61,403 bases of DNA from Adlercreutzia sp. ZJ473 (GTDB lineage Bacteria > Actinomycetota > Coriobacteriia > Coriobacteriales > Eggerthellaceae): contig NZ_JAAVTO010000009.1 in NCBI RefSeq assembly GCF_013185065.1, positions 1 through 61,403 of the forward strand, read 5' to 3'. The notes below the pieces were generated by a model. The model ran no database searches. It saw nothing but the letters and a program-made list of their open reading frames with translations, and was not told the origin of the DNA. Each line of letters begins with the position of its first letter. Within the stretch, counting starts at the first letter, position 1. Shown here in pieces: positions 1-61,403 of this stretch. Position numbers and translations under genes: made by a program.

Positions 1-1
1 G

Positions 2-1177
2 CCCGCGGCGCACGCCGCCGCGCCCGCGCCGCCGCGCCCCGCCGAGCCGCAGAAGCTCAAGCTGCTCCACCTCGCGCGCATGTTCTTCCGGGAAACCGAC
101 GAGGACCACGGGCTCACCATGCCGCAGATCCTCGAGTACCTGCAGGAGCGCGGCATCACCGCCGAGCGCAAGGCGATCTACCGCGACGTCGACGCGCTGC
201 GCTCCTTCGGCTTCGACATCGTGACCCTGCCGCGCCGGCCCGTCGAGTACGCGCTGGCCACGCGCCGCTTCTCGAAGGCCGAGCTACTGCTCGTGGCCGA
301 CGCCGTGCAGTCGTCCCGCTTCCTCACGAAGACGCAGGCGGCCTCGCTCATGCGCTCCATCAAGGCGCTCGCCTCGAAGTACGACGCCAAGGCGCTCTCC
401 TCACAGGTGCACGTCGAAGGGCGCGTCAGGACGCAGAACGCGAGCGTCTTCCGCAACGTCGACGTGATCCAGGAGGCGCTGCGCGCCCGCCGCAAGATCT
501 CCTTCCACTACGTCAAGTACGACGTGCACGCGAAGGAGCAGCTGCAGCACGGCGGCGACGCGTACGTCGAGACGCCCGTCGCGCTCATCTACAGCAACGA
601 CTTCTACTACCTGGTGGTTTACAACGAGAAGCACGCCGATTTCGCGCACTACCGCGTCGACCGCATGCGCTCGCTCATCTGCCTCGACGAGCGCGCCACG
701 AGCAACGAGGCCACGCGCGCCTTCAACGCGGGCGAGTACCTGAGCTGCGCGTTCGGCATGTACCACGGCAAGCGCCAGCCGATGACGCTGCTCGTGCACG
801 AGCGGGCCGTAAGCGGCGTCATCGACCGCTTCGGCAAGGGCGTCATCATCACGCCCGCCCGCGACGCAGGCGAAGGCGCGGACGGCGGCGCATGGGCGCG
901 CGTGAGCGCACCGGTCATGCAGAGCCCGGCGCTGTTCGGGTGGCTCGCGCAGTTCGGGGGCCTCGTGCGCGTGGAGGGGCCGCGCGAGCTGGCCGAAGCC
1001 TATGCGGCGCACCTTGAGGAGGCTCTCGCGGCGTACCGCGACCCCGCGCAGGCTGAGCCGGCCCCGGAGGCAAGCCCCAGCTGCGAATCCACGCAACCCG
1101 AGCCGACTGCAAACGCCGATCCCGGCTGCGACTCCGAGCAGCCTGAGCCGGCCCCGGACGCCGATCCCGGCTGCTAG
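2..1177 (+). CDS. WYL-domain transcriptional regulator (5' end outside window)
   Basis: The frame is open to the left edge, and the residues before the first internal ATG (PQKLKLLHLARMFF) are typical of the start of a WYL regulator, so the true start lies upstream. An N-terminal winged helix (MPQILEYLQERGITAERKAIYRDVDAL, split by the usual turn) is followed by a WYL-type ligand-sensing half (about residues 160-330, with YYLVVYNEK and HYRVDRM). Proteins of this family are DNA-binding regulators that sense nucleic-acid or other ligands. The last 35 residues are a low-complexity tail with repeated PEP-DADPGC blocks. Its stop overlaps the convergent recQ stop in a shared CTAG. Target genes are not evident. 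Confidence 0.88.
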   Translation, partial: PAAHAAAPAPPRPAEPQKLKLLHLARMFFRETDEDHGLTMPQILEYLQERGITAERKAIYRDVDALRSFGFDIVTLPRRPVEYALATRRFSKAELLLVADAVQSSRFLTKTQAASLMRSIKALASKYDAKALSSQVHVEGRVRTQNASVFRNVDVIQEALRARRKISFHYVKYDVHAKEQLQHGGDAYVETPVALIYSNDFYYLVVYNEKHADFAHYRVDRMRSLICLDERATSNEATRAFNAGEYLSCAFGMYHGKRQPMTLLVHERAVSGVIDRFGKGVIITPARDAGEGADGGAWARVSAPVMQSPALFGWLAQFGGLVRVEGPRELAEAYAAHLEEALAAYRDPAQAEPAPEASPSCESTQPEPTANADPGCDSEQPEPAPDADPGC

Positions 1178-3438
1178 CCCTCCTTCTCGAACGCCCTGAT
1201 CTCGGCGAGGAAGTCCTCGCCGTAGCGCTTGAGCTTGGCAAGGCCCACGCCCGACACCTCGAGGAACTCCTCGTCGGTCGCGGGGCGCTTGGCGCACATG
1301 TCGCGCAGGGCGGCATCGGAGAACACCACGTAGGGCGGCTTGCCCATGGCGTCAGCCAGGCTCTTGCGCAGCGCGCGCAGGCGCTCGAAGAGCTCGTCGT
1401 CGCCGAAGGACCCCGCGCCGAAGACGCGCCCGACGCCCGTGCCGACGTGCGCGCCCGGGCCGGCGACCGCCGACCTCTCGCGCGCGCGGCGCCTGCGGTC
1501 GGCGGGCCGCAGCGCCTTCTTCATGGTGAGCGAGAAGTCGTCGCGCGCGGCCTCGCGCCCGCGCGGCCCCAGCCCCACCGTGGGGTAGGTGCCCTCCGTG
1601 ATGACGAGGTACTCGCCCGCGGCCAGAAGCTCGATGACCTCCTTGACGAGCGCCGCCGAGGCGTCGAGCGCGCCGTACGTGCGCGCGCCGTCGAGGCCCA
1701 GGCTGCGGATGCGCTCGGTGTCCGCGCCGCGCAGCACGTCGACCACCATGCCCTTGCCGAAGCGCCCGCGCAGCTCGTGCACGCAGCGCATGACGGCGCG
1801 CGCCTCGAGCGTGACGTCGACGGCCTCGAAGTCGCCGTCGCAGTTCGAGCAGTTGCCGCAGAAATGTTGTGCGGCAGCCGGCGACCCGGCGTCCTGCCCG
1901 CCCGCCGCCAGCTCACCCGCCGGTTCCCCACCAGCAACCGCCACGCCCGCCGCCAGCTTACCCGCCGGTTCGCCACCCGTTGCCGCCGCATCCGCGCGCG
2001 CCTCCCCTTCGCCACCCGCGGCCGACGCCGCCACGCCTGCGCGTGCCTCCCCTTCGGCACCCGCCTCGGCGGGCTCCTTCTCCCCGAAGTAGCGCAGGAT
2101 GTACTCGCGCAGGCAGGAGGTGGTGTAGCAGTAGCCCACCATGGCCTCGAGCATGCGGCGCCGCGTGGCGCGCACGGCCTCGGCCTCCTCGGGCGTGAGC
2201 TCGTCGTTTCCCGACTCCTGGTCGATGAAGAAGCGGCACGTGGACACGTCGCCGTCGCTCCAGAGCAGAAGGCAGCGCGCGGGCTCGCCGTCGCGCCCGG
2301 CGCGGCCGGCCTCCTGGTAGTACGCCTCGATGGAGCCGGGCATGTTGTGGTGGATGACGTAGCGCACGTTCGACTTGTCGATGCCCATGCCGAACGCGTT
2401 GGTGGCCACCATCACGGCCGCGTCGTCGGTGATGAACGCGCGCTGGCTGGCCTCGCGCTCGGCGGCGGGGAGACCCGCGTGGTAGCGCACGGCCGCCACG
2501 CCCGCCTCCACGAGCGCGTCGCACACGCGCTCGGTGTCCTTGCGCGTGGAGCAGTACACGATGCCCGCGTCGGCCGGGTTCGCCAGCGCGTGCGCCGCGA
2601 TGCGCGCGAGCTTGCGCTTGGGCTCGAGCCGCTCCACACCGAAGAAGAGGTTCGGGCGGTCGAACCCCGTGACCAAGACGAGCGGGTCGCGCAGGCCGAG
2701 CAGGCGCACGATGTCGGCGCGCACGCGGCCGGTCGCGGTGGCAGTGAGCGCCGCCACGGCGGGGCGGACGGGCAGGCTCTCGATGAACGCGCCGATGGCC
2801 AGGTACGACGGGCGGAAGTCCTGCCCCCACTGGGACACGCAGTGCGCCTCGTCAACCGCCAGAAGCGGGATGGCGGCGCTCGCGGCGAACGCGCGGAAGC
2901 GCGGGTCGGACAGCCGCTCGGGCGCCACGTACATGACGTCGTAGGCGCCCTCGAGCGCGCGGCGCATGACGGTGGACTGCTGCGCGGGCGTGAGCGTGGA
3001 GTTGAGGTACGCGCCGCGCACCCCCGCGTCGAGCAGCGAGCGCACCTGGTCGCCCATGAGCGACACGAGCGGGCTGATGACGAGCGTGACGCCCTCCATC
3101 ACCACCCCCGGCACCTGGTAGCACACCGACTTGCCCGCGCCCGTGGGCATCACGCCGAGCACGTCGCGCCCCGCGAGCACCGCCTCCACAAGCGTGCGCT
3201 GCCCCGCCCGGAACTCCGCGTAGCCGAAATGGTCCCGCAGCGCCCGCTCAGCCGCCCGCATGTCAGGTGCGCCAACGCACGTGACGGCCATGGTTCCGCG
3301 CGCGCCGGCCGTACCTCCGCAAGCGCCGGCCGCTTTCTCGCACGCACCAGCTGCACCTTCGCTCAGGCTTGCTGCGTCTTTGCACACGCTGACCATGGTT
3401 CCGCGCAGGCTTGCCGCGCCTCCTTGAAGCTCATCCAT
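1174..3438 (-). CDS. recQ: ATP-dependent DNA helicase RecQ
   Basis: A 3'-5' DNA helicase of recombination and replication-fork repair. Walker A (PTGAGKS) lies near residues 98-104, the DEAH box with its HCVSQWGQDFR aromatic loop near 196, and the helicase C motifs GMGIDK and QEAGRAGRDG follow. A four-cysteine zinc site (CYTTSC, then CGNCSNC), winged helix and C-terminal HRDC domain complete the family architecture. The start at 3438 (MDELQ) was chosen for its upstream AGGA; a second candidate is the ATG at 3291, just before the conserved domain. Residues 1-50 are low-complexity. About 75 Ala/Gly/Glu-rich residues, including a duplicated 15-residue unit, are inserted inside the zinc domain, where family members usually have a few residues. 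Confidence 0.93.
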   Translation of the reverse strand: MDELQGGAASLRGTMVSVCKDAASLSEGAAGACEKAAGACGGTAGARGTMAVTCVGAPDMRAAERALRDHFGYAEFRAGQRTLVEAVLAGRDVLGVMPTGAGKSVCYQVPGVVMEGVTLVISPLVSLMGDQVRSLLDAGVRGAYLNSTLTPAQQSTVMRRALEGAYDVMYVAPERLSDPRFRAFAASAAIPLLAVDEAHCVSQWGQDFRPSYLAIGAFIESLPVRPAVAALTATATGRVRADIVRLLGLRDPLVLVTGFDRPNLFFGVERLEPKRKLARIAAHALANPADAGIVYCSTRKDTERVCDALVEAGVAAVRYHAGLPAAEREASQRAFITDDAAVMVATNAFGMGIDKSNVRYVIHHNMPGSIEAYYQEAGRAGRDGEPARCLLLWSDGDVSTCRFFIDQESGNDELTPEEAEAVRATRRRMLEAMVGYCYTTSCLREYILRYFGEKEPAEAGAEGEARAGVAASAAGGEGEARADAAATGGEPAGKLAAGVAVAGGEPAGELAAGGQDAGSPAAAQHFCGNCSNCDGDFEAVDVTLEARAVMRCVHELRGRFGKGMVVDVLRGADTERIRSLGLDGARTYGALDASAALVKEVIELLAAGEYLVITEGTYPTVGLGPRGREAARDDFSLTMKKALRPADRRRRARERSAVAGPGAHVGTGVGRVFGAGSFGDDELFERLRALRKSLADAMGKPPYVVFSDAALRDMCAKRPATDEEFLEVSGVGLAKLKRYGEDFLAEIRAFEKEG

Positions 3439-3543
3439 ACATCCTCGCGCCCACTCGCCCTCTTCCTTTTCCGCATCAGTATAGCAGCCTGAAATTGCAC
3501 GATAAAGCGAATACATCACGAATCGTCTTTCCATCTCATATGT

Positions 3544-3556
3544 TACTAATTTAGTA
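3544..3556. promoter_or_regulatory. Perfect 13-bp palindrome between recQ and the small Lys/Cys protein gene
   Basis: TACTAATTTAGTA is a perfect 6+1+6 inverted repeat in an AT-rich stretch between two divergent genes, inside a wider imperfect pair CATCAC (3514) and GTGATG (3563). The position suits an operator for one or both genes; the binding protein is unknown. Confidence 0.35.
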
Positions 3557-3646
3557 GTATTTGTGATGAGAGCAAAAGTTAGCCGTTGGTGAGTTTTCAC
3601 GATCACCCAGCTGGTAGACTGGCCGAAAAAGAGAGAAAGGCTCATC

Positions 3647-3940
3647 ATGGCGAAGAAAAGCGACGGGAAGCTCGGCAAGAAGAGCATCGGCAAGGCTGCT
3701 GAGAAAGACGCGAAGTCACAGAAGGGAGCGAAGGAGAAGGGCGGGAAGGTTGACGGCAAGGGCACGAAGAAGGGTGCTGACGAAAGCGCAAAGGAGGGCA
3801 GCAAGGGCGGCAAAAGCGCGAGGGAGGGCAACAAGAAGCAGAAGGCGGCGCCTGTCATCTGCCCCTGCTGCTCGAAGCACTGCCCGCTTGCGAAGCCCCG
3901 CTGCTCGAAGGGCCGCCGCCTCGCGGCGAAGCTCGCGTGA
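3647..3940 (+). CDS. Small Lys/Gly-rich protein with Cys-rich tail
   Basis: 97 residues with a good ribosome site (GAGAAAGG) upstream. Residues 1-67 are almost entirely Lys, Gly, Ala, Glu and Ser in short KxxGK-like repeats, predicted disordered and strongly basic. The last 30 residues carry a compact cysteine motif, CPCCSKHCPLAKPRCSKG, that could bind a metal. The gene is divergent from recQ with an AT-rich promoter region between. I do not recognise a named family; a nucleic-acid-binding or metal-binding role is only a guess. The basic tail-plus-Cys layout and the clean start argue that it is a real gene. Confidence 0.65.
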   Translation: MAKKSDGKLGKKSIGKAAEKDAKSQKGAKEKGGKVDGKGTKKGADESAKEGSKGGKSAREGNKKQKAAPVICPCCSKHCPLAKPRCSKGRRLAAKLA

Positions 3941-3946
3941 GGATTG

Positions 3947-4271
3947 CCGATAACGCTGGTTCTGCAGCCGCTTTATTGCCTCTGTTACTGCTATCACCGA
4001 TGACGCCGGTTCTGCAGCCGATTCCGCATCCGCTTCATCACCGCTATCACCGCCATCACCGACAACACCGTTTTTGCAGCCAGTCCGTCACCGACAACGC
4101 GAGTTTTGCAGCCACCCTATTACCGACAACGCGAGTTTTCCAGCCACTCTTTAGGAATCCTGGATGGAAAAGGGCCGTTGTCGGTAGTTTGAGGGGCTCA
4201 AGTGGATGGAAAAGCTGCGTTATCGGCGATTTCGCTTGTGCAAACCACCGACAACGCTGGTTTTGCAGCCA
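3947..4271. repeat. Cluster of eight 24-bp repeats in two orientations
   Basis: Eight copies of a 24-bp motif, CCGACAACGC plus two variable bases plus GTTTTGCAGCCA, lie at 3947, 3997, 4059, 4091, 4123 and 4248 (plus) and at 4161 and 4203 (inverted, with GGATGGAAAA in place of GGCTGCAAAA). Spacing is irregular (32-50 bp, with longer steps across the inverted copies), so this is neither CRISPR nor a simple tandem repeat. The two inverted copies sit between plus copies and could pair with them in RNA. No coding gene is credible in the stretch. Confidence 0.85.
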
Positions 4272-4357
4272 CATCCCTCATTCACCTCAAAGGGAAGGGG
4301 CGCGGCCTCCCCTTCCTCGCGCCTAGGAAACGAGAGCGATCCAAAACGAGGGCAGGC

Positions 4358-4461
4358 GCTTGACCTACGGCTAACCTGCCGCGCCCTCAGCTTCCCGCAA
4401 GGCTCAATGTATGGCGACATCTGGGCTGCTTGGCCTACGGCTGACCTGATGCACCCTCAGC
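4358..4461. repeat. Imperfect direct repeat 70 bp apart at the end of the membrane-protein gene
   Basis: GCTTGACCTACGGCTAACCT (4358) and GCTTGGCCTACGGCTGACCT (4428) each continue to a shared CCCTCAG. The second copy overlaps the stop codon of the minus-strand gene ending at 4435. It may reflect a small duplication or a decayed repeat; no function is evident. Confidence 0.5.
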
Positions 4462-5619
4462 GGGAGCCTTGTGAGGCTTCGCCTGCGCACCTGTTGAAGC
4501 TGACGACGAGGTCGCCGAGTGCGCCGAGCTCGACGCGCTGCTCGAAGCCGAGGAGCTCGCACCTGACGAGGGCTTCTGGCCCTCGTCGCCGGCAGAGCTC
4601 GCTGTCGACGAGCCTGCCGATGAGCTTGCCGAGCTCGAGGCGCTGCTTGACGCCGAGGACTCCTGCGCCGAAGAGCCCGAGCTCGCACTTGACGAGGACG
4701 CCTTCGCGCCTTCGCCATCCTGCGCCGCTTCCTTCGAACTGCTGACATCAGAGGATGCCGCAGGCTGTGCTTGCGAAGGCGACCGCAAGGGTTGCGGCTT
4801 GGCGCCGAGGCCCTCGCCGCCCGTCGCGAGCATCACCGCGCCCGCGCTCACCAGCACCGCCGCAAACGAGGAGGCCACAGCGACGGCGAGGATGCGGCGG
4901 CGCTTGCGGTTCTCGCGCTCGATGCGCGCCTTGACCACCGTAGCCGCGGGCGTCACCTGCGCCTCGTCGCTCGTGACGTTCAGCGGGCCGAGCACGTCGG
5001 TCTTGCTGGGCGAGGAGCCCTGCGAGGTGATCGCCGCCGAGGCCGCTTCCGCGTTCTTCGCACGTTCGCCTTCCGCGCCCTCCGCGTGCTCGCCTTCCGC
5101 GCCTGTGACTTCTGCACGCTCCGTCGTGCCTGCTCCAGCGCCCGCGAGCTCGCCTTCCGCGCCTGCTCCGGCGCCGGCGCCTGCACCCGGCACGCTTGCG
5201 CCCCCGCCCGCACCGGCGGCTTCCGCATGCATTGTCGCGCCTGATCCAGCGGCTTCCGCATGCGCCGTCGCGCCTGCTCCGACGCCCGTTGCATCCGCAT
5301 CCTCGCTCGCGCGCGACAACGCGCTCGCGTCCACGATCACCGCAGCTGACGTCATGCCCGGCACCACGCCGACCGCCGCGGGGATCTCCTTGATCTTCTC
5401 CGCCGAGGCCGCGAGGAACTTCTTGTAGACCTGCGACGACACGGCCGACACCACCGAGCCCACCGCCACGCCGATGACCGAGCCCGCGATGCCGATCTGC
5501 GACGAGAGCAGCATGGAGGTCACTGCCGCAAGCGCACCGGCTCCCACCTGCGCAAACGACAGGTCGTCGAAAAGCGTCCTCAGCGCCTGCGCCTTCTTGC
5601 CCCTGTCCGCGCCCGCCAT
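4435..5619 (-). CDS. Hypothetical two-part membrane protein with Ser/Ala-rich tail
   Basis: 394 residues. An N-terminal Gly/Ala/Val-rich hydrophobic stretch (about residues 25-65, SQIGIAGSVIGVAVGS) resembles a glycine-zipper membrane region. An Ala/Gly/Glu low-complexity linker follows (about 110-200), then a basic stop (RIERENRKRRR) and a clear transmembrane helix (about 240-265), and finally about 120 residues rich in Ser and Ala. The layout suggests a membrane anchor with a disordered Ser-rich tail, possibly outside the cell. Ribosome site GGAAGGGGTGAG precedes the start. No named family is recognised. Confidence 0.7.
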   Translation of the reverse strand: MAGADRGKKAQALRTLFDDLSFAQVGAGALAAVTSMLLSSQIGIAGSVIGVAVGSVVSAVSSQVYKKFLAASAEKIKEIPAAVGVVPGMTSAAVIVDASALSRASEDADATGVGAGATAHAEAAGSGATMHAEAAGAGGGASVPGAGAGAGAGAEGELAGAGAGTTERAEVTGAEGEHAEGAEGERAKNAEAASAAITSQGSSPSKTDVLGPLNVTSDEAQVTPAATVVKARIERENRKRRRILAVAVASSFAAVLVSAGAVMLATGGEGLGAKPQPLRSPSQAQPAASSDVSSSKEAAQDGEGAKASSSSASSGSSAQESSASSSASSSASSSAGSSTASSAGDEGQKPSSGASSSASSSASSSAHSATSSSASTGAQAKPHKAPAEGASGQP

Positions 5620-6117
5620 GCGCTCACCCCTTCCGCTCGCTTCGCACCGTCAATTCCAACCGCCCAGCTGCCCGCGACCGCAACCTCAGTCGCTCAGCCG
5701 CCAGGCACCCGCGGCACCGGCGACCCGCATGCCGGCTACCACCTGCGACCTTGTCCACGCGCGCACCAGCGCCCGCAGCCTCAGCCGCTCGCCGGCTGGC
5801 TGACGTGGCCTCATACCCTCCATTGTCCATGCCAGGCGCGCCGCGCGCGCAACCGACACCAAAACGTCACCACCCCCACACCCTCACTCCACGTTTGCCG
5901 CGGCCGACTACGGGACGGCCCCGCGTTCTCAACAGGGCGGTACAGAGGGTTCTCGCACCGCGCGACGCGCCCTAGAGTGGGGCGTGTCATTCAGGACACG
6001 CGTCGGGCCGCGGGCCGGGCGCGGACAGCCGGGCGGCCTTCGCACCTGCGCCTGCGCCCGCGCCTGCGCTGCGCCCGCGCCCGCCGCTCGACGCGTACGA
6101 AGAGAAAGGTGGCACCC
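5620..6117. other. Gene-free 498-bp divergent intergenic region
   Basis: GC-rich DNA between two divergent genes with no credible coding frame. It carries imperfect CAGCCGC / CTCAGCCG repeats and, near 5984-6001, a small inverted repeat (GTGTC...GACAC) about 120 bp upstream of amaP. Promoters for both genes presumably lie here, but I cannot place them. Confidence 0.5.
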
Positions 6118-6711
6118 ATGCGAAAGATCACCCGCGCGGCCATGATCGTGTTCGCGCTGGCCACATGCGTAGGCACGGGATTGCTCGCGACGCTGTGGTT
6201 CTCCTGGGACCCGCTGCTCCCCTTCGCCATCTGGCTCGCCCGCATGGGCTGGTTCGACGTGACGCTGCTGGTGCTCCTGGCCATCACGGCCCTCGGCGTG
6301 GTCGCGATGCTCGTCGCGGCCGTCGCCACGCCGGGCCGAGGCTCGCAGCTGAGCCTCGAGCAGGAGGGCGGGCGCGTGGCGATCACGAAGGAGGCCATCA
6401 GCTCCACCGCCACGCGCACCATCGAGGGCCATCGCGGCATGACCTGCAAGAGCACGCGCGTGGACATCCGCGGGCGCCGCAACCCGCGCATCCGCATCCG
6501 CGCGAAGGTCGACCCCTCCTCCAACGTGGGCCTGACCTCGCTCGGAACCGCGATGCAGCGCGAGGTGGCTGAGAGCGTGGGCGCGTTGGCTGGCTACCCC
6601 GTCGAGAACGTCGACATCACCTTCACCAGCACGTCCGACGCCTCGACGGCTGCGCGCGCCGACCACGCCGCGCCCCGCCCCGCGCGCATGACGACCCTGA
6701 CCACCGCCTAG
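6118..6711 (+). CDS. amaP: Alkaline shock response membrane anchor protein AmaP
   Basis: 197 residues: two transmembrane helices near the N-terminus (about 8-27 and 45-68), then a cytoplasmic domain ending in a disordered tail. In Firmicutes and Actinobacteria AmaP anchors Asp23 to the membrane, and here it heads the expected gene trio with a DUF2273 gene and asp23. The ATG at 6118 was chosen for the AAGGTGG site just upstream; the frame stays open further upstream with Arg-rich sequence that looks non-coding. The stop is 10 bp before the next ATG, whose ribosome site AGGAGG overlaps it. The envelope-stress role comes from family knowledge. Confidence 0.85.
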   Translation: MRKITRAAMIVFALATCVGTGLLATLWFSWDPLLPFAIWLARMGWFDVTLLVLLAITALGVVAMLVAAVATPGRGSQLSLEQEGGRVAITKEAISSTATRTIEGHRGMTCKSTRVDIRGRRNPRIRIRAKVDPSSNVGLTSLGTAMQREVAESVGALAGYPVENVDITFTSTSDASTAARADHAAPRPARMTTLTTA

Positions 6712-6721
6712 GAGGTGAACC

Positions 6722-7375
6722 ATGTCCAACACCAACGTAAGAGTGAAGATGCGCTCCTCCGCCGAGCGCGAGCGGGAAACCGGTGCCGAACGCACGCGGG
6801 GAACCGGCGCGAGGCCCTACGTGACGAAGGCGGGCGAGGTGTGGCGCGCCACGCCGACCTCGTGCGACCTCGGGCCCGGCAACTCCTCAGCCCAGGACTT
6901 CGACGCGGGCGACCCCTGCGACGGCCCCGGCGAAGCCGACGAGCCTGCGGGCCGCGCCGGCCGCGGCAGCCCCGCGTCGCAGGCAGCGTACTCCCCCGCA
7001 GCCGACGAGCGCGCGGCCCGCGCACGGCACGGCTCTGCGCCGCATGGGGGGGCCGCGCCACCTGGGGGCTCTGCGCCTCACGAGGGCTCCCCGCCATCCG
7101 GCAGCTCCGCGCGCGGCGTGCTCGAGGACGTGCGCGCTGCCGCAAGGCCGTTTTTGAGCAGGCACGAGCACGCCGTGGCCTACGGCCTTCTCGGCCTTGC
7201 GGCGGCGTTTTTGATCATCGGGATCGGGCTTCTGCCCACATTGCTCGTCGCGCTGTTCGCCGCCGTCGGCTTCGCCATCGGACGCTACCGCGACGGCGAC
7301 GCGGGCATGCGCAACGCGGCGCGCGGCATCGCCGCCTCCTTCGGAAAGAAACCACAGGAAAGGAGCTCCCTATGA
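6722..7375 (+). CDS. DUF2273 small membrane protein with long disordered N-terminus
   Basis: The C-terminal 70 residues contain the two tight hydrophobic segments of DUF2273 (YGLLGLAAAFLIIGIGLL and LLVALFAAVGFAIG) followed by a short basic tail. Family members are usually 60-80 residues, but this one is 217 because of about 140 low-complexity residues rich in Ala, Gly, Pro, Ser and Arg. It sits between amaP and asp23, with AGGAGG upstream and a 4-bp ATGA overlap with asp23, so translation is probably coupled. DUF2273 proteins always accompany Asp23, but their exact role is not established. Confidence 0.85.
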   Translation: MSNTNVRVKMRSSAERERETGAERTRGTGARPYVTKAGEVWRATPTSCDLGPGNSSAQDFDAGDPCDGPGEADEPAGRAGRGSPASQAAYSPAADERAARARHGSAPHGGAAPPGGSAPHEGSPPSGSSARGVLEDVRAAARPFLSRHEHAVAYGLLGLAAAFLIIGIGLLPTLLVALFAAVGFAIGRYRDGDAGMRNAARGIAASFGKKPQERSSL

Positions 7376-8082
7376 CCGACACCTTCACCACCCGCGACAA
7401 GCACGACAAGCACGCCGCTGCTAGCGGCGGCGGCCCCGGCGGCAGCGGCGGCGGCCACACCGCTAGCAGCCTCGCCGGCAGCCCCACCGCTAGCAGCCCC
7501 GCCACCAGCGGCAGCCACACCGCTAGCAGCCACACCGCCGGCAGCCCCGCCGCCGGCAAGGCCGACGACGGCACCACGCTGCACGTCACCTCGCCCGCAA
7601 CCGCCGCCGACAAGATCTCCGACGCCGTGACCTCGCTCACCTCCGACGAGGACGGCCCCACGGCGCGCGAGCCGAAGTACACCCTCACCATCGACGAGGG
7701 CGTGGTCGAGAAGATCTCGTCGCTGGCCGCCCAGAAAGTCGACGGCATCGTCGACATGAAGGGCAGCGTGTTCTCCATGATCCAAGAGGGACTCGGCGGC
7801 AGCGCCGACAAGAAGGGCGTCGACGCCGACGTCGACGACGGAACGGCCACCGTCGAGCTCTCGATCATCCTGGAGTACGGCAGGTCGGCCATCGAGGTGT
7901 TCGACGCCATCAAGGAGACGGTCGTGAGCCAGGTGCACGACATGACCGGCCTCGAGGTGGTCGAGCTCACCGTGAACGTGGTGGACGTGGCCGACAAGGC
8001 CGCGTGGGACGCCGAGCACGCGCCCGCCGACGACGAGAAGAAGCCCGACCGCCGCTCCCACGTGACGCTCGCGCAGGACTAG
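7372..8082 (+). CDS. asp23: Asp23/Gls24 family envelope stress response protein
   Basis: 236 residues. The Asp23 domain spans about residues 100-215 (YTLTIDEGVVEKISSLAA, then VDGIVDMKGS and VELSIILEYG). The first 80 residues are a Gly/Ser/Thr/Ala low-complexity extension with repeated HTAS-like blocks that family members usually lack. Asp23 proteins form an abundant membrane-tethered layer linked to cell-wall stress. The ATG at 7372 overlaps the stop of the DUF2273 gene and is preceded by AGGAAAGGAG. It is the third gene of the amaP operon. Confidence 0.9.
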   Translation: MTDTFTTRDKHDKHAAASGGGPGGSGGGHTASSLAGSPTASSPATSGSHTASSHTAGSPAAGKADDGTTLHVTSPATAADKISDAVTSLTSDEDGPTAREPKYTLTIDEGVVEKISSLAAQKVDGIVDMKGSVFSMIQEGLGGSADKKGVDADVDDGTATVELSIILEYGRSAIEVFDAIKETVVSQVHDMTGLEVVELTVNVVDVADKAAWDAEHAPADDEKKPDRRSHVTLAQD

Positions 8083-8219
8083 CCCGAGCGAAGCCGGGGA
8101 CAGCCCCGCCGAGCTCAAGCGAAGTGGGATGATCCAACCGAACCGGGAGCACCCCGGCCGAGCCCAGCCGAACCCAACCCAGTCAAACCCGACCCGAACC
8201 CAGCCGAAAGGAAGCACGC

Positions 8220-8600
8220 ATGACCTCGCTCATCGACAACATCAAGGACACCGCCCACGCCGCCAAGGTGGCGGCGCAGGACGCCGCGCATGACGCAAGG
8301 AACGCCGTGGAAGACATGGCGCACGACGCGAAGAACGCGGCCAAGGACGCGAAGGCCGAAGCCGAGCTGAAGCACGCCGAGCACGAGCAGCACAAGGAGA
8401 TCGCCCGCGAGGCGCGCGAGGAGGAACGCGAGGCGAAGCATGCCGAACGCGAGGCGGAGCGCGACCTGAAGCACGCGCAGCGCGAGGCGAAGCGCGAGAT
8501 CAAGCAGGAGGCGCGCGACGCACGTGACGAGATCGACCAACTCGACGAGATCGAGAAAGTCACGGCCTGCAGCATGAGGGACGACTCGCTCGTCCTGTAG
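8220..8600 (+). CDS. Charged helical protein, probable envelope-stress accessory
   Basis: 126 residues, almost entirely an uninterrupted amphipathic helix rich in Ala, Glu, Lys, Asp and His, with repeated AAxDAxxDAxNA units in the first third and EREAKxAEREAE units after. This predicts a coiled coil or an elongated helix of the YtxH or apolipoprotein kind. A ribosome site (GAAAGGAAG) precedes it. It lies 137 bp downstream of asp23 across a repetitive spacer, so co-regulation with the alkaline-shock operon is likely. No precise family is recognised. Confidence 0.7.
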   Translation: MTSLIDNIKDTAHAAKVAAQDAAHDARNAVEDMAHDAKNAAKDAKAEAELKHAEHEQHKEIAREAREEEREAKHAEREAERDLKHAQREAKREIKQEARDARDEIDQLDEIEKVTACSMRDDSLVL

Positions 8601-8613
8601 GCCAAACGCGCGG

Positions 8614-8906
8614 GACAACGGGACAACGGGACAACGGGGCAACGGGAACGGAGCCTTTTCCCACACGACGAGAGGCGCGTCGGCCGCATCACGAAACGCA
8701 GAGCAGCACGCCGACCACAGCGCGCAACGCAGAGCAGCACGTCAACCGCATCATGCAACGCAGAGAGGCGCATCGGCCGCATCACACGGCGCCAAGGGAC
8801 GCATCAGCCGCACCACACGGCGCATCTGCCGCGTTCCACGGCGCTACAACCGCGTCACGCATCACACGGCGCCAAGGGCAAAAGGTTCCGTCCCCGTTGT
8901 CCCGCG
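8614..8906. repeat. 31-bp degenerate tandem array inside an inverted repeat
   Basis: From 8678 there are about five consecutive 31-bp units (8678, 8709, 8740, 8771, 8802), the first three sharing an internal AACGCAGAG. A later CATCACACGGCGCCAAGGG recurs at 8781 and near 8861. The array is bracketed by inverted sequences: left (8614-8662) repeats of GGGACAACG then CGGAGCCTTTT; right (8878-8904) AAAGGTTCCGTCCCCGTTGT. The roughly 290-bp unit has the form of a small non-coding element. No coding gene is present. Confidence 0.75.
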
Positions 8907-8914
8907 CACACCCG

Positions 8915-8950
8915 AAAGCGGCCGGAGGATACCAACCTCCGGCCGCTTTT
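8915..8950. terminator. Strong bidirectional terminator
   Basis: AAAGCGGCCGGAGG and CCTCCGGCCGCTTT form a perfect 14-bp stem with a 7-base loop, giving a T-run on one strand and an A-run on the other. It lies about 40 bp past the stop of the minus-strand MFS gene and ends module A. It can also stop plus-strand transcripts coming from the asp23 side. Confidence 0.9.
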
Positions 8951-8992
8951 CGCGTCACCTCGAGCCGCACAGCGGAAGCGCTGAGCTGCAGC

Positions 8993-10183
8993 CTACTTGA
9001 ACTTGCAGAGCGCGACGCACGCCGTGCCCGCAAAGCCGATGACGCACATGACGACGCCGAGCGTCATCCACTGGTCCAGGTTGGCGCCGAGGATGATCGG
9101 CGCCAGGAAGGTGCCGAGGAACTGACCGAGGCTCTGGATGAGCATCAGGAACCCCATGCCGATCGACATGAGCTCCGGCTTGCCCAGAACCTGGCCGAAC
9201 GACGTCAACGCCATGACCGGAACGCCGAGCCCCAGCAGGCCCATGATGACGGCGCCGACCCACAGCGCAGGGCCCGAGCCCGTGAGCAGCAGAAACGCGC
9301 TCGGACCCATGGCGAGCATGCCGATGATGTAAAGCGGCTTGCAGCGCCCCATCTTGTCGGACAAGGTGCCGAACAGCGGGGACGAGATGACGGCCAGAAG
9401 CATCGGAAGCGTGCTCAGGAAGCCCGAGAGCGAGGCGTCCATGCCCTGGCTCTGCATCCAAGTCGGCGAGAAGCCGAGCATGGCGAGGAGCACGAGGTTG
9501 AAGAGCAGAAACGCCAGGAAGAACAGAAGCGTGTTCGGCTTGAGGAGCTCAGCGTAGCTCGCCTTCTCCTGAGCCACCTGCTCCTGCGGGGCCTCGGGCC
9601 CGTCGCTCCCGTCGGCAAACCTCACGACGACGGCGACGAGCACGGCGAAGACGGCGGCGAAGACGGCGTAGACCATCCACACGCCCACGAAGCCGAAGAG
9701 CGCCGAGACGGTTGGCGTCACGATGCCTCCGACCACGGAACCCAGGCACACCCACAGGGCCCAGATGCCCGTCGCGGAGCCGATCTTGTCAGGAGCAACG
9801 TACTTCTGCACCGCAAGCGGGCCGCAGATGGTCACGAGGATGAACGCGACGCCCTCGATCGCCCGCGAGACGATGAGCATCGTGCCGTCGGCCGCGAAGA
9901 CGCCGACGAGCGAGCCGACCAGCAGGATGCCGCCGGCGGCGAGCAGCAGCGCCTTGGGCCCGTACTTCTTGGCCAGCGCGCCCGTGGGGATTGCCAGGAT
10001 GATGCCGACGAACGTGAAGATGGACATCAGCCACGACGCGCTCCCGGCATCCATTGAGAACTGCTCCATGAGGCCCGTCATGATGACAGGCACCTTGTAC
10101 TGCGACGAAGCCACCGCCGTGCCAAAGAGCAGCAGGACGACGGCAATGAGCGCCCAGTTGCGATACTTCTTTGCAACGCCCAT
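8993..10183 (-). CDS. MFS transporter of module A
   Basis: 396 residues with about 12 hydrophobic helices, a central charged loop (about 190-215) and the MFS motif A region after helix 2 (GALAKKYGPKAL). The ribosome site AAGGAGGGG is excellent. It probably imports the substrate or exports the product of the module A molybdoenzyme, since it is the last gene of that minus-strand set and ends at a strong terminator. A 14-bp periodic repeat array fills its upstream region. Substrate specificity cannot be read from the sequence. Confidence 0.85.
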   Translation of the reverse strand: MGVAKKYRNWALIAVVLLLFGTAVASSQYKVPVIMTGLMEQFSMDAGSASWLMSIFTFVGIILAIPTGALAKKYGPKALLLAAGGILLVGSLVGVFAADGTMLIVSRAIEGVAFILVTICGPLAVQKYVAPDKIGSATGIWALWVCLGSVVGGIVTPTVSALFGFVGVWMVYAVFAAVFAVLVAVVVRFADGSDGPEAPQEQVAQEKASYAELLKPNTLLFFLAFLLFNLVLLAMLGFSPTWMQSQGMDASLSGFLSTLPMLLAVISSPLFGTLSDKMGRCKPLYIIGMLAMGPSAFLLLTGSGPALWVGAVIMGLLGLGVPVMALTSFGQVLGKPELMSIGMGFLMLIQSLGQFLGTFLAPIILGANLDQWMTLGVVMCVIGFAGTACVALCKFK

Positions 10184-10224
10184 GAATACCCCTCCTTATT
10201 CAGTTTAGAAACTGCTTGACTTGC

Positions 10225-10492
10225 TCGACCGCACCGATGCGATTGCTCGGTACGTAATGGTTTGGTACACGACTGCTTGGTACACAATTGCTTGAAGCGC
10301 ACTTGCCTAGAGCACGCTCTCTTGAAGCGCGCTCACGAAACATAATCCCGAACTCATCGCGGCAATAGCATCACGGCAACAGCATCACGGCAGCGGCATC
10401 GCCACAACCGCGCCAGGGCAGCGGCATCGCGGCAGCAGCGCCGCCACAGCCGCGTCAGCGCCGCCACAACGTCGCCGCCACAGCTGCGTCAG
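10225..10492. repeat. 14-bp periodic degenerate array upstream of the MFS gene
   Basis: From 10353 to 10492 the DNA divides into ten consecutive 14-bp units, best seen as CTCATCGCGGCAAT, AGCATCACGGCAAC, AGCATCACGGCAGC and GGCATCGCGGCAGC; later units are more diverged. Before this (10225-10335) a looser set of 14-17 bp units contains CTGCTTGGTACAC-like cores. The array fills the whole 305-bp gap between the VOC and MFS genes. No coding frame is credible here. Confidence 0.7.
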
Positions 10493-10953
10493 GGCAGCGG
10501 CGCTATGTTGTCCTGGAGCACCTCGAAGCGCTCGCCCCCCGGCCCGCGGAAGAACATGATGCGCAACTGCGTGCCCGCATCGCCGTGCTTCACGAACAGG
10601 TCGGAATCCTCCTCGGCCAGCGGCCGGTCGAACTCCAAGGGCGGGTCAAGCGGCCCGGCCTCCACGACGACGCCCTTGTCCTCGAGGTGCGCGACGAACG
10701 CGTCCAAGTCGTCCACGCGCAGGGCGATGTGGTTGCTGTCCTGGGCTGCCGCATCGCAGCTCGCCTTGTCCTCCGTCTCGAGCAGCTCGAACGCCATGCC
10801 GAGGCCCTTGACCCAAGCCATCTTGAGCGGCTTGTCGCCCTCCATGGCATCCGCCCGAAACAGCAGCCGGCAGCCGAGGACGTCCTCGTAGAACGCAAGC
10901 GACTCCTCTATGTCGCGACAGTAGATCCCCGCATGCTGAAACTCAAGCTTCAC
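10489..10953 (-). CDS. VOC (glyoxalase/dioxygenase fold) family enzyme
   Basis: 154 residues from a GTG at 10953, chosen because AGGAGG lies 8 bases upstream and the family homology begins at that residue. Two beta-alpha-beta-beta-beta repeats are visible. The likely metal ligands are the His in FQHAGIY, the Glu in FELLE, the His in SNHIAL and the final Glu in RFEVLQ. VOC enzymes include lyases, isomerases and ring-cleaving dioxygenases. It lies 79 bp after the module A ferredoxin gene, across a hairpin, on the same strand, which suggests it acts on the same pathway's substrate or product. Confidence 0.85.
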   Translation of the reverse strand: MKLEFQHAGIYCRDIEESLAFYEDVLGCRLLFRADAMEGDKPLKMAWVKGLGMAFELLETEDKASCDAAAQDSNHIALRVDDLDAFVAHLEDKGVVVEAGPLDPPLEFDRPLAEEDSDLFVKHGDAGTQLRIMFFRGPGGERFEVLQDNIAPLP

Positions 10954-10976
10954 GCCTGACACCTCCTCCTCCCCAT

Positions 10977-11011
10977 GCGGGGATACGGCCCGCATGCGGC
11001 CCTATCCCCGC
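10977..11011. terminator. Hairpin between the module A ferredoxin and VOC genes
   Basis: GCGGGGATA and TATCCCCGC form a 9-bp stem enclosing a further palindrome (GGCCCGCATGCGGCC). No T-run follows, so it could attenuate transcription or protect mRNA ends rather than fully terminate. Confidence 0.55.
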
Positions 11012-11031
11012 CGTACCCGCTACGCGCGCAT

Positions 11032-11775
11032 CTAGCCCTGGTCGCTCGCGGTCCTGGCCATGACCTCGGCCACCGTGGCGTTCTTCATGCGCAGTTCAGT
11101 CTGGGCGATGACCTGGCCGTCGAAGTCGGTCAGGTTCTGGTAGTCCGAGTACACGTCGCCTGCGGCGTTGCGCGGCTTCGTGAGCTTAACGGCCTTCTCG
11201 GCGTCGTAGGGGATGAGCTGCTCCTTGGGAGGCTTCGCCTTCGCGATCCAGTTGGGAGACGTCGCCTCGGGAGACGGCATGGTCTCGATCTGGCGGCAGT
11301 CGCCGTACTTCTCGACGAGCTCGTCAACGGGCCCGAAGTCGAGCGCGCGCATCGGGCAGCTCGCCACGCACTCGGGCAGCTTGCCCTTCTCGAGGCGGTC
11401 GATGCACATGGTGCATTTGCTCATCTTGGTGCCGGGCTCGTCGCTCGCGAACTTCGGCGCGCCATACGGGCACGCGTCGAAGCAGTTGCGGTCGCCCTCG
11501 CACAAGTCGCGGTCAACCAGCACCGCCCCGTACTTCTCCTCCTTGAAGATGGCGGAGTGCTCGCATGCGGAGACGCACACCGGGTTGTCGCAGTGCCCGC
11601 AGTTGAACGCGAGCATGCCGATGGAGACGTTGGGGAACGCGCCGGTCTCCCACATGTAGACGCTCATCCACTTCTCAGGCCCCGGCCCGATGTCGTTCCA
11701 GTCCTTGCAGGCAACCGAGCACGCCTTGCAGCCGTAGCAACGGCCCTGGTCGAAGAAGAATCCGTACTGAGTCAT
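11032..11775 (-). CDS. 4Fe-4S ferredoxin-type electron-transfer subunit of module A
   Basis: 247 residues of the DmsB/NrfC type, transferring electrons to the adjacent molybdoenzyme. Four cysteine groups are seen: CYGCKACSVAC, CGHCDNPVCVSAC, CEGDRNCFDAC and CTMC...CVASC. In the third group the usual second Cys is Asp95, so this cluster may be a 3Fe-4S or an Asp-ligated 4Fe-4S centre. The last 80 residues form an extension after the ferredoxin domain. The start overlaps the molybdoenzyme stop by 4 bp, implying coupled translation. No signal peptide or membrane anchor is present, so the complex is probably cytoplasmic. Confidence 0.92.
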   Translation of the reverse strand: MTQYGFFFDQGRCYGCKACSVACKDWNDIGPGPEKWMSVYMWETGAFPNVSIGMLAFNCGHCDNPVCVSACEHSAIFKEEKYGAVLVDRDLCEGDRNCFDACPYGAPKFASDEPGTKMSKCTMCIDRLEKGKLPECVASCPMRALDFGPVDELVEKYGDCRQIETMPSPEATSPNWIAKAKPPKEQLIPYDAEKAVKLTKPRNAAGDVYSDYQNLTDFDGQVIAQTELRMKNATVAEVMARTASDQG

Positions 11776-14279
11776 CGCTCATCACCCACTTTCCTGACCT
11801 CGACGAGGCCGGCCGTCAGCAGCGCTCCCACGATGTGGGGAAGGTGCGCGTCCCCTATGAGGAGGTTGCAGTTGCCCGCCGTGTCAATGCCGTAGCACAT
11901 CGTCTTCGACTTCCTGGTGTCGTCGAACTTCGACCACTCGCCATGGCCGATGGAAACCGTGCCGGGAAGCAGCTTCGACGAGACGTAGGCGGTGATCTCC
12001 ACCTCGCCGAACTGGTTGTAGACCAGCACGCGGTCGCCCGACTTGATGCCGCGGTCGGCTGCGTCCGCGGGAGACATCCTGATCATGTGCTCGTAGCAGT
12101 CGCCCTTGAGCCACGGGTTCTGGTCGTTGGCGGAGTGCTGGCGGTACGAGGAGACCGGGGTCACCATCGAGAGCGGGAAGAACTCCGTCCACGGATGGTA
12201 GTAGCTGTCGTTCGCCGTGACGTCCTGGTAGGTCGGCTGCCAGCGCGGGAACGAGTCGTAATGCCCGCCGTAGCGCGTCTTCGTGAGGTCGGTCTCCTTG
12301 ACGTACGAGCTGTCGAACTCGATCTTGCCCGAGGGCGTCTTGAACGGGGACCGGCCGAACTCGACGGTGTTCTTGAAGGGGTAGAACCACTCGCCAGGCT
12401 CGCCGGGAACGCGCACGATGGGCATCTTCTGGAACTCTTCCCAGGTCGGCGGCTCGTAGTCATAGTACGCGAGATAGCCGTACTCGTCCTTCGCCCACTC
12501 CTCGTAGGCGGGCTTGTAGATGCGCTCGATGACCTGCTCGTCCCAATCGCGCCAATCCGTGACGTCGAGCATCTTCGGGTTGAACTTGTCGGCGAAGCCG
12601 AGCCTGCGCGCGAGCTCCATCCAGACCCAGTCCTTCGAGCGGACCTCACCGGGGGGGTTCACGCCCTTGCCGGCGAACAGGAAGTAGTTGTTCATGCCGG
12701 AGGGAGCGCCCCAGAACCGGTTGATCCCGAAGAAGTGCAGGTCAGTGGACTCGAACTGGATAACCGGCGACGGCAGCACGATGTCGAGGAACTCGATGGA
12801 CGGCTGGTCGTGGAAGTACTGCCAGCCCCAGGAGAACTCCAGGTCGGCGAAGCCGGCCATGCGCTTGCTCACGTGATGCTGGTTGTTGATGTAGTTGTTG
12901 GGCACGATGGCCATCTTGATGTGGGGCAGCGGGTTGCCCGGCGGGCAGCCGATGCGCCTGCGGAACTCCTCCTCGGTGATCTCGCCCGCAGCGTAGAGCT
13001 TCTGGCAGTACATGACCTCGGTGACCTTGTTGTTGTTGTTGGTGATCGGGTTCACGACGTCGCCGAGGATCTGGCCCGTCTGGGGGACCGGCGCGAAGAT
13101 GCGCGGCTGCGTGACGAGCAGGGCCCCGCCGCCCTCGCACCCGCCGGCGATGGAGAGGTTCCCCGTCATGGCCTGGAGCAGCATGGCCACGGCAGCGGCG
13201 TAGTCGCCCAGGTTGCGCTTGGAGACGCTGTACATCTGGTGCAGGTGCACCGGCTTCATGCTGGCGTAGTAGCGAGCGAACTCCGCGATGGTCTCAGCGG
13301 GAATGCCCGTGATGGGCTCGGCCCACGCGGGGTCGTGGACGACGCCGTCGACTTCGCCGACGACGTACTTGCGCCACTCCTCGAAGCCCTCCGGCTCAAC
13401 CCACTTCTCCACGTACTCGTGATCGTAGAGGTCCTCGGTGTAGAGGACGTGGGCCACCGCGAGCCCGAAGGCCGTGTCAGTGCCCGGGCGGATGGGGATC
13501 CACTGGGCGTTCAGGCACTCGGCGCTCACGTTGTAGACGGGGTCGATGAGGATGAACTTGCAGCCGCGCTCCTGGGCGAGCTTCATGTAGTAGGGCACGT
13601 GGCCGAACCAGCTCACCATGGGGTCGAAGCCCCAGAGGACGACGAGCTTGGAGTTGAGCAGGTCGGGGGCCTCGAAGCCGGGATAGGCGTCGCTCGTGCC
13701 CTTGATGAGGCAGTCCGTGAGGCGCACGCCGAGGTGGAAGTCCTCAGCCGCCGCGCCGCCCGAGGTCGAGTGGTCGCCCCAGCCGGTGATCGTGCCCTTC
13801 AGGTACGAGGCGAACGGGAAGTCGGAGCTCTCGAACGCCACGTAGTAGCAGTAGTAGAGCCACGGGTGGTCGGGGTTCTCCTCGGCCATCTTCCTCATCT
13901 TGTCGGCGATGGTGTCAAGCGCCTCGTCCCACGAGATGCGCTCGAAGCGGCCCTTCCCCGGGCCCTTCTTTCCCACGCGCTTCATGGGGTAGAGCAGGCG
14001 GTTCTCAGAGTACAGCTCCTGGCGCCACGCATGGCCCATCGGGCAGGCGCGCGCCTGGATCATGCCGGTCTGGATGGCGTTCTCGTCGTCGTCCTCCCTG
14101 GCGACGCCCGGGTTGACCGAGTCGTCCGGCTCGATGGAGACGACCTTCCCGTCCTTGATGCCGCACTTGATCAAGCACGTCGCGTCCCAGCACCCGTTGT
14201 TGTGGCACGTCGTGTAGAAGTACTCAACTCCCTCATGTCGCGAGCCGAGCTCTTCAACAATTGACTCTCTGGACATCAT
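11772..14279 (-). CDS. Molybdopterin (bis-MGD) oxidoreductase, catalytic subunit of module A
   Basis: 835 residues of the DMSO-reductase superfamily. An N-terminal Fe-S site has Cys25, 30, 35 and a fourth at 79 (ARACPMG), with longer spacings than the classical CxxCxxxC. The cofactor-binding signatures LLYPMKR, WDEALD and the C-terminal dinucleotide-binding domain (after about 690) are present. GDHS with Ser171 aligns with the serine Mo ligand of DmsA-type enzymes. There is no Tat signal and no anchor gene, which suggests a soluble cytoplasmic enzyme, as for pyrogallol transhydroxylase and acetylene hydratase relatives. The start is ATG-ATG; the second ATG (14276) is equally plausible. Substrate unknown. 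Confidence 0.93.
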   Translation of the reverse strand: MMSRESIVEELGSRHEGVEYFYTTCHNNGCWDATCLIKCGIKDGKVVSIEPDDSVNPGVAREDDDENAIQTGMIQARACPMGHAWRQELYSENRLLYPMKRVGKKGPGKGRFERISWDEALDTIADKMRKMAEENPDHPWLYYCYYVAFESSDFPFASYLKGTITGWGDHSTSGGAAAEDFHLGVRLTDCLIKGTSDAYPGFEAPDLLNSKLVVLWGFDPMVSWFGHVPYYMKLAQERGCKFILIDPVYNVSAECLNAQWIPIRPGTDTAFGLAVAHVLYTEDLYDHEYVEKWVEPEGFEEWRKYVVGEVDGVVHDPAWAEPITGIPAETIAEFARYYASMKPVHLHQMYSVSKRNLGDYAAAVAMLLQAMTGNLSIAGGCEGGGALLVTQPRIFAPVPQTGQILGDVVNPITNNNNKVTEVMYCQKLYAAGEITEEEFRRRIGCPPGNPLPHIKMAIVPNNYINNQHHVSKRMAGFADLEFSWGWQYFHDQPSIEFLDIVLPSPVIQFESTDLHFFGINRFWGAPSGMNNYFLFAGKGVNPPGEVRSKDWVWMELARRLGFADKFNPKMLDVTDWRDWDEQVIERIYKPAYEEWAKDEYGYLAYYDYEPPTWEEFQKMPIVRVPGEPGEWFYPFKNTVEFGRSPFKTPSGKIEFDSSYVKETDLTKTRYGGHYDSFPRWQPTYQDVTANDSYYHPWTEFFPLSMVTPVSSYRQHSANDQNPWLKGDCYEHMIRMSPADAADRGIKSGDRVLVYNQFGEVEITAYVSSKLLPGTVSIGHGEWSKFDDTRKSKTMCYGIDTAGNCNLLIGDAHLPHIVGALLTAGLVEVRKVGDER

Positions 14280-14541
14280 GCCCCCTCTCTCGCTATGCAG
14301 TTGTCAGATGCGCGCTTTTGTCGACATATCACGCCCAAGCCTATTATTGGGAGGCCGGCAGCGGGCAGCAAGCTTGTTTCTGTTTCCGGGCGACCCCGAA
14401 ACCTGGGGCTTTCGCGAAATCGCCGTTCCCCGCCAATATTGAAATCTCCTCGCTTTTATCGGCCCGAAGCCTTATAACATAGATGGTTTGTGCATGTGAT
14501 TGTCTCATGGCGGAGACGGTCACCGGGGGAGGTGCAGCAGC
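14280..14541. promoter_or_regulatory. Divergent promoter region of module A and its Fic-like regulator
   Basis: 262 bp that looks AT-richer than the flanking genes. A TATAAC (14473) is a possible -10 for the plus-strand regulator, and TTGAAA lies at 14439, but their 28-bp distance is too long for one promoter. No clear palindromic operator is seen. Confidence 0.35.
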
Positions 14542-15762
14542 ATGACATACCTTGACGCGTATCACTACTCCGCGTCGACGCAGGCGGCTTTCTACAAGGC
14601 GGAGTCGGAGATCATTCGGCTTGACAGCAGGCTTGCGCGCAACGAACTCGCCCGGTACATAAAGGAAGCCCTGCTCGCGATCGACGCCGTCTTCGCGATG
14701 CGCATCTCGAAGGACGCTGACATCCCGATCGTCCCCCTTCTCGCCGCGTTCCAGCTGTCAAAGCGCAAGGGCGACCGCAACAACCTGAGGAAGTGCTACT
14801 GGAACGCATGCATCGGCTTCCAGCCGTCTGACGACGAGCTCGAGCTCGCGGTGGAGGCGCTGCACTACATGCAGACCATCGAGTGGATCTCGGACAACAT
14901 CCGCGCCGACACCACCGTGACCATCGAGACGGTCCTGCGCCTGCACGAGTACCTCATGAGCGGCTTCGAGAACGACGGGTACTTCCGAGGATTCAGGAGC
15001 GCGCCTCTGCCGAACAAGGGCGGAGCGGACCCCTCGGCCATCCCCTCCGAGATCAACGACTTGTGCAGCTTCATGAACAAGGAGGTGTTCTCCCCCCTCG
15101 GGCAGGCGTCGGCCATCAACCACATCTTCGAGCGCATCGCCCCGTTCGACGCCATGACGAACCTCTGCGGCCTCGTCCTCGCCTTCTCCGCGCTGTTCAA
15201 GCGCGGCCTGTTCCCCAACGGGCTCATAGCGCCGATCTGCTGGGGCGCGTCGGCCAACCGGGAGGACCGCACGAAGATGCGCATCTCCTCCCGCGGCGAG
15301 ACCACGAGCGAGACGTACGAATCCTACCGGGAGGACTGGGCCATGTTCAACGCGCGCAACACCTACTACTCGGTGCACATAACCGACTCGTTCCTCGACG
15401 CGGCGGAGCTCCTGCACTCCGCTTGGAGGTCGAGCGGCCTGCGCATCCCGTCGAACTCGGCCATCGAGAAGCTCATCAACGTGATGCTGGGAGCCCCGCA
15501 GCTCTCCATAAAGCATGCCGCCAGCATAATCGGGAAGAGCTACGGGGCGACGAGCGAGGCCATTCACCAGCTGACCGCCGCGGGAATCACCCGCGAGGTC
15601 GCGCTCGACAACCGGGAGCGCGTCTTCGTCTGCGACCAGGCGTCGGATCTGATCAACAGCTTCGTCGAGCACCTCACCGACATCTGCCAGCATTCCGAGC
15701 TCAACCCCGTGAAGATGACGCCCTTGGAGTGGAAGCTCACGGAGGACAAGCTGAAGTTTTAG
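14542..15762 (+). CDS. Degenerate Fic-fold protein with C-terminal winged helix, likely regulator
   Basis: 406 residues from the ATG at 14542 (GGAGG 9 bases upstream). Residues 125-235 follow the Fic fold: RLHEYLMSG, then DGYFRGFR, then ASAINHIFERIAPF in place of the Fic helix start and active site. The catalytic HPFxDGNGRxxR is replaced by APFDAMTNLCG, losing the His, the GNG loop and the Arg, so AMP transfer should be impossible. The last 90 residues match the winged helix found at the end of many Fic proteins (LSIKHAASIIGKSYGATSEA, then LTAAGI). It is divergent from the module A molybdoenzyme, as a dedicated regulator would be. Confidence 0.75.
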   Translation: MTYLDAYHYSASTQAAFYKAESEIIRLDSRLARNELARYIKEALLAIDAVFAMRISKDADIPIVPLLAAFQLSKRKGDRNNLRKCYWNACIGFQPSDDELELAVEALHYMQTIEWISDNIRADTTVTIETVLRLHEYLMSGFENDGYFRGFRSAPLPNKGGADPSAIPSEINDLCSFMNKEVFSPLGQASAINHIFERIAPFDAMTNLCGLVLAFSALFKRGLFPNGLIAPICWGASANREDRTKMRISSRGETTSETYESYREDWAMFNARNTYYSVHITDSFLDAAELLHSAWRSSGLRIPSNSAIEKLINVMLGAPQLSIKHAASIIGKSYGATSEAIHQLTAAGITREVALDNRERVFVCDQASDLINSFVEHLTDICQHSELNPVKMTPLEWKLTEDKLKF

Positions 15763-15864
15763 GCGGGCGCCGCGGGCGGCGGGTGGCCCGGGCGGCGGGC
15801 GGCGGGCGGCGAGTCGCCCGGGCCCAGCGAGCCGTCCGGGTGCGCGGCCTGCGGCTCATGCGAA

Positions 15865-15902
15865 AAGGAGGCGGCTGCCGACGTGCCGGCAGCCGCCTCC
15901 TT
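15865..15902. terminator. Bidirectional terminator hairpin
   Basis: AAGGAGGCGGCTGCCG and CGGCAGCCGCCTCCTT form a perfect 16-bp stem with a 6-base loop between the convergent Fic-like gene and the 77-residue protein gene. The 100 bp before it (15763-15864) is GC-rich low-complexity sequence with no gene. Confidence 0.85.
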
Positions 15903-15942
15903 GCGAGAATCGTATCATCCGACCGATGTGCCGCGCGAAGCC

Positions 15943-16176
15943 CTACTTCGCAGAATCGGCCGTGACGTCGCTGTGGAAGTTGGAGTACCCTCCAACTGCG
16001 TTGGACTTGAACCTCCCGGCGGTCTTGTTGTAGAACACCTGAGCCCTCATGAGGTCCTTCTTCGTGATCCCGAACTCGGCCATGACCTCGTCTTCGGTCT
16101 TGCCGGCATCCATGAGGGCGTTCAGCGCATCGGCCTTCGCCGGTGATTCGAGCGCCATGAATTCGTCGCGAGTCAT
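15943..16176 (-). CDS. Hypothetical 77-residue helical protein
   Basis: The ATG at 16176 is preceded by an excellent AAGGAGGAG. Residues 15-55 (ALNALMDAGKTEDEVMAEFG, ITKKDLMRAQVFYN) look like a small helix-turn-helix; the remainder is polar with a Gly/Ser/Asn-rich end. No cysteines and no membrane segment. No family is recognised; a small DNA-binding or stress protein is possible. The upstream 320 bp contain two TATATGCCCGTAT sites that could control it. Confidence 0.6.
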   Translation of the reverse strand: MTRDEFMALESPAKADALNALMDAGKTEDEVMAEFGITKKDLMRAQVFYNKTAGRFKSNAVGGYSNFHSDVTADSAK

Positions 16177-16250
16177 ACAAGCTCCTCCTTGTCTGAGCAG
16201 GTCGGGCAAAGCTCGACGCTATTGTACGAACAGCCCCTTGCCTTCACCAC

Positions 16251-16306
16251 TATATGCCCGTATGGGAGAGCGCCTGAAGCATATCTGCGTCTGTATATGC
16301 CCGTAT
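16251..16306. promoter_or_regulatory. Two identical 13-bp sites, possible operators
   Basis: TATATGCCCGTAT occurs at 16251-16263 and 16294-16306, 43 bp apart, in the gap between the 77-residue protein gene (start 16176) and the GlsB-like gene. They lie 75-130 bp upstream of the 77-residue protein start. The regulator is unknown. Confidence 0.4.
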
Positions 16307-16468
16307 CTTCCCTTTTCTGCAATATGTCCCGCGGGAGCCGCGACCTTTGGGGGGCTGGCAAGCTTCGACTTTCGTCGCAGCTTGCCGGCGAAGCCTGCCC
16401 TGCATCCCGCATCCCGCATCCCACGGGAAGGACCGCCCGAAGATTCCGCTCGGGACGGCAGATGAGCA

Positions 16469-16508
16469 GCGAGGGCGCCCGCCGACATGCCCTGGCGGGC
16501 GCCCTCGC
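16469..16508. terminator. Long GC-rich hairpin past the GlsB-like gene
   Basis: GCGAGGGCGCCCGCC and GGCGGGCGCCCTCGC form a perfect 15-bp stem with a 10-base loop. It lies 21 bp past the stop of the minus-strand GlsB-like gene and is its likely terminator, although no T-run follows. Confidence 0.75.
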
Positions 16509-16529
16509 AGGGGTTTCGCGCAGGCTGCG

Positions 16530-16781
16530 CTAGGCGGTGCGCTTGGTGAGGGCGTTCATGATGGCGATGAGCACGACCGAGCCCAGAAGCGCCACGAAGA
16601 ACGACCAGAAGTTCAGGCCCGTGAAGCCCTCGGCCCCGATGAAGCTCATGATGAACCCGCCTATGAGCGCGCCGATGATGCCCGTGACGATGTTCTTCAC
16701 CAGGCCGCCCTCGCGGCCCATGAGGGCGCCGCCCGCCCAGCCGGCCAAGCCGCCGATGATAACCCAAACGATGATGCTCAT
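16530..16781 (-). CDS. GlsB/YeaQ/YmgE family stress-response membrane protein
   Basis: 83 residues with three hydrophobic helices and the family's glycine pattern (IIGGLAGWAGGALMGREGG and IIGALIGGFI). Members are small inner-membrane proteins induced by stress, also called transglycosylase-associated proteins. The length matches the family, and the ribosome site AAAGGAGC is clear. It lies some 10 kb from the Asp23 operon, with which this family is often functionally linked. Confidence 0.92.
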   Translation of the reverse strand: MSIIVWVIIGGLAGWAGGALMGREGGLVKNIVTGIIGALIGGFIMSFIGAEGFTGLNFWSFFVALLGSVVLIAIMNALTKRTA

Positions 16782-17082
16782 GAGGTTGCTCCTTTCGCGT
16801 TGCCAACGAAGAACAGCTTAGCGACCCCGCCGGCGCGCCCGCGCCACGCTCCCCCACCCGTCGCTGCCTCGTTGGCAGGCCGTTTGCCTGCCGCGAGGTG
16901 CCTGCCGCAAGAGCGCAGCCCCTTGTTCCTTGCGAACGCAGCAAGACGCCAGCTGATGGCAAAGCGCAAACGCTCATTTACGTTGGTAACTTCACAAAGT
17001 AACCGCACCCTGGTGTTGCGATGGGAATGAAAAGTTAGGGCTCATTTGCGTTCCTGTCATCCTGATGTAATGCACAAACAAT

Positions 17083-17124
17083 AGTTCGCTTATTGAAAAC
17101 GAGTACGAACTTTTGTGCTATAAT
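17083..17124 (+). promoter_or_regulatory. hicAB promoter with inverted repeat
   Basis: An extended -10 (TGCTATAAT, 17116-17124) lies in an AT-rich stretch, with TTGAAA at 17093 as a -35 candidate at a long 20-bp spacing. The inverted pair AGTTCG (17083) and CGAACT (17106) covers this promoter and fits HicB-type autorepression; that role is inferred. Confidence 0.55.
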
Positions 17125-17191
17125 TGCAAGAGAAAGTTCCCTGTTTTGTTGAGGATATCATTAGCGTCTGTTAATATTTTAGGGGATCCCG

Positions 17192-17365
17192 ATGACCAAG
17201 CGACGCGACATCGTGAGGGCGCTCGTCGAGGACGGCTACGTCAGCGACGGAGGGACGAACCACGAGCACTTCGTCAAAGGAGCGAAGGTGGTCATGGTTC
17301 CCCGCCATCGGGAGATACCCGACGAAACGGCGAAGCGCATCTTGCGCCAAGCGGGCTTGAGATGA
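17192..17365 (+). CDS. hicA: HicA-type mRNA interferase toxin
   Basis: 57 residues (MTKRRDIVRALVEDGYV...), the normal size for HicA. The dsRBD-like fold signature is present: a Gly-rich turn followed by the catalytic His (GGTNHEHF), a basic strand (KVVMVPRHR), then the terminal IPDETAKRILRQAGL helix. HicA toxins cleave mRNA independently of ribosomes and are neutralised by HicB, encoded 29 bp downstream. The gene is short and easily missed by automated annotation. Confidence 0.88.
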   Translation: MTKRRDIVRALVEDGYVSDGGTNHEHFVKGAKVVMVPRHREIPDETAKRILRQAGLR

Positions 17366-17394
17366 AAAACCTCCGCACGTGATCAGGAGCTGCC

Positions 17395-17838
17395 ATGATA
17401 TACCTCAACGAGTTCGAGTTCTACGAAGCCGAGGGCATGATATGCGCCGTCCCCTTCGACCATGACGGGGCAACGTGCGGCAGCAGCCTTGACGAAGCCG
17501 TCTTCATGGCGACGGATTGGCTGCGCAGCGAGATCGAATATGCGCTCATGCGCGGAGAGACCCCTCGAAGCGGGACCTTCGGACATACGCCCGAGCACGG
17601 CGGCATCGTCATAGCCGTCTCAGTTGACTGCGACCTCGCCCGCGTCGACGCCGTGAGCGCCGCCGACGCGGCGCGCCTGCTGGGCGTGAGCACCGCGCGA
17701 GTGTCGCAGATGTGCGAAAGCGGACAGCTGACCTCATGGAAAGAAGGGGCTCGCAGGCGCGTGCTGCGCGCCTCCGTTGAAGCGCGCCTGGAAGAGCGCC
17801 CCCAAGCTGGGAGGCCGCGCAAGAGCGCCCTCGGCTGA
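17395..17838 (+). CDS. hicB: HicB-type antitoxin with C-terminal helix-turn-helix
   Basis: 147 residues. The N-terminal half is a degenerate HicB fold (ICAVPFDHDG, then GSSLDEAVFMATDWLRSEIE). The C-terminal part carries a helix-turn-helix (AADAARLLGVSTARVSQMCE) followed by a basic tail. It directly follows hicA and presumably binds both the toxin and the hicAB promoter. The family places HicA first in most type II loci, as here. Confidence 0.85.
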   Translation: MIYLNEFEFYEAEGMICAVPFDHDGATCGSSLDEAVFMATDWLRSEIEYALMRGETPRSGTFGHTPEHGGIVIAVSVDCDLARVDAVSAADAARLLGVSTARVSQMCESGQLTSWKEGARRRVLRASVEARLEERPQAGRPRKSALG

Positions 17839-17909
17839 GCGAGAACAGCGCGCATCGACGCCGCGAACGCTGCCGCACACTGCCTCACGCCATGCCAAGC
17901 GGCGCAAGC

Positions 17910-18677
17910 TTACGTGATCGAGCGGCAGATGAGGGGGCGGGGCACGCCCATGTGCATGAGCAGGAGGTTCGCCTGCAGCTCGAGCGACTCGCGGTCGCGC
18001 TCGGCGAGGACGAGGCGGTCGGTCGAGTACGCGCGGCGGTCAAGCAGAATGCCCGTGGGCATGACGTCGACCACGTCGGCGCCCATGAAGTCGAGCGTCG
18101 TCCACAGCGAGGCGAAGGCGTAGCGCGCTTGCGAGGAGCCGGCCGCGCCGCTGTAGGTGACGGGCTTGCCGTGCATGACCGACGTGCCGTCGGCATACGC
18201 CGGGCGCGAGAGCCAGTCGAGCAGGTTCTTCAGCACGCCGGGCAGGCCGTGGTTGTACTCGGGCGTGACGATCCACAGGCCGTCGGCCGCCTCCACCGCG
18301 TCGCGGACGCGCTGCACCGGCTCGAGCACGGGGACCTCGACGTCCTGGTTCATGTACGGCAGGTCGGCGTACTCGAGGAACGACACGCGTACGCAGCCGC
18401 TCAGCACCGCGGCGGCGCACTCGGCGAGCTGGCGGTTGAGCGAGCGCGCCCGCAGCGACCCGACGACCATGAGCACCGACTTCTCGCCGCCGCAAGCGGA
18501 GGCCCTCTCCGCCGCGCCGCCGACGGCAGCGTCCTTCGCCTCGGCGCCACCGCTCGCGCCCTTCGCTCCGACACCACCAGCGGCAATATCCTTCCCTGTC
18601 TCGCCGTCCACCGCGCGCAGCCTTCCCTCGCCGCCGTCCGCCGCGCCCTTTCCTATCTCAACAGCTTTGCTCTCCAT
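17910..18677 (-). CDS. NAD(P)H-dependent FMN reductase family protein
   Basis: 255 residues. The flavodoxin-like domain begins near residue 65 (VLMVVGSLRARSLNRQLAE, the phosphate-binding loop) and carries TPEYNHGLPGVLKNLLDWLS, the flavin-contacting signature. Such enzymes reduce FMN, quinones or azo compounds with NAD(P)H. Residues 1-64 are an Ala/Gly/Glu-rich extension not typical of the family. The start at 18677 has AAGGATG upstream, so the extension seems to be translated. Confidence 0.88.
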   Translation of the reverse strand: MESKAVEIGKGAADGGEGRLRAVDGETGKDIAAGGVGAKGASGGAEAKDAAVGGAAERASACGGEKSVLMVVGSLRARSLNRQLAECAAAVLSGCVRVSFLEYADLPYMNQDVEVPVLEPVQRVRDAVEAADGLWIVTPEYNHGLPGVLKNLLDWLSRPAYADGTSVMHGKPVTYSGAAGSSQARYAFASLWTTLDFMGADVVDVMPTGILLDRRAYSTDRLVLAERDRESLELQANLLLMHMGVPRPLICRSIT

Positions 18678-18768
18678 GGGATCATCCTTTCACGTGCCGT
18701 TTTGCTTCCTCCCATGATAGGGCCGCCCGCCAGGGCGCCGCATGCGCGGGACACAGCGGAAGGCAAGA

Positions 18769-18820
18769 CGTTGCGAAGGCGTTGCCGCGCAAGCGCCCGC
18801 GCCCCCATGCGCACTCAGCA
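18769..18820. repeat. 52-bp direct repeat, left copy bracketing module B
   Basis: Begins CGTTGCGAAGGCGTTGCCGC and ends GCGCACTCAGCA. A second copy at 26570-26621 matches at 50 of 52 positions in the same orientation, 7,801 bp away. The copies enclose exactly the MarR gene and the six-gene molybdoenzyme operon. Confidence 0.9.
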
Positions 18821-18937
18821 AGCGCAGCAAGTGTGGTCTTTCGCCGACGTCACGCGGCTTTCCCGAGAAGCCGTTATTCCCCAAGCGTACAATTGCCGCA
18901 GATCGCAAAACCTCCTCACCGAGAAGGACACACTCGC

Positions 18938-19384
18938 ATGACAAAGCCGCGTCACCATGACGAATTCGTGGGCTATCGCGTGTACGAAGCCCACCGCGCG
19001 CTCTTCCAGAACCTTGAGCGCGCGCTCGCGCCGTTCGGCGTGACGCCCGTCGAGTGGAACGCGATGAACCAGCTCGACCACCACGGGCCGCTCTCGCAGA
19101 AGCGCCTGGCCGAGGCGCTGCAGAAGGAGCAGGCCACCATCACGCGCACCGTCGACCGCATGCAGCGCAAGGGGCTCGTCACGCGCACACCCGACCCGAA
19201 GGACCGCCGCGCCAACATCGTGAGCCTCACGCCCGCCTCTCAGGAGCTGCTCACCGAGATCGAGCCCCACGCGATCAGCGCCGCGAAGAGCACGATCGCG
19301 GAAATTGACCCCGCAGACCTCGCCGTGTTCTTCCGCGTCCTCAACCAGGTGAGGGACAACGCTCGAAAGAAGGACTCCGAGTAG
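18938..19384 (+). CDS. MarR family transcriptional regulator
   Basis: 148 residues with the MarR winged helix: LSQKRLAEALQKEQATITRT (recognition region), MQRKGLVTR, then the DPKDRRANIVSLT wing. MarR dimers usually repress genes and respond to phenolic or other small ligands. It lies 187 bp upstream of the module B operon on the same strand, with a 31-bp near-palindrome between, and is probably its ligand-sensing regulator. Ribosome site AGAAGGA precedes the ATG. Confidence 0.93.
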   Translation: MTKPRHHDEFVGYRVYEAHRALFQNLERALAPFGVTPVEWNAMNQLDHHGPLSQKRLAEALQKEQATITRTVDRMQRKGLVTRTPDPKDRRANIVSLTPASQELLTEIEPHAISAAKSTIAEIDPADLAVFFRVLNQVRDNARKKDSE

Positions 19385-19488
19385 ACAAGCAGCGGGTTTA
19401 ACCTCCCATTAGCAGCGAGCACAGCCTCCCGTTTCCCCTGTTCATAATTATTCCTTGTTTCGCATCGTGCAATTTATCTTGCTATCCA

Positions 19489-19532
19489 TATAATTAGCTA
19501 TGCAAGTATTATATAGTCAATTATATACTTGC
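19489..19532 (+). promoter_or_regulatory. Promoter and palindromic operator candidate of module B
   Basis: TATAAT at 19489 is a good -10 in AT-rich DNA. Directly after it, 19502-19532 forms an imperfect palindrome with arms GCAAGTATTATATA and TATATACTTGC around GTCAAT. The size and position fit a MarR-type operator overlapping the transcription start. The preceding gap (19385-19488) holds nothing else recognisable. Confidence 0.55.
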
Positions 19533-19571
19533 GCAGTTTTTACCTGCAGAAAAGAGGAAAAGGAGGAGGAA

Positions 19572-22505
19572 ATGGCACTACGCTTGAGCCGCCGCGGCTT
19601 CCTGAAGGCAGCAGGAGGAATCGCTGCCTCGACGCTGCTGGTGGGCACCGGTGCCGCAGGGGCTTTCGCCGACGAGGACGCAACGCAGAACGACGCCTCG
19701 GATGATGACATCAAGGTCATCCCGAGCGCCTGCCGCCAATGCTACGGGCGCTGCGCGCTGTTCGGCACCGTGAAGAACGGACGCCTCACCAAGATCGAGG
19801 GCAATCCCGACCTGTTCAGCGAGGGAACGCTCTGCGGACGCGCGTTCGCCATCCCGCAGGAGCTCTACAATCCCACGCGCGTGCGCTATCCGCAGCGCCG
19901 CGTCGGCGAGAAGGGCTCGGGGCAGTGGAAGCGCATCACCTGGGAGGAGGCGTATCAAGAGGCCGCCGACAAGTTCACCGAGATCGGCGAGAAGCACGGC
20001 TGGCACACCATCGCCCACCAGTACGGCACCGGCCGCGACATGCTGCAGTTCCAAGCCATCAACAAGCTGTGGCTCGAGCTTGGGAGCACCGCCACGTTCG
20101 GCGTCGGCAACCTGTGCTGGGTCGGCAGCTATTTCACCAGCCAGCGCATCTACGGCGACGAGACGCAGTACACCGGCTGGGACGGCAACAACACCGACTG
20201 CATCCTGATCTGGTGCCGCCAGGAGCGAAGCCGCGGCTACTACGACTGGCTGACCGTCAAGCGCGCGCAGCAGCGCGGCGCGAAGGTCATCTGCGTCGAC
20301 CCGCGCTTCACCTGCACGGCCGCGAAGGCCGACATCTGGCTGCCCATCCGCCCGGGCTCCGACATGGCACTCGTGCTCGCGTTCATCAACGAGATCATCC
20401 ACTCGGACAAGTGCGCGCTCGACTTCGCGCGCCAGTACACCAACGCCCCGTTCTTCATCGACGAGAAGGACGAGAGCGGAAACGGCACGGGATACCAGCT
20501 GCGCCAGTCCATCATGCGCGAAGGCGGAAACGTCGAGCTCTACCCCGCATGGGACGAGGCGCATGGCCAGCTCATCTACTGGTCGGGCGACTGGCAGGAC
20601 AAGAACGGGGTCGGCGGCGAGAGGGCGTTCAAGTGGCTCGACGAGGCCGGCAACATCGTGGAAGACGCCGTCCCTGCGCTCACCACGCCCGACGGACAGG
20701 GGCGCGAGATCGAGGGCAAGGTCTACCGCACCGCGTGGGACCTGCTCGTCGAGCACGTGACGCCCTGGACCATCGAGCGCGCAGCCGAGTTCTGCGAGCT
20801 CGACGAAGGCAAGATCCGCGAGGCCGTCAGCGCCTACCTCGACGCGAGCCCGCACGCGTGCTTCACGCGCGGCCAGAAGGTGGAGTTCTCCATCAACACC
20901 TCCGGCATCTCCCAGGCGTTCACCATCATGATCGCGCTCGCCGGCAACTTCGACACCAAGGGCGGCAACAACATCGGCCGCGAGCCCGCCACCGGCTACG
21001 ACTCGTTCATGTTCGACGTCGTGCCCAACCAGCAGGGCCGCATGGGGCAGCGCCGCAAGCAGACGGCCATGAACATCAAGAAGCTCTCCGTGTGCCAGAA
21101 CACCGGCTACCAGACCATCCTGCAGGCCGACGACGCCACGGGCGAGCTGCGCGAGGTGACGCAGAACTCTGGCGGCCAGGTCATCTACGGCCAGCAGGGC
21201 GGCTTCGGCGCAGCCACTACGAAGGCCATGGCGAAGGGCGACCCGTTCCAGATCTACGGCTACTGGCAGCAGACCTCCGAGCCGATCCTCTCCATCGAGG
21301 GCGGCAAGGAGATCATCGAGGGCTTCAAGAACCTCGAGTTCTTCGTGAACGTCGACATCTTCATGACGCCGTCGGGCGAGCTCGCCGACATCATCCTGCC
21401 GGCCGCGCATCCCAACGAGGTCGACCGCGTGGAGTGGGCGCACTCCGGCCACGGCTACCCCACGAGCCACACCTACCTCATCCGCCAGCCGTTCCACGCG
21501 CCGCTCGGCGAGGCCAAGGACGACATGGACATATGCTTCGAGTTCGCGAAGTACATGGACGTCGATATGTACTGGAAGGACAAGTACGAGTTCTTCGACT
21601 ACATGGTGAAGGGCCCCGCCACGCTGCCGCCGCAGCTGAGCTGCGCGAGCTTCGAGGACTTCCGCGAGCGCATCAGCGTGACCGGCGTGCAGATGACCGA
21701 CGTCAAGGGCGCGCCGAAGTACGAGACCGGCTTCATGCGCAAGACGAGCGACTTCCGTCCCGGCTTCAACACCATGTACCGCGGCAACAAAATGGGCTCG
21801 GTCTACCGCTTCCCCGGCACCACGCTGCCCGACGGCACGAAGATCCCGGCTCACCCGCAGTCCGACAACGGCAAGATGGAACTGTGGAGCGAGGACTTGC
21901 TGCTGTACGGCAACGGACCGCTCCCGATGTACATCGAGCCGCCGATCACGAAGCGCTCGCGCGCCGACCTTCTGGACGAGTACCCGTTCACGCTCATCAC
22001 GGGCGGCCGCTCCCACGCGTTCTTCCACACCGAGTACCGCAACTCCCCGTGGATGCGCGAGGTGCACATGTTCCCGACCATGGACATCAACCCCACCACC
22101 GCCGCCGAGCTCGGCATCAAGCAGGATGACTGGTGCTGGATCGAGACGTACGTAGACCGCATCCGCCAGCGCGCGAACCTCACCGAGGCCATCAGCCCTG
22201 ACACCATCCACGTCGAGCACGACTGGTGGTTCCCCGAGCGCGAGGCAACCGACGACCTGCATGGTGCCCTCGACTCCAACTGCAACGTCCTGTTCGAGAA
22301 CAACGGCCCTTACGACCCGGCCGTGGGCACCGACAACTTCGGCGGCTTGTGCAAGGTGTACAAGGCCGAGGAGGGCGCGCCCGACAACATCTGCCTGACG
22401 AGCGACGACCTCAAGATCTTCCTGCCCTTGAGCGCGGAGGACATCGCCGCTGACGAGCAGGGCGACGGCGTGAAGATGCCGACCGTGAAGGGAGCGAAAC
22501 AATGA
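19572..22505 (+). CDS. Tat-exported molybdopterin (bis-MGD) oxidoreductase, catalytic subunit of module B
   Basis: 977 residues. A Tat signal (SRRGFLKAA at 6-14, hydrophobic stretch, AFADE cleavage zone) sends the folded enzyme outside the membrane. The 4Fe-4S site is classical (Cys54, 57, 61, 88). Cys182 in GNLCW is the candidate Mo ligand. Length, signal and gene order resemble the membrane-associated dopamine dehydroxylase type described in Eggerthella, and also other DMSO-reductase-like enzymes; the substrate cannot be told. The ATG at 19572 follows AGGAGGAGGA directly. An earlier in-frame ATG at 19500 lacks a ribosome site and would spoil the signal peptide. Confidence 0.92.
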   Translation: MALRLSRRGFLKAAGGIAASTLLVGTGAAGAFADEDATQNDASDDDIKVIPSACRQCYGRCALFGTVKNGRLTKIEGNPDLFSEGTLCGRAFAIPQELYNPTRVRYPQRRVGEKGSGQWKRITWEEAYQEAADKFTEIGEKHGWHTIAHQYGTGRDMLQFQAINKLWLELGSTATFGVGNLCWVGSYFTSQRIYGDETQYTGWDGNNTDCILIWCRQERSRGYYDWLTVKRAQQRGAKVICVDPRFTCTAAKADIWLPIRPGSDMALVLAFINEIIHSDKCALDFARQYTNAPFFIDEKDESGNGTGYQLRQSIMREGGNVELYPAWDEAHGQLIYWSGDWQDKNGVGGERAFKWLDEAGNIVEDAVPALTTPDGQGREIEGKVYRTAWDLLVEHVTPWTIERAAEFCELDEGKIREAVSAYLDASPHACFTRGQKVEFSINTSGISQAFTIMIALAGNFDTKGGNNIGREPATGYDSFMFDVVPNQQGRMGQRRKQTAMNIKKLSVCQNTGYQTILQADDATGELREVTQNSGGQVIYGQQGGFGAATTKAMAKGDPFQIYGYWQQTSEPILSIEGGKEIIEGFKNLEFFVNVDIFMTPSGELADIILPAAHPNEVDRVEWAHSGHGYPTSHTYLIRQPFHAPLGEAKDDMDICFEFAKYMDVDMYWKDKYEFFDYMVKGPATLPPQLSCASFEDFRERISVTGVQMTDVKGAPKYETGFMRKTSDFRPGFNTMYRGNKMGSVYRFPGTTLPDGTKIPAHPQSDNGKMELWSEDLLLYGNGPLPMYIEPPITKRSRADLLDEYPFTLITGGRSHAFFHTEYRNSPWMREVHMFPTMDINPTTAAELGIKQDDWCWIETYVDRIRQRANLTEAISPDTIHVEHDWWFPEREATDDLHGALDSNCNVLFENNGPYDPAVGTDNFGGLCKVYKAEEGAPDNICLTSDDLKIFLPLSAEDIAADEQGDGVKMPTVKGAKQ

Positions 22506-23080
22506 CGCGCAACATCATGGCGATTGACTTGGACAGCTGCATCGGCTGCCACTCCTGCGCCGTCGTGTGCAAGCAGGAGAACAACGTGGGGCTGGGAACG
22601 TTCTACAACAAGGTGCTCACCATCGGGCCCACGGGCACCTACCCTGACTTGGAGATGTACTACCTGCCCGTAGCCTGCCAGCACTGCGACAACCCCCAGT
22701 GCGTGGACGTGTGCCCGACCGGCGCGAGCTACCAGCGCGAGGACGGCATCGTGCTCGTGGACCACAGCAAGTGCATCGGCTGTCAATACTGCGTCATGGC
22801 CTGCCCCTACGGAGTGCGCACCTACGACGAGAGCCGCGACAAGGGCGTCATCGAGAAGTGCACGCTATGCGCCCATCTGGTGGACGCGGGCGAGGTGCCC
22901 GCATGCGTGCGTCACTGTCCCGGTCAGGCGCGCTTCTTCGGCGACCTCGACGACCCGGACAGCGACGTGAGCAAGCTGGTGACGGCGAAGGCCAACCACA
23001 AGCTCACCGACGTGGGCAACCACCCGGGCGTGGTGTTCTGCATGGACAACTGCACGTGGATTGGAGATGAGCAAGCATGA
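22502..23080 (+). CDS. DmsB-like four-cluster Fe-S subunit of module B
   Basis: 192 residues with all sixteen expected cysteines in four groups: CIGCHSCAVVC, CQHCDNPQCVDVC, CIGCQYCVMAC and CTLC...CVRHC. It moves electrons between the membrane anchor and the molybdoenzyme. It has no signal peptide, as usual for partners that travel with a Tat-exported catalytic subunit. It overlaps the catalytic gene and the anchor gene by 4 bp each (ATGA), so the three are translationally coupled. Confidence 0.95.
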   Translation: MTRNIMAIDLDSCIGCHSCAVVCKQENNVGLGTFYNKVLTIGPTGTYPDLEMYYLPVACQHCDNPQCVDVCPTGASYQREDGIVLVDHSKCIGCQYCVMACPYGVRTYDESRDKGVIEKCTLCAHLVDAGEVPACVRHCPGQARFFGDLDDPDSDVSKLVTAKANHKLTDVGNHPGVVFCMDNCTWIGDEQA

Positions 23081-23919
23081 GCGTACAGTGGCCTCTACTT
23101 CTGTTTAGCGTGCTCTTGGGCACGTCGTCGGGCATGCTCGTGTACCTGGGCATACACGAGGCGCGTGGCCGCCGCGCCACGGCGAGCTTCATGATCGCCC
23201 TGACAGCGCTGGTGCTTCTGGGCGTAGGCGGCATTGCCTCCACGTTCCACCTGGGGCATCCCGAGCGCGCCCTGCACATTATGGGCAACATGGGCTCGGG
23301 TCTCTCGCGCGAGCTCATCGGCGTGGGCGTCACCGCCGTGGTGACGCTGGCCTACGCCGTCTGCGTGAGGATGAGCTACGCCTCCGCCGCGAAGGGACTC
23401 GGCTTCTGCGCGATCGTAGTGGGCGCGGTCCTGCCCGTGATCGCCGGCAGCTCCTTCATGATGGCCGCCCGCCCGACATGGGACAGCGCGACGCTGCCGC
23501 TCATGTACCTGGGAGGCGGCCTCGGCCTCGGCTTCACGCTGGCCGCCGCCATCGCCTGCGCGAAGGGCGCCGAGGCTGCCGAGCGAGCGTTCGCCGCCAA
23601 GCTGGCGCTCGCGGGCGCTGCGGCCGCTGCCGTGACGGCGCTCATCTGGGTCGCCTGGGTGGCGCTGGCCCCCTACCCCGACGCATCGCGCTCGATCATG
23701 CGCCTTGCAGCTGGTGACCTGGCCGCGCTCTTCTGGATCGGCGCCGTGGCCCTGGGCGTCGTGGCCCCATGCGTGCTCTGCTGGATGGCGCGCCGCGCCG
23801 ACGCGAAGCGCATGCTCGCTTACGTGAGCGGAGCGTTCGTCTGCCTGCTCGCAGGGAGCGTGGCCCTGCGCGTCATCATGTACGCGGTTGCCACTTCTGT
23901 GCAGCAGCTGATCTACTAG
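23077..23919 (+). CDS. DmsC-like membrane anchor subunit of module B
   Basis: 280 residues with about eight transmembrane helices and the family opening (SVQWPLLLFSVLLGTSSGM). FHLGHPERA between helices 2 and 3 is characteristic of DmsC anchors, which oxidise menaquinol and pass electrons to the Fe-S subunit. The gene follows directly from the Fe-S subunit and completes a DmsABC-type complex. After its stop come three hairpins, then the chaperone gene. Confidence 0.92.
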   Translation: MSVQWPLLLFSVLLGTSSGMLVYLGIHEARGRRATASFMIALTALVLLGVGGIASTFHLGHPERALHIMGNMGSGLSRELIGVGVTAVVTLAYAVCVRMSYASAAKGLGFCAIVVGAVLPVIAGSSFMMAARPTWDSATLPLMYLGGGLGLGFTLAAAIACAKGAEAAERAFAAKLALAGAAAAAVTALIWVAWVALAPYPDASRSIMRLAAGDLAALFWIGAVALGVVAPCVLCWMARRADAKRMLAYVSGAFVCLLAGSVALRVIMYAVATSVQQLIY

Positions 23920-23933
23920 CGCCGGACTTCGCG

Positions 23934-24042
23934 GAGCCTGCCCGCTGACGCTCCCGCGGCGGGCAGGCTCTGCGCAGCCTATCCGCTACCCCCGGCGGCA
24001 GGCTGCGCACGGCCCGCCCGCTGTCCCCGCGGCGGGTGGGCC
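23934..24042 (+). terminator. Three consecutive hairpins between the anchor and chaperone genes
   Basis: Stem-loops at 23934-23970 (GAGCCTGCCCGC with GCGGGCAGGCTC), 23972-24008 (GCGCAGCCT with AGGCTGCGC) and 24011-24042 (GGCCCGCCCGC with GCGGGTGGGCC) follow one another without T-runs. They probably act as an mRNA-stabilising or processing element that sets lower expression of the downstream maturation genes. Confidence 0.75.
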
Positions 24043-24074
24043 GCCTTGAGGATTCTTTTGGATAGGAGAAGAAC

Positions 24075-24779
24075 ATGGGATCATGCACCACTGACGCGGG
24101 CGCCCGCGAGGAGCTGCGCGCGCTGATGGAGAGCCGCGCGCACGTCTACGACCTGCTCTCACGCTGCTTCGAGACCGAGGTGACGCCCGAGTTCGCCGAG
24201 AGCCTCGCGCACGCGTTCGCCTTCGAGACTGACGATGAGGCGCTCGCGGAGAGCTTCGCGCAGATGCGCGCGAAGCTCGACGGCATTGACGCGGACGGCA
24301 TCGAGCGCCTCGCGGTGGTGTTTGACCGCGTGTTCTTCGGCATGGGCCCGAGGGCGGCCCAGAAGGCGTTTCCGTACGAGTCGGTGTACACCTCCGACCG
24401 CGGCATCATGATGCAGGACGCCTACTCCGAGGCGACGAGGCTCTACCGCACGATGCGCCTGCGCAAGAACGAGCGCTTCACCGAGCCCGAGGACCACCTG
24501 GCTGTCGAGCTCGCCTTCATGGCGCTCTGCGCGCGCCAGGCGTCGGAGGCACTCGCAACGGGCGACGAGGACGCGGTCGCAGCGAGCGTGCGCGGCCAGG
24601 CGGCCTTCTTGGAGGGCCATCTTCTGAACTGGCTGCCGCGCTTCTGTGCTGACCTGCGGAAAGGGGCTGAGGAGGGCTTCTATCTCCACCTGGCGGACTT
24701 TCTGCTGCGCTTCGCCGAGAGTGACCGCGCGTTCCTGCGCGACCTGGTGGGGCAAGAGCAAGAGCGAGGGCAGGCGTAG
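24075..24779 (+). CDS. TorD/DmsD family molybdoenzyme chaperone
   Basis: 234 residues, all-helical. It opens with a helix preceding YDLLSRCFE, contains FDRVFFGMGP and the family-typical PYESVYTS followed by EPEDHLAVELAFM, and ends with a helical bundle (LPRFCADL). Proteins of this family bind the Tat signal of a partner molybdoenzyme and help insert the cofactor before export. The partner here is the Tat-bearing enzyme at 19572. Ribosome site GATAGGAGAAG precedes the ATG. Confidence 0.9.
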   Translation: MGSCTTDAGAREELRALMESRAHVYDLLSRCFETEVTPEFAESLAHAFAFETDDEALAESFAQMRAKLDGIDADGIERLAVVFDRVFFGMGPRAAQKAFPYESVYTSDRGIMMQDAYSEATRLYRTMRLRKNERFTEPEDHLAVELAFMALCARQASEALATGDEDAVAASVRGQAAFLEGHLLNWLPRFCADLRKGAEEGFYLHLADFLLRFAESDRAFLRDLVGQEQERGQA

Positions 24780-24836
24780 AGGGGCAAGCAGGGACGGTTT
24801 CGGGTGCGCCGAACATGCAGTGAGGAGGAAGCGAGG

Positions 24837-25586
24837 ATGAGCGATAAGAGGTACACCGACGCCGAGGCGTCAGGCAGTGCGCGTGCGACGAGCAGCGGAA
24901 ACGCGGCCGGCATGTCGCTGTCGCGCCGCAGGTTCGTGGCCGCGGGCGCGGTCTCGGCGATTGTGGCGTGCCTGGGCGCCGCGGGCGTGGCGTTCGGACG
25001 CGAGGGCAGGGCGCAGCTCAGGCCGCCGGGGGGCGCAGGCGAGCTCGATCTTGAGGCGCGCTGCAACCGCTGCCAGCGCTGCGTCCAAGCATGCCCGCGC
25101 GGCGTCGTGCAGCCGCTGCCGATGACGGCGGGGCTTACGTCAGTGAGCACGCCGAGCCTGATCTTCCGCAACGACTACTGCGACTTCTGCGGAAAGTGCT
25201 GGGAGGCATGCCCCACCGGCGCCCTCGCGGCTGACGCGCCGAGCACGTCCGACATCGGCGTGGCCAAGGTGGTGAGCGACGCGTGCGTCGCCTGGATGTG
25301 GTCGGGCTGCACAGCGTGTGAGGAGGCATGCCCTGTCGAGGGCGCGCTTGCCATGGACGAGCATGGCCGCCCCGTGGTCGACGAGGCGCTGTGCAACGGG
25401 TGCGGCCTCTGCGAGACGACGTGCCCTTCCTCGTCGCTGCGAGCATATGATCCATCCGTGTCCGAACGCGCCATCTGCGTGGTGCCGCGTGCAAGCCAGG
25501 TGGCCGCCATTCCCGGCGCTGTCACGAGCGCGCAGCTCACCGAGGGACGGACGCGTGCGGTGCCGAAGGAGGCCGCCCATGAATAA
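24837..25586 (+). CDS. NapG/MauM-like Tat-exported ferredoxin
   Basis: 249 residues. A Tat signal (SRRRFVAAGA, residues 28-37) is followed by four Fe-S cysteine groups: CNRCQRCVQAC, CDFCGKCWEAC, CTACEEAC and CNGCGLCETTC. NapG-type proteins form, with NapH, a membrane quinol dehydrogenase that feeds electrons to an exported molybdoenzyme. Here the pair gives module B a second possible electron route besides the DmsC-like anchor. Ribosome site GAGGAGGAAG precedes it; the 3' end overlaps napH by 8 bp. Confidence 0.9.
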   Translation: MSDKRYTDAEASGSARATSSGNAAGMSLSRRRFVAAGAVSAIVACLGAAGVAFGREGRAQLRPPGGAGELDLEARCNRCQRCVQACPRGVVQPLPMTAGLTSVSTPSLIFRNDYCDFCGKCWEACPTGALAADAPSTSDIGVAKVVSDACVAWMWSGCTACEEACPVEGALAMDEHGRPVVDEALCNGCGLCETTCPSSSLRAYDPSVSERAICVVPRASQVAAIPGAVTSAQLTEGRTRAVPKEAAHE

Positions 25587-26532
25587 GATGCGCTACGCGC
25601 GCGTGGCCTGCGCGCTTCTGGTCCTGGCCTTGATCTGCGCGTCTACGGAGCTCAACATGGCAAGCGGCACCCTGTGCGTGCCGTGCCCCGTTGGAGTCCT
25701 CGAGATCAGCCTTGCGAGCGGCAGCGTTCCTTGGGCGCTTCTGCCCGGCATGGCCGTGCTGCTGCTCGCAGTGCTCGCGCTCGGGCGCGCGTTCTGCTCG
25801 TGGGTGTGCCCCACTTCGCTCACGCGCAACCTGTTCGGCGGACGACATCCCCGTGGCCTCACAGGCCGCACGGGCGAGGAGGCAGCCGGGGATGGAGGCG
25901 CTGTTGCTGCGGCTACGGGTAGCGGCACGGGAGCTGTTGCGGCTGCGGACGACAGCACGGGCGCGGCGGCAGACGGCGCGGCGGCTTCGGGCGGCGCAGA
26001 CGCTTCCTCAGCTGCGGAGGCACCGCGACGGGAGCGCAACAACCTTGCCACGCAGGGCATCGTGCTCGCCGTGCTGCTCGCGGTGTCCTTCGCCGTGCAC
26101 TTCCCCGTGTTCTGTCTGATCTGCCCCATCGGCTTGGCCATGGGCACGGTGTTCGCCGCAAGCCGCACCTTCATGACCTGGCAGCCTGAGCTCGAGCTTT
26201 TGGCGTTCCCCGCCATGCTGCTCGTGGAGGCGCTCGCGCTGCGCCGCTGGTGCAGCGCCATCTGCCCGCTCGGGTTCTTCTTCGGGCTGGCAGCGAAGGC
26301 CCGCACCGCGCTCCACCTGCCCGCACTGCCGCGCCTCAACGCACACGCCTGCCGCATGACGCAGGGCTGCCGCGCCTGTGAGCACGTCTGCCCCGAGAAC
26401 ATCCACCTGCCCGCCGCCGCGCCGGCGGACCGCGAGGACTGCACGCTCTGCCTCGACTGCGCCGAGCACTGCCCCGCCCACGCGCTCACCCCCTCCCCCG
26501 CCCGCCACAGCAACCAGAAGGATCGCACGTAG
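25579..26532 (+). CDS. NapH-like 4Fe-4S membrane protein
   Basis: 317 residues with four or five membrane helices, the CxxxCP motifs of NapH (CSWVCP near 74 and CSAICP near 230), and two C-terminal 4Fe-4S motifs (CRACEHVCP, CTLCLDCAEHCP). It should oxidise quinol together with the NapG-like protein. A 60-residue Ala/Gly/Asp/Ser-rich insertion lies between helices 2 and 3 (about 95-155), unusual for the family. It is the last gene of module B; the right 52-bp repeat begins 38 bp after its stop. Confidence 0.9.
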   Translation: MNKMRYARVACALLVLALICASTELNMASGTLCVPCPVGVLEISLASGSVPWALLPGMAVLLLAVLALGRAFCSWVCPTSLTRNLFGGRHPRGLTGRTGEEAAGDGGAVAAATGSGTGAVAAADDSTGAAADGAAASGGADASSAAEAPRRERNNLATQGIVLAVLLAVSFAVHFPVFCLICPIGLAMGTVFAASRTFMTWQPELELLAFPAMLLVEALALRRWCSAICPLGFFFGLAAKARTALHLPALPRLNAHACRMTQGCRACEHVCPENIHLPAAAPADREDCTLCLDCAEHCPAHALTPSPARHSNQKDRT

Positions 26533-26569
26533 GAAGCGCGGCGGCGCTCCTCTTCCACAGCACCCGAGG

Positions 26570-26621
26570 CGTTGCGAAGGCGTTGCCGCACAAGCGCCCG
26601 CGCCCCCACGCGCACTCAGCA
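26570..26621. repeat. 52-bp direct repeat, right copy bracketing module B
   Basis: Identical to 18769-18820 except at two positions (bases 21 and 40 of the repeat), same orientation. It lies between the NapH-like gene and the DUF3791 gene. Confidence 0.9.
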
Positions 26622-26711
26622 CGGCGAGAGCTGCGATGGTTTATAATCGTCCCTGTTAGACGCAGGGCCCCTTCCGCAGGCGGCCCTGACGAGCTGAGAG
26701 CGAGGCTTGAG

Positions 26712-26936
26712 ATGAACGAGAGCACCCGAAGGGAGATAGACTTCGCTGTCTTCCTCATATATCGGCTCGCCGAGAGCTGGGGCAAAACCGTGCCCGAGAC
26801 CTACCGAACCCTCGCCGACTTGAACGTCCTCGGCGATTACGTCATCCCCTTCTACGACGTGCTCCACACCCAGGGCGAGCAATGCCTGGTTGACGAGATC
26901 ACCGAGCTCGCGCGCAGGAGAGGAGCCGTCATATGA
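26712..26936 (+). CDS. DUF3791 domain protein
   Basis: 74 residues: DFAVFLIYRLAESWGKTVPE, then VIPFYDVLHTQGEQCLVDEI, the usual DUF3791 pattern ending in the LHTQG turn. Such genes commonly precede DUF3990 genes, and the stop here overlaps the DUF3990 start by 4 bp. The function is not established; a partner or antitoxin role for the DUF3990 protein is plausible from the tight coupling. Confidence 0.85.
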   Translation: MNESTRREIDFAVFLIYRLAESWGKTVPETYRTLADLNVLGDYVIPFYDVLHTQGEQCLVDEITELARRRGAVI

Positions 26937-27418
26937 TCCTCTACCACGGCTCAACCGTCGAGGTTCCCCATCCAGACCCAGCGCGCGCTCGGAAAAACCT
27001 CGACTTCGGCCAGGGATTCTACCTGACGTCCCACAGATCCCAAGCTGAGCGCTGGGCCAAGCGCAAGGCCATGCTCGAGGACGCAAGCGCCGTGGTCAAC
27101 GAGTACGAGTTCGCCGAGCGCGCCCTCGAGAACTTCGCTGTCCTCCGATTCGACGAGAGCGACGCCGACTGGGTGAAGTTCGTATGCGACTGCCGTCGCG
27201 GCGGCAATGCATACCAAAAATACGACGTCATCATTGGATGCGTCGCGAACGACAAGGTGTACGAAGCGGTGAACATGTACTTCAGGGGATATTGGGACAT
27301 CGACACCACGCTCAAGGCACTCAAATACTACGACAAGAACGACCAGTACTGCTTCGTATCCCAGGCCGCCGTCGATGCCTTGCTTTCCTTCCGAAGAGCA
27401 TACGAGACGGGGAGATAG
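26933..27418 (+). CDS. DUF3990 protein, ADP-ribosyltransferase-like fold, possible toxin
   Basis: 161 residues. It begins YHGSTVEV and continues DFGQGFYLTSHRSQAERWA, the two hallmark blocks of DUF3990. Their H and Y positions match those of ADP-ribosyltransferase folds, and VSQAAVDAL near the end is also typical. The protein may modify a cellular target with NAD as donor; this is inference from fold resemblance. It is flanked by two small helical proteins in one operon, a toxin-antitoxin-like arrangement. Confidence 0.8.
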   Translation: MILYHGSTVEVPHPDPARARKNLDFGQGFYLTSHRSQAERWAKRKAMLEDASAVVNEYEFAERALENFAVLRFDESDADWVKFVCDCRRGGNAYQKYDVIIGCVANDKVYEAVNMYFRGYWDIDTTLKALKYYDKNDQYCFVSQAAVDALLSFRRAYETGR

Positions 27419-27420
27419 CG

Positions 27421-27669
27421 GTGGACGAGCGCGTCGTTGAGAGCCTGGGATCGTTCTTGAAGGAGCATCTGGAAGCTGACGTGGCGTTCTGCATCGCCGA
27501 GCGCCTCAACGTCTCCGCAGAGGAGGCTATGGGGATCTACTACGGAAGCAAGATCGCCGAAGCGGTCGAGGAAGGCTCGCTGGGGATGCAGTACCTGCCC
27601 GCTTCCTACCTAGCGGACGAGGTGCTCAAAAATGCCGCATCCGCCTCTGCGCGTATTCTACGCCCCTAG
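27421..27669 (+). CDS. Small helical protein, DUF3791-like, third gene of the trio
   Basis: 82 residues from a GTG at 27421, two bases after the DUF3990 stop (GGGGAG upstream). The sequence ESLGSFLKEHLEADVAFCIA, ERLNVSAEEAMGIYYGSK and LPASYLADEVL loosely follows DUF3791, without the LHTQG end. This makes a small-DUF3990-small layout. It may be a second partner protein. The GTG start makes it easy to miss. Confidence 0.7.
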   Translation: MDERVVESLGSFLKEHLEADVAFCIAERLNVSAEEAMGIYYGSKIAEAVEEGSLGMQYLPASYLADEVLKNAASASARILRP

Positions 27670-27749
27670 GGAGAGCAGCCCGCCCCTCAAGCATATCTTC
27701 CGCTCCCCTGCCGAAAATCAAGCAGTCGCGCATCCGTTGATTCTCACGT

Positions 27750-27777
27750 CCCCGCCTTGCTTCGCGGTGAGGCGGGG
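27750..27777. terminator. Hairpin after the DUF3990 trio
   Basis: CCCCGCCT and AGGCGGGG form an 8-bp stem with a 12-base loop about 80 bp past the last gene of the trio. No strong T-run. Confidence 0.5.
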
Positions 27778-27781
27778 GGCG

Positions 27782-27980
27782 CTGCGCAAAACGGCGTGCG
27801 AAGGCGCGAGAAACACGCGATCTGATACCCGCCAAGTCGACTGGTCCCAGCTTCCGCCAGCATTTTGCCTGGTCGTACGTTTTCCTTGCGCCAATGCAGC
27901 GCCTTCTCGCATCGTTTTTCCAGAAATTCGGTATCAGATCGTGTGTTTCTCGCGCCTTCGCACGAACGACGCTGCGCAGA
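27782..27980. repeat. Palindromic 200-bp element
   Basis: Arms at 27795-27829 and 27930-27964 are 35 bp long and complementary at 34 positions (CGTGCGAAGGCGCGAGAAAC... against ...GTTTCTCGCGCCTTCGCACG). An outer CTGCGCA/TGCGCAG pair at 27782 and 27974 extends them. The 100-bp centre has no credible gene. The form is that of a miniature inverted-repeat element or a very stable RNA hairpin. Confidence 0.85.
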
Positions 27981-28069
27981 AAGCCCCTAGGCCCTGCGAG
28001 TTTCGTCCGCTTTGGCCTGCGCGCAATCCACCACGCGAGCCGACGCACCCCGTGCGGCGGGGTCGCTTC

Positions 28070-28087
28070 CATTACACTTCTGTAATG
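28070..28087. promoter_or_regulatory. Palindromic operator candidate upstream of the ABC transporter
   Basis: CATTACACTTCTGTAATG is a perfect 7-bp inverted repeat with a 4-base centre, 79 bp upstream of the ABC ATPase start. It resembles operators of TetR-type repressors. Confidence 0.5.
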
Positions 28088-28165
28088 CGCGCGTTAGGAG
28101 AGCACAAGGCGCATGCCCCATGCTGAAAGCAGCTGTCCTGCGAGGAAACGAAGGAAGGTATGCAC

Positions 28166-28845
<680 letters not shown>

Positions 28846-28849
<4 letters not shown>

Positions 28850-31800
28850 GCGTCATGTCGAACTTCACGCTGCGCTCGCTGGCGAAGAACCGCGTGCGCA
28901 CGGGCGTGACCGTTGCGGGAGTGGCGCTGGCCGCGGCGCTCCTCACCGCCGTGCTCACGAGCGTGACCAGCCTGAACGCCTATCTCTACAACTGCGAGGT
29001 AGCCGACAACGGCATCTGGACGGCCAGCGCCTGGACCGAGGGCGAAGACGAGATCGCCCACGCCCGCGCCGACGCGCGCACGTCCGACCTGGTGGTCATG
29101 CGCGACGTGGGGTTCGTCGACCCCGACGAGGCAGCGATGCGCTACGGCGCGTACCTGCCGTTCGTAAGCACGGAAGGCGACCTCGCGCGCATCTGCGCCG
29201 TCAAGCCCGCGGAGGGGCGCGCGGCCGAAGGGCCGGACGAGGTGATGCTGCCCAGCTCGTGGAAGGGCACGTCGGCGTTCGGAGCTGACGCGATCAAGGT
29301 GGGCTCGACGCTCGAGGTCGAGCTGGGGCAGCGCGAGCTCGTGGCGGCCGGCGCGGATGCGGGCGATGAGCCCAGCGCGCTCGCCGGGCACGACCGCACG
29401 CGCTCTGGCGAGACGCCCATCGAGGGCACGGGGTACGAGCCTGACGAGGCGGGCGACCGCCTGGACTCGGGAGACCGCTACCGAAACCCGCAGTCTGACG
29501 GCGGCGGCTTCGGCGAGAAGCTCGTCGAGCTTGAGCCACGCACGTTCACCGTGGTGGGATTCTACGACACGCGCAACATCGCCAGCTCGACGGGCGTGGG
29601 GTACGCCGCGCTCACGACGGGCTGGGACGCGGGCGCGGCGGGCACGGACGCGGGCGCGGGCACGACGGGCGCGGACGCGGGCACGGGCGGTGCGGGCGCG
29701 GACGCGGGCGAGGCAGGTGCGAACCCGACCGCGGCGGGCGCTGCCAAGGTGTACGTGGCGACTGCGGGGCTTCGCACCGCCGGGGAGATCGACGAGGCCA
29801 TGAAGAGCTCGTTCGACTCCGCAAACATAGCGCACCACGACGCGCTGCTGCGCTATGAGGGCATCACGAGCGACCGCGCTATCTGGAACACGTTCTACCA
29901 GATAGCAGCCGTGCTCGCCTGCGTCATCGCGGCGGCGTGCGTGTCGCTCATCTACAACGCGTTCGCCATCAGCGTGGCCGAGCGCACGCGCCAGTTCGGG
30001 CTTCTGTCCTCCATCGGCGCGTCGAGGCGGCAGATCAGGCGCGCCATCGCGTTCGAAGCCGCCGTCATCACCGCAGCAGGCATCCCGCTCGGCCTGCTCG
30101 CCGGCATCGGCGGCACCGCCGCGGTGCTCGGGGTTCTCGGGCCCTCGCTCGAGAGCATAATCGGAGAGCGCGAGGACGTCGCCTTCGGCGTGGCGGTTGA
30201 CCCGGCGATGATCTGCCTGGCCGCCGTCCTCACGCTCATAACCGTGATGGCGAGCGCATGGCTGCCCGCGCGCCGCGCCGGAAACGCGAGCGCCATCGAC
30301 GCCATACGCCGGACGCGCGACGTGCGTCCTGTGCGCCCCGCGCGAAAGCGCACTGGAAAGACGAGCTCGTCAGCCGCCGCGACGGCTGACGTCTGGAAGC
30401 CCCGTGGGTTCGGCATCCACCGGCTGTTCGGCGTGTCGGGCCAGATCGCCTGGGCGAACCGCAAGCGCGGGCGCGCCAAGGGCCGCGCCGCCAGCGTGTC
30501 GCTCGCGCTCGCCATCGTGCTGCTCATGACGGCCGGCTCGCTCAGCACCACGCTCGACGTCATGACCGGCGCCGCCATCGCCTCCTCCGAGACCTGCGAC
30601 ATCACCGTCAGCACCTTCCGCAGCTACTCGCCAGACGCCGAAGCGGCGGACGCGGGCGCTCGTGACGGCGCGAGCGACAGCGACAGCGCGGCCGACGGCA
30701 ATCCGGACGCAGGCGGCGAAGATACCGGAGAAGCAGCCGACGCGAGCGCAGATGGCGCGTCAAGCCCCTTCGAAGCCTATGCAGCTCTCTACGCGAAGCT
30801 CTCGAGCGTCGAAGGGGTGCAGCCGCTCGGCTGGCAGGCGGTGGCCACGATGCCCGCCGTCATGCCCGCCGACATGGTCGGCACGGGCATGGCCGAGGAC
30901 GGCGGCCGCTTCAACAGCTCGTCCCCTGTCGTCCGCCAGCCCGACGGAACCTACTTCGGCCACGTGAACCTGCAGTTCCTCGAGAACGAGGCGTTCGCCG
31001 CCTACGCGCGCAGCGTCGGCGCGAGCCCCGACGCGTTCTCTGGCGACGCGATGCGCGGCATCGCGCTTTCCACCGGCTACTCGAACAACGGGCAGGCGTA
31101 CGTGCAGCGCGAGATGATCAAGGCGCCCGGCACGATAAGCTGCATCACCGAAGCGACGTTCGAGGGAGTTCCCGTCGAGGGCTTCGTCTACAGCGGAGGG
31201 CGCGCGGGCGCCGACGCCAAGAGCCCTGACGGCAACGCGGATGCGCGCGAGGCCGCCTTCTCCGCCTACCTGCCCTCCGACTACGCCGCAGCCGACAAGG
31301 AGCCTGAGGGCAAGCCGCTCTCCGCGCTTGACCTGACGTACCTGCCCGTCGAGGCGATCGCCGTCACCGACCAGGCGCCCGACGGGAGGGGATCCGACTA
31401 CCCCACCGTCGTCCTGCCCCTGAGCGCCGCCGACACGCTCGCCGAGGCCACGCGCGGCACCGCCGGGTCCCTCATGACGTCAGTCCAGATGGTCGCGCGC
31501 TTCAACGCCGACGAGCACGTCACCGCTGCCGCTGACCTCGAAGCCGCCGGCAGGGAGTTCTTCGACCTCGACCCCGGGGGCGACGGCGCGCTCGCGAGCA
31601 CGCACCTCTACGTGGGCGACAACGCGGCCGTCCAGGAGGGCTACGGGACGCTCGTCGTGGTGGTGAACGTGTTCTCGCTGCTGTTCACGGGCATCCTCAT
31701 GCTGATCGCCATGGGCAACGTGTTCAACACGGTGACCAACGGACTCGTCCTGCGCCGCCGCGAGTTCGCCGTGATGCGCTCGGTGGGGATGGGCAGCCGC

Positions 31801-32067
31801 GCGTTTCGGCGCATGATCGCCTGCGAATGCGCCGGATACGCCGTGCGCGGCCTCGTCCCCGGCGTCATCGTCGCAGCCATCGTGTCGTTCCTGCTGTTCA
31901 ACGCGCTGGCGAAGTCGGTCGAGGGAGTTGCGTTCGCCCTGCCGTGGGGGCACATGGCGCTCGCCTGCGCGCTCACGCTGCTCATCATGGCGGCCAGCGT
32001 CGCCTACGGGCTGCGCCGCTGCCGGACCGACAACGTGGTGGAGGCGCTGCGAATGGACATAGCCTGA
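28846..32067 (+). CDS. FtsX-like ABC permease, large
   Basis: 1073 residues with the two FtsX domains of large permeases. Helix 1 is at 20-42, then an extracytoplasmic domain, three helices with RQFGLLSSIGASRRQIR (about 385-520), another helix with a second large outer domain, and three C-terminal helices (MRSVGMGSRAFRRMI). A run of GADAGTG-type repeats (about 262-300) and an Asp/Ala/Gly stretch (about 600-640) are low-complexity insertions. Works with the preceding ATPase. Substrate unknown. Confidence 0.92.
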
Positions 32068-32073
32068 GGGAAG

Positions 32074-32104
32074 GGGCTGCCCCGCCCCCAGCGCGGGGCA
32101 GCCC
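32074..32104 (+). terminator. Hairpin after the ABC permease gene
   Basis: GGGCTGCCCCGC and GCGGGGCAGCCC form a perfect 12-bp stem seven bases past the stop. The following 230 bp up to the symporter gene contain duplicated pieces (CCGCTGATGCCTGG at 32103 and again near 32192; GCCTGCTGTCC twice) and a TAGAAT that may be a -10. Confidence 0.75.
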
Positions 32105-32333
32105 GCTGATGCCTGGTAGAGAGATCGCGGCCTGCTGTCCGGGAGGGGGGACGCAGCCTGCTGTCCAGGAGAGCCGCGGGCGGCAGCCGACCCGCCCGCT
32201 GATGCCTGGGCAACAGGCTGAGTTTCCGCCGCCCGCGGCCGAGCTGATCGGGTAGAATGGGCAGGCTTGCATTTTCGTCCAAGGCGCGCGGGCGCACCTG
32301 CCGCACGCCCCGAGGCAGGAAAGAAAACGGCAC

Positions 32334-33746
32334 ATGACAGGCAAGACGACCACCGACGCACCGCGCGAGCACTTCGCCTCGCGCCTCGGCTTCATCCTCA
32401 TCAGCGCAGGCTGCGCCATCGGCCTGGGCAACGTCTGGCGATTCCCCTACATCACCGGCGAGCACGGCGGCGCGGCGTTCATCCTGCTCTATCTCGTGTT
32501 CCTCGTGGTCCTCGGCCTGCCCGTCATGGTGATGGAGTTCGCCGTGGGTCGCGGCAGCCAGAAGACCTCGGCGCTCGCCTTCGACACGCTGCAGCCCTCG
32601 CGGCGCTGGCACTGGTTCTCGTGGTGGGGGTACGTCGGCTGCCTGCTGCTCATGATGTTCTACACCACGGTATGCGGCTGGATGCTCGCCTACGTGGCGA
32701 AGATGGCCACCGGCGCCTTCGCGGGGCTCGACGCCGCGGGCGTCGGCGGCGTGTTCTCCTCCATGCTCGCGAGCCCCGTCGAGCTCGTGGGCTGGATGCT
32801 CGCCGTGATCGTGATCGGCCTGATCGTGTGCAGCCTCGGCCTGCAGAAGGGCGTCGAGCGCATCACGAAGGTGATGATGCTCGCGCTGCTCGGCGTGATG
32901 GCGCTGCTCGTGGTGCGCAGCGTCACGCTGCCCGGCGCGGCCGAGGGCCTCGCGTTCTACCTGATCCCCGACTTCGGGCGCATGCTCTCCGGCGGCCTGG
33001 CCGGCTTCGGCGAGGTGGTGTACGCCGCCATGGGCCAGGCGTTCTTCACGCTGTCGCTCGGCATCTCGGCCATGGAGGTGTTCGGCAGCCGCATCGGGCC
33101 CGAGCGCTCGCTCACCGGCGAGGCCATCCGCATCTGCGCGCTCGACACGGCCGTGGCCATCGTGGCGGGCCTCATCATCTTCCCCGCCTGCTTCGCCTTC
33201 GCCGTCGCCCCTGACCAGGGGCCCGCGCTCGTGTTCGTCACGCTTCCGAACGTGTTCAACCAGATGCCGCTCGGGCAGCTGTGGGGCGCGCTGTTCTTCG
33301 TGTTCATGAGCTTCGCGGCGCTCTCCACCATCATCGCGGTGTTCGAGAACCTCATCTCTTTCACCATGGAGAAGTGGGGGCTCACGCGCAAACAGGCGCT
33401 CGCGCGCACGGCGGCGCTGGTCACCGTGCTGTCGCTCCCCTGCGCGCTCGGGTTCAACGTGCTCTCGGGCGTGACGGTGCCGGGCATCGGCGACATCCAG
33501 TCCGTCGAGGACTTCATCGTGTCGAGCAACCTGCTGCCGCTCGGCAGCCTGCTCTACGTGGTGTTCTGCCTGAGCCGCGGCGGCTGGGGCTGGGAGAACT
33601 TCCTCGCCGAGGCCGACAAGGGCCAAGGCGCCCGCTTCCCGCGCTGGGCGCGCGGCTGGCTCACCTTCGGGCTGCCGGCGCTCATCGCGGTCATCTTCGT
33701 CATGGGGTACGTGCCGAAGATCATGCTCTGGACGGGAATGGCGTAA
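32334..33746 (+). CDS. SLC6-type sodium-dependent transporter (NSS family)
   Basis: 470 residues. The signature helix 1 motif GLGNVWRFPY, which forms the sodium and substrate site, follows FILISAGCAI; about eleven membrane helices are visible. Bacterial members import amino acids or related amines with sodium. CAGGAAAG precedes the ATG. It stands alone between two long intergenic regions. Confidence 0.93.
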   Translation: MTGKTTTDAPREHFASRLGFILISAGCAIGLGNVWRFPYITGEHGGAAFILLYLVFLVVLGLPVMVMEFAVGRGSQKTSALAFDTLQPSRRWHWFSWWGYVGCLLLMMFYTTVCGWMLAYVAKMATGAFAGLDAAGVGGVFSSMLASPVELVGWMLAVIVIGLIVCSLGLQKGVERITKVMMLALLGVMALLVVRSVTLPGAAEGLAFYLIPDFGRMLSGGLAGFGEVVYAAMGQAFFTLSLGISAMEVFGSRIGPERSLTGEAIRICALDTAVAIVAGLIIFPACFAFAVAPDQGPALVFVTLPNVFNQMPLGQLWGALFFVFMSFAALSTIIAVFENLISFTMEKWGLTRKQALARTAALVTVLSLPCALGFNVLSGVTVPGIGDIQSVEDFIVSSNLLPLGSLLYVVFCLSRGGWGWENFLAEADKGQGARFPRWARGWLTFGLPALIAVIFVMGYVPKIMLWTGMA

Positions 33747-34153
33747 GCGCGCAGGGCGCGGGGGCGCGGGACGTAGGGCGCGGAAGCGCGAAGCAACAGG
33801 AAAGGGATGCCTTGATCGTGGAGATTTGGGGACTTTCGGCGCGATTTTCCCCTTCTCGCCGCGCGCGCCTGATTCTTCCTTCATACTAGTCGGCTGCTTC
33901 ACGCGAAATTCTTTCTCGTTTCTCTTCACGCTCAGGCGGCCATGTGGAAGCCGCCCTCGCTTGCAGATTTCAGAAAGCGGCTCGAGTAAAGCAAAGAGCA
34001 CCCCACGGGGATGGGTGCGACGGCGCCGCGCAAACGCGGACCGGAAGAGAAACGACGCAATCACCAAGCCTGCGAACACGCGGGGCGGCGCTGTGCCGCG
34101 CCCGTCGCATGCCCTGGGCACGTGCGTCATGAGAGAGAAGGAGCAACTCCCCC
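33747..34153. other. Gene-free 407-bp region, probable long leader of the DEAD-box gene
   Basis: No credible coding frame. It holds a repeat-like GCGCGGG stretch at the start, an AT-richer segment (33875-33930), a hairpin GGCGGC/GCCGCC near 33937-33957 and a further GC-rich stretch ending at the ribosome site GAGAGAGAAGGAG. A long 5' leader would fit the cold-responsive control known for some DEAD-box helicase genes; this is inference. Confidence 0.45.
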
Positions 34154-36838
<2,685 letters not shown>

Positions 36839-36844
36839 CGCCCG

Positions 36845-37111
36845 TCACGCGAGCTGGTAAAAAGTTCGCGCCAACTGACGCGAACTCATCCGCAGACAAG
36901 GGAAGGAGCCCCGCGGGGCTCCTTCCTGTCTCATCTGATCGCGCCAGCTGCGCTTGGCTCGTGCGCGGTTGTACTTCACGTCGCCCTGCGCGCCATGCCC
37001 GCAGGCGAACCCGTTGTAGCGCGGCTTCTTCGCCAGCGTGGCCTCCTCAGCCGACTGCCGCCACACCACGTTCGCGTTGCCGCGCGCATCCGCGCGTCGC
37101 TTCTTCGACAT
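36845..37111 (-). CDS. Small basic protein with a hairpin inside its coding frame
   Basis: 88 residues from the ATG at 37111 (GGAGG 8 bases upstream). The protein is basic with KKPRYNGFACGHG, then KYNRARAKRSWRDQM, followed by a stretch encoded by a perfect 26-bp palindrome (36901-36926) and then by an unremarkable tail. Small basic proteins with an RNase III site or terminator hairpin inside the frame are the hallmark of alternative ribosome-rescue factors (ArfA, BrfA), made from stopless mRNA when trans-translation fails. I do not recognise the exact family; the idea rests on this layout. Confidence 0.6.
   Translation of the reverse strand: MSKKRRADARGNANVVWRQSAEEATLAKKPRYNGFACGHGAQGDVKYNRARAKRSWRDQMRQEGAPRGSFPCLRMSSRQLARTFYQLA
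36894..36930. terminator. Strong palindromic hairpin 3' of the DEAD-box gene, inside the opposing small gene
   Basis: GGAAGGAGCCCCG and CGGGGCTCCTTCC (36901-36926) are perfectly complementary, with GACA/TGTC outer bases extending the stem. It lies 60 bp past the DEAD-box stop and can end that transcript. On the other strand it falls within the coding frame of the small basic protein. Confidence 0.75.
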
Positions 37112-37129
37112 GCACCCCACCTCCTTCAA

Positions 37130-37666
37130 CTGCTCGGGGACATCAGCGCGATCATATCACACGCAGCCCCCTTCGCCTACGCACGCCCGGCCCCCTCGTC
37201 CACAGAGTCGCGACCATCCTCGTCTCGCGCCGCCTCTCGCGCACGTAGCTACGTCCTGCCAACAGCCCACAGCGTCCTTCGTTCACAACAACGCCCTGTC
37301 AACAGCCCACAGCGTCTCCGCATGAGACAGGGGGCTGAAGCATCGGCATGGCCTCTGTGCCTGGCGGCATAAGCGAGCGGCCGCACATCAGAACGACCGC
37401 CAGCGCGCTACCTCATTGGCTGTCGTTCATCGGTTATCGCACCTCATTTTGGACTTAACTAATAATTGCTAGCTTATATCAATATACGAGCATTCACTCG
37501 GTTAGAAACATCTGGGACAAGGTTGCTTATCTTTAGAGTTTGCATCGCTATCTCCAGCATATACCAGCATTTTTACATTTATATCTAGCGTTTACTTATT
37601 TTATATTTATACTAGTCTTTACTAGTTATCGTGTGTTTTGTGAATCGCAACGAGAGGAACGTCACC
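37130..37666. other. Gene-free 537-bp region with short duplications and AT-rich promoter zone
   Basis: A 22-bp sequence (CCTG, then C or T, then CAACAGCCCACAGCGTC) occurs at 37255 and 37295. From 37440 to 37640 the DNA is AT-rich, unusual here, and no gene fits. Immediately upstream of the TetR gene, ACTAGT occurs twice 10 bp apart (37611 and 37621). Confidence 0.6.
37611..37626. promoter_or_regulatory. Double ACTAGT site, TetR operator candidate
   Basis: ACTAGTCTTTACTAGT has two identical 6-bp palindromes spaced one helical turn apart, 41-56 bp upstream of the TetR start. The site could be autoregulatory. Confidence 0.4.
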
Positions 37667-38311
37667 ATGCCGAGACCAGCAGGACCCGCCCGCGACACGC
37701 GCAACGACATCCTCAACGCCGCCATGGAACTCTTCGCAACGCAGGGGTTCGCCGCCACCACCGTGAAGGACATCGCAGCACGTGTCGGCGTCAAGGACGC
37801 TTCGCTCTACAACCACTTCAAGAGCAAGCGCGCCATCTTCGACGCCATCGTCGAACGCGAGCTCGCGCACCTCCAAAATCTCTTCGAGCAAGACGGTGCG
37901 CCCCATGAAGTGACCATCGATCCCGCATCCTCTCTCGCGCAAAGCGACGACGAACTCGAAGCTGTGATCTTCTCTAGCTACCGTCCCTTCTTCGAAGACG
38001 CCGGACTCATCTGCCTGCGCAAGATGCTCACCGTCAACCAGTTCGAGGACCCGCACGCAGGCGAGCTCTACCAAGCCGTATTCATCGAGCAGCCCCTGCG
38101 CCTGCAGACCACGCTCTTCGACCGCATGGTGTCCCAAGGACTCTTCGCGCAGTGCAACGCGCGCCTCGCCGCCTATGAGCTCCACGGCGCTGCGTTCGTC
38201 CTCCTCAGCCAGAACCTCTCGTGGACCGAGGCCATGCCGCGCCTGAGAGCGATCCTGCGCGCCTTCGAGCGAGCCCACCGCGCTGAACACAGCACTCACC
38301 GCAATATCTGA
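37667..38311 (+). CDS. TetR/AcrR family transcriptional regulator
   Basis: 214 residues from the ATG at 37667 (AGAGGA upstream); an earlier in-frame GTG at 37631 is less likely. The N-terminal helix-turn-helix is clear: ILNAAMELFATQGFAATTVK, DIAARVGVKDASLYNHFKSK. The C-terminal ligand domain is not of a recognised subclass (LMLTVNQFEDPHAG-like, FVLLSQNL). No neighbouring target gene lies on either side, so it may act in trans or on itself. Confidence 0.92.
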   Translation: MPRPAGPARDTRNDILNAAMELFATQGFAATTVKDIAARVGVKDASLYNHFKSKRAIFDAIVERELAHLQNLFEQDGAPHEVTIDPASSLAQSDDELEAVIFSSYRPFFEDAGLICLRKMLTVNQFEDPHAGELYQAVFIEQPLRLQTTLFDRMVSQGLFAQCNARLAAYELHGAAFVLLSQNLSWTEAMPRLRAILRAFERAHRAEHSTHRNI

Positions 38312-38460
38312 CGCAGCGTCCACCACATCACCTCCTCGCTTCGTTTCTACACGCTGCCCTGACGCAGCACTCATGTACGCTACCCCGACACGACGTTCAT
38401 CATGCTTTGTCATCCTGATCTGCCTCTCTTCGTGCGTTGTCGCAAACGCAGCGCACCAGC

Positions 38461-38495
38461 TCATCCGCGAATGTTTCACGTGAAACATTCGTTCG
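38461..38495. other. parS: parS site, copy 1
   Basis: A perfect 16-bp ParB-binding palindrome TGTTTCACGTGAAACA at 38472-38487, set in a 35-bp sequence repeated identically at 38691-38725. ParB loading at parS organises chromosome segregation; parS sites normally cluster near oriC. Confidence 0.92.
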
Positions 38496-38604
38496 TTCAT
38501 TGGAGTACGCCTTCTCACATACGAAACGAGCGTCATGCGCCTTGCGTGGCACGTTGCGTGATACGTCGCTTAGGCTTGGGGATGGATCAAAAGGACGCTT
38601 ACTG

Positions 38605-38664
38605 CTACCTTTCGCTACCTTTCGCTACCTTTCGCTACCTTTCGCTACCTTTCGCTACCTTTCG
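38605..38664. repeat. Six tandem 10-bp repeats between the parS sites
   Basis: CTACCTTTCG is repeated six times without error, a period close to one turn of B-DNA, so any protein bound to each unit would line up on one face. No gene is credible in 38312-38856; the array and the two parS copies are its content. Confidence 0.92.
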
Positions 38665-38690
38665 GAAAAGCTACCCCTGGATTTAACTCG

Positions 38691-38725
38691 TCATCCGCGA
38701 ATGTTTCACGTGAAACATTCGTTCG
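38691..38725. other. parS: parS site, copy 2
   Basis: The second perfect parS, TGTTTCACGTGAAACA at 38702-38717, with the same 35-bp context as copy 1, 230 bp away. Confidence 0.92.
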
Positions 38726-38856
38726 CGCGAGAGGTGCGGCAACGGCCCGCAAGCTGCAGCAACCTGCATGCGACGCCCGTCACGCAACAGCGCGTTGCTT
38801 TACGCATGTCGCATATCATGGTTGAATGTGAGGGCACTCTCACGAAAGGAGCCCCC

Positions 38857-39330
38857 ATGGCTATCGGAAACGCCATCGCAACGCATCGCAAGGCACGCGG
38901 ACTCACCCAGGAAGAGCTGGCGCGCAAGCTCTACGTCACGCGGCAGGCCGTGTCGCGCTGGGAGAACGACGAGACGACGCCCGGCATCGACATGTGCAAG
39001 CTCATCGCGGTCACGCTCGACGTGCCGCTCATGCACCTCGTTGAGGCGCCCGAGAGCATCGACGGGTACTGCCAGAGCTGCGGCATGGGGTTCTTCGGAG
39101 ATCCCGAGACGCACGGGACCAACGCCGATGGAAGCATGTCAGACGAGTACTGCACGTGGTGCTACCAGAACGGCGCGTTTCAAGGCGAGGAGTCGATGGA
39201 TGACCTCATCGAGCGCTGCGCGCCCTACATGATGGAGTCCGCCCACGTCAGCTACGAGGAGGCCGTCTCCATCATGGGAGCCATCCTCCCCCACCTCAAG
39301 CGCTGGCAAGAGGAGGGCGCTTCCGCCTAA
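38857..39330 (+). CDS. XRE-family regulator with C-terminal zinc ribbon
   Basis: 157 residues. The helix-turn-helix (RGLTQEELARKLYVTRQAVS, WENDETTPGIDMCKLIA) occupies residues 1-65. A zinc-ribbon domain of the kind often attached to such regulators follows (YCQSCGMGF, then DEYCTWCYQNGAF). The ATG at 38857 has GAAAGGAG upstream. It is the first gene after the parS pair. Target unknown. Confidence 0.88.
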   Translation: MAIGNAIATHRKARGLTQEELARKLYVTRQAVSRWENDETTPGIDMCKLIAVTLDVPLMHLVEAPESIDGYCQSCGMGFFGDPETHGTNADGSMSDEYCTWCYQNGAFQGEESMDDLIERCAPYMMESAHVSYEEAVSIMGAILPHLKRWQEEGASA

Positions 39331-39371
39331 TCCCAAGCACACGCACGACCCGCAATCCGCAACCCGCTTTG

Positions 39372-39630
39372 CGTTTTGCGAAACGCGCTTTTCGTGCCGT
39401 GATTGCGGGTCGTGATTCACGAGCTACAACCCAGCGTTCCGCTTTGAGAATAGCAATCTGCGGATCACGTTTAGTAGATCGCGTTTAGCGGATCGTACCC
39501 AGCGTATCGTACTTAGAGGATCATGCTTGACGAATCGTACCTAGCGAATCGCGTTTAGCAGATTGAGTTTCGCGAATCGTACCCAGCAAAACATGTTTCG
39601 CGAAACGTGTTTTGCGAAACGCAACCGTTA
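39372..39630. repeat. 14-bp iteron-like array
   Basis: From 39463 to about 39616 the DNA divides into eleven uninterrupted 14-bp units, e.g. GATCGCGTTTAGCG, GATCGTACCCAGCG, AATCGTACCTAGCG, AATCGCGTTTAGCA and AATCGTACCCAGCA; the last units shift to AAACATGTTTCGCG and AAACGTGTTTTGCG. A related GCGTTTTGCGAAACGC palindrome lies upstream at 39372. The consensus is roughly RATCGYRYYYAGCG. The wider gap 39331-40076 holds no gene I can support. Confidence 0.85.
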
Positions 39631-39646
39631 AAACCGCCCTGAATTT

Positions 39647-39689
39647 GGCGCCTGTCGGCTTCTTGGTCGATAGGCGCCTTCTTCTTTTC
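39647..39689 (+). terminator. Terminator after the 14-bp array
   Basis: GGCGCCT and AGGCGCC form a stem with an 18-base loop followed by TTCTTCTTTT. It lies over 300 bp past the XRE/zinc-ribbon gene, so either that transcript has a very long 3' end or an RNA covering the array ends here. Confidence 0.6.
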
Positions 39690-40076
39690 GAGATACGGGA
39701 CGAACGAAAAGAGACAACTCCGAACTGAAGGATGAGGGAATCCTGAAAACAATTTGTCAGATATAGTTGACACATATTTTGAAATGTCATATATTTCCGA
39801 CATCGAGCCCGGCAGAGATCAGAGGAATCCCGCAGGGGAAGCCAACATCCTGCCACAGGCCGAAACCTGACGCCAACGAAGCGGCACGTCATCGCAAACA
39901 GGGTCAGACGTCAGCAAAGCGAACACGCCGCTGGAAGTTGAGAACCGGCAACAGCGAAGCGACGTATCGCCGCAAGCTGGAGCTTGGCAAGGTGCAACGG
40001 AGCGCTCATTGTGCCTTGCCAAGCTCCACTTGCTACAAGCTGAAGTTCGTTCGCGCGATGCGCAGGAAGGAACTGC

Positions 40077-40280
40077 ATGGAAGGAACCAAGAACGTGCGC
40101 CTCAGGGAGGCGCGACGCGCGGCGGGGCTCTCGCAAGCCCAGCTGGCCGCTGCCGTGGGCGTCACGCGGCAGACGGTCTGCCTCATCGAGTCGGGCAGCT
40201 ACAACCCCACGCTCAACCTGTGCGTGTGCATCTGCAAGACGCTCGGCAAGACGCTCGACGAGCTCTTCTGGGAAGAGTGA
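40077..40280 (+). CDS. Short XRE-family regulator (YgzD type)
   Basis: 67 residues, a single helix-turn-helix (NVRLREARRAAGLSQAQLAA, AVGVTRQTVCLIESGSYNPT) with the LNLCVCICKTLGKTLDELFW end typical of small regulators that sit before membrane-protein genes. The membrane gene 22 bp downstream fits that habit. CAGGAAGGA precedes the ATG. Confidence 0.93.
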   Translation: MEGTKNVRLREARRAAGLSQAQLAAAVGVTRQTVCLIESGSYNPTLNLCVCICKTLGKTLDELFWEE

Positions 40281-40302
40281 TATTATGATGAAAGGAATCC
40301 CC

Positions 40303-40836
40303 ATGAACACCCTCAAGCGCCTCTTCACCCCCTCGCCCAAAGACGAGCGCGTATCCGCGCAGCTCGGCCCCATCTACAAGGCCGGCTTCTACGTGCTCGC
40401 GTTCGGCATCCTCTTCGACGTCTTCACGCGCTACAACTACCTGGCGCAGACCGACGCCGACGGCACCCCGCTTGCGACAAGCTCCCTCGAGCTCGCCTTC
40501 CTCGTGGCTGCCTGCACCCTCGTCGCGCTCCTCATGGCGAGGCGCGGCATCTACAGCGACTCGCTGCGCTACCTGGAGGCGAGAAGCTTCCTCGACACGG
40601 GCGCCATCGCCCCCACCCTCGGCGTCACCGCCCTCATCTGCATCGCCGCCGTGGGCGGGCGCCTCTACAACGAGGTGGCCTTCTTCGGCTGGGGCGGGGT
40701 CACCTGGGCAGGGGACATCGCCATGTTCGTCTTCATGTTCGGCATGTTCGGCACGCTGTTCATGGTGGTGCAGTACTTCACCTGGCGCAGCTACCGCGCG
40801 CGTGAGGACCGCCTCGCCCAGCAAGAGGAGGAGTAG
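40303..40836 (+). CDS. Four-helix membrane protein, partner of the XRE regulator
   Basis: 177 residues with four predicted transmembrane helices and short charged ends. It resembles DUF6773-type proteins encoded with YgzD-like regulators. The ATG at 40303 follows AAAGGAATCCCC; an ATG at 40285 lies just before that site. The function is unknown. It ends 8 bp from the convergent MFS gene. Confidence 0.75.
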   Translation: MNTLKRLFTPSPKDERVSAQLGPIYKAGFYVLAFGILFDVFTRYNYLAQTDADGTPLATSSLELAFLVAACTLVALLMARRGIYSDSLRYLEARSFLDTGAIAPTLGVTALICIAAVGGRLYNEVAFFGWGGVTWAGDIAMFVFMFGMFGTLFMVVQYFTWRSYRAREDRLAQQEEE

Positions 40837-40844
40837 CCCGCAAG

Positions 40845-42011
40845 CTACTTATGATAGATCGCCTCAAAAAGAGCGAGAGCCGCCAGCGCCATTGCAGCGT
40901 TGAAGAAAAACATGGCTGAAGGCCCCCATGTCTGCAGAACCGCTCCACCAGCTATGGGGCCTAAGCCCATCCCCAAATCAGGTCCGATAAAGAACGTGTT
41001 CGCCGAGCGCCCGAGCATGGCTTCAGGCACATTGCGCACTGACTCCGCTTGGATGGAAGCATAGGCAGAGCCTTGCCCTATCCCCATGCAGATGCCGCCG
41101 ATCACCACACCGGCAACTGAGTCAAACGCGGCCAGCAACAGCATCCCCAACGCCGCCACTGCTATCATAGGCAGAGTCACGCACCGCACCCCCCAAGCAT
41201 CGCTCGCACGTCCCGCCAGAGGACGCGCTCCCAACGTTGCCATCGCGTAGCACGCAAAGTACAGCGAGGCTGCTTGGACGCCACGCAACTCACTGGCAAG
41301 CAGAATGAAAGACGACGTGGTTCCCTGCGCCACCATCAACATACCCGCAACCAGCGCTAAAGGAGCAGCGGGCAGGTAGAAGTACGTGCGAAGCGAGAAG
41401 CGTTGCCGCGCGCACCCGGGCATACTCCCACGTATGCCATCGCCTTCTCCTCCTGGAACCCGAAACTGCAGCGCCAACACCAGCGCACCTGCCAAAAGGG
41501 CTCCTGAAGCCGCAAACGAAACCGCGTACCCCCAGGTTGCCTTCACTTCGGAGCCCACTGCAGGCCCCACCGCTACGGCAGCAGTGTAAGCAAGTCCCAT
41601 CCAGCCCACCGCAGCGCCCACACGAGCATGCGGCACGATTAGCGGCACCAACGAGACAACGATCGTCGACTTGAACGCGAACGCAAAGCCCTGCAACGCC
41701 AAACATATGCCCAAGGCTGGTACCGACCGAAACAACGCGCATCCAAACGCACCCATGCAAAACAGCGCGCTGGATGCCACCAGCAGAACCTTCTTGCTTG
41801 CATAATCTGATACAACCCCGCTTATCGGACGAATGACCAACGCAGACGTAGCAAGAAGACCTGCAAGGAAGCCCGCCACAGGCACGGAAGCACCGAGCGA
41901 TACCGCGTAACCAGAAACAAGCGGACGCGTAAGAAAGGCTCCCATCTGCAACATTGCCTCAACAAGAAACAGCTGTACAAATCGACTATTCCACATCTTC
42001 TCGCCACTCAT
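40845..42011 (-). CDS. MFS transporter of module C
   Basis: 388 residues, twelve membrane helices in two halves with a loop near 190. Motif A-like SDYASKKVLLVAS lies after helix 2. It follows the module C ferredoxin gene across a terminator-like hairpin and likely carries the module's substrate or product. Base composition looks less GC-rich than the genes before 40.8 kb. Substrate unknown. Confidence 0.87.
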   Translation of the reverse strand: MSGEKMWNSRFVQLFLVEAMLQMGAFLTRPLVSGYAVSLGASVPVAGFLAGLLATSALVIRPISGVVSDYASKKVLLVASSALFCMGAFGCALFRSVPALGICLALQGFAFAFKSTIVVSLVPLIVPHARVGAAVGWMGLAYTAAVAVGPAVGSEVKATWGYAVSFAASGALLAGALVLALQFRVPGGEGDGIRGSMPGCARQRFSLRTYFYLPAAPLALVAGMLMVAQGTTSSFILLASELRGVQAASLYFACYAMATLGARPLAGRASDAWGVRCVTLPMIAVAALGMLLLAAFDSVAGVVIGGICMGIGQGSAYASIQAESVRNVPEAMLGRSANTFFIGPDLGMGLGPIAGGAVLQTWGPSAMFFFNAAMALAALALFEAIYHK

Positions 42012-42031
42012 GACTCTTCGCCCCCAAGCAC

Positions 42032-42070
42032 GCGACCCCGGCCTTCCGCTGAAGCGAAACCCGGGGTCGC
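42032..42070. terminator. Hairpin between the module C ferredoxin and MFS genes
   Basis: GCGACCCCGG and CCGGGGTCGC form a perfect 10-bp stem with a 19-base loop. It separates the Fe-S gene (ending 42125) from the transporter gene. Confidence 0.75.
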
Positions 42071-42124
42071 AATAATCATCTCACCAAAACTTATCGCGTC
42101 TTCCACACAACGTCTATCAGGCGA

Positions 42125-42460
42125 TTAGGGCAGGAAGATCGAACACTGCTCTCCTCTTTCTGCCATCTTATGAGCCAGCTCCTCGAGCGTGCCGTACTCG
42201 ATAGCATTCGCTAGGCAATGCAGCACGCACGACGGCACGCCTCCTGCCTCCACGCGGCTCTCACACATAGTGCAGTAAGTCGTCGGCACAGGAACATACT
42301 TGCCTTCCCACTTGCCGTCCATCTTACGCCACGGACCCATTTCCAAAAGCTTAATACCCCACTGGCCCTGAGGCAAACCAAGCTCGTTGCGACACGCAAT
42401 CTCACAGGTATGGCAGCCCGTGCAGTACTCGTTATCAATCATCAATCCATAGGTGGCCAT
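42125..42460 (-). CDS. Small two-cluster Fe-S subunit of module C
   Basis: 111 residues from the ATG at 42460 (GGGGG upstream). Two cysteine groups, CTGCHTCEIAC and CTMC...CVLHC, match the first and last clusters of DmsB/NrfC proteins, with the two middle clusters missing. It is probably the electron-transfer partner of the molybdoenzyme that ends 26 bp upstream. The same short form recurs in module D. Confidence 0.9.
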   Translation of the reverse strand: MATYGLMIDNEYCTGCHTCEIACRNELGLPQGQWGIKLLEMGPWRKMDGKWEGKYVPVPTTYCTMCESRVEAGGVPSCVLHCLANAIEYGTLEELAHKMAERGEQCSIFLP

Positions 42461-42486
42461 CGTATTACCCCCTTTCTTTTCCATGT

Positions 42487-44793
42487 TTAGTTCTCAGAGC
42501 GATAGATCTTGCACGGCAGCGCGCCATAGTGGGATCCCAATCCCAACTTGCCAATCTCCTTCCACGGCATGAGCGAGTTGATTGAGGACTTGCGTACGCT
42601 GAACAGTTCGGTGTCCTTGTCCTCGGGATACCACCAGCCGTGGTCGCAGCCGATGACGCCCTCCTTCACGATGGGAGTTACGTCAGCCATCATCTTGCAC
42701 TTACCCCATGGATTCTCGATGGTCACCCAATCGCCCTGGCTGATGCCGTATTTCTCGGCGGTCACTGGATTGATCTCCACCGTCGCAGCCTTGCGAATCT
42801 CACGCAGGGACTTGATCATGCGATGCTCAGTGTGGAACGAGGTGGGACGACGCGCTCCAGTTACGAAGTCGAGCGGGTATTCCTCTATCCACTCGGGACG
42901 CGAGCGCTTCGAGAAGCGAGGCTCCTCGTAGTAGGGCAGGGGATCCTCACCGAGATGCTGCTTCACAGTACTCCACAGCTCCACGCGACCAGTAGGAGAC
43001 TTAAAGCCCGACTTGCCATCAGCACGCAGCAGACCCTTCTCGTACTGGTAGTAGGGAATCTCGTAGCGGCCGTACACCCACTCGCGGAGCTTCTCGTAGG
43101 TCATCGGCTCGCCCGTTTCAGGATCTGCCGTATAGGGAATGTTCTGGATCTTATTGTCCAGGTAACCGCGCTCGTCAGCCCACTTCTCAGCATCCTCGGT
43201 GCGATCCGGATTGATGCGGTGGTCGAGATCGAGCATGATCTGCAGATCGCTCTTGCACTCGCCCAAAGGCTCAAGCACCTGCGTGAGCGCATGGAACTGG
43301 CCAGGCTGATTGCAGCCGTGGAAGGTGACGATGCCCTCATGCTCAAGCGACGTGGAAACCGGCAACACCACGTCAGCAAGCGCCTGGATGGTGGGGTTCA
43401 TAAAGATGTCGGTGGCACAAATAAACTCCTTGTGGCGGCACGCCTCCATCCACTGCATCGGCTGCTGCGTAATGCAGGAGGAGATGAAGTTCGAGCTTTG
43501 GATGAACAGAAACTCAATCGGATAGGGGATGTTGGTGCGCAGCGTATCCAACGTGCAATCAGGCTGTGTAGTATTAATGATGAAGTCCATCGCGGGATAC
43601 TGGTCATGGCCGGCAATCGGAATGGGGTTGGTATCCTCCTCGTTCACCTGCATGCCAACACCCTTGCGACCTGTGGAACCGCCGTTAAGCATCGTCTGGC
43701 CGAGCTTAATGCCACCAGGGTTATCCAAATTGCCGCAGATGGCGAATATGCCCCAAATCGCATGGCAAATCTGCAGCGTGTTGGGATTCTGATCGGTTTT
43801 CAGGCCCACTGACGCCGTGCAGGGCTTCTGCGCAAGCAGGCGGGCAGCCTTGTAGATATCCTCAACCGGAACTTCGCAGATCTCAGCAGCCATCTCAGGT
43901 GTCATGGTGCGACAACGCTCAGCATACTGGTCAAATCCATACGTCCACTTCTCGACAAACTCGTGATCATAGAGATCTTCCTCGATGATGACAGTATTCA
44001 ACGCCATGGCGAGCGCTGCGTCAGTGCCGGGACGAATCTGGAAATGGATCTCAGCATGGCGCGCAAGCCAGTTGGCACGCGGGTCGACAACGATGATCTT
44101 CATGCCGCGCTTCATCATGTCGACCGTGCTGTGCCCAAACAAGCCGTCGGGATTCGACCACAGGGTATCACGACCCCATATCAACATATACTTTGGCAAC
44201 TCGTAGCGAGGATCGTCAAAGCGGTCTTTGAAGCCGAATGCGCCGTCGTACTCAACGTAAGCGCAGCCGAGCAACCAGTCCATCGCGGTCTGACGCGGGA
44301 TAACGCACGACCAACCACCGTTTGCATGGATGGCGGTGCGGCTGTGGAACACCTGGTTGCACGTCTGGAATTGATACGCGCTCGCCTCACGACCAGTGCC
44401 TGTCCACACAGAAACCGTATCGGGGCCGTACTTCTCAGTCAGCTCGTGGTACTTCTCGACGATAATATCGTATGCCTCGTCCCATGTGCAGCGCTCCCAT
44501 TTGTCGGGCTGACCGCGGAACTGGCGCTCGCGCTTCATGGGGTACAGCAGACGATCCTCGTGGTAAATGTACTCGGGCATCGTGAGGCAGCGAATGCAAA
44601 GGCGGCCATTTGTGATGGGCTGGTCAGGGTCGCCCTCAACTTTGATCAGCTTGCCGTCCTTGACGAACGCCTTCAGACCGCAACCGACGCCGTGGCATCC
44701 CGGAGGCGACCATTGAGCCGTGCGGTACACCAACGTACCGTCCTCAAGCTCGGTGACGCGCGGGGTTTCGGAAACTCGCGTCAATTCACTCAT
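42487..44793 (-). CDS. Molybdopterin (bis-MGD) oxidoreductase, catalytic subunit of module C
   Basis: 768 residues from the ATG at 44793 (GAGGAGC upstream). There is no signal peptide. The N-terminal cysteines are Cys33, 38, 66 and 69: the third Cys of the classical motif is absent and the distal position is CIRC. LLYPMKRE, WDEAYD and the C-terminal dinucleotide-binding domain follow. Cys163 (GWSCVIPR) is the candidate Mo ligand. It is a clear relative of the module D enzyme. Both resemble the cytoplasmic molybdoenzyme group that includes pyrogallol transhydroxylase and some catechol dehydroxylases; the substrate is not assignable. Confidence 0.93.
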   Translation of the reverse strand: MSELTRVSETPRVTELEDGTLVYRTAQWSPPGCHGVGCGLKAFVKDGKLIKVEGDPDQPITNGRLCIRCLTMPEYIYHEDRLLYPMKRERQFRGQPDKWERCTWDEAYDIIVEKYHELTEKYGPDTVSVWTGTGREASAYQFQTCNQVFHSRTAIHANGGWSCVIPRQTAMDWLLGCAYVEYDGAFGFKDRFDDPRYELPKYMLIWGRDTLWSNPDGLFGHSTVDMMKRGMKIIVVDPRANWLARHAEIHFQIRPGTDAALAMALNTVIIEEDLYDHEFVEKWTYGFDQYAERCRTMTPEMAAEICEVPVEDIYKAARLLAQKPCTASVGLKTDQNPNTLQICHAIWGIFAICGNLDNPGGIKLGQTMLNGGSTGRKGVGMQVNEEDTNPIPIAGHDQYPAMDFIINTTQPDCTLDTLRTNIPYPIEFLFIQSSNFISSCITQQPMQWMEACRHKEFICATDIFMNPTIQALADVVLPVSTSLEHEGIVTFHGCNQPGQFHALTQVLEPLGECKSDLQIMLDLDHRINPDRTEDAEKWADERGYLDNKIQNIPYTADPETGEPMTYEKLREWVYGRYEIPYYQYEKGLLRADGKSGFKSPTGRVELWSTVKQHLGEDPLPYYEEPRFSKRSRPEWIEEYPLDFVTGARRPTSFHTEHRMIKSLREIRKAATVEINPVTAEKYGISQGDWVTIENPWGKCKMMADVTPIVKEGVIGCDHGWWYPEDKDTELFSVRKSSINSLMPWKEIGKLGLGSHYGALPCKIYRSEN

Positions 44794-44835
44794 CCTGCTT
44801 GCTCCTCTCTCCTTCGTTTCTCGTTGGCTTACCCA

Positions 44836-44850
44836 ACAAAGCCCATTTTT
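44836..44850 (-). promoter_or_regulatory. 15-bp element shared by modules C and D, copy C
   Basis: Read on the minus strand, AAAAATGGGCTTTGT lies 43-57 bp upstream of the module C molybdoenzyme start. The identical 15 bp occurs upstream of the module D operon at 52007, with related flanks. Confidence 0.6.
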
Positions 44851-44898
44851 CACGTCCGGCGCGCCCACATCATCTGCTCACTGGTAGGAATTAGGCGT

Positions 44899-44916
44899 AT
44901 TGCCTGTTCAGGCAAT
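44899..44916. promoter_or_regulatory. Perfect 18-bp palindrome upstream of module C
   Basis: ATTGCCTGTTCAGGCAAT has 8-bp arms and a 2-base centre, 106-123 bp upstream of the molybdoenzyme start. The size fits a LuxR/GerE-type operator. Confidence 0.5.
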
Positions 44917-45022
44917 GTAAAATACCACTTGCGAGATCCGCCCGTAAGACCACAGGTATTAGTTCGGAGGCATAGGGGCGCACGTCTCTGCGGGTCCTTC
45001 GGCGATCTTTCACGCGCAGTCC

Positions 45023-45220
45023 TTACGCGTCCGGCTTGCCACGCGACTCGATATGCTCACCGCCGCATGCGGCGCACGTCTTCGGACTCTCACCCGGCTC
45101 CACCACATGCCCACAGTCGCGACACGCAAGAACGAGAAAAGAGATGCCGAGGTCGGGATCCTTGCATCTGCCGCAATGGTTACACACATAGCAGCGTTCC
45201 ACCTTCGAATATCCTTTCAT
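45023..45220 (-). CDS. Zinc-ribbon protein, 65 residues
   Basis: Seven or more cysteines in CYVCNHCGRC, CRDCGH and CAACGG, enough for two metal sites; the rest is short linkers. The last gene of the minus-strand set that continues from module D through the trigger-factor-like gene. Rubredoxin-like zinc ribbons of this size can be electron carriers, metal donors or chaperone partners. CGAAGG-type ribosome site; no exact family recognised. Confidence 0.8.
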   Translation of the reverse strand: MKGYSKVERCYVCNHCGRCKDPDLGISFLVLACRDCGHVVEPGESPKTCAACGGEHIESRGKPDA

Positions 45221-45270
45221 CTAAAACAACAGAAGGGGCGGTAAATGCTCGCCCCCTCTCATCACCGCTC

Positions 45271-45498
45271 TCAACGTACCGCCGCACTACCGCCTGCATC
45301 GACCGCTTCGCCCACAGCAGCCACACCGTTTGCGCTAACCGCGCTCGATGATTGTCCAGGCGGTAGCGGCACACACCAGCCGCAGCCTGGGCAGACCCGC
45401 GCGCGCAACGGCACCACTGCATCGCAATGCGGGCAACGCAAGTCGCGTGATGACGTGTCGTTGGTGCAGCTACCGCAATTCCTGCAGGGATAGCACAT
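45271..45498 (-). CDS. Zinc-ribbon protein, 75 residues
   Basis: From the ATG at 45498, five bases past the trigger-factor-like stop, with GAGAGGG upstream lying inside that gene's end. Cysteine groups CYPCRNCGSC, CPHC and CPGCGWC form a double zinc ribbon; the last 35 residues are an Ala/Gly/Val tail. The near-overlap with the chaperone gene implies translational coupling and a shared role. Confidence 0.8.
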   Translation of the reverse strand: MCYPCRNCGSCTNDTSSRDLRCPHCDAVVPLRARVCPGCGWCVPLPPGQSSSAVSANGVAAVGEAVDAGGSAAVR

Positions 45499-45503
45499 GG
45501 GGG

Positions 45504-46802
45504 CTACCCTCTCACCGTCGCCGTATCGGCCAGCCAATTGAGGGCGCGCATGCGCTTGGCCGATGACTCCACCAGCGCAAAGCGCCCCGTCCGACGAAGA
45601 GCTTCAGGGTCGTACGAGCCCGCACCAAACGCTTGCTCGCATGAAAAACGCAAGTCCTCCTCGGTCAACCTCATGTCGCGACCGTCGAACAGCGCCTCCA
45701 GGGCAAAACCCTGGCGCAAGTTCTCACCCGACTTGATAAGCATCTGGACGCTCAGCTCCTCCTCGTTCATATGCTCGGCCTCAAGGTAGTCGTCGATCGT
45801 CTGCCCCCTCTCGGCCAGCTCACGCTCGAGCTTGGCTCTCTGGCCTGCGCCTGAGGCCTTATAAAACTCGTCGGGAATCTTGCCCACCAGGCGCTTTTCC
45901 AACTCAATGTTAGCCAGACGCGCTAACGTGTCCCGGTTCAAAATGGTCATCTCAGCCTCCATGCCTGCCCGCACGCCAGCATAGAGCTCGTCCACGCTCG
46001 CCGCCTTCTCCACATTGGCATTCACCCAGGCGTCGGTCAGCTCTGGCACCGTCTTTGTCTGCTGCGAGAGCACCGTCACCGTTGCCGAGAACTCATCCAT
46101 GTCGTCATCCGATATTCCACGCGCTCGCGGCACGCGGTAGTCAATGACCTTCGTCTCGCCTACGTCCATTCCCACAACACCATCCATGAACTCGTCGGGC
46201 ATGAAACCCGGCTCCAGTTCAAAGTACATCTTAGAACCCGTCATATGTGCGACGGGCCTACCCTCGCATATCGTCATGATGTCCACGGCAATGCAGTCCC
46301 CCAATCGCACGGGATGCGCCGGAGCCTCCTCATATGCGGCATGCGTCTCCAAAAGCCCCGCGATGCGAGAAGCAACCATGTCATCAGTAACGTGCTCCTC
46401 ATAAGGGTCGACCTCCACCGGCTCGTACGAAGTGAGCATCAGCATGGGACGCTCCACCACGGAGAGCTTGAACGCAAAGGCATCGTCAGCGCGGGGGTAG
46501 TCTAGCACGCTTATCTGCGGCGTGAGCGCCGGCGTGACGTCTAGCTTTCGCACGGCGGCGCTCACAATCTGGTTCACCACGAAGTCGCGACGCAGCTCGC
46601 GATAGTTCTCCTGCCCCATGCGCGCTTCAGCCGCTATGTCCACCTCATTCCATGGAGCATCGAGCGCCAATCCGTGATGTGGCGCCACCACCTCATAGAA
46701 CTCTGCCAAACACGCGTGCACGGAGCCCGCAGCGACCGCCAAGGAGATCTCTATGGCGCCGGTCTCGAAGCTGTCAGTTCTCGTCAGTTCTGTAAAGTCC
46801 AT
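45504..46802 (-). CDS. Trigger-factor-like chaperone with altered N-terminal domain
   Basis: 432 residues with trigger factor architecture: an N-terminal domain, a PPIase-like middle domain (LGDCIAVDIMTICEGR, then FELEPGFMPDEFMDGVVGMD), and the C-terminal chaperone arms (KTVPELTDAWVN, LVGKIPDEFY, RGQTIDDYL). The ribosome-docking GFRKGK signature is missing; HHGLALDAPW occupies that region. It is unlikely to be the housekeeping chaperone. Reductive dehalogenase loci use a comparable dedicated trigger-factor relative (PceT), so a maturation chaperone for a module C or D molybdoenzyme is a reasonable inference. Confidence 0.85.
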   Translation of the reverse strand: MDFTELTRTDSFETGAIEISLAVAAGSVHACLAEFYEVVAPHHGLALDAPWNEVDIAAEARMGQENYRELRRDFVVNQIVSAAVRKLDVTPALTPQISVLDYPRADDAFAFKLSVVERPMLMLTSYEPVEVDPYEEHVTDDMVASRIAGLLETHAAYEEAPAHPVRLGDCIAVDIMTICEGRPVAHMTGSKMYFELEPGFMPDEFMDGVVGMDVGETKVIDYRVPRARGISDDDMDEFSATVTVLSQQTKTVPELTDAWVNANVEKAASVDELYAGVRAGMEAEMTILNRDTLARLANIELEKRLVGKIPDEFYKASGAGQRAKLERELAERGQTIDDYLEAEHMNEEELSVQMLIKSGENLRQGFALEALFDGRDMRLTEEDLRFSCEQAFGAGSYDPEALRRTGRFALVESSAKRMRALNWLADTATVRG

Positions 46803-46903
46803 CTGTCCGTCCTCGCGTCGACGTGCCGCGCCCGCAACGGCGCGTCTTCATGACCAACAGACCGACACGATGCCGGTCTGTTGCAAACAGCCTTTCTCGA
46901 TTG

Positions 46904-47155
46904 CTAGTTGCCCGCAGGCGGCTTCGGAGCGCCGGGGGCTGGAGCCGGTGCCGGCGCAGGGGCACCCGGCACCTTCGGAGCGCTTGGAGTACCCGGAGCA
47001 CCCGGAACCCCAGTACCGCCCGGCACGCCGACGATGGGCGGGGCGCTCGGAAGCTTGGCACCGCACTTCTCGCACGTCTCGTTGATGAAGTCGTTCTGCG
47101 CACCACACTCGGGGCAGGTCTTCTCCACGCTAATCGCAGCTGGTCTGAAGCACAT
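46904..47155 (-). CDS. Zinc-ribbon protein with Pro/Gly/Ala tail, 83 residues
   Basis: From the ATG at 47155 (AAGGAAG upstream). A single zinc ribbon, CPECGAQ then CEKCGAK, is followed by 50 residues of Pro/Gly/Ala repeats (PGAPAPAPAPAP). It lies 101 bp before the trigger-factor-like gene and 170 bp after the transporter gene, in the same direction. A 10-bp TTCGTTGTTG tandem (47176-47206) precedes its ribosome site. The function is unknown; the position suggests the same accessory set. Confidence 0.75.
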   Translation of the reverse strand: MCFRPAAISVEKTCPECGAQNDFINETCEKCGAKLPSAPPIVGVPGGTGVPGAPGTPSAPKVPGAPAPAPAPAPGAPKPPAGN

Positions 47156-47175
47156 AGTTCGTTCTTCCTTTCTTC

Positions 47176-47206
47176 GTTGTTGTTCGTTGTTGTTCGTTGC
47201 TGTTCG
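47176..47206. repeat. Short TTCGTTGTTG tandem repeat
   Basis: Three near-identical 10-bp units just upstream of the 83-residue zinc-ribbon gene. May influence its expression or simply be slippage-prone sequence. Confidence 0.7.
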
Positions 47207-47325
47207 GCGATTCTTCGCCCAAGCAGCAACCCTTTCCCTCAATGCCCCGTTCGCACGCAGGGCTGCATTGGCGGCCGACGTGTCAGCCGCCAAAGTGGAG
47301 GGACAGCCCGTTATGCGGAGCAAGG

Positions 47326-48828
47326 CTACTCGGCTGCCTTCTTTGCCGCCTCGCGCTCAGCCAGATCAGCGGCGATCTGCTCCATCTTATTCGAGTCAAG
47401 ACGATATCCGAAGAAGAACCCGACGAAGGAAATCGCAAAGCAAACCATAGGAATGAGGCAGATGATGTTGATCATGCCTTGGGTCAGCTCTGGTGAGGGA
47501 TCCATGCCGGACACAAAGCCGATGGCAGCCAGGCCGAAGCCCGTCAGCAGACCGGCTACGGCGTTGCCGATCTTCGGGCACCACTGGAACGTGGACATGA
47601 TGAATGCCTTGGCAGTCTTGCCATCACGCCACTCGCCGTAGGCAACGGCATTGGACTGCATGCCCATCATGGTGCCGTTCATGAAGTTCATGCCGAAATA
47701 CGCACCGCAAATGCACGCGATGAACGCCATCTCGCTGGACGCGCCGACGAAATAGCATGCCATCATGGAAACGCAGCCGATAGCTATGCCTATCAGATAG
47801 GTGCTGCGGATGCCGAGCTTGCGTGCTATGGGCTCGGACACGAACGTTGCTACCAAGCCGGTGATGTTGCAGGCGGTCAGCATGACGGCAGCCATGGCCA
47901 CATCGCCAAACGCATAGGTGAATACATACATCGCCATGCTTTGAATGGTCATTTGCGCGATGAATCGAATGATCTCGGCGAACAGACCCACCAGCGCCGG
48001 TAGATTCGTCAGCCAGTACTTCAGCATCTCGGACAGGCTGACTTTCTCACCCGGGTCGATCGGCGGCACCTTCTCACCGCGCTTCTTGGCGGCGGCGCGC
48101 TCCTCGCACAGCTTCTGAGTGGGATCCATGCCGTCAATGCGCTTGAACATCACGATGAACATGATGATCATGATGATGCCGAAGATAAGCGCCAGAATGG
48201 TGAAGCCCGCAGGACCGGCATTCTGAGCGTTTTCACCTGCAGGAACCGCATACACCAATCCGTTGATGGTCAGGATGAAGGGCAGGGAGACGGCAGCGAA
48301 CAGCACCTTCACTAGCATATTGCCCTGGGCTTTGCGCTGCGAGAGTAGCGTGCGGTCAGCCTCGGTACGGCTAATGACCGGAACTATGGACGTCGCGGCG
48401 ATCATGAAGAAGCTCGAGAAGAAGCCGCCCACGATCTGGAAGAAGATCATCCACGCTGTCTTAGCGCCCGCATCAAGAAACACCGGATCCACGAACGTCA
48501 TCATCAGGCAGACGAAGGTGATGGGGGGTGCCACCAGAAGCCAGCTACGATACTGGCCGTGCTTCATCCAGAAACGCTCGATGATAATGGCAGCGATAAT
48601 GACGAAGAACCACTCGCCCACGCCAGTGACAGCCTTGACCGTGCCCATGATGGCAGGCTCAAGGCCGCATATCTCCGTCAGGAAGTACGACCAATAGTTG
48701 CTGTTCATCTGGTTAAACGCGGTCCAGGTCAACATGCCGAGGCCGTAGATCAGACCTAACGCCTGCGAGACGTTGTTCTGGATTGCGCCTGCAAGCTTAT
48801 CACCCGCAGCTTCCATCTTCTCACTCAT
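47326..48828 (-). CDS. MFS transporter of the GPH (glycoside/cation symporter) type, module D
   Basis: 500 residues, twelve helices, with features of the GPH branch (long central loop about 260-300 containing DPGEKVSLSEMLKYWLTN; NAVAYGEWRDGKTAKAF near helix 10). Members move sugars, glycosides or conjugated compounds with cations. The start at 48828 has AAAAGGGGAG upstream. It follows the module D ferredoxin gene across a strong hairpin, so it probably imports the module's substrate. Confidence 0.85.
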   Translation of the reverse strand: MSEKMEAAGDKLAGAIQNNVSQALGLIYGLGMLTWTAFNQMNSNYWSYFLTEICGLEPAIMGTVKAVTGVGEWFFVIIAAIIIERFWMKHGQYRSWLLVAPPITFVCLMMTFVDPVFLDAGAKTAWMIFFQIVGGFFSSFFMIAATSIVPVISRTEADRTLLSQRKAQGNMLVKVLFAAVSLPFILTINGLVYAVPAGENAQNAGPAGFTILALIFGIIMIIMFIVMFKRIDGMDPTQKLCEERAAAKKRGEKVPPIDPGEKVSLSEMLKYWLTNLPALVGLFAEIIRFIAQMTIQSMAMYVFTYAFGDVAMAAVMLTACNITGLVATFVSEPIARKLGIRSTYLIGIAIGCVSMMACYFVGASSEMAFIACICGAYFGMNFMNGTMMGMQSNAVAYGEWRDGKTAKAFIMSTFQWCPKIGNAVAGLLTGFGLAAIGFVSGMDPSPELTQGMINIICLIPMVCFAISFVGFFFGYRLDSNKMEQIAADLAEREAAKKAAE

Positions 48829-48858
48829 TGAACTCCCCTTTTCCTCTCGCTTATCAAA

Positions 48859-48886
48859 CCCGGCGCCTTGAGTGCAAGGCGCCGGG
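48859..48886. terminator. Hairpin between the module D ferredoxin and transporter genes
   Basis: CCCGGCGCCTTG and CAAGGCGCCGGG form a perfect 12-bp stem with a 4-base loop. It matches the hairpin position in modules A and C. Confidence 0.8.
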
Positions 48887-48895
48887 CAGTGCACC

Positions 48896-49228
48896 TTATT
48901 CGACCGTGAAAAGAACCATGCGCGGCTTGGTAGCCTTCTTCGCAAGCTCCTCTACGGGACCATACTCCATCACCAACGACTGGCAGTGATGCACGCACGT
49001 GGGAACCTTGCCTGCAGCCACGCGATCAGCACACAGGTCGCAGCGCTGGGTAGGCATGGGTACGAAGTCCCACTCCCACTTGCCCTCGCCCATCTTCCAT
49101 GGCCCGATCTCGGTGAGCTTGATGCCGAACTCTCCTTCGCCGAGACCTTTTTCCACCTTGCACGCCACCTCGCAAGCATGGCATCCAGTGCAGAACTCGT
49201 AATCAATCAGAAGACCTTGTTGTGTCAT
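48896..49228 (-). CDS. Small two-cluster Fe-S subunit of module D
   Basis: 110 residues: CTGCHACEVAC and CDLC...CVHHC, the same reduced two-cluster form as in module C, with shared IKLTEIGPWKMGEGKWEW- and VPMPT-like segments. It should transfer electrons to the molybdoenzyme ending 35 bp upstream. AAGGA ribosome site. No signal peptide. Confidence 0.92.
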   Translation of the reverse strand: MTQQGLLIDYEFCTGCHACEVACKVEKGLGEGEFGIKLTEIGPWKMGEGKWEWDFVPMPTQRCDLCADRVAAGKVPTCVHHCQSLVMEYGPVEELAKKATKPRMVLFTVE

Positions 49229-49263
49229 GCGTCTGAACTCCTTTCCTTATAATTCACCCGAGC

Positions 49264-51600
49264 CTACTGGTTGTCTTTGCCGGCGTAGATGCGATCAAAG
49301 TACTCCTCGTAGATGCGCTCGAACTCGGCACCGTAACCCTCGGGAGCCGGATACACCTTGGCAAGCTGCGTCTTGTATGACGAGCCGTAGCCGCTCGGAC
49401 CGAAGTCGCCCTGGACAGTGCAACAGTTGATGTTGGAATCCCACAGACCGAACAGCGACGGCTCCTCCTTCGCACGCTCGGGGAACCACCAGCCATGCTC
49501 GGCGCTGATAACGCCTTCCAGCATGGTGTCAGTCACATGCGCGACCTCGATGGCTTTGCCATGGGAGTTCTCAATGACTGCCCAATCCCCTTCCTTGATG
49601 CCCGCAGCCGCAGCGTCCTTCGGATTGATGGCGAACATCGGCCACTTATGGAACTCGCGCATAGTGCGCAGCTGGCGATGCTCAGAGTGGAAGTACTGCC
49701 AGCAGCGGCGGCCGGTAGTCATTACCAGCGGATACTCGGCGAACAGCTCCGGAGTGGATACGGGGCTCTCCGGCGGCTCCTTGAAGTAGGGCAGCGGATC
49801 CATGCCGACGTTGTTGTACATGTTGCAGAAGAACTCGACGCGCCCGGACAGCGTGTTGAAACCCGGGGTGCCGTCGAAACGCAGCTTACCGGTCTTGTAC
49901 TTGTAGTAAGTGAACTCGGGATACACGATGACCTTCTCACGCAGCTCGCTGAAGGTGATCTGCACGGGCACGGTGGCCATGTTGTTCGTGCAGAACTCGA
50001 GCATCTCGGGCACATCGTCCCAGTAGAACAGGTCGGGGTTCATCTTCTTGCCCAACTCAAGCATCATCTGCTCATCGCCCACGGCATCGCCCGTCTGGGT
50101 GACCTTGGTGATAGCGCGCAGCGGGGTGTACCAGCCGCGCACGCCATTACGCTCGCAGCCCATGGCCATGGGGATGAACAGGTCGCCGATGGCCATAGCC
50201 GTAGGGGTCATGAACAGGTCGCATACCACAACATGATCCATCTCCTTGAAGGCGTTGTAGATGCGACGAGCCTGGCCGGCCATGTTGGTGAATGCGGTAG
50301 TGGAGCACATGAACAGCATCTTGACCGGATAGGGCTTGCCCGTCTCGCAAGCGTCGAGAATGGCCTCGGGGATGGCATGGCCGCCTTTGCCCTTGGCGTT
50401 CATGAGGCCCCAGTTGCCGTCATCTCCCAGACGGCCCTCGCGCACATTCGGCAGACCCTTGGCGACGTTCTCGCGGATGTCGGATTGCACGTAGCCGAAG
50501 TTGATGCCCACGAAGCCGCCGGGGTTGTCGATGTTGCCGGTCATGGCCTGAAGGCACACCACGGCATGAGCGGTACCGTTAGCTTCCTTGTTCTGATCGA
50601 AGGCCACGCCCCACTGCAGCGCGGTGACGCCCACGGTGCCAATAAGACGGGCCGCCTTGTAGATGTCCTCAGGAGCGCACCAGCAGATCTCGGCGGCGCG
50701 CTCAGGCGTCCAGTCAGCCACGCGCTGCTTGTACTCATCGAAGCCGTAGCACCAGCAGTCCACGAACTCCTTGTCGTAGAGCTCTTCCTCTACCATCACG
50801 TGCCCGATGGCCAAGGCGAGCGCAGCATCGGTGCCAGGGCGCACCTGAATGTAGTGCTCGGCATGCGCAGCCAGCCAAGTCACTTGAGGATCGACTACCA
50901 TCAGCTTGGAACCGCGACGCATGCAGTCGATGATCCAATGGCCGTAGAAGCCGTCAGCGTTGGCGCGAAGCGGGTTGTTTCCCCAGATGAGGAACATGTC
51001 GGGACGACGGTACTCGGGATGGTCGAAACGCGCCTCGTTAAGCTGGCCGCAGTCGGCGATGAAAGTGTCGCCCAGAACGGCGTTCATGCCCTGCATGCGC
51101 GGAGTATAGCAGCAGTTGCCAGCGAGCATTCCGCAGTTGTCGTTGGGAGTGCCGAACGCGCCCTGGCCTAGTACGTTCGACTGCCAGGTGGCATTACGGC
51201 CTGTGCCGGCACCGGTGCAGATGGACTTCGCGCCATACTTCTCAGTGGTGTCCTTCACCATCTCGGCGCACAGCTCATACGCCTCGTCCATGGTGATGCG
51301 CTCCCACTTGTCAAGGCCGCGGTCCTCACGGGCTCGCTTCATGGGATGGGTGATGCGGTCGGGGTGATACACGGCCTCGACCATGGCCAAGCAGCGCATG
51401 CACAGGCGGCCGTCGGTGACCGGCGAGTTCGGATCACCCTCAACTTTAACCAGCTTACCGTCCTTGTCCGTGTAGAACAGGATGCTGCAGCCCTGGTGGC
51501 AGCCGGGAGCAGACCACTGCGTGGAGCGCGTGACCGTCAGATCCCCCTCTTGATACTGCCAATCCTTCTTGTAGACCTCAGGATTAAAGCAATCTCTCAT
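49264..51600 (-). CDS. Molybdopterin (bis-MGD) oxidoreductase, catalytic subunit of module D
   Basis: 778 residues from the ATG at 51600 (GGAAGGAG upstream). The N-terminal cysteines are Cys34, 38, 67 and 70, again lacking the classical third Cys and ending in CMRC. PMKRAREDRG, MDEAYE and a C-terminal dinucleotide-binding domain follow. The Mo-ligand region reads GNCCYTPR (Cys163/164). No signal peptide. It shares many blocks with the module C enzyme and is its paralogue, with its own transporter and accessory genes, so a different substrate is likely. Confidence 0.93.
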   Translation of the reverse strand: MRDCFNPEVYKKDWQYQEGDLTVTRSTQWSAPGCHQGCSILFYTDKDGKLVKVEGDPNSPVTDGRLCMRCLAMVEAVYHPDRITHPMKRAREDRGLDKWERITMDEAYELCAEMVKDTTEKYGAKSICTGAGTGRNATWQSNVLGQGAFGTPNDNCGMLAGNCCYTPRMQGMNAVLGDTFIADCGQLNEARFDHPEYRRPDMFLIWGNNPLRANADGFYGHWIIDCMRRGSKLMVVDPQVTWLAAHAEHYIQVRPGTDAALALAIGHVMVEEELYDKEFVDCWCYGFDEYKQRVADWTPERAAEICWCAPEDIYKAARLIGTVGVTALQWGVAFDQNKEANGTAHAVVCLQAMTGNIDNPGGFVGINFGYVQSDIRENVAKGLPNVREGRLGDDGNWGLMNAKGKGGHAIPEAILDACETGKPYPVKMLFMCSTTAFTNMAGQARRIYNAFKEMDHVVVCDLFMTPTAMAIGDLFIPMAMGCERNGVRGWYTPLRAITKVTQTGDAVGDEQMMLELGKKMNPDLFYWDDVPEMLEFCTNNMATVPVQITFSELREKVIVYPEFTYYKYKTGKLRFDGTPGFNTLSGRVEFFCNMYNNVGMDPLPYFKEPPESPVSTPELFAEYPLVMTTGRRCWQYFHSEHRQLRTMREFHKWPMFAINPKDAAAAGIKEGDWAVIENSHGKAIEVAHVTDTMLEGVISAEHGWWFPERAKEEPSLFGLWDSNINCCTVQGDFGPSGYGSSYKTQLAKVYPAPEGYGAEFERIYEEYFDRIYAGKDNQ

Positions 51601-51638
51601 GCAAACTCCTTCCAAGAACCTAATCTCTCTACCTTGCG

Positions 51639-51875
51639 TTACTTGACGCGCTCGCCTTGCTTCTGGGCGCGAGCCCAGACACCCAGCATGATGAGGTTGT
51701 CATTGGAGACAACGTTATCCTCGCCCACCTTGTGGTACGTCATGCGCGTCTGGAGCTCCGCCGGATCACGAAACTCATGGCGAATGTACAGATCGCCATC
51801 CATCAAGTAGGCCTCCTTCGTTTCCATCGAGTCGAGCGTCGGCGCGTACTTGTCGAGCAACTCCTGCTCTGCCAT
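51639..51875 (-). CDS. Hypothetical 78-residue protein leading the module D operon
   Basis: Excellent ribosome site (AGGAGGAGG). The sequence has an acidic N-terminal helix (EQELLDKYAPTLDSMETKEA) and a central strand-rich segment (LYIRHEFRDPAELQTRMTYH). No cysteines, no membrane helix. It precedes the molybdoenzyme start by 38 bp and shares its promoter, so it probably belongs to the enzyme's assembly or regulation. No family recognised. Confidence 0.7.
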   Translation of the reverse strand: MAEQELLDKYAPTLDSMETKEAYLMDGDLYIRHEFRDPAELQTRMTYHKVGEDNVVSNDNLIMLGVWARAQKQGERVK

Positions 51876-52006
51876 GCAAACCTCCTCCTTCTTTGTTCTG
51901 GCCTTGCGAACCCGCCCTCACGGGCGCTTCACCTCATTCATGTCACGGCTGAAAGACCTCGTCTTGAAAACAGAGGCGTTGGAGCCTTTACAACCGATTG
52001 ACACCG

Positions 52007-52021
52007 ACAAAGCCCATTTTT
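52007..52021 (-). promoter_or_regulatory. 15-bp element shared by modules C and D, copy D
   Basis: AAAAATGGGCTTTGT on the minus strand, 132-146 bp upstream of the first module D gene; identical to 44836-44850. The base before is A or G and TYGG follows in both. Confidence 0.6.
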
Positions 52022-52133
52022 ATGTCTTGGCTACCTCTCGGCATCTGCTGATGAGTATTAATCGAAAATATGCTCTTTACCTGGTGTTTTGCAGAGTCTG
52101 GCACAGCATGTGTAACGCAGAGTATTAGCCCCG

Positions 52134-53378
52134 TCATGCTTGCTTTCCCGATTTGATGCAACCTTGTCGCACCCGTGCCCGCATCTTCGTCGTGAGACCT
52201 TCCACGAGGGTCAACGCCACATACCCAAATCCCGCCACCAACAACGCCTGGTGAGGAGCAACTGATCCGAAGATGAGCTCCTGAGCGCCGTTTATAACCA
52301 CAGGCGAAAGCGCCGCACCTAACGAGACGAACGACAAAACTATCGATATCGCCATGGTGACCGCCGACTTGTCGACCGCCTTCGATACGTTATAGATCGT
52401 GCTCACCTGCTGAATGCCCGACCCCACGCCGAACAGCACTCCACCGCAAATGACGATAAGCAGACTGGTCCCAAACGAAGCGAGAATCATGCCCGCCGCG
52501 AGGAACCCGAAGCCAGCCGTAAGCGTATAGCGACCCATCATGCCCAGCACCTTGCCGTAGAGAACGCCCAAGCAGCACGAGACGACGCTGACAATGAAAG
52601 CGACTTTGGAAACATCGGCCGTCGTACCCAGCCCACGACTCTTTATCAGCAGAGCGATGTTCGTATTGAACCCGTAAAGGAACATCATGGCGAACATGAA
52701 CAGCACGACGAGATACAGCATACGCGGGTTCAATAGCTCTTTGAGGCCTTTAGCTCCCCCGTGACGGCTTACTAGCTTTTCATCGAGACCACCACGCGGA
52801 AACAGCATATGCGCAAACGCCAATACAGGAATGACGCCTAAGTACACGAGAAACGCGTTCTTCCAGTTCGCAAGCGCAAGATAACCCACCACTAGAGCGA
52901 TGAGCGCATCTCCGACAAAGTTAAACGCCTGCTTGAACCCCAAGGCGCGACCGCGCTCCTCGCCCTCCCATGTCCGGCAGATGAATGTGTTGGCCATTAG
53001 GTGCAAGAACCCCTGTCCCAAGCCCACGCACGCGCTGCACACGAGCATGGCGTGGATGGTAGGGTTCGGAAATATCACCGGGATCATGCCGCCTGCAAAT
53101 ATGACAGCCAACGATATCTCGGCAATGACCTTTTTACGTACGTACGAGGACAGCAGACCCGACGCAAGCGTGCCAGGTATGCTCGCCATAGGCGGGATAG
53201 CCAGGATCATCTGGATTGTGGTAACTGAGACATCCGGATAGGAGTCGCTCAACGCACCCAGAATGGAGGAGAACGACTGAAACACACTGTCATATAGAGC
53301 AAATCCGAAAATGGGAACCAAGAACAGTGCATGCTCGATCGCGAAGTATTCAACGATTCCTCGAAACAGCCCTTTCAC
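52134..53378 (-). CDS. MFS transporter next to the LuxR regulator
   Basis: 414 residues from a GTG at 53378 (AAGGGGGAG upstream). Twelve helices; the opening IEHALFLVPIFGFALYDSVF and GLGQGFLHLMANTFI fit MFS carriers found beside LuxR regulators in Eggerthellaceae. It is divergent from the frameshifted LuxR gene, with a CCAAT-N7-ATTGG inverted repeat between. Substrate unknown. Confidence 0.85.
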   Translation of the reverse strand: MKGLFRGIVEYFAIEHALFLVPIFGFALYDSVFQSFSSILGALSDSYPDVSVTTIQMILAIPPMASIPGTLASGLLSSYVRKKVIAEISLAVIFAGGMIPVIFPNPTIHAMLVCSACVGLGQGFLHLMANTFICRTWEGEERGRALGFKQAFNFVGDALIALVVGYLALANWKNAFLVYLGVIPVLAFAHMLFPRGGLDEKLVSRHGGAKGLKELLNPRMLYLVVLFMFAMMFLYGFNTNIALLIKSRGLGTTADVSKVAFIVSVVSCCLGVLYGKVLGMMGRYTLTAGFGFLAAGMILASFGTSLLIVICGGVLFGVGSGIQQVSTIYNVSKAVDKSAVTMAISIVLSFVSLGAALSPVVINGAQELIFGSVAPHQALLVAGFGYVALTLVEGLTTKMRARVRQGCIKSGKQA

Positions 53379-53508
53379 GATCGTCTCCCCCTTGCTCGTT
53401 CCGATTGTGAAGCGCAGTCAAGGCAACGGCGTAAGTGCGCCGGAGCCTCGTGGGGCATATTCCGCCAGAAGGACATGCAATGTCTTGATACCTGGAGTAT
53501 TAGATTGA

Positions 53509-53525
53509 CCAATTCGACGTATTGG
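53509..53525. promoter_or_regulatory. CCAAT-N7-ATTGG inverted repeat between MFS and LuxR genes
   Basis: CCAATTCGACGTATTGG lies 131-147 bp upstream of the MFS start and about 90 bp before the LuxR start. It is a candidate LuxR operator; outer TTGA/CAAG bases nearly extend it. Confidence 0.4.
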
Positions 53526-53613
53526 CAAGAAAAACTTACTCTCGACCTCACACCATTCGCGATAGAATAATGGCGCTAAAGCGATGGTTTTGCGAGGGCA
53601 TGAGGGGGGCCGA

Positions 53614-55109
53614 CATGGCAGAAATCACCATAAGAAGAAGCCAGTCACAAGGTTCAGCGTTCACTGAGCGAGAAATGCTGAGTATCGGGGGATTTGCACT
53701 TGCCACCGCCGTCGTGCTAGCCTCCGCCTACAGCCCGCTGCTTGAGACCGCTAGCACCACGAGCCCGTCTCTGCACGGAGCGACGCATGGCACCATGTTC
53801 CTTTTTATGGCGGCGTTCTATCTTGCCTTATCACGTGCCGACATACGGCGAGACAAACTCATTCGCTCCCATACGATGCACTGGACTTTTCTAGCTTGCG
53901 AGGTTGCACTGCCCTGTGCAGTACTCATCGAAAACATGGCAGGATTACTTCTGGCCTGGCCCTTCATGCTAGTGCTCTGGGCTCTATTTGGCACAGCGTG
54001 CGCCTATTTTACCTGCACATGGATCGACACGCTGAATACGCTGGGCGAGGAGCTCATTCGCCGCGTCAACCTGTGGTCATTCGCCGCAGCAGGCATTCTC
54101 ACGACCATCGTGCTAGCCATCCCCGACGAAGCAAGCATCATTGCTTTTATCGTTCTGTGTGCAGCCTCCTGCATATTGCTCCCACATAATGCAGAAGCCC
54201 AGGAGAGATCCGAAGAACATGACGAGCAATGGTTTGCTGAAAACGGCAGCTTCAGCACTAACGGATCCTATGTCTTGTTCATCGACGGTGTGGCCATCGG
54301 CGTGTTCGCGGGACTCCTTGTCGCACGCGCGAGCAAAGATGTCATACCCTCAGCCGCTATGGGCATTGCCTTCATCTGCGTCGCCTTGACGTTCTACGTG
54401 CTGGACAAGAAGGTTCCACACGCACTGTCCATCGGCCGTAGCCAGCTTATATTCCTACCCCTCATGGTAATAGGCCTGGTGCTAGCTGGTTTTTTGGACA
54501 GTCCCTGGAACACCATCATCGCGCTGCCGTTTTTTTGTCCTCATGTATCTGTTCGACTACATCAACTCCGCATCGCTCTCCATCAGAGGTTACCTGCTGT
54601 CAGTGTCACCGAGCTTCTGCTTTTCCAAGGGTCGCTTGTTCATGGTGCTTGGGCAGGCAGCAGGCTGGCTTACAGGAGGATTCCTCGCCACAAACGCAGG
54701 AAGGGGCGCCATGCCCGTCATCGCCGGATCCATCATCCTGCTGATGTGCGCCTACGTGACCATGACCATCATCAAACCCAACAAGTACCCCATCGAGTCC
54801 GTCGCCGAAGACAACATCACATCGTCGCAGGCAGCAGAAGTCGTCGAGCCAACACCAATCCTCGAGCCTGCTGAGGTAGAACGGCCCTATAAACGCAAAT
54901 GCACTCAGGCAATCAAAGCATACGGCCTCACTCCACGTGAGGGAGAGATATTATTCTATCTGGCCAAAGGCCGGAACGCTAAGCACATAGCCGAGCGTCT
55001 CTATGTGGCTGATCGCACAGTCAAGACCCACACCTACCACATCTACCAGAAGATGGGCATCCATTCCCAGCAGGAGCTCATGGACATCGTGGAAAACATC
55101 GAAGGCTAG
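53614..55109 (+). pseudogene. LuxR-family regulator with membrane N-terminus, frameshifted at T7
   Basis: The upstream part (from the ATG at 53614, with AGGGGGGC before it) encodes about ten membrane helices. The downstream part begins in another frame with matching protein (VLMYLFDYINSASLS) and ends in a LuxR/GerE helix-turn-helix (GLTPREGEILFYLAKGRNAK, HIAERLYVADRTVKTH). The frames join at a run of seven T at 54530-54536; with six T the protein would be continuous, about 497 residues. Either this is a recent knockout, a phase-variable or slippage-read gene, or a sequencing error. Such regulators usually control adjacent molybdoenzyme modules. Confidence 0.85.
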
Positions 55110-55342
55110 TCATCAGCATTGCATCCCTATTCGCCGGCAACGCGGCGCGCCCGCACCAGGCGGGCCCGCGATTCCGAGAAGAAGGAGAGTTGCAAGAACA
55201 CCGCCGGCGCGCATCGCTCCCCGAAGGACGGCGCTGCGCTCGCGCCGCATGCGCTACCATGGGCTCAAGACCGCGCGCCGCGCGCAGACCACCGCGCGCC
55301 CGAGCGCGCAAGCCGACGCGCACCGCGAAGAGGAGGCTCCCC

Positions 55343-56179
55343 ATGACGTTTCGACTCGGGCTCGCCCAGTGCACGCACCCCGCCGACGGCGACGTGGTCG
55401 CGCTCGTGGAGCGCTGCGCCCGCGACGCGCAGGCAGCCGGCGTCGACCTGCTCGCCTTCCCCGAGTGCCTCATGACGCCGTTCGAGAAGACGCGCGAGGA
55501 CTTCCTCGCCTCGGCCGAGCCGCTCGACGGCGCCTTCGCCCGCAAGATGAGCCGCATCGCCGCCGCGCACGGCCTCTGGATGATCTACACGATGAACGAG
55601 CGCGCCGACGGCAACACGCCAAAGGCGGCCAACGGCAACGCACCCGAGGCGGCCGGCACGCACCTCCCCTACAACACGGCGGTGGTGGTCGACAGCGCGG
55701 GCGCGCGGCGCGGGTTCTACCGCAAGGCGCACCTGTTCGACGCCGGCGACTGCCGCGAGTCGGAGCGCATGGCGGCGGGCGGGAGGCTGTTCGAGCCCAT
55801 CGACACGCCGTTCTGCAAGCTCGGGCTCGCCATCTGCTATGACCTGCGCTTCCCCGAGGTGATGCGCGCCGCCGCCTGCGTCGGATGCGAGCTGTTCGTG
55901 CTCCCCGCCGCATGGGTGGACGGCCCGCGCAAGGCCGACCAGTGGGCGGCGCTCCTCACCGCGCGCGCCGTCGAGAACGAGATGTACGTGGCGGGCCTCT
56001 CGCGCGCCGACGAGCGCTGCATCGGGTGCAGCCGCGTGGTCGACCCCTTCGGCGCCACCGTCGCCGAGGCGCCCGGCAAGGCGCCCCTGCTCCTCACGGC
56101 CGACATCGACCTCACGCGCGTGCGCGCGGCGCGCGAGGCCGTGCCCGTGTTCGAGCACCGCCGCCCCAGCCTCTATTAG
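55343..56179 (+). CDS. Carbon-nitrogen hydrolase (nitrilase superfamily)
   Basis: 278 residues with the Glu-Lys-Cys triad: Glu in AFPECLM (about 43), Lys in FYRKAHLF, Cys in AICYDLRFPE. The family hydrolyses amides such as omega-amides or N-carbamoyl compounds; the short form with RFPE suits omega-amidase or NIT-type enzymes. A 14-residue NGNAPEA-type insert lies near residue 95. Ribosome site AAGAGGAGG; single gene. Confidence 0.9.
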   Translation: MTFRLGLAQCTHPADGDVVALVERCARDAQAAGVDLLAFPECLMTPFEKTREDFLASAEPLDGAFARKMSRIAAAHGLWMIYTMNERADGNTPKAANGNAPEAAGTHLPYNTAVVVDSAGARRGFYRKAHLFDAGDCRESERMAAGGRLFEPIDTPFCKLGLAICYDLRFPEVMRAAACVGCELFVLPAAWVDGPRKADQWAALLTARAVENEMYVAGLSRADERCIGCSRVVDPFGATVAEAPGKAPLLLTADIDLTRVRAAREAVPVFEHRRPSLY

Positions 56180-56242
56180 CCTCTATTAGAAGGACCGCGG
56201 CCTCGCGCGCACGAGGACGCCGCCGAGCCGGGCGCGCCCCGA

Positions 56243-57619
56243 TCAGCCGCGCGCCTCCGCCTGCGCGTCCGCTGCGCGCTCGCCTTCGACACCTTCCGCT
56301 ACGCGCTCGCCCTCAGCGCCTCCCGCCTGCGCGTCCGCGTCCTGCTTGCCTTTGGCGCCCTTCGCGCCCTGCTCCCCCAGCCACGAGCGCGGCACGGGCA
56401 CGGCGGCGCCGATGGCCGCGGCCGCCAGCATCACGAGCACGCCCTTCACCGGGAAGCAGAGGAAGAGCAGCAGCGCCACCATGATCGGCTGGCGCATGAC
56501 GCAGCCGAGGAGGCCCGCCGTGCACGCGCACAGGCAGAACACCGCGTCGGCGCCGGTGAGCGCCGCGAAGCCGTAGCCGAGGCTGATGCCGGCGAAGATG
56601 ATCGGGAAGAAGTGCCCGCCGCGCCAGCCGAAGCCCAGGCACACCTGCGTCGCCACCACCTTCACGAGGCACGTGACGATGAGCACGCCCGCGCCGAGCG
56701 ACGTCCACACCTGCTCGAGCTCGATGGCCTGCTCCTCGCCCGCGAACATCGCGAAGGGCAGAAACATGCCCGCACATCCCAGGGCGATGCCCGCGACCAG
56801 CGCCTTCACCACCGGGCGGTCGCCCATAGCCCGCGCGACGGTGCCCACGACCACGCCGCTCGCGAGGTAGAGCGCGCCCGCCGCCGCGCCCGCGAGCGCC
56901 AGCGGCACGCCCCATGCCAGCTCGTAGGCGCCCACCTCGATCCCCGAGAAGCGAGGCAGGCCGCCGCCCGTGCCGAACAGGTCGCCTAGCAGCATCATCA
57001 TGCCGAGGGCGCCGGCCACCGCGCACAGGTACACCGCCGTCTTCGTCGCGCGCGGCACGCGCAGCTGCATCTCGCCGCGCGCGTCGGACGCCCCGTCGGC
57101 GCTGCCCACCAGCGGCACCGCCAGGCCGAACAGCGGCGCGGAGAAGATGGCGCTCACCACCGCCGAGACGCCCACCGACGACAGCTCGCGGAACTCCGCG
57201 CCCAGGAAGCGCAGGCGGTCGCCCACCCACGTGCACAGCCCCGCGATCACGCCCGTGAGCCCTGCCTCGGGGCCGATGCTCCCGCCGAACAGAAGCGGCA
57301 GCAGCGCGCCGAAGAACGACGCGCCCATGTGGTCGTACTCGTAGCGGCTGTCGCGCTTGACCTTGCCGAGCACCTCGTTGAGCCCCTCGGGGTAGTCGCC
57401 GAACCGCTTCGCGAACAGCCCGATGGCCAGCCCGCCCGCCGCGCACATCACGACCGGGTACCACACCGGGGAGCCCAGCGCCCCGGGCAGCGTCCCCCAC
57501 ATAAGCTCGATGCCGCGGTTCATCAGGAAGAAGAACGCCCACGCGAACGCGCCCGCCGCAGCGCCGAGCGCCACCGCGCACACCACGAACACCGTCCAAC
57601 GCACTGCCTTGCCCATCAT
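56243..57619 (-). CDS. ClC-family chloride channel or transporter
   Basis: 458 residues with the ClC landmarks: GGSIGPEAGLTGV with the gating Glu, and GGHFFPIIFAGI. About ten membrane helices are visible; the last 35 residues are a low-complexity acidic Ala/Glu/Gly tail. It may exchange chloride or fluoride for protons. It overlaps the potassium-channel gene stop by 4 bp (ATGA), so the two ion-transport genes form an operon. An alternative ATG lies 3 bases downstream. Confidence 0.9.
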   Translation of the reverse strand: MMGKAVRWTVFVVCAVALGAAAGAFAWAFFFLMNRGIELMWGTLPGALGSPVWYPVVMCAAGGLAIGLFAKRFGDYPEGLNEVLGKVKRDSRYEYDHMGASFFGALLPLLFGGSIGPEAGLTGVIAGLCTWVGDRLRFLGAEFRELSSVGVSAVVSAIFSAPLFGLAVPLVGSADGASDARGEMQLRVPRATKTAVYLCAVAGALGMMMLLGDLFGTGGGLPRFSGIEVGAYELAWGVPLALAGAAAGALYLASGVVVGTVARAMGDRPVVKALVAGIALGCAGMFLPFAMFAGEEQAIELEQVWTSLGAGVLIVTCLVKVVATQVCLGFGWRGGHFFPIIFAGISLGYGFAALTGADAVFCLCACTAGLLGCVMRQPIMVALLLFLCFPVKGVLVMLAAAAIGAAVPVPRSWLGEQGAKGAKGKQDADAQAGGAEGERVAEGVEGERAADAQAEARG

Positions 57620-58620
57620 GGGAGCTCCTCCCCCTCCGCACGCGCCGGCGCCGCAGCGTCCGCGCGCTCTCCTTCCCCAGCTGGCTGCGCTGCGGGCGCG
57701 GCGCCCGCGCGCTCGCCTTCCGCTTCCGCAGCCGCGCCCGCGTTCCCGGCCGCGGCTTCGCCCGCATGCCCGGCCTCAGCCGCACCTGCGTTCCCGGCCT
57801 CACCTGCGCGCCCTTTCGCTTCCGCTGCGCGCTCCGCTTCCGCACGCGCGTCCTCTGCGTCCGCCTTGCGCCGGTCCTCCTGGCGGAACTCCGCCACGAA
57901 GCCCGCCGAGAAGATGCCCGCGGGTATCGCCACCACCGCGATGGAGAGCGTCATGGTGGCGAACCCGATGAGCCTCCCCACGGGCGTGATGGGAACCAGG
58001 TCGCCGTAGCCCGTCGAGGTCACCGTCGTCATCGCCCAGTACAGCCCGGTGAGCACGCTGTCGAACTTGTCAGGCTGCACCGTGTGCTCGACCTCGTACA
58101 TGAGCACGCTCGCCGCGATGCACAGAAGCGCCAGGACCATGAGCGACGCCACGATCTCCTGCCGGTGCTTGACCAGCACGCGCGAGAGCGACTTCAGCCC
58201 GCGCATGTAGCGCGTGACCTTGATGAGGCGCACGAGGCGGATCACGCGCACCGCGTCCGTCAGCACCACCGACTCGGGGGCGAGCCACACGAAGAGCGCC
58301 GGCAGAAACGCCAGCACGTCGACGATCCCCATGACCGAGAAGACGTAGCGCAGCCGCGCCCGCGCCGGCGCGCACTCGGGGTGCACCTTGTCGGCCACCC
58401 ACACGCGGCAGAGGTACTCGACCGCGAACACGCCGGTCGAGCAGAGGCTGACGACGCTCACGGCGCCCGTCGCAAGCGGAGAGAGGACCTGGCCCGTCGT
58501 GCCCACCAGAAGCGCGTTCGCCACGATGAGCGCCACCAGGGCGAAGCTCAGGGCGCGCCCCGCGGCGCTCGCCTCCTCGGGGCGCTCGAGCGCCAGGTAG
58601 ATCCACTGCTTCGCCGTCAT
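57616..58620 (-). CDS. Voltage-gated potassium channel family protein
   Basis: 334 residues from the ATG at 58620 (AGGAGG upstream). Six membrane helices with an Arg-rich S4 (RVIRLVRLIKVTRYMRGLK) and a potassium selectivity filter (TSTGYGD). The C-terminal 90 residues are a charged coiled-coil start followed by Ala/Gly/Glu repeats (AGNAGAAEAGHAGE). The channel likely sets membrane potential; pairing with a ClC protein suggests joint ion or pH homeostasis. Confidence 0.93.
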   Translation of the reverse strand: MTAKQWIYLALERPEEASAAGRALSFALVALIVANALLVGTTGQVLSPLATGAVSVVSLCSTGVFAVEYLCRVWVADKVHPECAPARARLRYVFSVMGIVDVLAFLPALFVWLAPESVVLTDAVRVIRLVRLIKVTRYMRGLKSLSRVLVKHRQEIVASLMVLALLCIAASVLMYEVEHTVQPDKFDSVLTGLYWAMTTVTSTGYGDLVPITPVGRLIGFATMTLSIAVVAIPAGIFSAGFVAEFRQEDRRKADAEDARAEAERAAEAKGRAGEAGNAGAAEAGHAGEAAAGNAGAAAEAEGERAGAAPAAQPAGEGERADAAAPARAEGEELP

Positions 58621-58927
58621 GGGCACCTCCTTCGCCCTCCCTCGTCTCGCCGGGGCCCCGCCTGGCGCGCTGGGCGCGCCAGGCTCACCGGGCGCGCAAG
58701 CCCGCCGGGCCCACCGAGCTGCGCCAATCTGCACAGCCCCGCTGGCCCCGCTCCGCCAAACCCGCTGGTCTTACCGAGCTGCGCCAACCCGCGCAAGCCC
58801 CCGCTTTTCGTCACAACCCCTTATGGTAAAGCAAAAGGCGCGCGACGGCACGCACGTTCGCGCATCACCGCGCCGCTTCGCACTATAATAGGCAGATCGA
58901 GACAGCCAGAGCGACAGGACGTGACCC
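58621..58927. other. Divergent 307-bp region with ~30-bp repeats and a promoter
   Basis: ACCGAGCTGCGCCAA occurs at 58713 and 58773, with a weaker related unit between, giving a period near 30 bp. TATAAT at 58884 is a good -10 for the DUF2130 gene; no convincing -35 is seen. No gene fits here. Confidence 0.6.
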
Positions 58928-60604
58928 ATGAGCGAGATCAAGTGCCCCCACTGCGGAAAGACCTTCGTCGTCGACGAGAGCGGCTACGCCGAGCTTCTGC
59001 GCCAGGTGCGCAGCGAGGAGTTCGCCCGCGAGATCGCCGCGCAGAGAAAGCAGGTCGAAGCCGCCGCGAAGGCGCGCGAGGAGGCTGCCGCCGCCCGCGC
59101 CGAGGCGAAGCTCGCCGAGGCGGCCACACGCGCCGAGGCAGCGCTCTCCGAAGCCGCCGTGCGCGCCCAAGCAAAGCTCGCCGAGGCCGTCACCGCGAAG
59201 GACGCCGAGATCGCCAAGCTCTCCTCGCAGCTCGACTCCCAACGCGAGGCCGCGCGTGCCCAGGTCGAGCTCGCCGCGCGCGAGGCCGCCGACGCGCAGG
59301 CCCACGCGCTGCAGGAGGCCGAGCGCGAGCGGGACGCGCTCAAGGCCCAGCTCGCCACGCAGGCCGAGCGCGCCGAGGCCGCGACGAAGCTCGCCCTGCA
59401 GCAAGCCGAGCACGAGATCGACGCGCTCAAGGCCGAGCTCAGCTCCCAAGCCGAGCGCGCCGAGGCCGAGCGCGAGCTCGCCCTGCAGAAGGAGCGCGCC
59501 CGCGCGGCCGAGGAGGCGCGCGCAGCCGAGCGGAAGCGCGACGAGCAGGCGCGCGACGCCGAGCGCGCCTGGGACGAGCAGTCCCGCGCCGCCGAGCGCG
59601 CCATCGCCGAGCTCAGGTCGCAGCTCGACCTCAGCAAGCTCGACCAGGAGCGCATCGCGGCGCAGCACCAGACCGAGCTCGCCACGCGCGAGGCGCTCAT
59701 GCAGGAGCAGATCGACGCGCGCGACCGCGAGATCGACAACATCAAGCACATGCGCGCCGAGCTGTCGGTGAAGATGATCGGCGAGAGCCTCGAGCAGTTC
59801 TGCGAGAACGAGTTCAACAAGCTGCGCGCCACCGCCTTCAGGACCGCCTACTTCCAGAAGGACAACGATGCGAAGGGCGGCTCGAAGGGCGACTACATCT
59901 ACCGCGAATGCGACGAGGACGGCAACGAGATCGTCTCCATCATGTTCGAGATGAAGAACGAGGCCGACGACTCCACGCACAAGAAGCGCAACGAGGACCA
60001 CTTCGCCAAGCTCCACCGCGACCGCACCGCCAAGGGCTGCGAGTACGCCGTGCTCGTGTCGCTGCTCGAGCGCGACAGCGACCTGTACAACACCGGCATC
60101 GTCGACGTGTCGTACTCGTCGGGCTTCGAGAAGATGTACGTGATCCGCCCGCAGTTCTTCATCCCGCTCATCACGCTCATCCGCAACGCCGCGATGCGCT
60201 CGCTCGACTACCGCCGCGAGCTCGCCGAGGTGCGCCAGCAGAACGTCGACGTCACCTACTTCGAGGACCAGCTCGAGGACTTCAAGGGCAAGTTCGACCG
60301 CAACTGCACGCTCGCGCGCAACAAGTTCCAAGCCGCCGTCAAGGACATCGACGCCACCATCAAGAAGCTCGAGAAGATCCGCGACGAGCTCACGAGCTCG
60401 GACAACAACCTGCGCTTGGCCAACGACAAGCTCTCCGGCATCACTGTGAAGCGTCTTACGCGCAAGAACCCCACGATGAAGGAGAAGTTCGCCGAGGCGC
60501 GCGCGGCGAAGGAGGCTGGCGAGGTGCCCCCCTACGCCCCCGAGAAGGAGTGGGAGGAGGTCGTGGAAGCCGAGCTCATCGAAGTGGAGGACGCCGAAGA
60601 GTAG
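58928..60604 (+). CDS. DUF2130 protein with zinc-binding start and long coiled coil
   Basis: 558 residues. It starts with a CxxC pair (IKCPHCGKTF), has an uninterrupted coiled coil (about 35-275, rich in Ala, Glu and Arg), and then the DUF2130 domain (about 280-480: KMIGESLEQFCENEFNKLR, YIYRECDEDGNEI, FEMKNEADDS). The domain shares the look of restriction-endonuclease-like folds (EMKN). Its role is not established; involvement with DNA is an inference. Confidence 0.9.
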   Translation: MSEIKCPHCGKTFVVDESGYAELLRQVRSEEFAREIAAQRKQVEAAAKAREEAAAARAEAKLAEAATRAEAALSEAAVRAQAKLAEAVTAKDAEIAKLSSQLDSQREAARAQVELAAREAADAQAHALQEAERERDALKAQLATQAERAEAATKLALQQAEHEIDALKAELSSQAERAEAERELALQKERARAAEEARAAERKRDEQARDAERAWDEQSRAAERAIAELRSQLDLSKLDQERIAAQHQTELATREALMQEQIDARDREIDNIKHMRAELSVKMIGESLEQFCENEFNKLRATAFRTAYFQKDNDAKGGSKGDYIYRECDEDGNEIVSIMFEMKNEADDSTHKKRNEDHFAKLHRDRTAKGCEYAVLVSLLERDSDLYNTGIVDVSYSSGFEKMYVIRPQFFIPLITLIRNAAMRSLDYRRELAEVRQQNVDVTYFEDQLEDFKGKFDRNCTLARNKFQAAVKDIDATIKKLEKIRDELTSSDNNLRLANDKLSGITVKRLTRKNPTMKEKFAEARAAKEAGEVPPYAPEKEWEEVVEAELIEVEDAEE

Positions 60605-60726
60605 CGGGACCTGCCCGACGCGAGCTCGATCATGTTGACGGCGTCCTCGCCGCCCGCCTCCCCCAGGGCCTCACGCGCGCGCGGAGTCAGCGGGCAAGCG
60701 CACGCTCTCCTCCGCGAGCACGCTTG

Positions 60727-61203
60727 CTACGCGTGGCGTCTCTGGTACTTCCCTGTCAGCGTGCCGCTCGCCAGAACATGGTTCTCAATCGCTTCCATCA
60801 GCTCTTCTTTTCTGCTGTCAGCGCTTATGTCGATCTGCGCATCCAGCGCATACACCGTGAACCTGTACCTGTGGTTCCAGTTGAACGGCGGCTTAGGCCC
60901 CCTGTACCCGTGCTTTCCATAGCCTATCCCCTGCTCAATGCGTATCGGGTTTTCCATGGTCGCGCCTCGAGGTATTGATCCCGGAATCCTGCTGCTCGGC
61001 GGCAGGTTCCATGCAACCCAGTGGTTGAATCCCTTCACGAGCGGATGGTCCAGATCGTCCATCACGAGAGCCAGGGTCATGGTTCCCTCAGGAATACCGC
61101 CTATGTTAAGCTCCGGCGAATTATCCTCAGCATAGCCGGCCAGGCTGTCCGGCATCCATCCCTCGTTCTCAAATTGCGGTGATGTCACCTCTAGCTCGTG
61201 CAT
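60727..61203 (-). CDS. YbhB/YbcL family Raf-kinase-inhibitor-like protein
   Basis: 158 residues from the ATG at 61203 (GGGGG upstream). The phosphatidylethanolamine-binding fold signatures are present: ALVMDDLDHP, the HWVAWNLPP block and YRGPKPPFNWNHRYRFTVYA. Bacterial members are cytoplasmic proteins of uncertain ligand. It stands alone between two plus-strand genes. Confidence 0.93.
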   Translation of the reverse strand: MHELEVTSPQFENEGWMPDSLAGYAEDNSPELNIGGIPEGTMTLALVMDDLDHPLVKGFNHWVAWNLPPSSRIPGSIPRGATMENPIRIEQGIGYGKHGYRGPKPPFNWNHRYRFTVYALDAQIDISADSRKEELMEAIENHVLASGTLTGKYQRRHA

Positions 61204-61356
61204 GATTGAACCCCCTCGCTTTCGCGGCAAAACTCCGACGCGCTCTGCTCCCTCAAGGAATTCTACACGGTTATTCGTAAGCGTCTAAATTCCTGCGTCT
61301 TCAGCTTCTAGCCGATAGATGCCACAATCGTTGCAACCTGATGGAAGGAAGTGACG

Positions 61357-61403
61357 ATGACGCCGCAGGAAAGAAGGTCGATGCGCCGCGAGCAGGTGGA
61401 GCG
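61357..61403 (+). CDS. Start of an unidentified gene (cut by the window edge)
   Basis: ATG at 61357 with AAGGAAG upstream; only MTPQERRSMRREQVE is visible before the sequence ends. The basic, charged start could be that of a DNA-binding protein, but this is too short to name. Confidence 0.5.
   Translation, partial: MTPQERRSMRREQVE

Follow-up and report, generated by a model that had tools for sequence, protein, structure and literature searches.

A trigger-factor relative and three zinc-ribbon proteins beside cytoplasmic molybdoenzymes of Adlercreutzia: a candidate assembly set

Results

The window analysed here, a stretch of 61,403 nucleotides from Adlercreutzia sp. ZJ473, contains a set of four genes flanked by two Tat-less molybdoenzymes, D and E. 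The genes of the locus are as follows.

51639..51875, minus strand: conserved protein of 78 aa, just upstream of D
49264..51615, minus strand: molybdoenzyme D, Tat-less catalytic subunit of the bis-MGD family
48896..49228, minus strand: small 4Fe-4S subunit of D (Pfam and TIGR profile matches)
47326..48828, minus strand: GPH-type transporter of module D (Pfam MFS_2; TIGR00792 below cut-off; start placed at an ATG inside a longer ORF)
46904..47155, minus strand: ZnR1, the MCFRP ribbon, 83 aa, with an MCFRP start, a four-Cys ribbon (CPxCG...CxxCG) and a Gly/Ala/Pro-rich low-complexity tail
45504..46802, minus strand: trigger-factor relative, 432 aa, GFRKGK docking signature absent
45271..45498, minus strand: ZnR2, the second ribbon, 75 aa, eight Cys, N-terminus MCYPCRNCGSC
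45023..45220, minus strand: ZnR3, the third ribbon, 65 aa, eight Cys, N-terminus CYVCNHCGRC
42487..44868, minus strand: molybdoenzyme E, Tat-less, bis-MGD family
42125..42484, minus strand: small 4Fe-4S subunit of E (Pfam and TIGR profile matches)
40845..42011, minus strand: MFS transporter of module E (TIGR profile match; 58% identical neighbour in L136)

The ORF coordinates agree with the initial annotation, which had placed four same-strand genes after the module D transporter and 5 bp between the chaperone and the next ribbon (trigger-factor stop at 45504, ZnR2 start at 45498). Scans of positions 44500-52000 found no sigma-70-like site and, on the minus strand, no terminator; these results are compatible with one transcript for the set and prove nothing. 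All matches of the three ribbons to Pfam ribbon models are below cut-off. The ribbon cysteines are invariant in alignments of relatives, indicating genuine genes rather than chance reading frames. As had also been claimed, no TorD accompanies the set: none of the four proteins matched the TorD-like domain PF02613, and the sole TorD found in the window (24075-24776) is 20.7 kb from the trigger factor. A defence function was rejected since PADLOC gave no match, and plasmid carriage was rejected as well, its sole support being a weak match to a plasmid gene of Tsukamurella annotated as tig.

Modules D and E both have the Gordonibacter-type architecture of a Tat-less bis-MGD subunit, a small 4Fe-4S partner and a transporter neighbour, the last an MFS protein in the Gordonibacter-type catechol dehydroxylases as described in the accessible parts of PMC7028382 and PMC11887054. 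The nearest solved structure to D is acetylene hydratase (2e7z, 3.1e-74), which is likewise the closest solved relative of the Gordonibacter-type enzymes according to the available portion of PMC7028382. The likeness is drawn from architecture and published description. D-like enzymes of Gordonibacter at 46% (L142, L144, L149) have no MCFRP ribbon or trigger factor in 22 kb.

The trigger-factor relative is above the Pfam cut-offs for Trigger_N (5.5e-7; 30.4 bits against 22.2) and Trigger_C (5.9e-5; 23.6 bits against 22.7), and matches FKBP_C at just 0.24. Its AlphaFold2 model (pLDDT 88.3, pTM 0.61) is a single chain with an N-terminal, a PPIase and a C-terminal chaperone domain. Trigger factor 1w26_A is a full-length match (Z 17.5, 389 residues aligned, model residues 4-432) at an rmsd of 10.2, indicating that the domains agree but differ in their arrangement; beyond its first five rows, the structural alignment table spans mainly residues 161-253 (VIA-align). 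The earlier claim that the docking signature is missing was confirmed by alignment. The N-domain loop does not fit the ribosome-docking pattern GFRxGxxP, and residues 43-50 read HGLALDAP, where the clp-linked copy of the same genome has GFRKGR. Judged by this loop, the protein seems to work off the ribosome.

The genome contains six Trigger_C matches, including the clp-linked copy and a second copy with GFRKGK, and the docking signature is present in the C35 and C92 copies. The possibility raised in the initial annotation that the window protein is the sole, housekeeping trigger factor could be discarded because two other copies bear the signature, one of them beside clpP/clpX. The window protein has the three-domain fold of housekeeping Tig, but it lacks the signature, does not adjoin clpP/clpX and scores 118 bits (E 4.5e-34) against the TIGR00115 equivalog model, below the cut-off of 180.2.

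The clade of the window trigger factor comprises 16 proteins, spread over 10 of the 138 family genomes (at least 410 bits; next best 285). Fourteen of them are beside an MCFRP ribbon and a molybdoenzyme; for the other two, neither partner is visible, on contigs of 4.1 and 3.4 kb. A scatter over many genomes away from molybdoenzymes, which the annotation had named as contrary to its proposal, is thus not what the clade shows. Among nine loci chosen by enzyme D at 80% or more, to which two MAGs contribute two loci each, the trigger factor is present in five, and the contig ends before its place in four. In Adlercreutzia faecimuris, the trigger factor and ZnR3 were both recovered by profile searches over all frames. 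Loci covered doubly are L118/L136, L130/L138, L176/L139, L195/L164 and L198/L156 (five genomes), and also L230/L169; the counts 16, 14 and 13 exclude double counting of overlapping loci. The first locus sets were chosen for MCFRP and the whole-genome loci come from genomes picked as MCFRP-rich, so that only the closed Gordonibacter genome G103, the trigger-factor clade census and the D-selected set are free of MCFRP-based choice.

ZnR1 has the invariant MCFRP start, the four-Cys ribbon and the Gly-Ala-Pro tail that together would define a family, and from these features it is proposed as the founder. Among 396 genomes of the class, 56 have the MCFRP family at E 1e-9: 39 belong to the same family as Adlercreutzia, 16 to the rest of the order and 1 lies outside the order. 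In the predicted model of ZnR1 (mean pLDDT 56.5), the ribbon core has a pLDDT of about 78 and the tail is below 50; a profile search of the family model against the PDB returned generic ribbons and fingers only. The MCFRP ribbon is a much wider molybdoenzyme companion than the trigger factor, relatives of which accompany only some MCFRP-linked molybdoenzymes. In the stretches examined, some of them truncated, 11 of 78 MCFRP genes had no molybdoenzyme within 6 kb. In the loci examined, 73 molybdoenzymes have an MCFRP gene no more than 6 kb away, and a pattern search found a twin-arginine motif in none of them.

ZnR3 is confined to the window subclade and is located between the trigger factor and enzyme E in all eight subclade loci showing that side. 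Enzyme E is 78-100% identical across this subclade, where long enough to compare. ZnR2 is directly behind the trigger factor only here, in A. faecimuris (L130/L138) and in G099 (L232), and its relatives are also found near other molybdoenzymes. The initial annotation's view of the four genes as one set holds for co-occurrence with molybdoenzymes but not for a fixed, inseparable unit, which is ruled out by the variability of ZnR2 and ZnR3 and the far wider distribution of MCFRP.

In G103, 20 MCFRP-model matches fall below 1e-5, of which 19 have a PF00384 match no more than 5 kb away, compared to 4.1 expected (a count reached in 4 of 5000 circular shifts), and 18 of the 20 begin at model position 1. 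The six non-housekeeping trigger-factor matches all have a molybdoenzyme within 5 kb (1.2 expected; 3 of 5000 shifts), and five of the six have MCFRP within that distance (0.28 expected). TorD matches are within 5 kb of a molybdoenzyme in 20 of 21 cases. The 84 molybdoenzyme matches (85 PF00384 matches less one small fragment in another's frame; a few are pieces of one gene) had within 6 kb MCFRP alone in 23 cases, TorD alone in 20, both in none and neither in 41. The mutual exclusion has a probability of 5.8e-4 assuming independence, which neighbouring genes violate. The 41 matches with neither indicate that a local partner is not general. Among the molybdoenzymes listed, one of three non-housekeeping trigger-factor matches in G115 is within 8 kb of a molybdoenzyme, as is the window copy alone in the Adlercreutzia genome.

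Discussion

The results suggest that gut bacteria build cytoplasmic molybdenum enzymes of the polyphenol-transforming kind in a manner not described before. The four genes probably (roughly 0.6) encode a set devoted to the post-translational assembly of the cytoplasmic bis-MGD molybdoenzymes on either side, much as TorD serves exported ones. Working away from the ribosome, the trigger-factor relative may hold the large apo catalytic subunit open and soluble while the iron-sulfur cluster and the cofactor enter. Its likeliest client would be D; the trigger factor follows module D in both subclades. The MCFRP ribbon may serve as an enzyme-specific adaptor or gate, the four-Cys ribbon and the invariant N-terminal CFRP binding the enzyme and the unstructured Gly-Ala-Pro tail acting as a tether. 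ZnR2 and ZnR3, each with two four-Cys sites, could play that role at the second enzyme, or else carry metal. In this way the set would take the place that TorD-like chaperones hold for exported enzymes. The analysis shows the gene content and its conserved order, the co-occurrence and matched lineages of the partners, the lost docking signature and the three-domain fold; client binding, ribosome release and the individual roles in inserting cofactor or metal are inferred from these. Against the proposal count the 41 molybdoenzyme matches of G103 with neither partner, the D-like Gordonibacter enzymes at 46%, the MCFRP genes with no molybdoenzyme nearby, the G115 count and the trigger factor on C31 (below). 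In addition, Gordonibacter-type (+)-Eldh1/2, taken regardless of MCFRP neighbours, are functional when expressed in E. lenta (PMC11887054).

It is unlikely that the signature-less trigger factors are instead general-purpose paralogues that ride on mobile molybdoenzyme cassettes and render no particular service. Such proteins are common in the family, and of 85 identified, 20 are in a ribosomal/YgiQ context and 23 others are also far from molybdoenzymes. The C31 copy of the Adlercreutzia genome, an intact trigger factor beside only a fragment of an enzyme and no MCFRP, has outlived its enzyme. Moreover, within a given set of loci the trigger factor (48-64% identity) diverges faster than enzymes D and E, which are 80-95% identical where their length allows comparison. 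However, the window clade keeps its place and partners across genera, and five trigger-factor clades each accompany one enzyme lineage (D at 80-100%, D at 59-60%, L058 at 99-100%, L075 at 88-100%, and L056 at 81-100% for 3 of the 4 rows checked). In genomes partly picked as MCFRP-rich, and with one gene counted twice (L108 and L225 overlap), signature-less trigger factors outside the ribosomal-operon clade are near molybdoenzymes in 26 of 38 cases, compared to 0 of 14 clp-linked copies and 2 of 9 signature-bearing second copies. The ribosomal-operon copies fall in a separate signature-less clade (39 rows, SH-aLRT 100) in trees built by a quick method without bootstrap. Members of that clade are near molybdoenzymes at about background frequency (10 of 39, against 29% of random places in G103), which rules out that all signature-less trigger factors are molybdoenzyme partners.

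It is also doubtful that the ribbons are rubredoxin-like electron carriers, with iron in the four-Cys sites, that feed the cytoplasmic reductases via the small 4Fe-4S subunit, the trigger factor being a separate folding aid. One MCFRP ribbon per cytoplasmic enzyme would fit a private electron donor, and ZnR3 has weak rubredoxin-like and rubrerythrin matches (RUBY_RBDX, 1.8e-3; NF033497, 4.6e-6), both below the curated cut-off. Yet the best Pfam matches of MCFRP, also below cut-off, are structural zinc ribbons, its Cys pairs are about 9-10 residues apart without a conserved aromatic core, and to our knowledge rubredoxins have neither an MCFRP-like start nor a Gly-Ala-Pro tail. A regulatory role for the ribbons, in transcription or RNA binding at inducible enzyme genes with the trigger factor alone as maturation factor, is highly improbable: zinc ribbons frequently bind nucleic acids and characterised relatives of these enzymes are substrate-induced according to the accessible part of PMC11887054, but no DNA-binding domain was matched apart from the ribbon itself, MCFRP and the closest molybdoenzyme gene share a strand in 64 of 67 cases, as expected of a co-transcribed partner, and the matching of MCFRP and enzyme protein lineages (r 0.47 between distances, 0 of 2000 permutations, 61 pairs) is not predicted by promoter binding.

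A dedicated assembly set has a precedent, as the initial annotation pointed out, in PceT, a trigger-factor-type dedicated chaperone that is found 1:1 with soluble PceA (PMC8905343). As in the window, PceT/RdhT is a trigger-factor relative whose gene stays next to that of a single redox metalloenzyme assembled in the cytoplasm, in a genome that has its own housekeeping trigger factor. The likeness is drawn from description, and the differences are clear: the neighbours here are molybdopterin oxidoreductases and not a reductive dehalogenase, and ribbon proteins accompany the window trigger factor. For PceT the binding site is the client's Tat signal (PMC8905343), whereas the clients here would be Tat-less bis-MGD enzymes, for which another binding mode would be needed. 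TorD/DmsD/NarJ (PF02613) are likewise gene-for-gene molybdoenzyme companions; however, their fold is different, modules D and E encode none of them, and TorD never shares a molybdoenzyme match with MCFRP in G103.

Within the same bacterial family, the Eggerthella-type catechol dehydroxylases (DadhD-I) need cluster-specific accessory genes for active enzyme, but these accessory proteins include a TorD-like protein and serve Tat-bearing, membrane-anchored enzymes (PMC11887054); neither "trigger factor" nor "zinc" occurs in the main text of that paper. No description of an accessory set for the soluble Gordonibacter-type enzymes was found in the literature consulted. Likewise, no link of catechol dehydroxylases with a zinc ribbon or trigger factor was found in a search that mostly excluded subscription journals.

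A broader and more speculative possibility is a second route of maturation in the Eggerthellales, free of TorD and serving cytoplasmic bis-MGD enzymes. In this route a private MCFRP ribbon would act on its own enzyme as maturase or cofactor gate, with trigger-factor paralogues, ribosome-free and exchangeable, as its holdase; the route would have expanded to dozens of copies per genome along with the polyphenol-transforming enzymes. Outside Coriobacteriia, catechol dehydroxylases are difficult to obtain in active form, and the absence of such a route may be one reason for failure in foreign hosts. The conserved partner set of MCFRP ribbon, trigger-factor relative and two further ribbons provides named genes for deletion or co-expression, and Gordonibacter urolithinfaciens is amenable to genetic tools (PMC11887054). 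If correct, the assembly set would be a second case, after the reductive dehalogenases, of a trigger factor turned private chaperone, and it would raise the question of why a ribbon protein should be needed by cytoplasmic molybdoenzymes when TorD serves the exported ones.

Finally, the 78-aa protein upstream of D matched no Pfam model and is conserved, with 82-90% identity in five relatives and 60% in L159.

Results

The four genes described in the initial annotation encode an 83-aa zinc ribbon (the MCFRP ribbon), a 432-aa trigger-factor relative and ribbons of 75 aa (ZnR2) and 65 aa (ZnR3). They are on the (-) strand and lie between the modules of D and E, two Tat-less bis-MGD molybdoenzymes.

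49264-51615, - strand, molybdoenzyme D (module D)
48896-49228, - strand, 4Fe-4S subunit of D (module D)
42487-44868, - strand, molybdoenzyme E (module E)
42125-42484, - strand, 4Fe-4S subunit of E (module E)

Module E includes an MFS transporter, and module D a GPH-type transporter and a 78-aa protein encoded directly upstream of D (51639-51875), which is 82-90% identical in five relatives and matches no Pfam model. The set was also correctly said to lack a TorD chaperone (PF02613), unlike module B; the sole TorD gene of the window is 20.7 kb away in this exported-type module.

The trigger-factor C-terminal model (Trigger_C) matches six times in the genome of Adlercreutzia sp. ZJ473 (2.63 Mb, 119 contigs, 99.87% complete). 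Besides the window protein, these are a clp-linked copy with GFRKGR on contig C35, a second copy with GFRKGK on C92 that adjoins a short relative, and paralogues without this ribosome-docking signature on C30, beside YgiQ and ribosomal-protein genes, and on C31. The existence of the C35 and C92 copies rules out the window trigger factor as the housekeeping copy. It does lack the signature; the aligned docking loop reads HGLALDAP (residues 43-50), which joins the first two long helices in the predicted model (pLDDT 88.3, pTM 0.61). The closest structural matches of the model are full-length trigger factors (1w26_A, Foldseek 6.9e-21; Z 17.5 over 389 residues, rmsd 10.2), and the protein is predicted to have all three domains in a different relative arrangement. 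Short trigger-factor-like proteins of ~180-280 aa also occur, some adjoining a second GFRKGK-bearing copy and others placed, in Gordonibacter, with MCFRP on one side and a molybdoenzyme on the other (L010:6504 on C92, L202, L207, L214, L217, L221, L222, L226; L117, L182, L186).

A profile of the window trigger-factor clade gave 16 matches of at least 410 bits in 10 of 138 genomes of the family, with the next score at 285 bits. An MCFRP ribbon and a molybdoenzyme accompany 14 of the 16; the others (L232, L233), whose contigs measure 4.1 and 3.4 kb, have neither in view, and in L232 ZnR2 still adjoins the trigger factor. The first subclade has the order D, 4Fe-4S subunit, (transporter), MCFRP, trigger factor, (ZnR2), ZnR3, E in all eight loci showing both sides, found in ZJ473, Gordonibacter (G103, G106 and two MAGs), Raoultibacter timonensis (G116) and Adlercreutzia (A. 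faecimuris G097, and G098). Identity to the window is 80-95% for the enzymes where long enough to compare, 72-80% for the MCFRP ribbon and 48-64% for the trigger factor. Loci of the second subclade combine MCFRP and the trigger factor with a D relative (59-60%) and lack ZnR3. When loci were selected by D (at least 80%) rather than by the chaperone, the trigger factor was present in five of nine, and in the other four the contig stops short of its position.

A phylogeny of 100 trigger factors groups the signature-bearing copies in a single clade (23 rows, support 99) and the ribosomal-operon type in another (39 rows, support 100); in the window clade (13 rows, support 98), every copy is near a molybdoenzyme and MCFRP. 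A molybdoenzyme lies within 8 kb of 2/23 signature-bearing or clp-linked copies, 10/39 of the ribosomal-operon clade and 26/38 other signature-less copies; one clp-linked row (L179) deviates from the signature pattern used. Many genomes of the family encode the ribosomal-operon type (for example L008:6452-7795), a second conserved trigger factor without the signature, beside YgiQ or ribosomal-protein genes; it may be a paralogue linked to translation. Five trigger-factor clades each accompany one enzyme lineage: the window subclade D and E, the second subclade the 59-60% D relative, L058/L107 one enzyme (99-100%), L075/L171/L191/L220 another (88-100%) and L056/L108/L193 a third (81-100%). L177 branches beside the last clade, yet neighbours a different enzyme. 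MCFRP and enzyme distances are correlated (r 0.47; 0/2000 permutations), and the nearest MCFRP is among the three nearest enzymes in 38 of 61 cases (3.0 expected).

The closed Gordonibacter genome G103 (3.95 Mb) provided a test independent of MCFRP-based locus choice. A molybdoenzyme (PF00384) match lies within 5 kb of 19 of 20 MCFRP-model matches (<1e-5; 4.1 expected, reached in 4/5000 circular shifts), of 20 of 21 TorD matches, and of all six non-housekeeping Trigger_C matches (1.2 expected; 3/5000 shifts), the six including one truncated protein, one ribosomal-operon-like by score and one without MCFRP within 270 kb. The next molybdoenzyme to the housekeeping trigger factor is 72 kb away. 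Among 84 molybdoenzyme matches, the partner within 6 kb is MCFRP alone for 23, TorD alone for 20, both for 0 and neither for 41. The pattern is less clear in other genomes: one of three non-housekeeping trigger factors of G115 is within 8 kb of a molybdoenzyme among the matches listed, and the window copy is the sole such trigger factor near one in ZJ473. Molybdoenzymes are abundant, with 85 PF00384 matches in G103 (E 1e-3) and at least 87 in G115 (1e-8).

The first ribbon is a family in its own right. Its members invariably begin with MCFRP, followed by a four-Cys ribbon, to which order in the structure model is confined, and a low-complexity tail of Gly, Ala and Pro. Of 396 genomes of the class, 56 encode it at E 1e-9 (39 in the family of ZJ473, 16 in other families of the order, 1 outside the order); at E 0.01, with weak matches counted, a single genome can have as many as 38. 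For 78 distinct MCFRP genes in fetched loci, many chosen for MCFRP, a molybdoenzyme lies within 6 kb of 67 (same strand in 64) and TorD within 6 kb of none. A pattern search found no twin-arginine motif in the 73 molybdoenzymes near MCFRP, one of which also has TorD within 6 kb.

Discussion

The most economical account is that the four genes are an assembly set for cytoplasmic enzymes, because of the architecture of D and E, the needs of a related enzyme type and a chaperone precedent. Gordonibacter-type catechol dehydroxylases resemble D and E in having a Tat-less bis-MGD subunit, a small 4Fe-4S partner and an adjacent transporter (PMC7028382, PMC11887054), and share acetylene hydratase as the closest solved relative (PMC7028382); by architecture, D and E are candidate enzymes of this type. 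Accessory genes, one TorD-like, are indispensable for the exported Eggerthella type (PMC11887054). PceT, earlier cited as a trigger-factor relative serving one redox enzyme, holds as a precedent, being described as a private trigger-factor-type chaperone that occurs 1:1 with soluble PceA (PMC8905343). The window trigger factor would act as a holdase away from the ribosome, and the ribbons as adaptors each specific to an enzyme; we infer contact of the set proteins with the enzymes and the cargo of the ribbons.

Against an assembly set, about half of the G103 molybdoenzyme matches have neither partner nearby, and Gordonibacter D relatives at 46% (L142, L144, L149) have no MCFRP or trigger factor in 22 kb. 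The C31 trigger factor of ZJ473 is intact and its adjoining enzyme reduced to a fragment (L007:6277-6465), the counterparts in G002 (L058) and G159 (L107) encoding the complete enzyme of 756 aa together with an MCFRP ribbon. In addition, Gordonibacter-type (+)-Eldh1 and (+)-Eldh2 are active upon expression in E. lenta (PMC11887054). Given the partnerless enzymes, the intact C31 copy and the Eldh1/2 activity, either the set serves several enzymes in trans or it is required by a subset alone. Since MCFRP and trigger factor are absent from the stretches, some short, beside D relatives in Chloroflexi/Dehalococcoidia (nine loci), Oscillospiraceae (two) and a Burkholderiales MAG (one), the set is an addition of this order rather than a property of the enzyme fold.

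Three near-identical MCFRP genes of one type in ZJ473 (L100:8029, L101:8312, L103:8280) each lie in a stretch without a molybdoenzyme, two of them at contig ends. Other small Cys-rich ribbon families adjoin molybdoenzymes, with sequences MPNCRTCSPWC..., GGFRPPP...KC.ECNTFN... and MTFSCTDCSRCGKC... (L123:8596, L128:8537, L135:8990; L056:7598, L108:4893; L102:2058).
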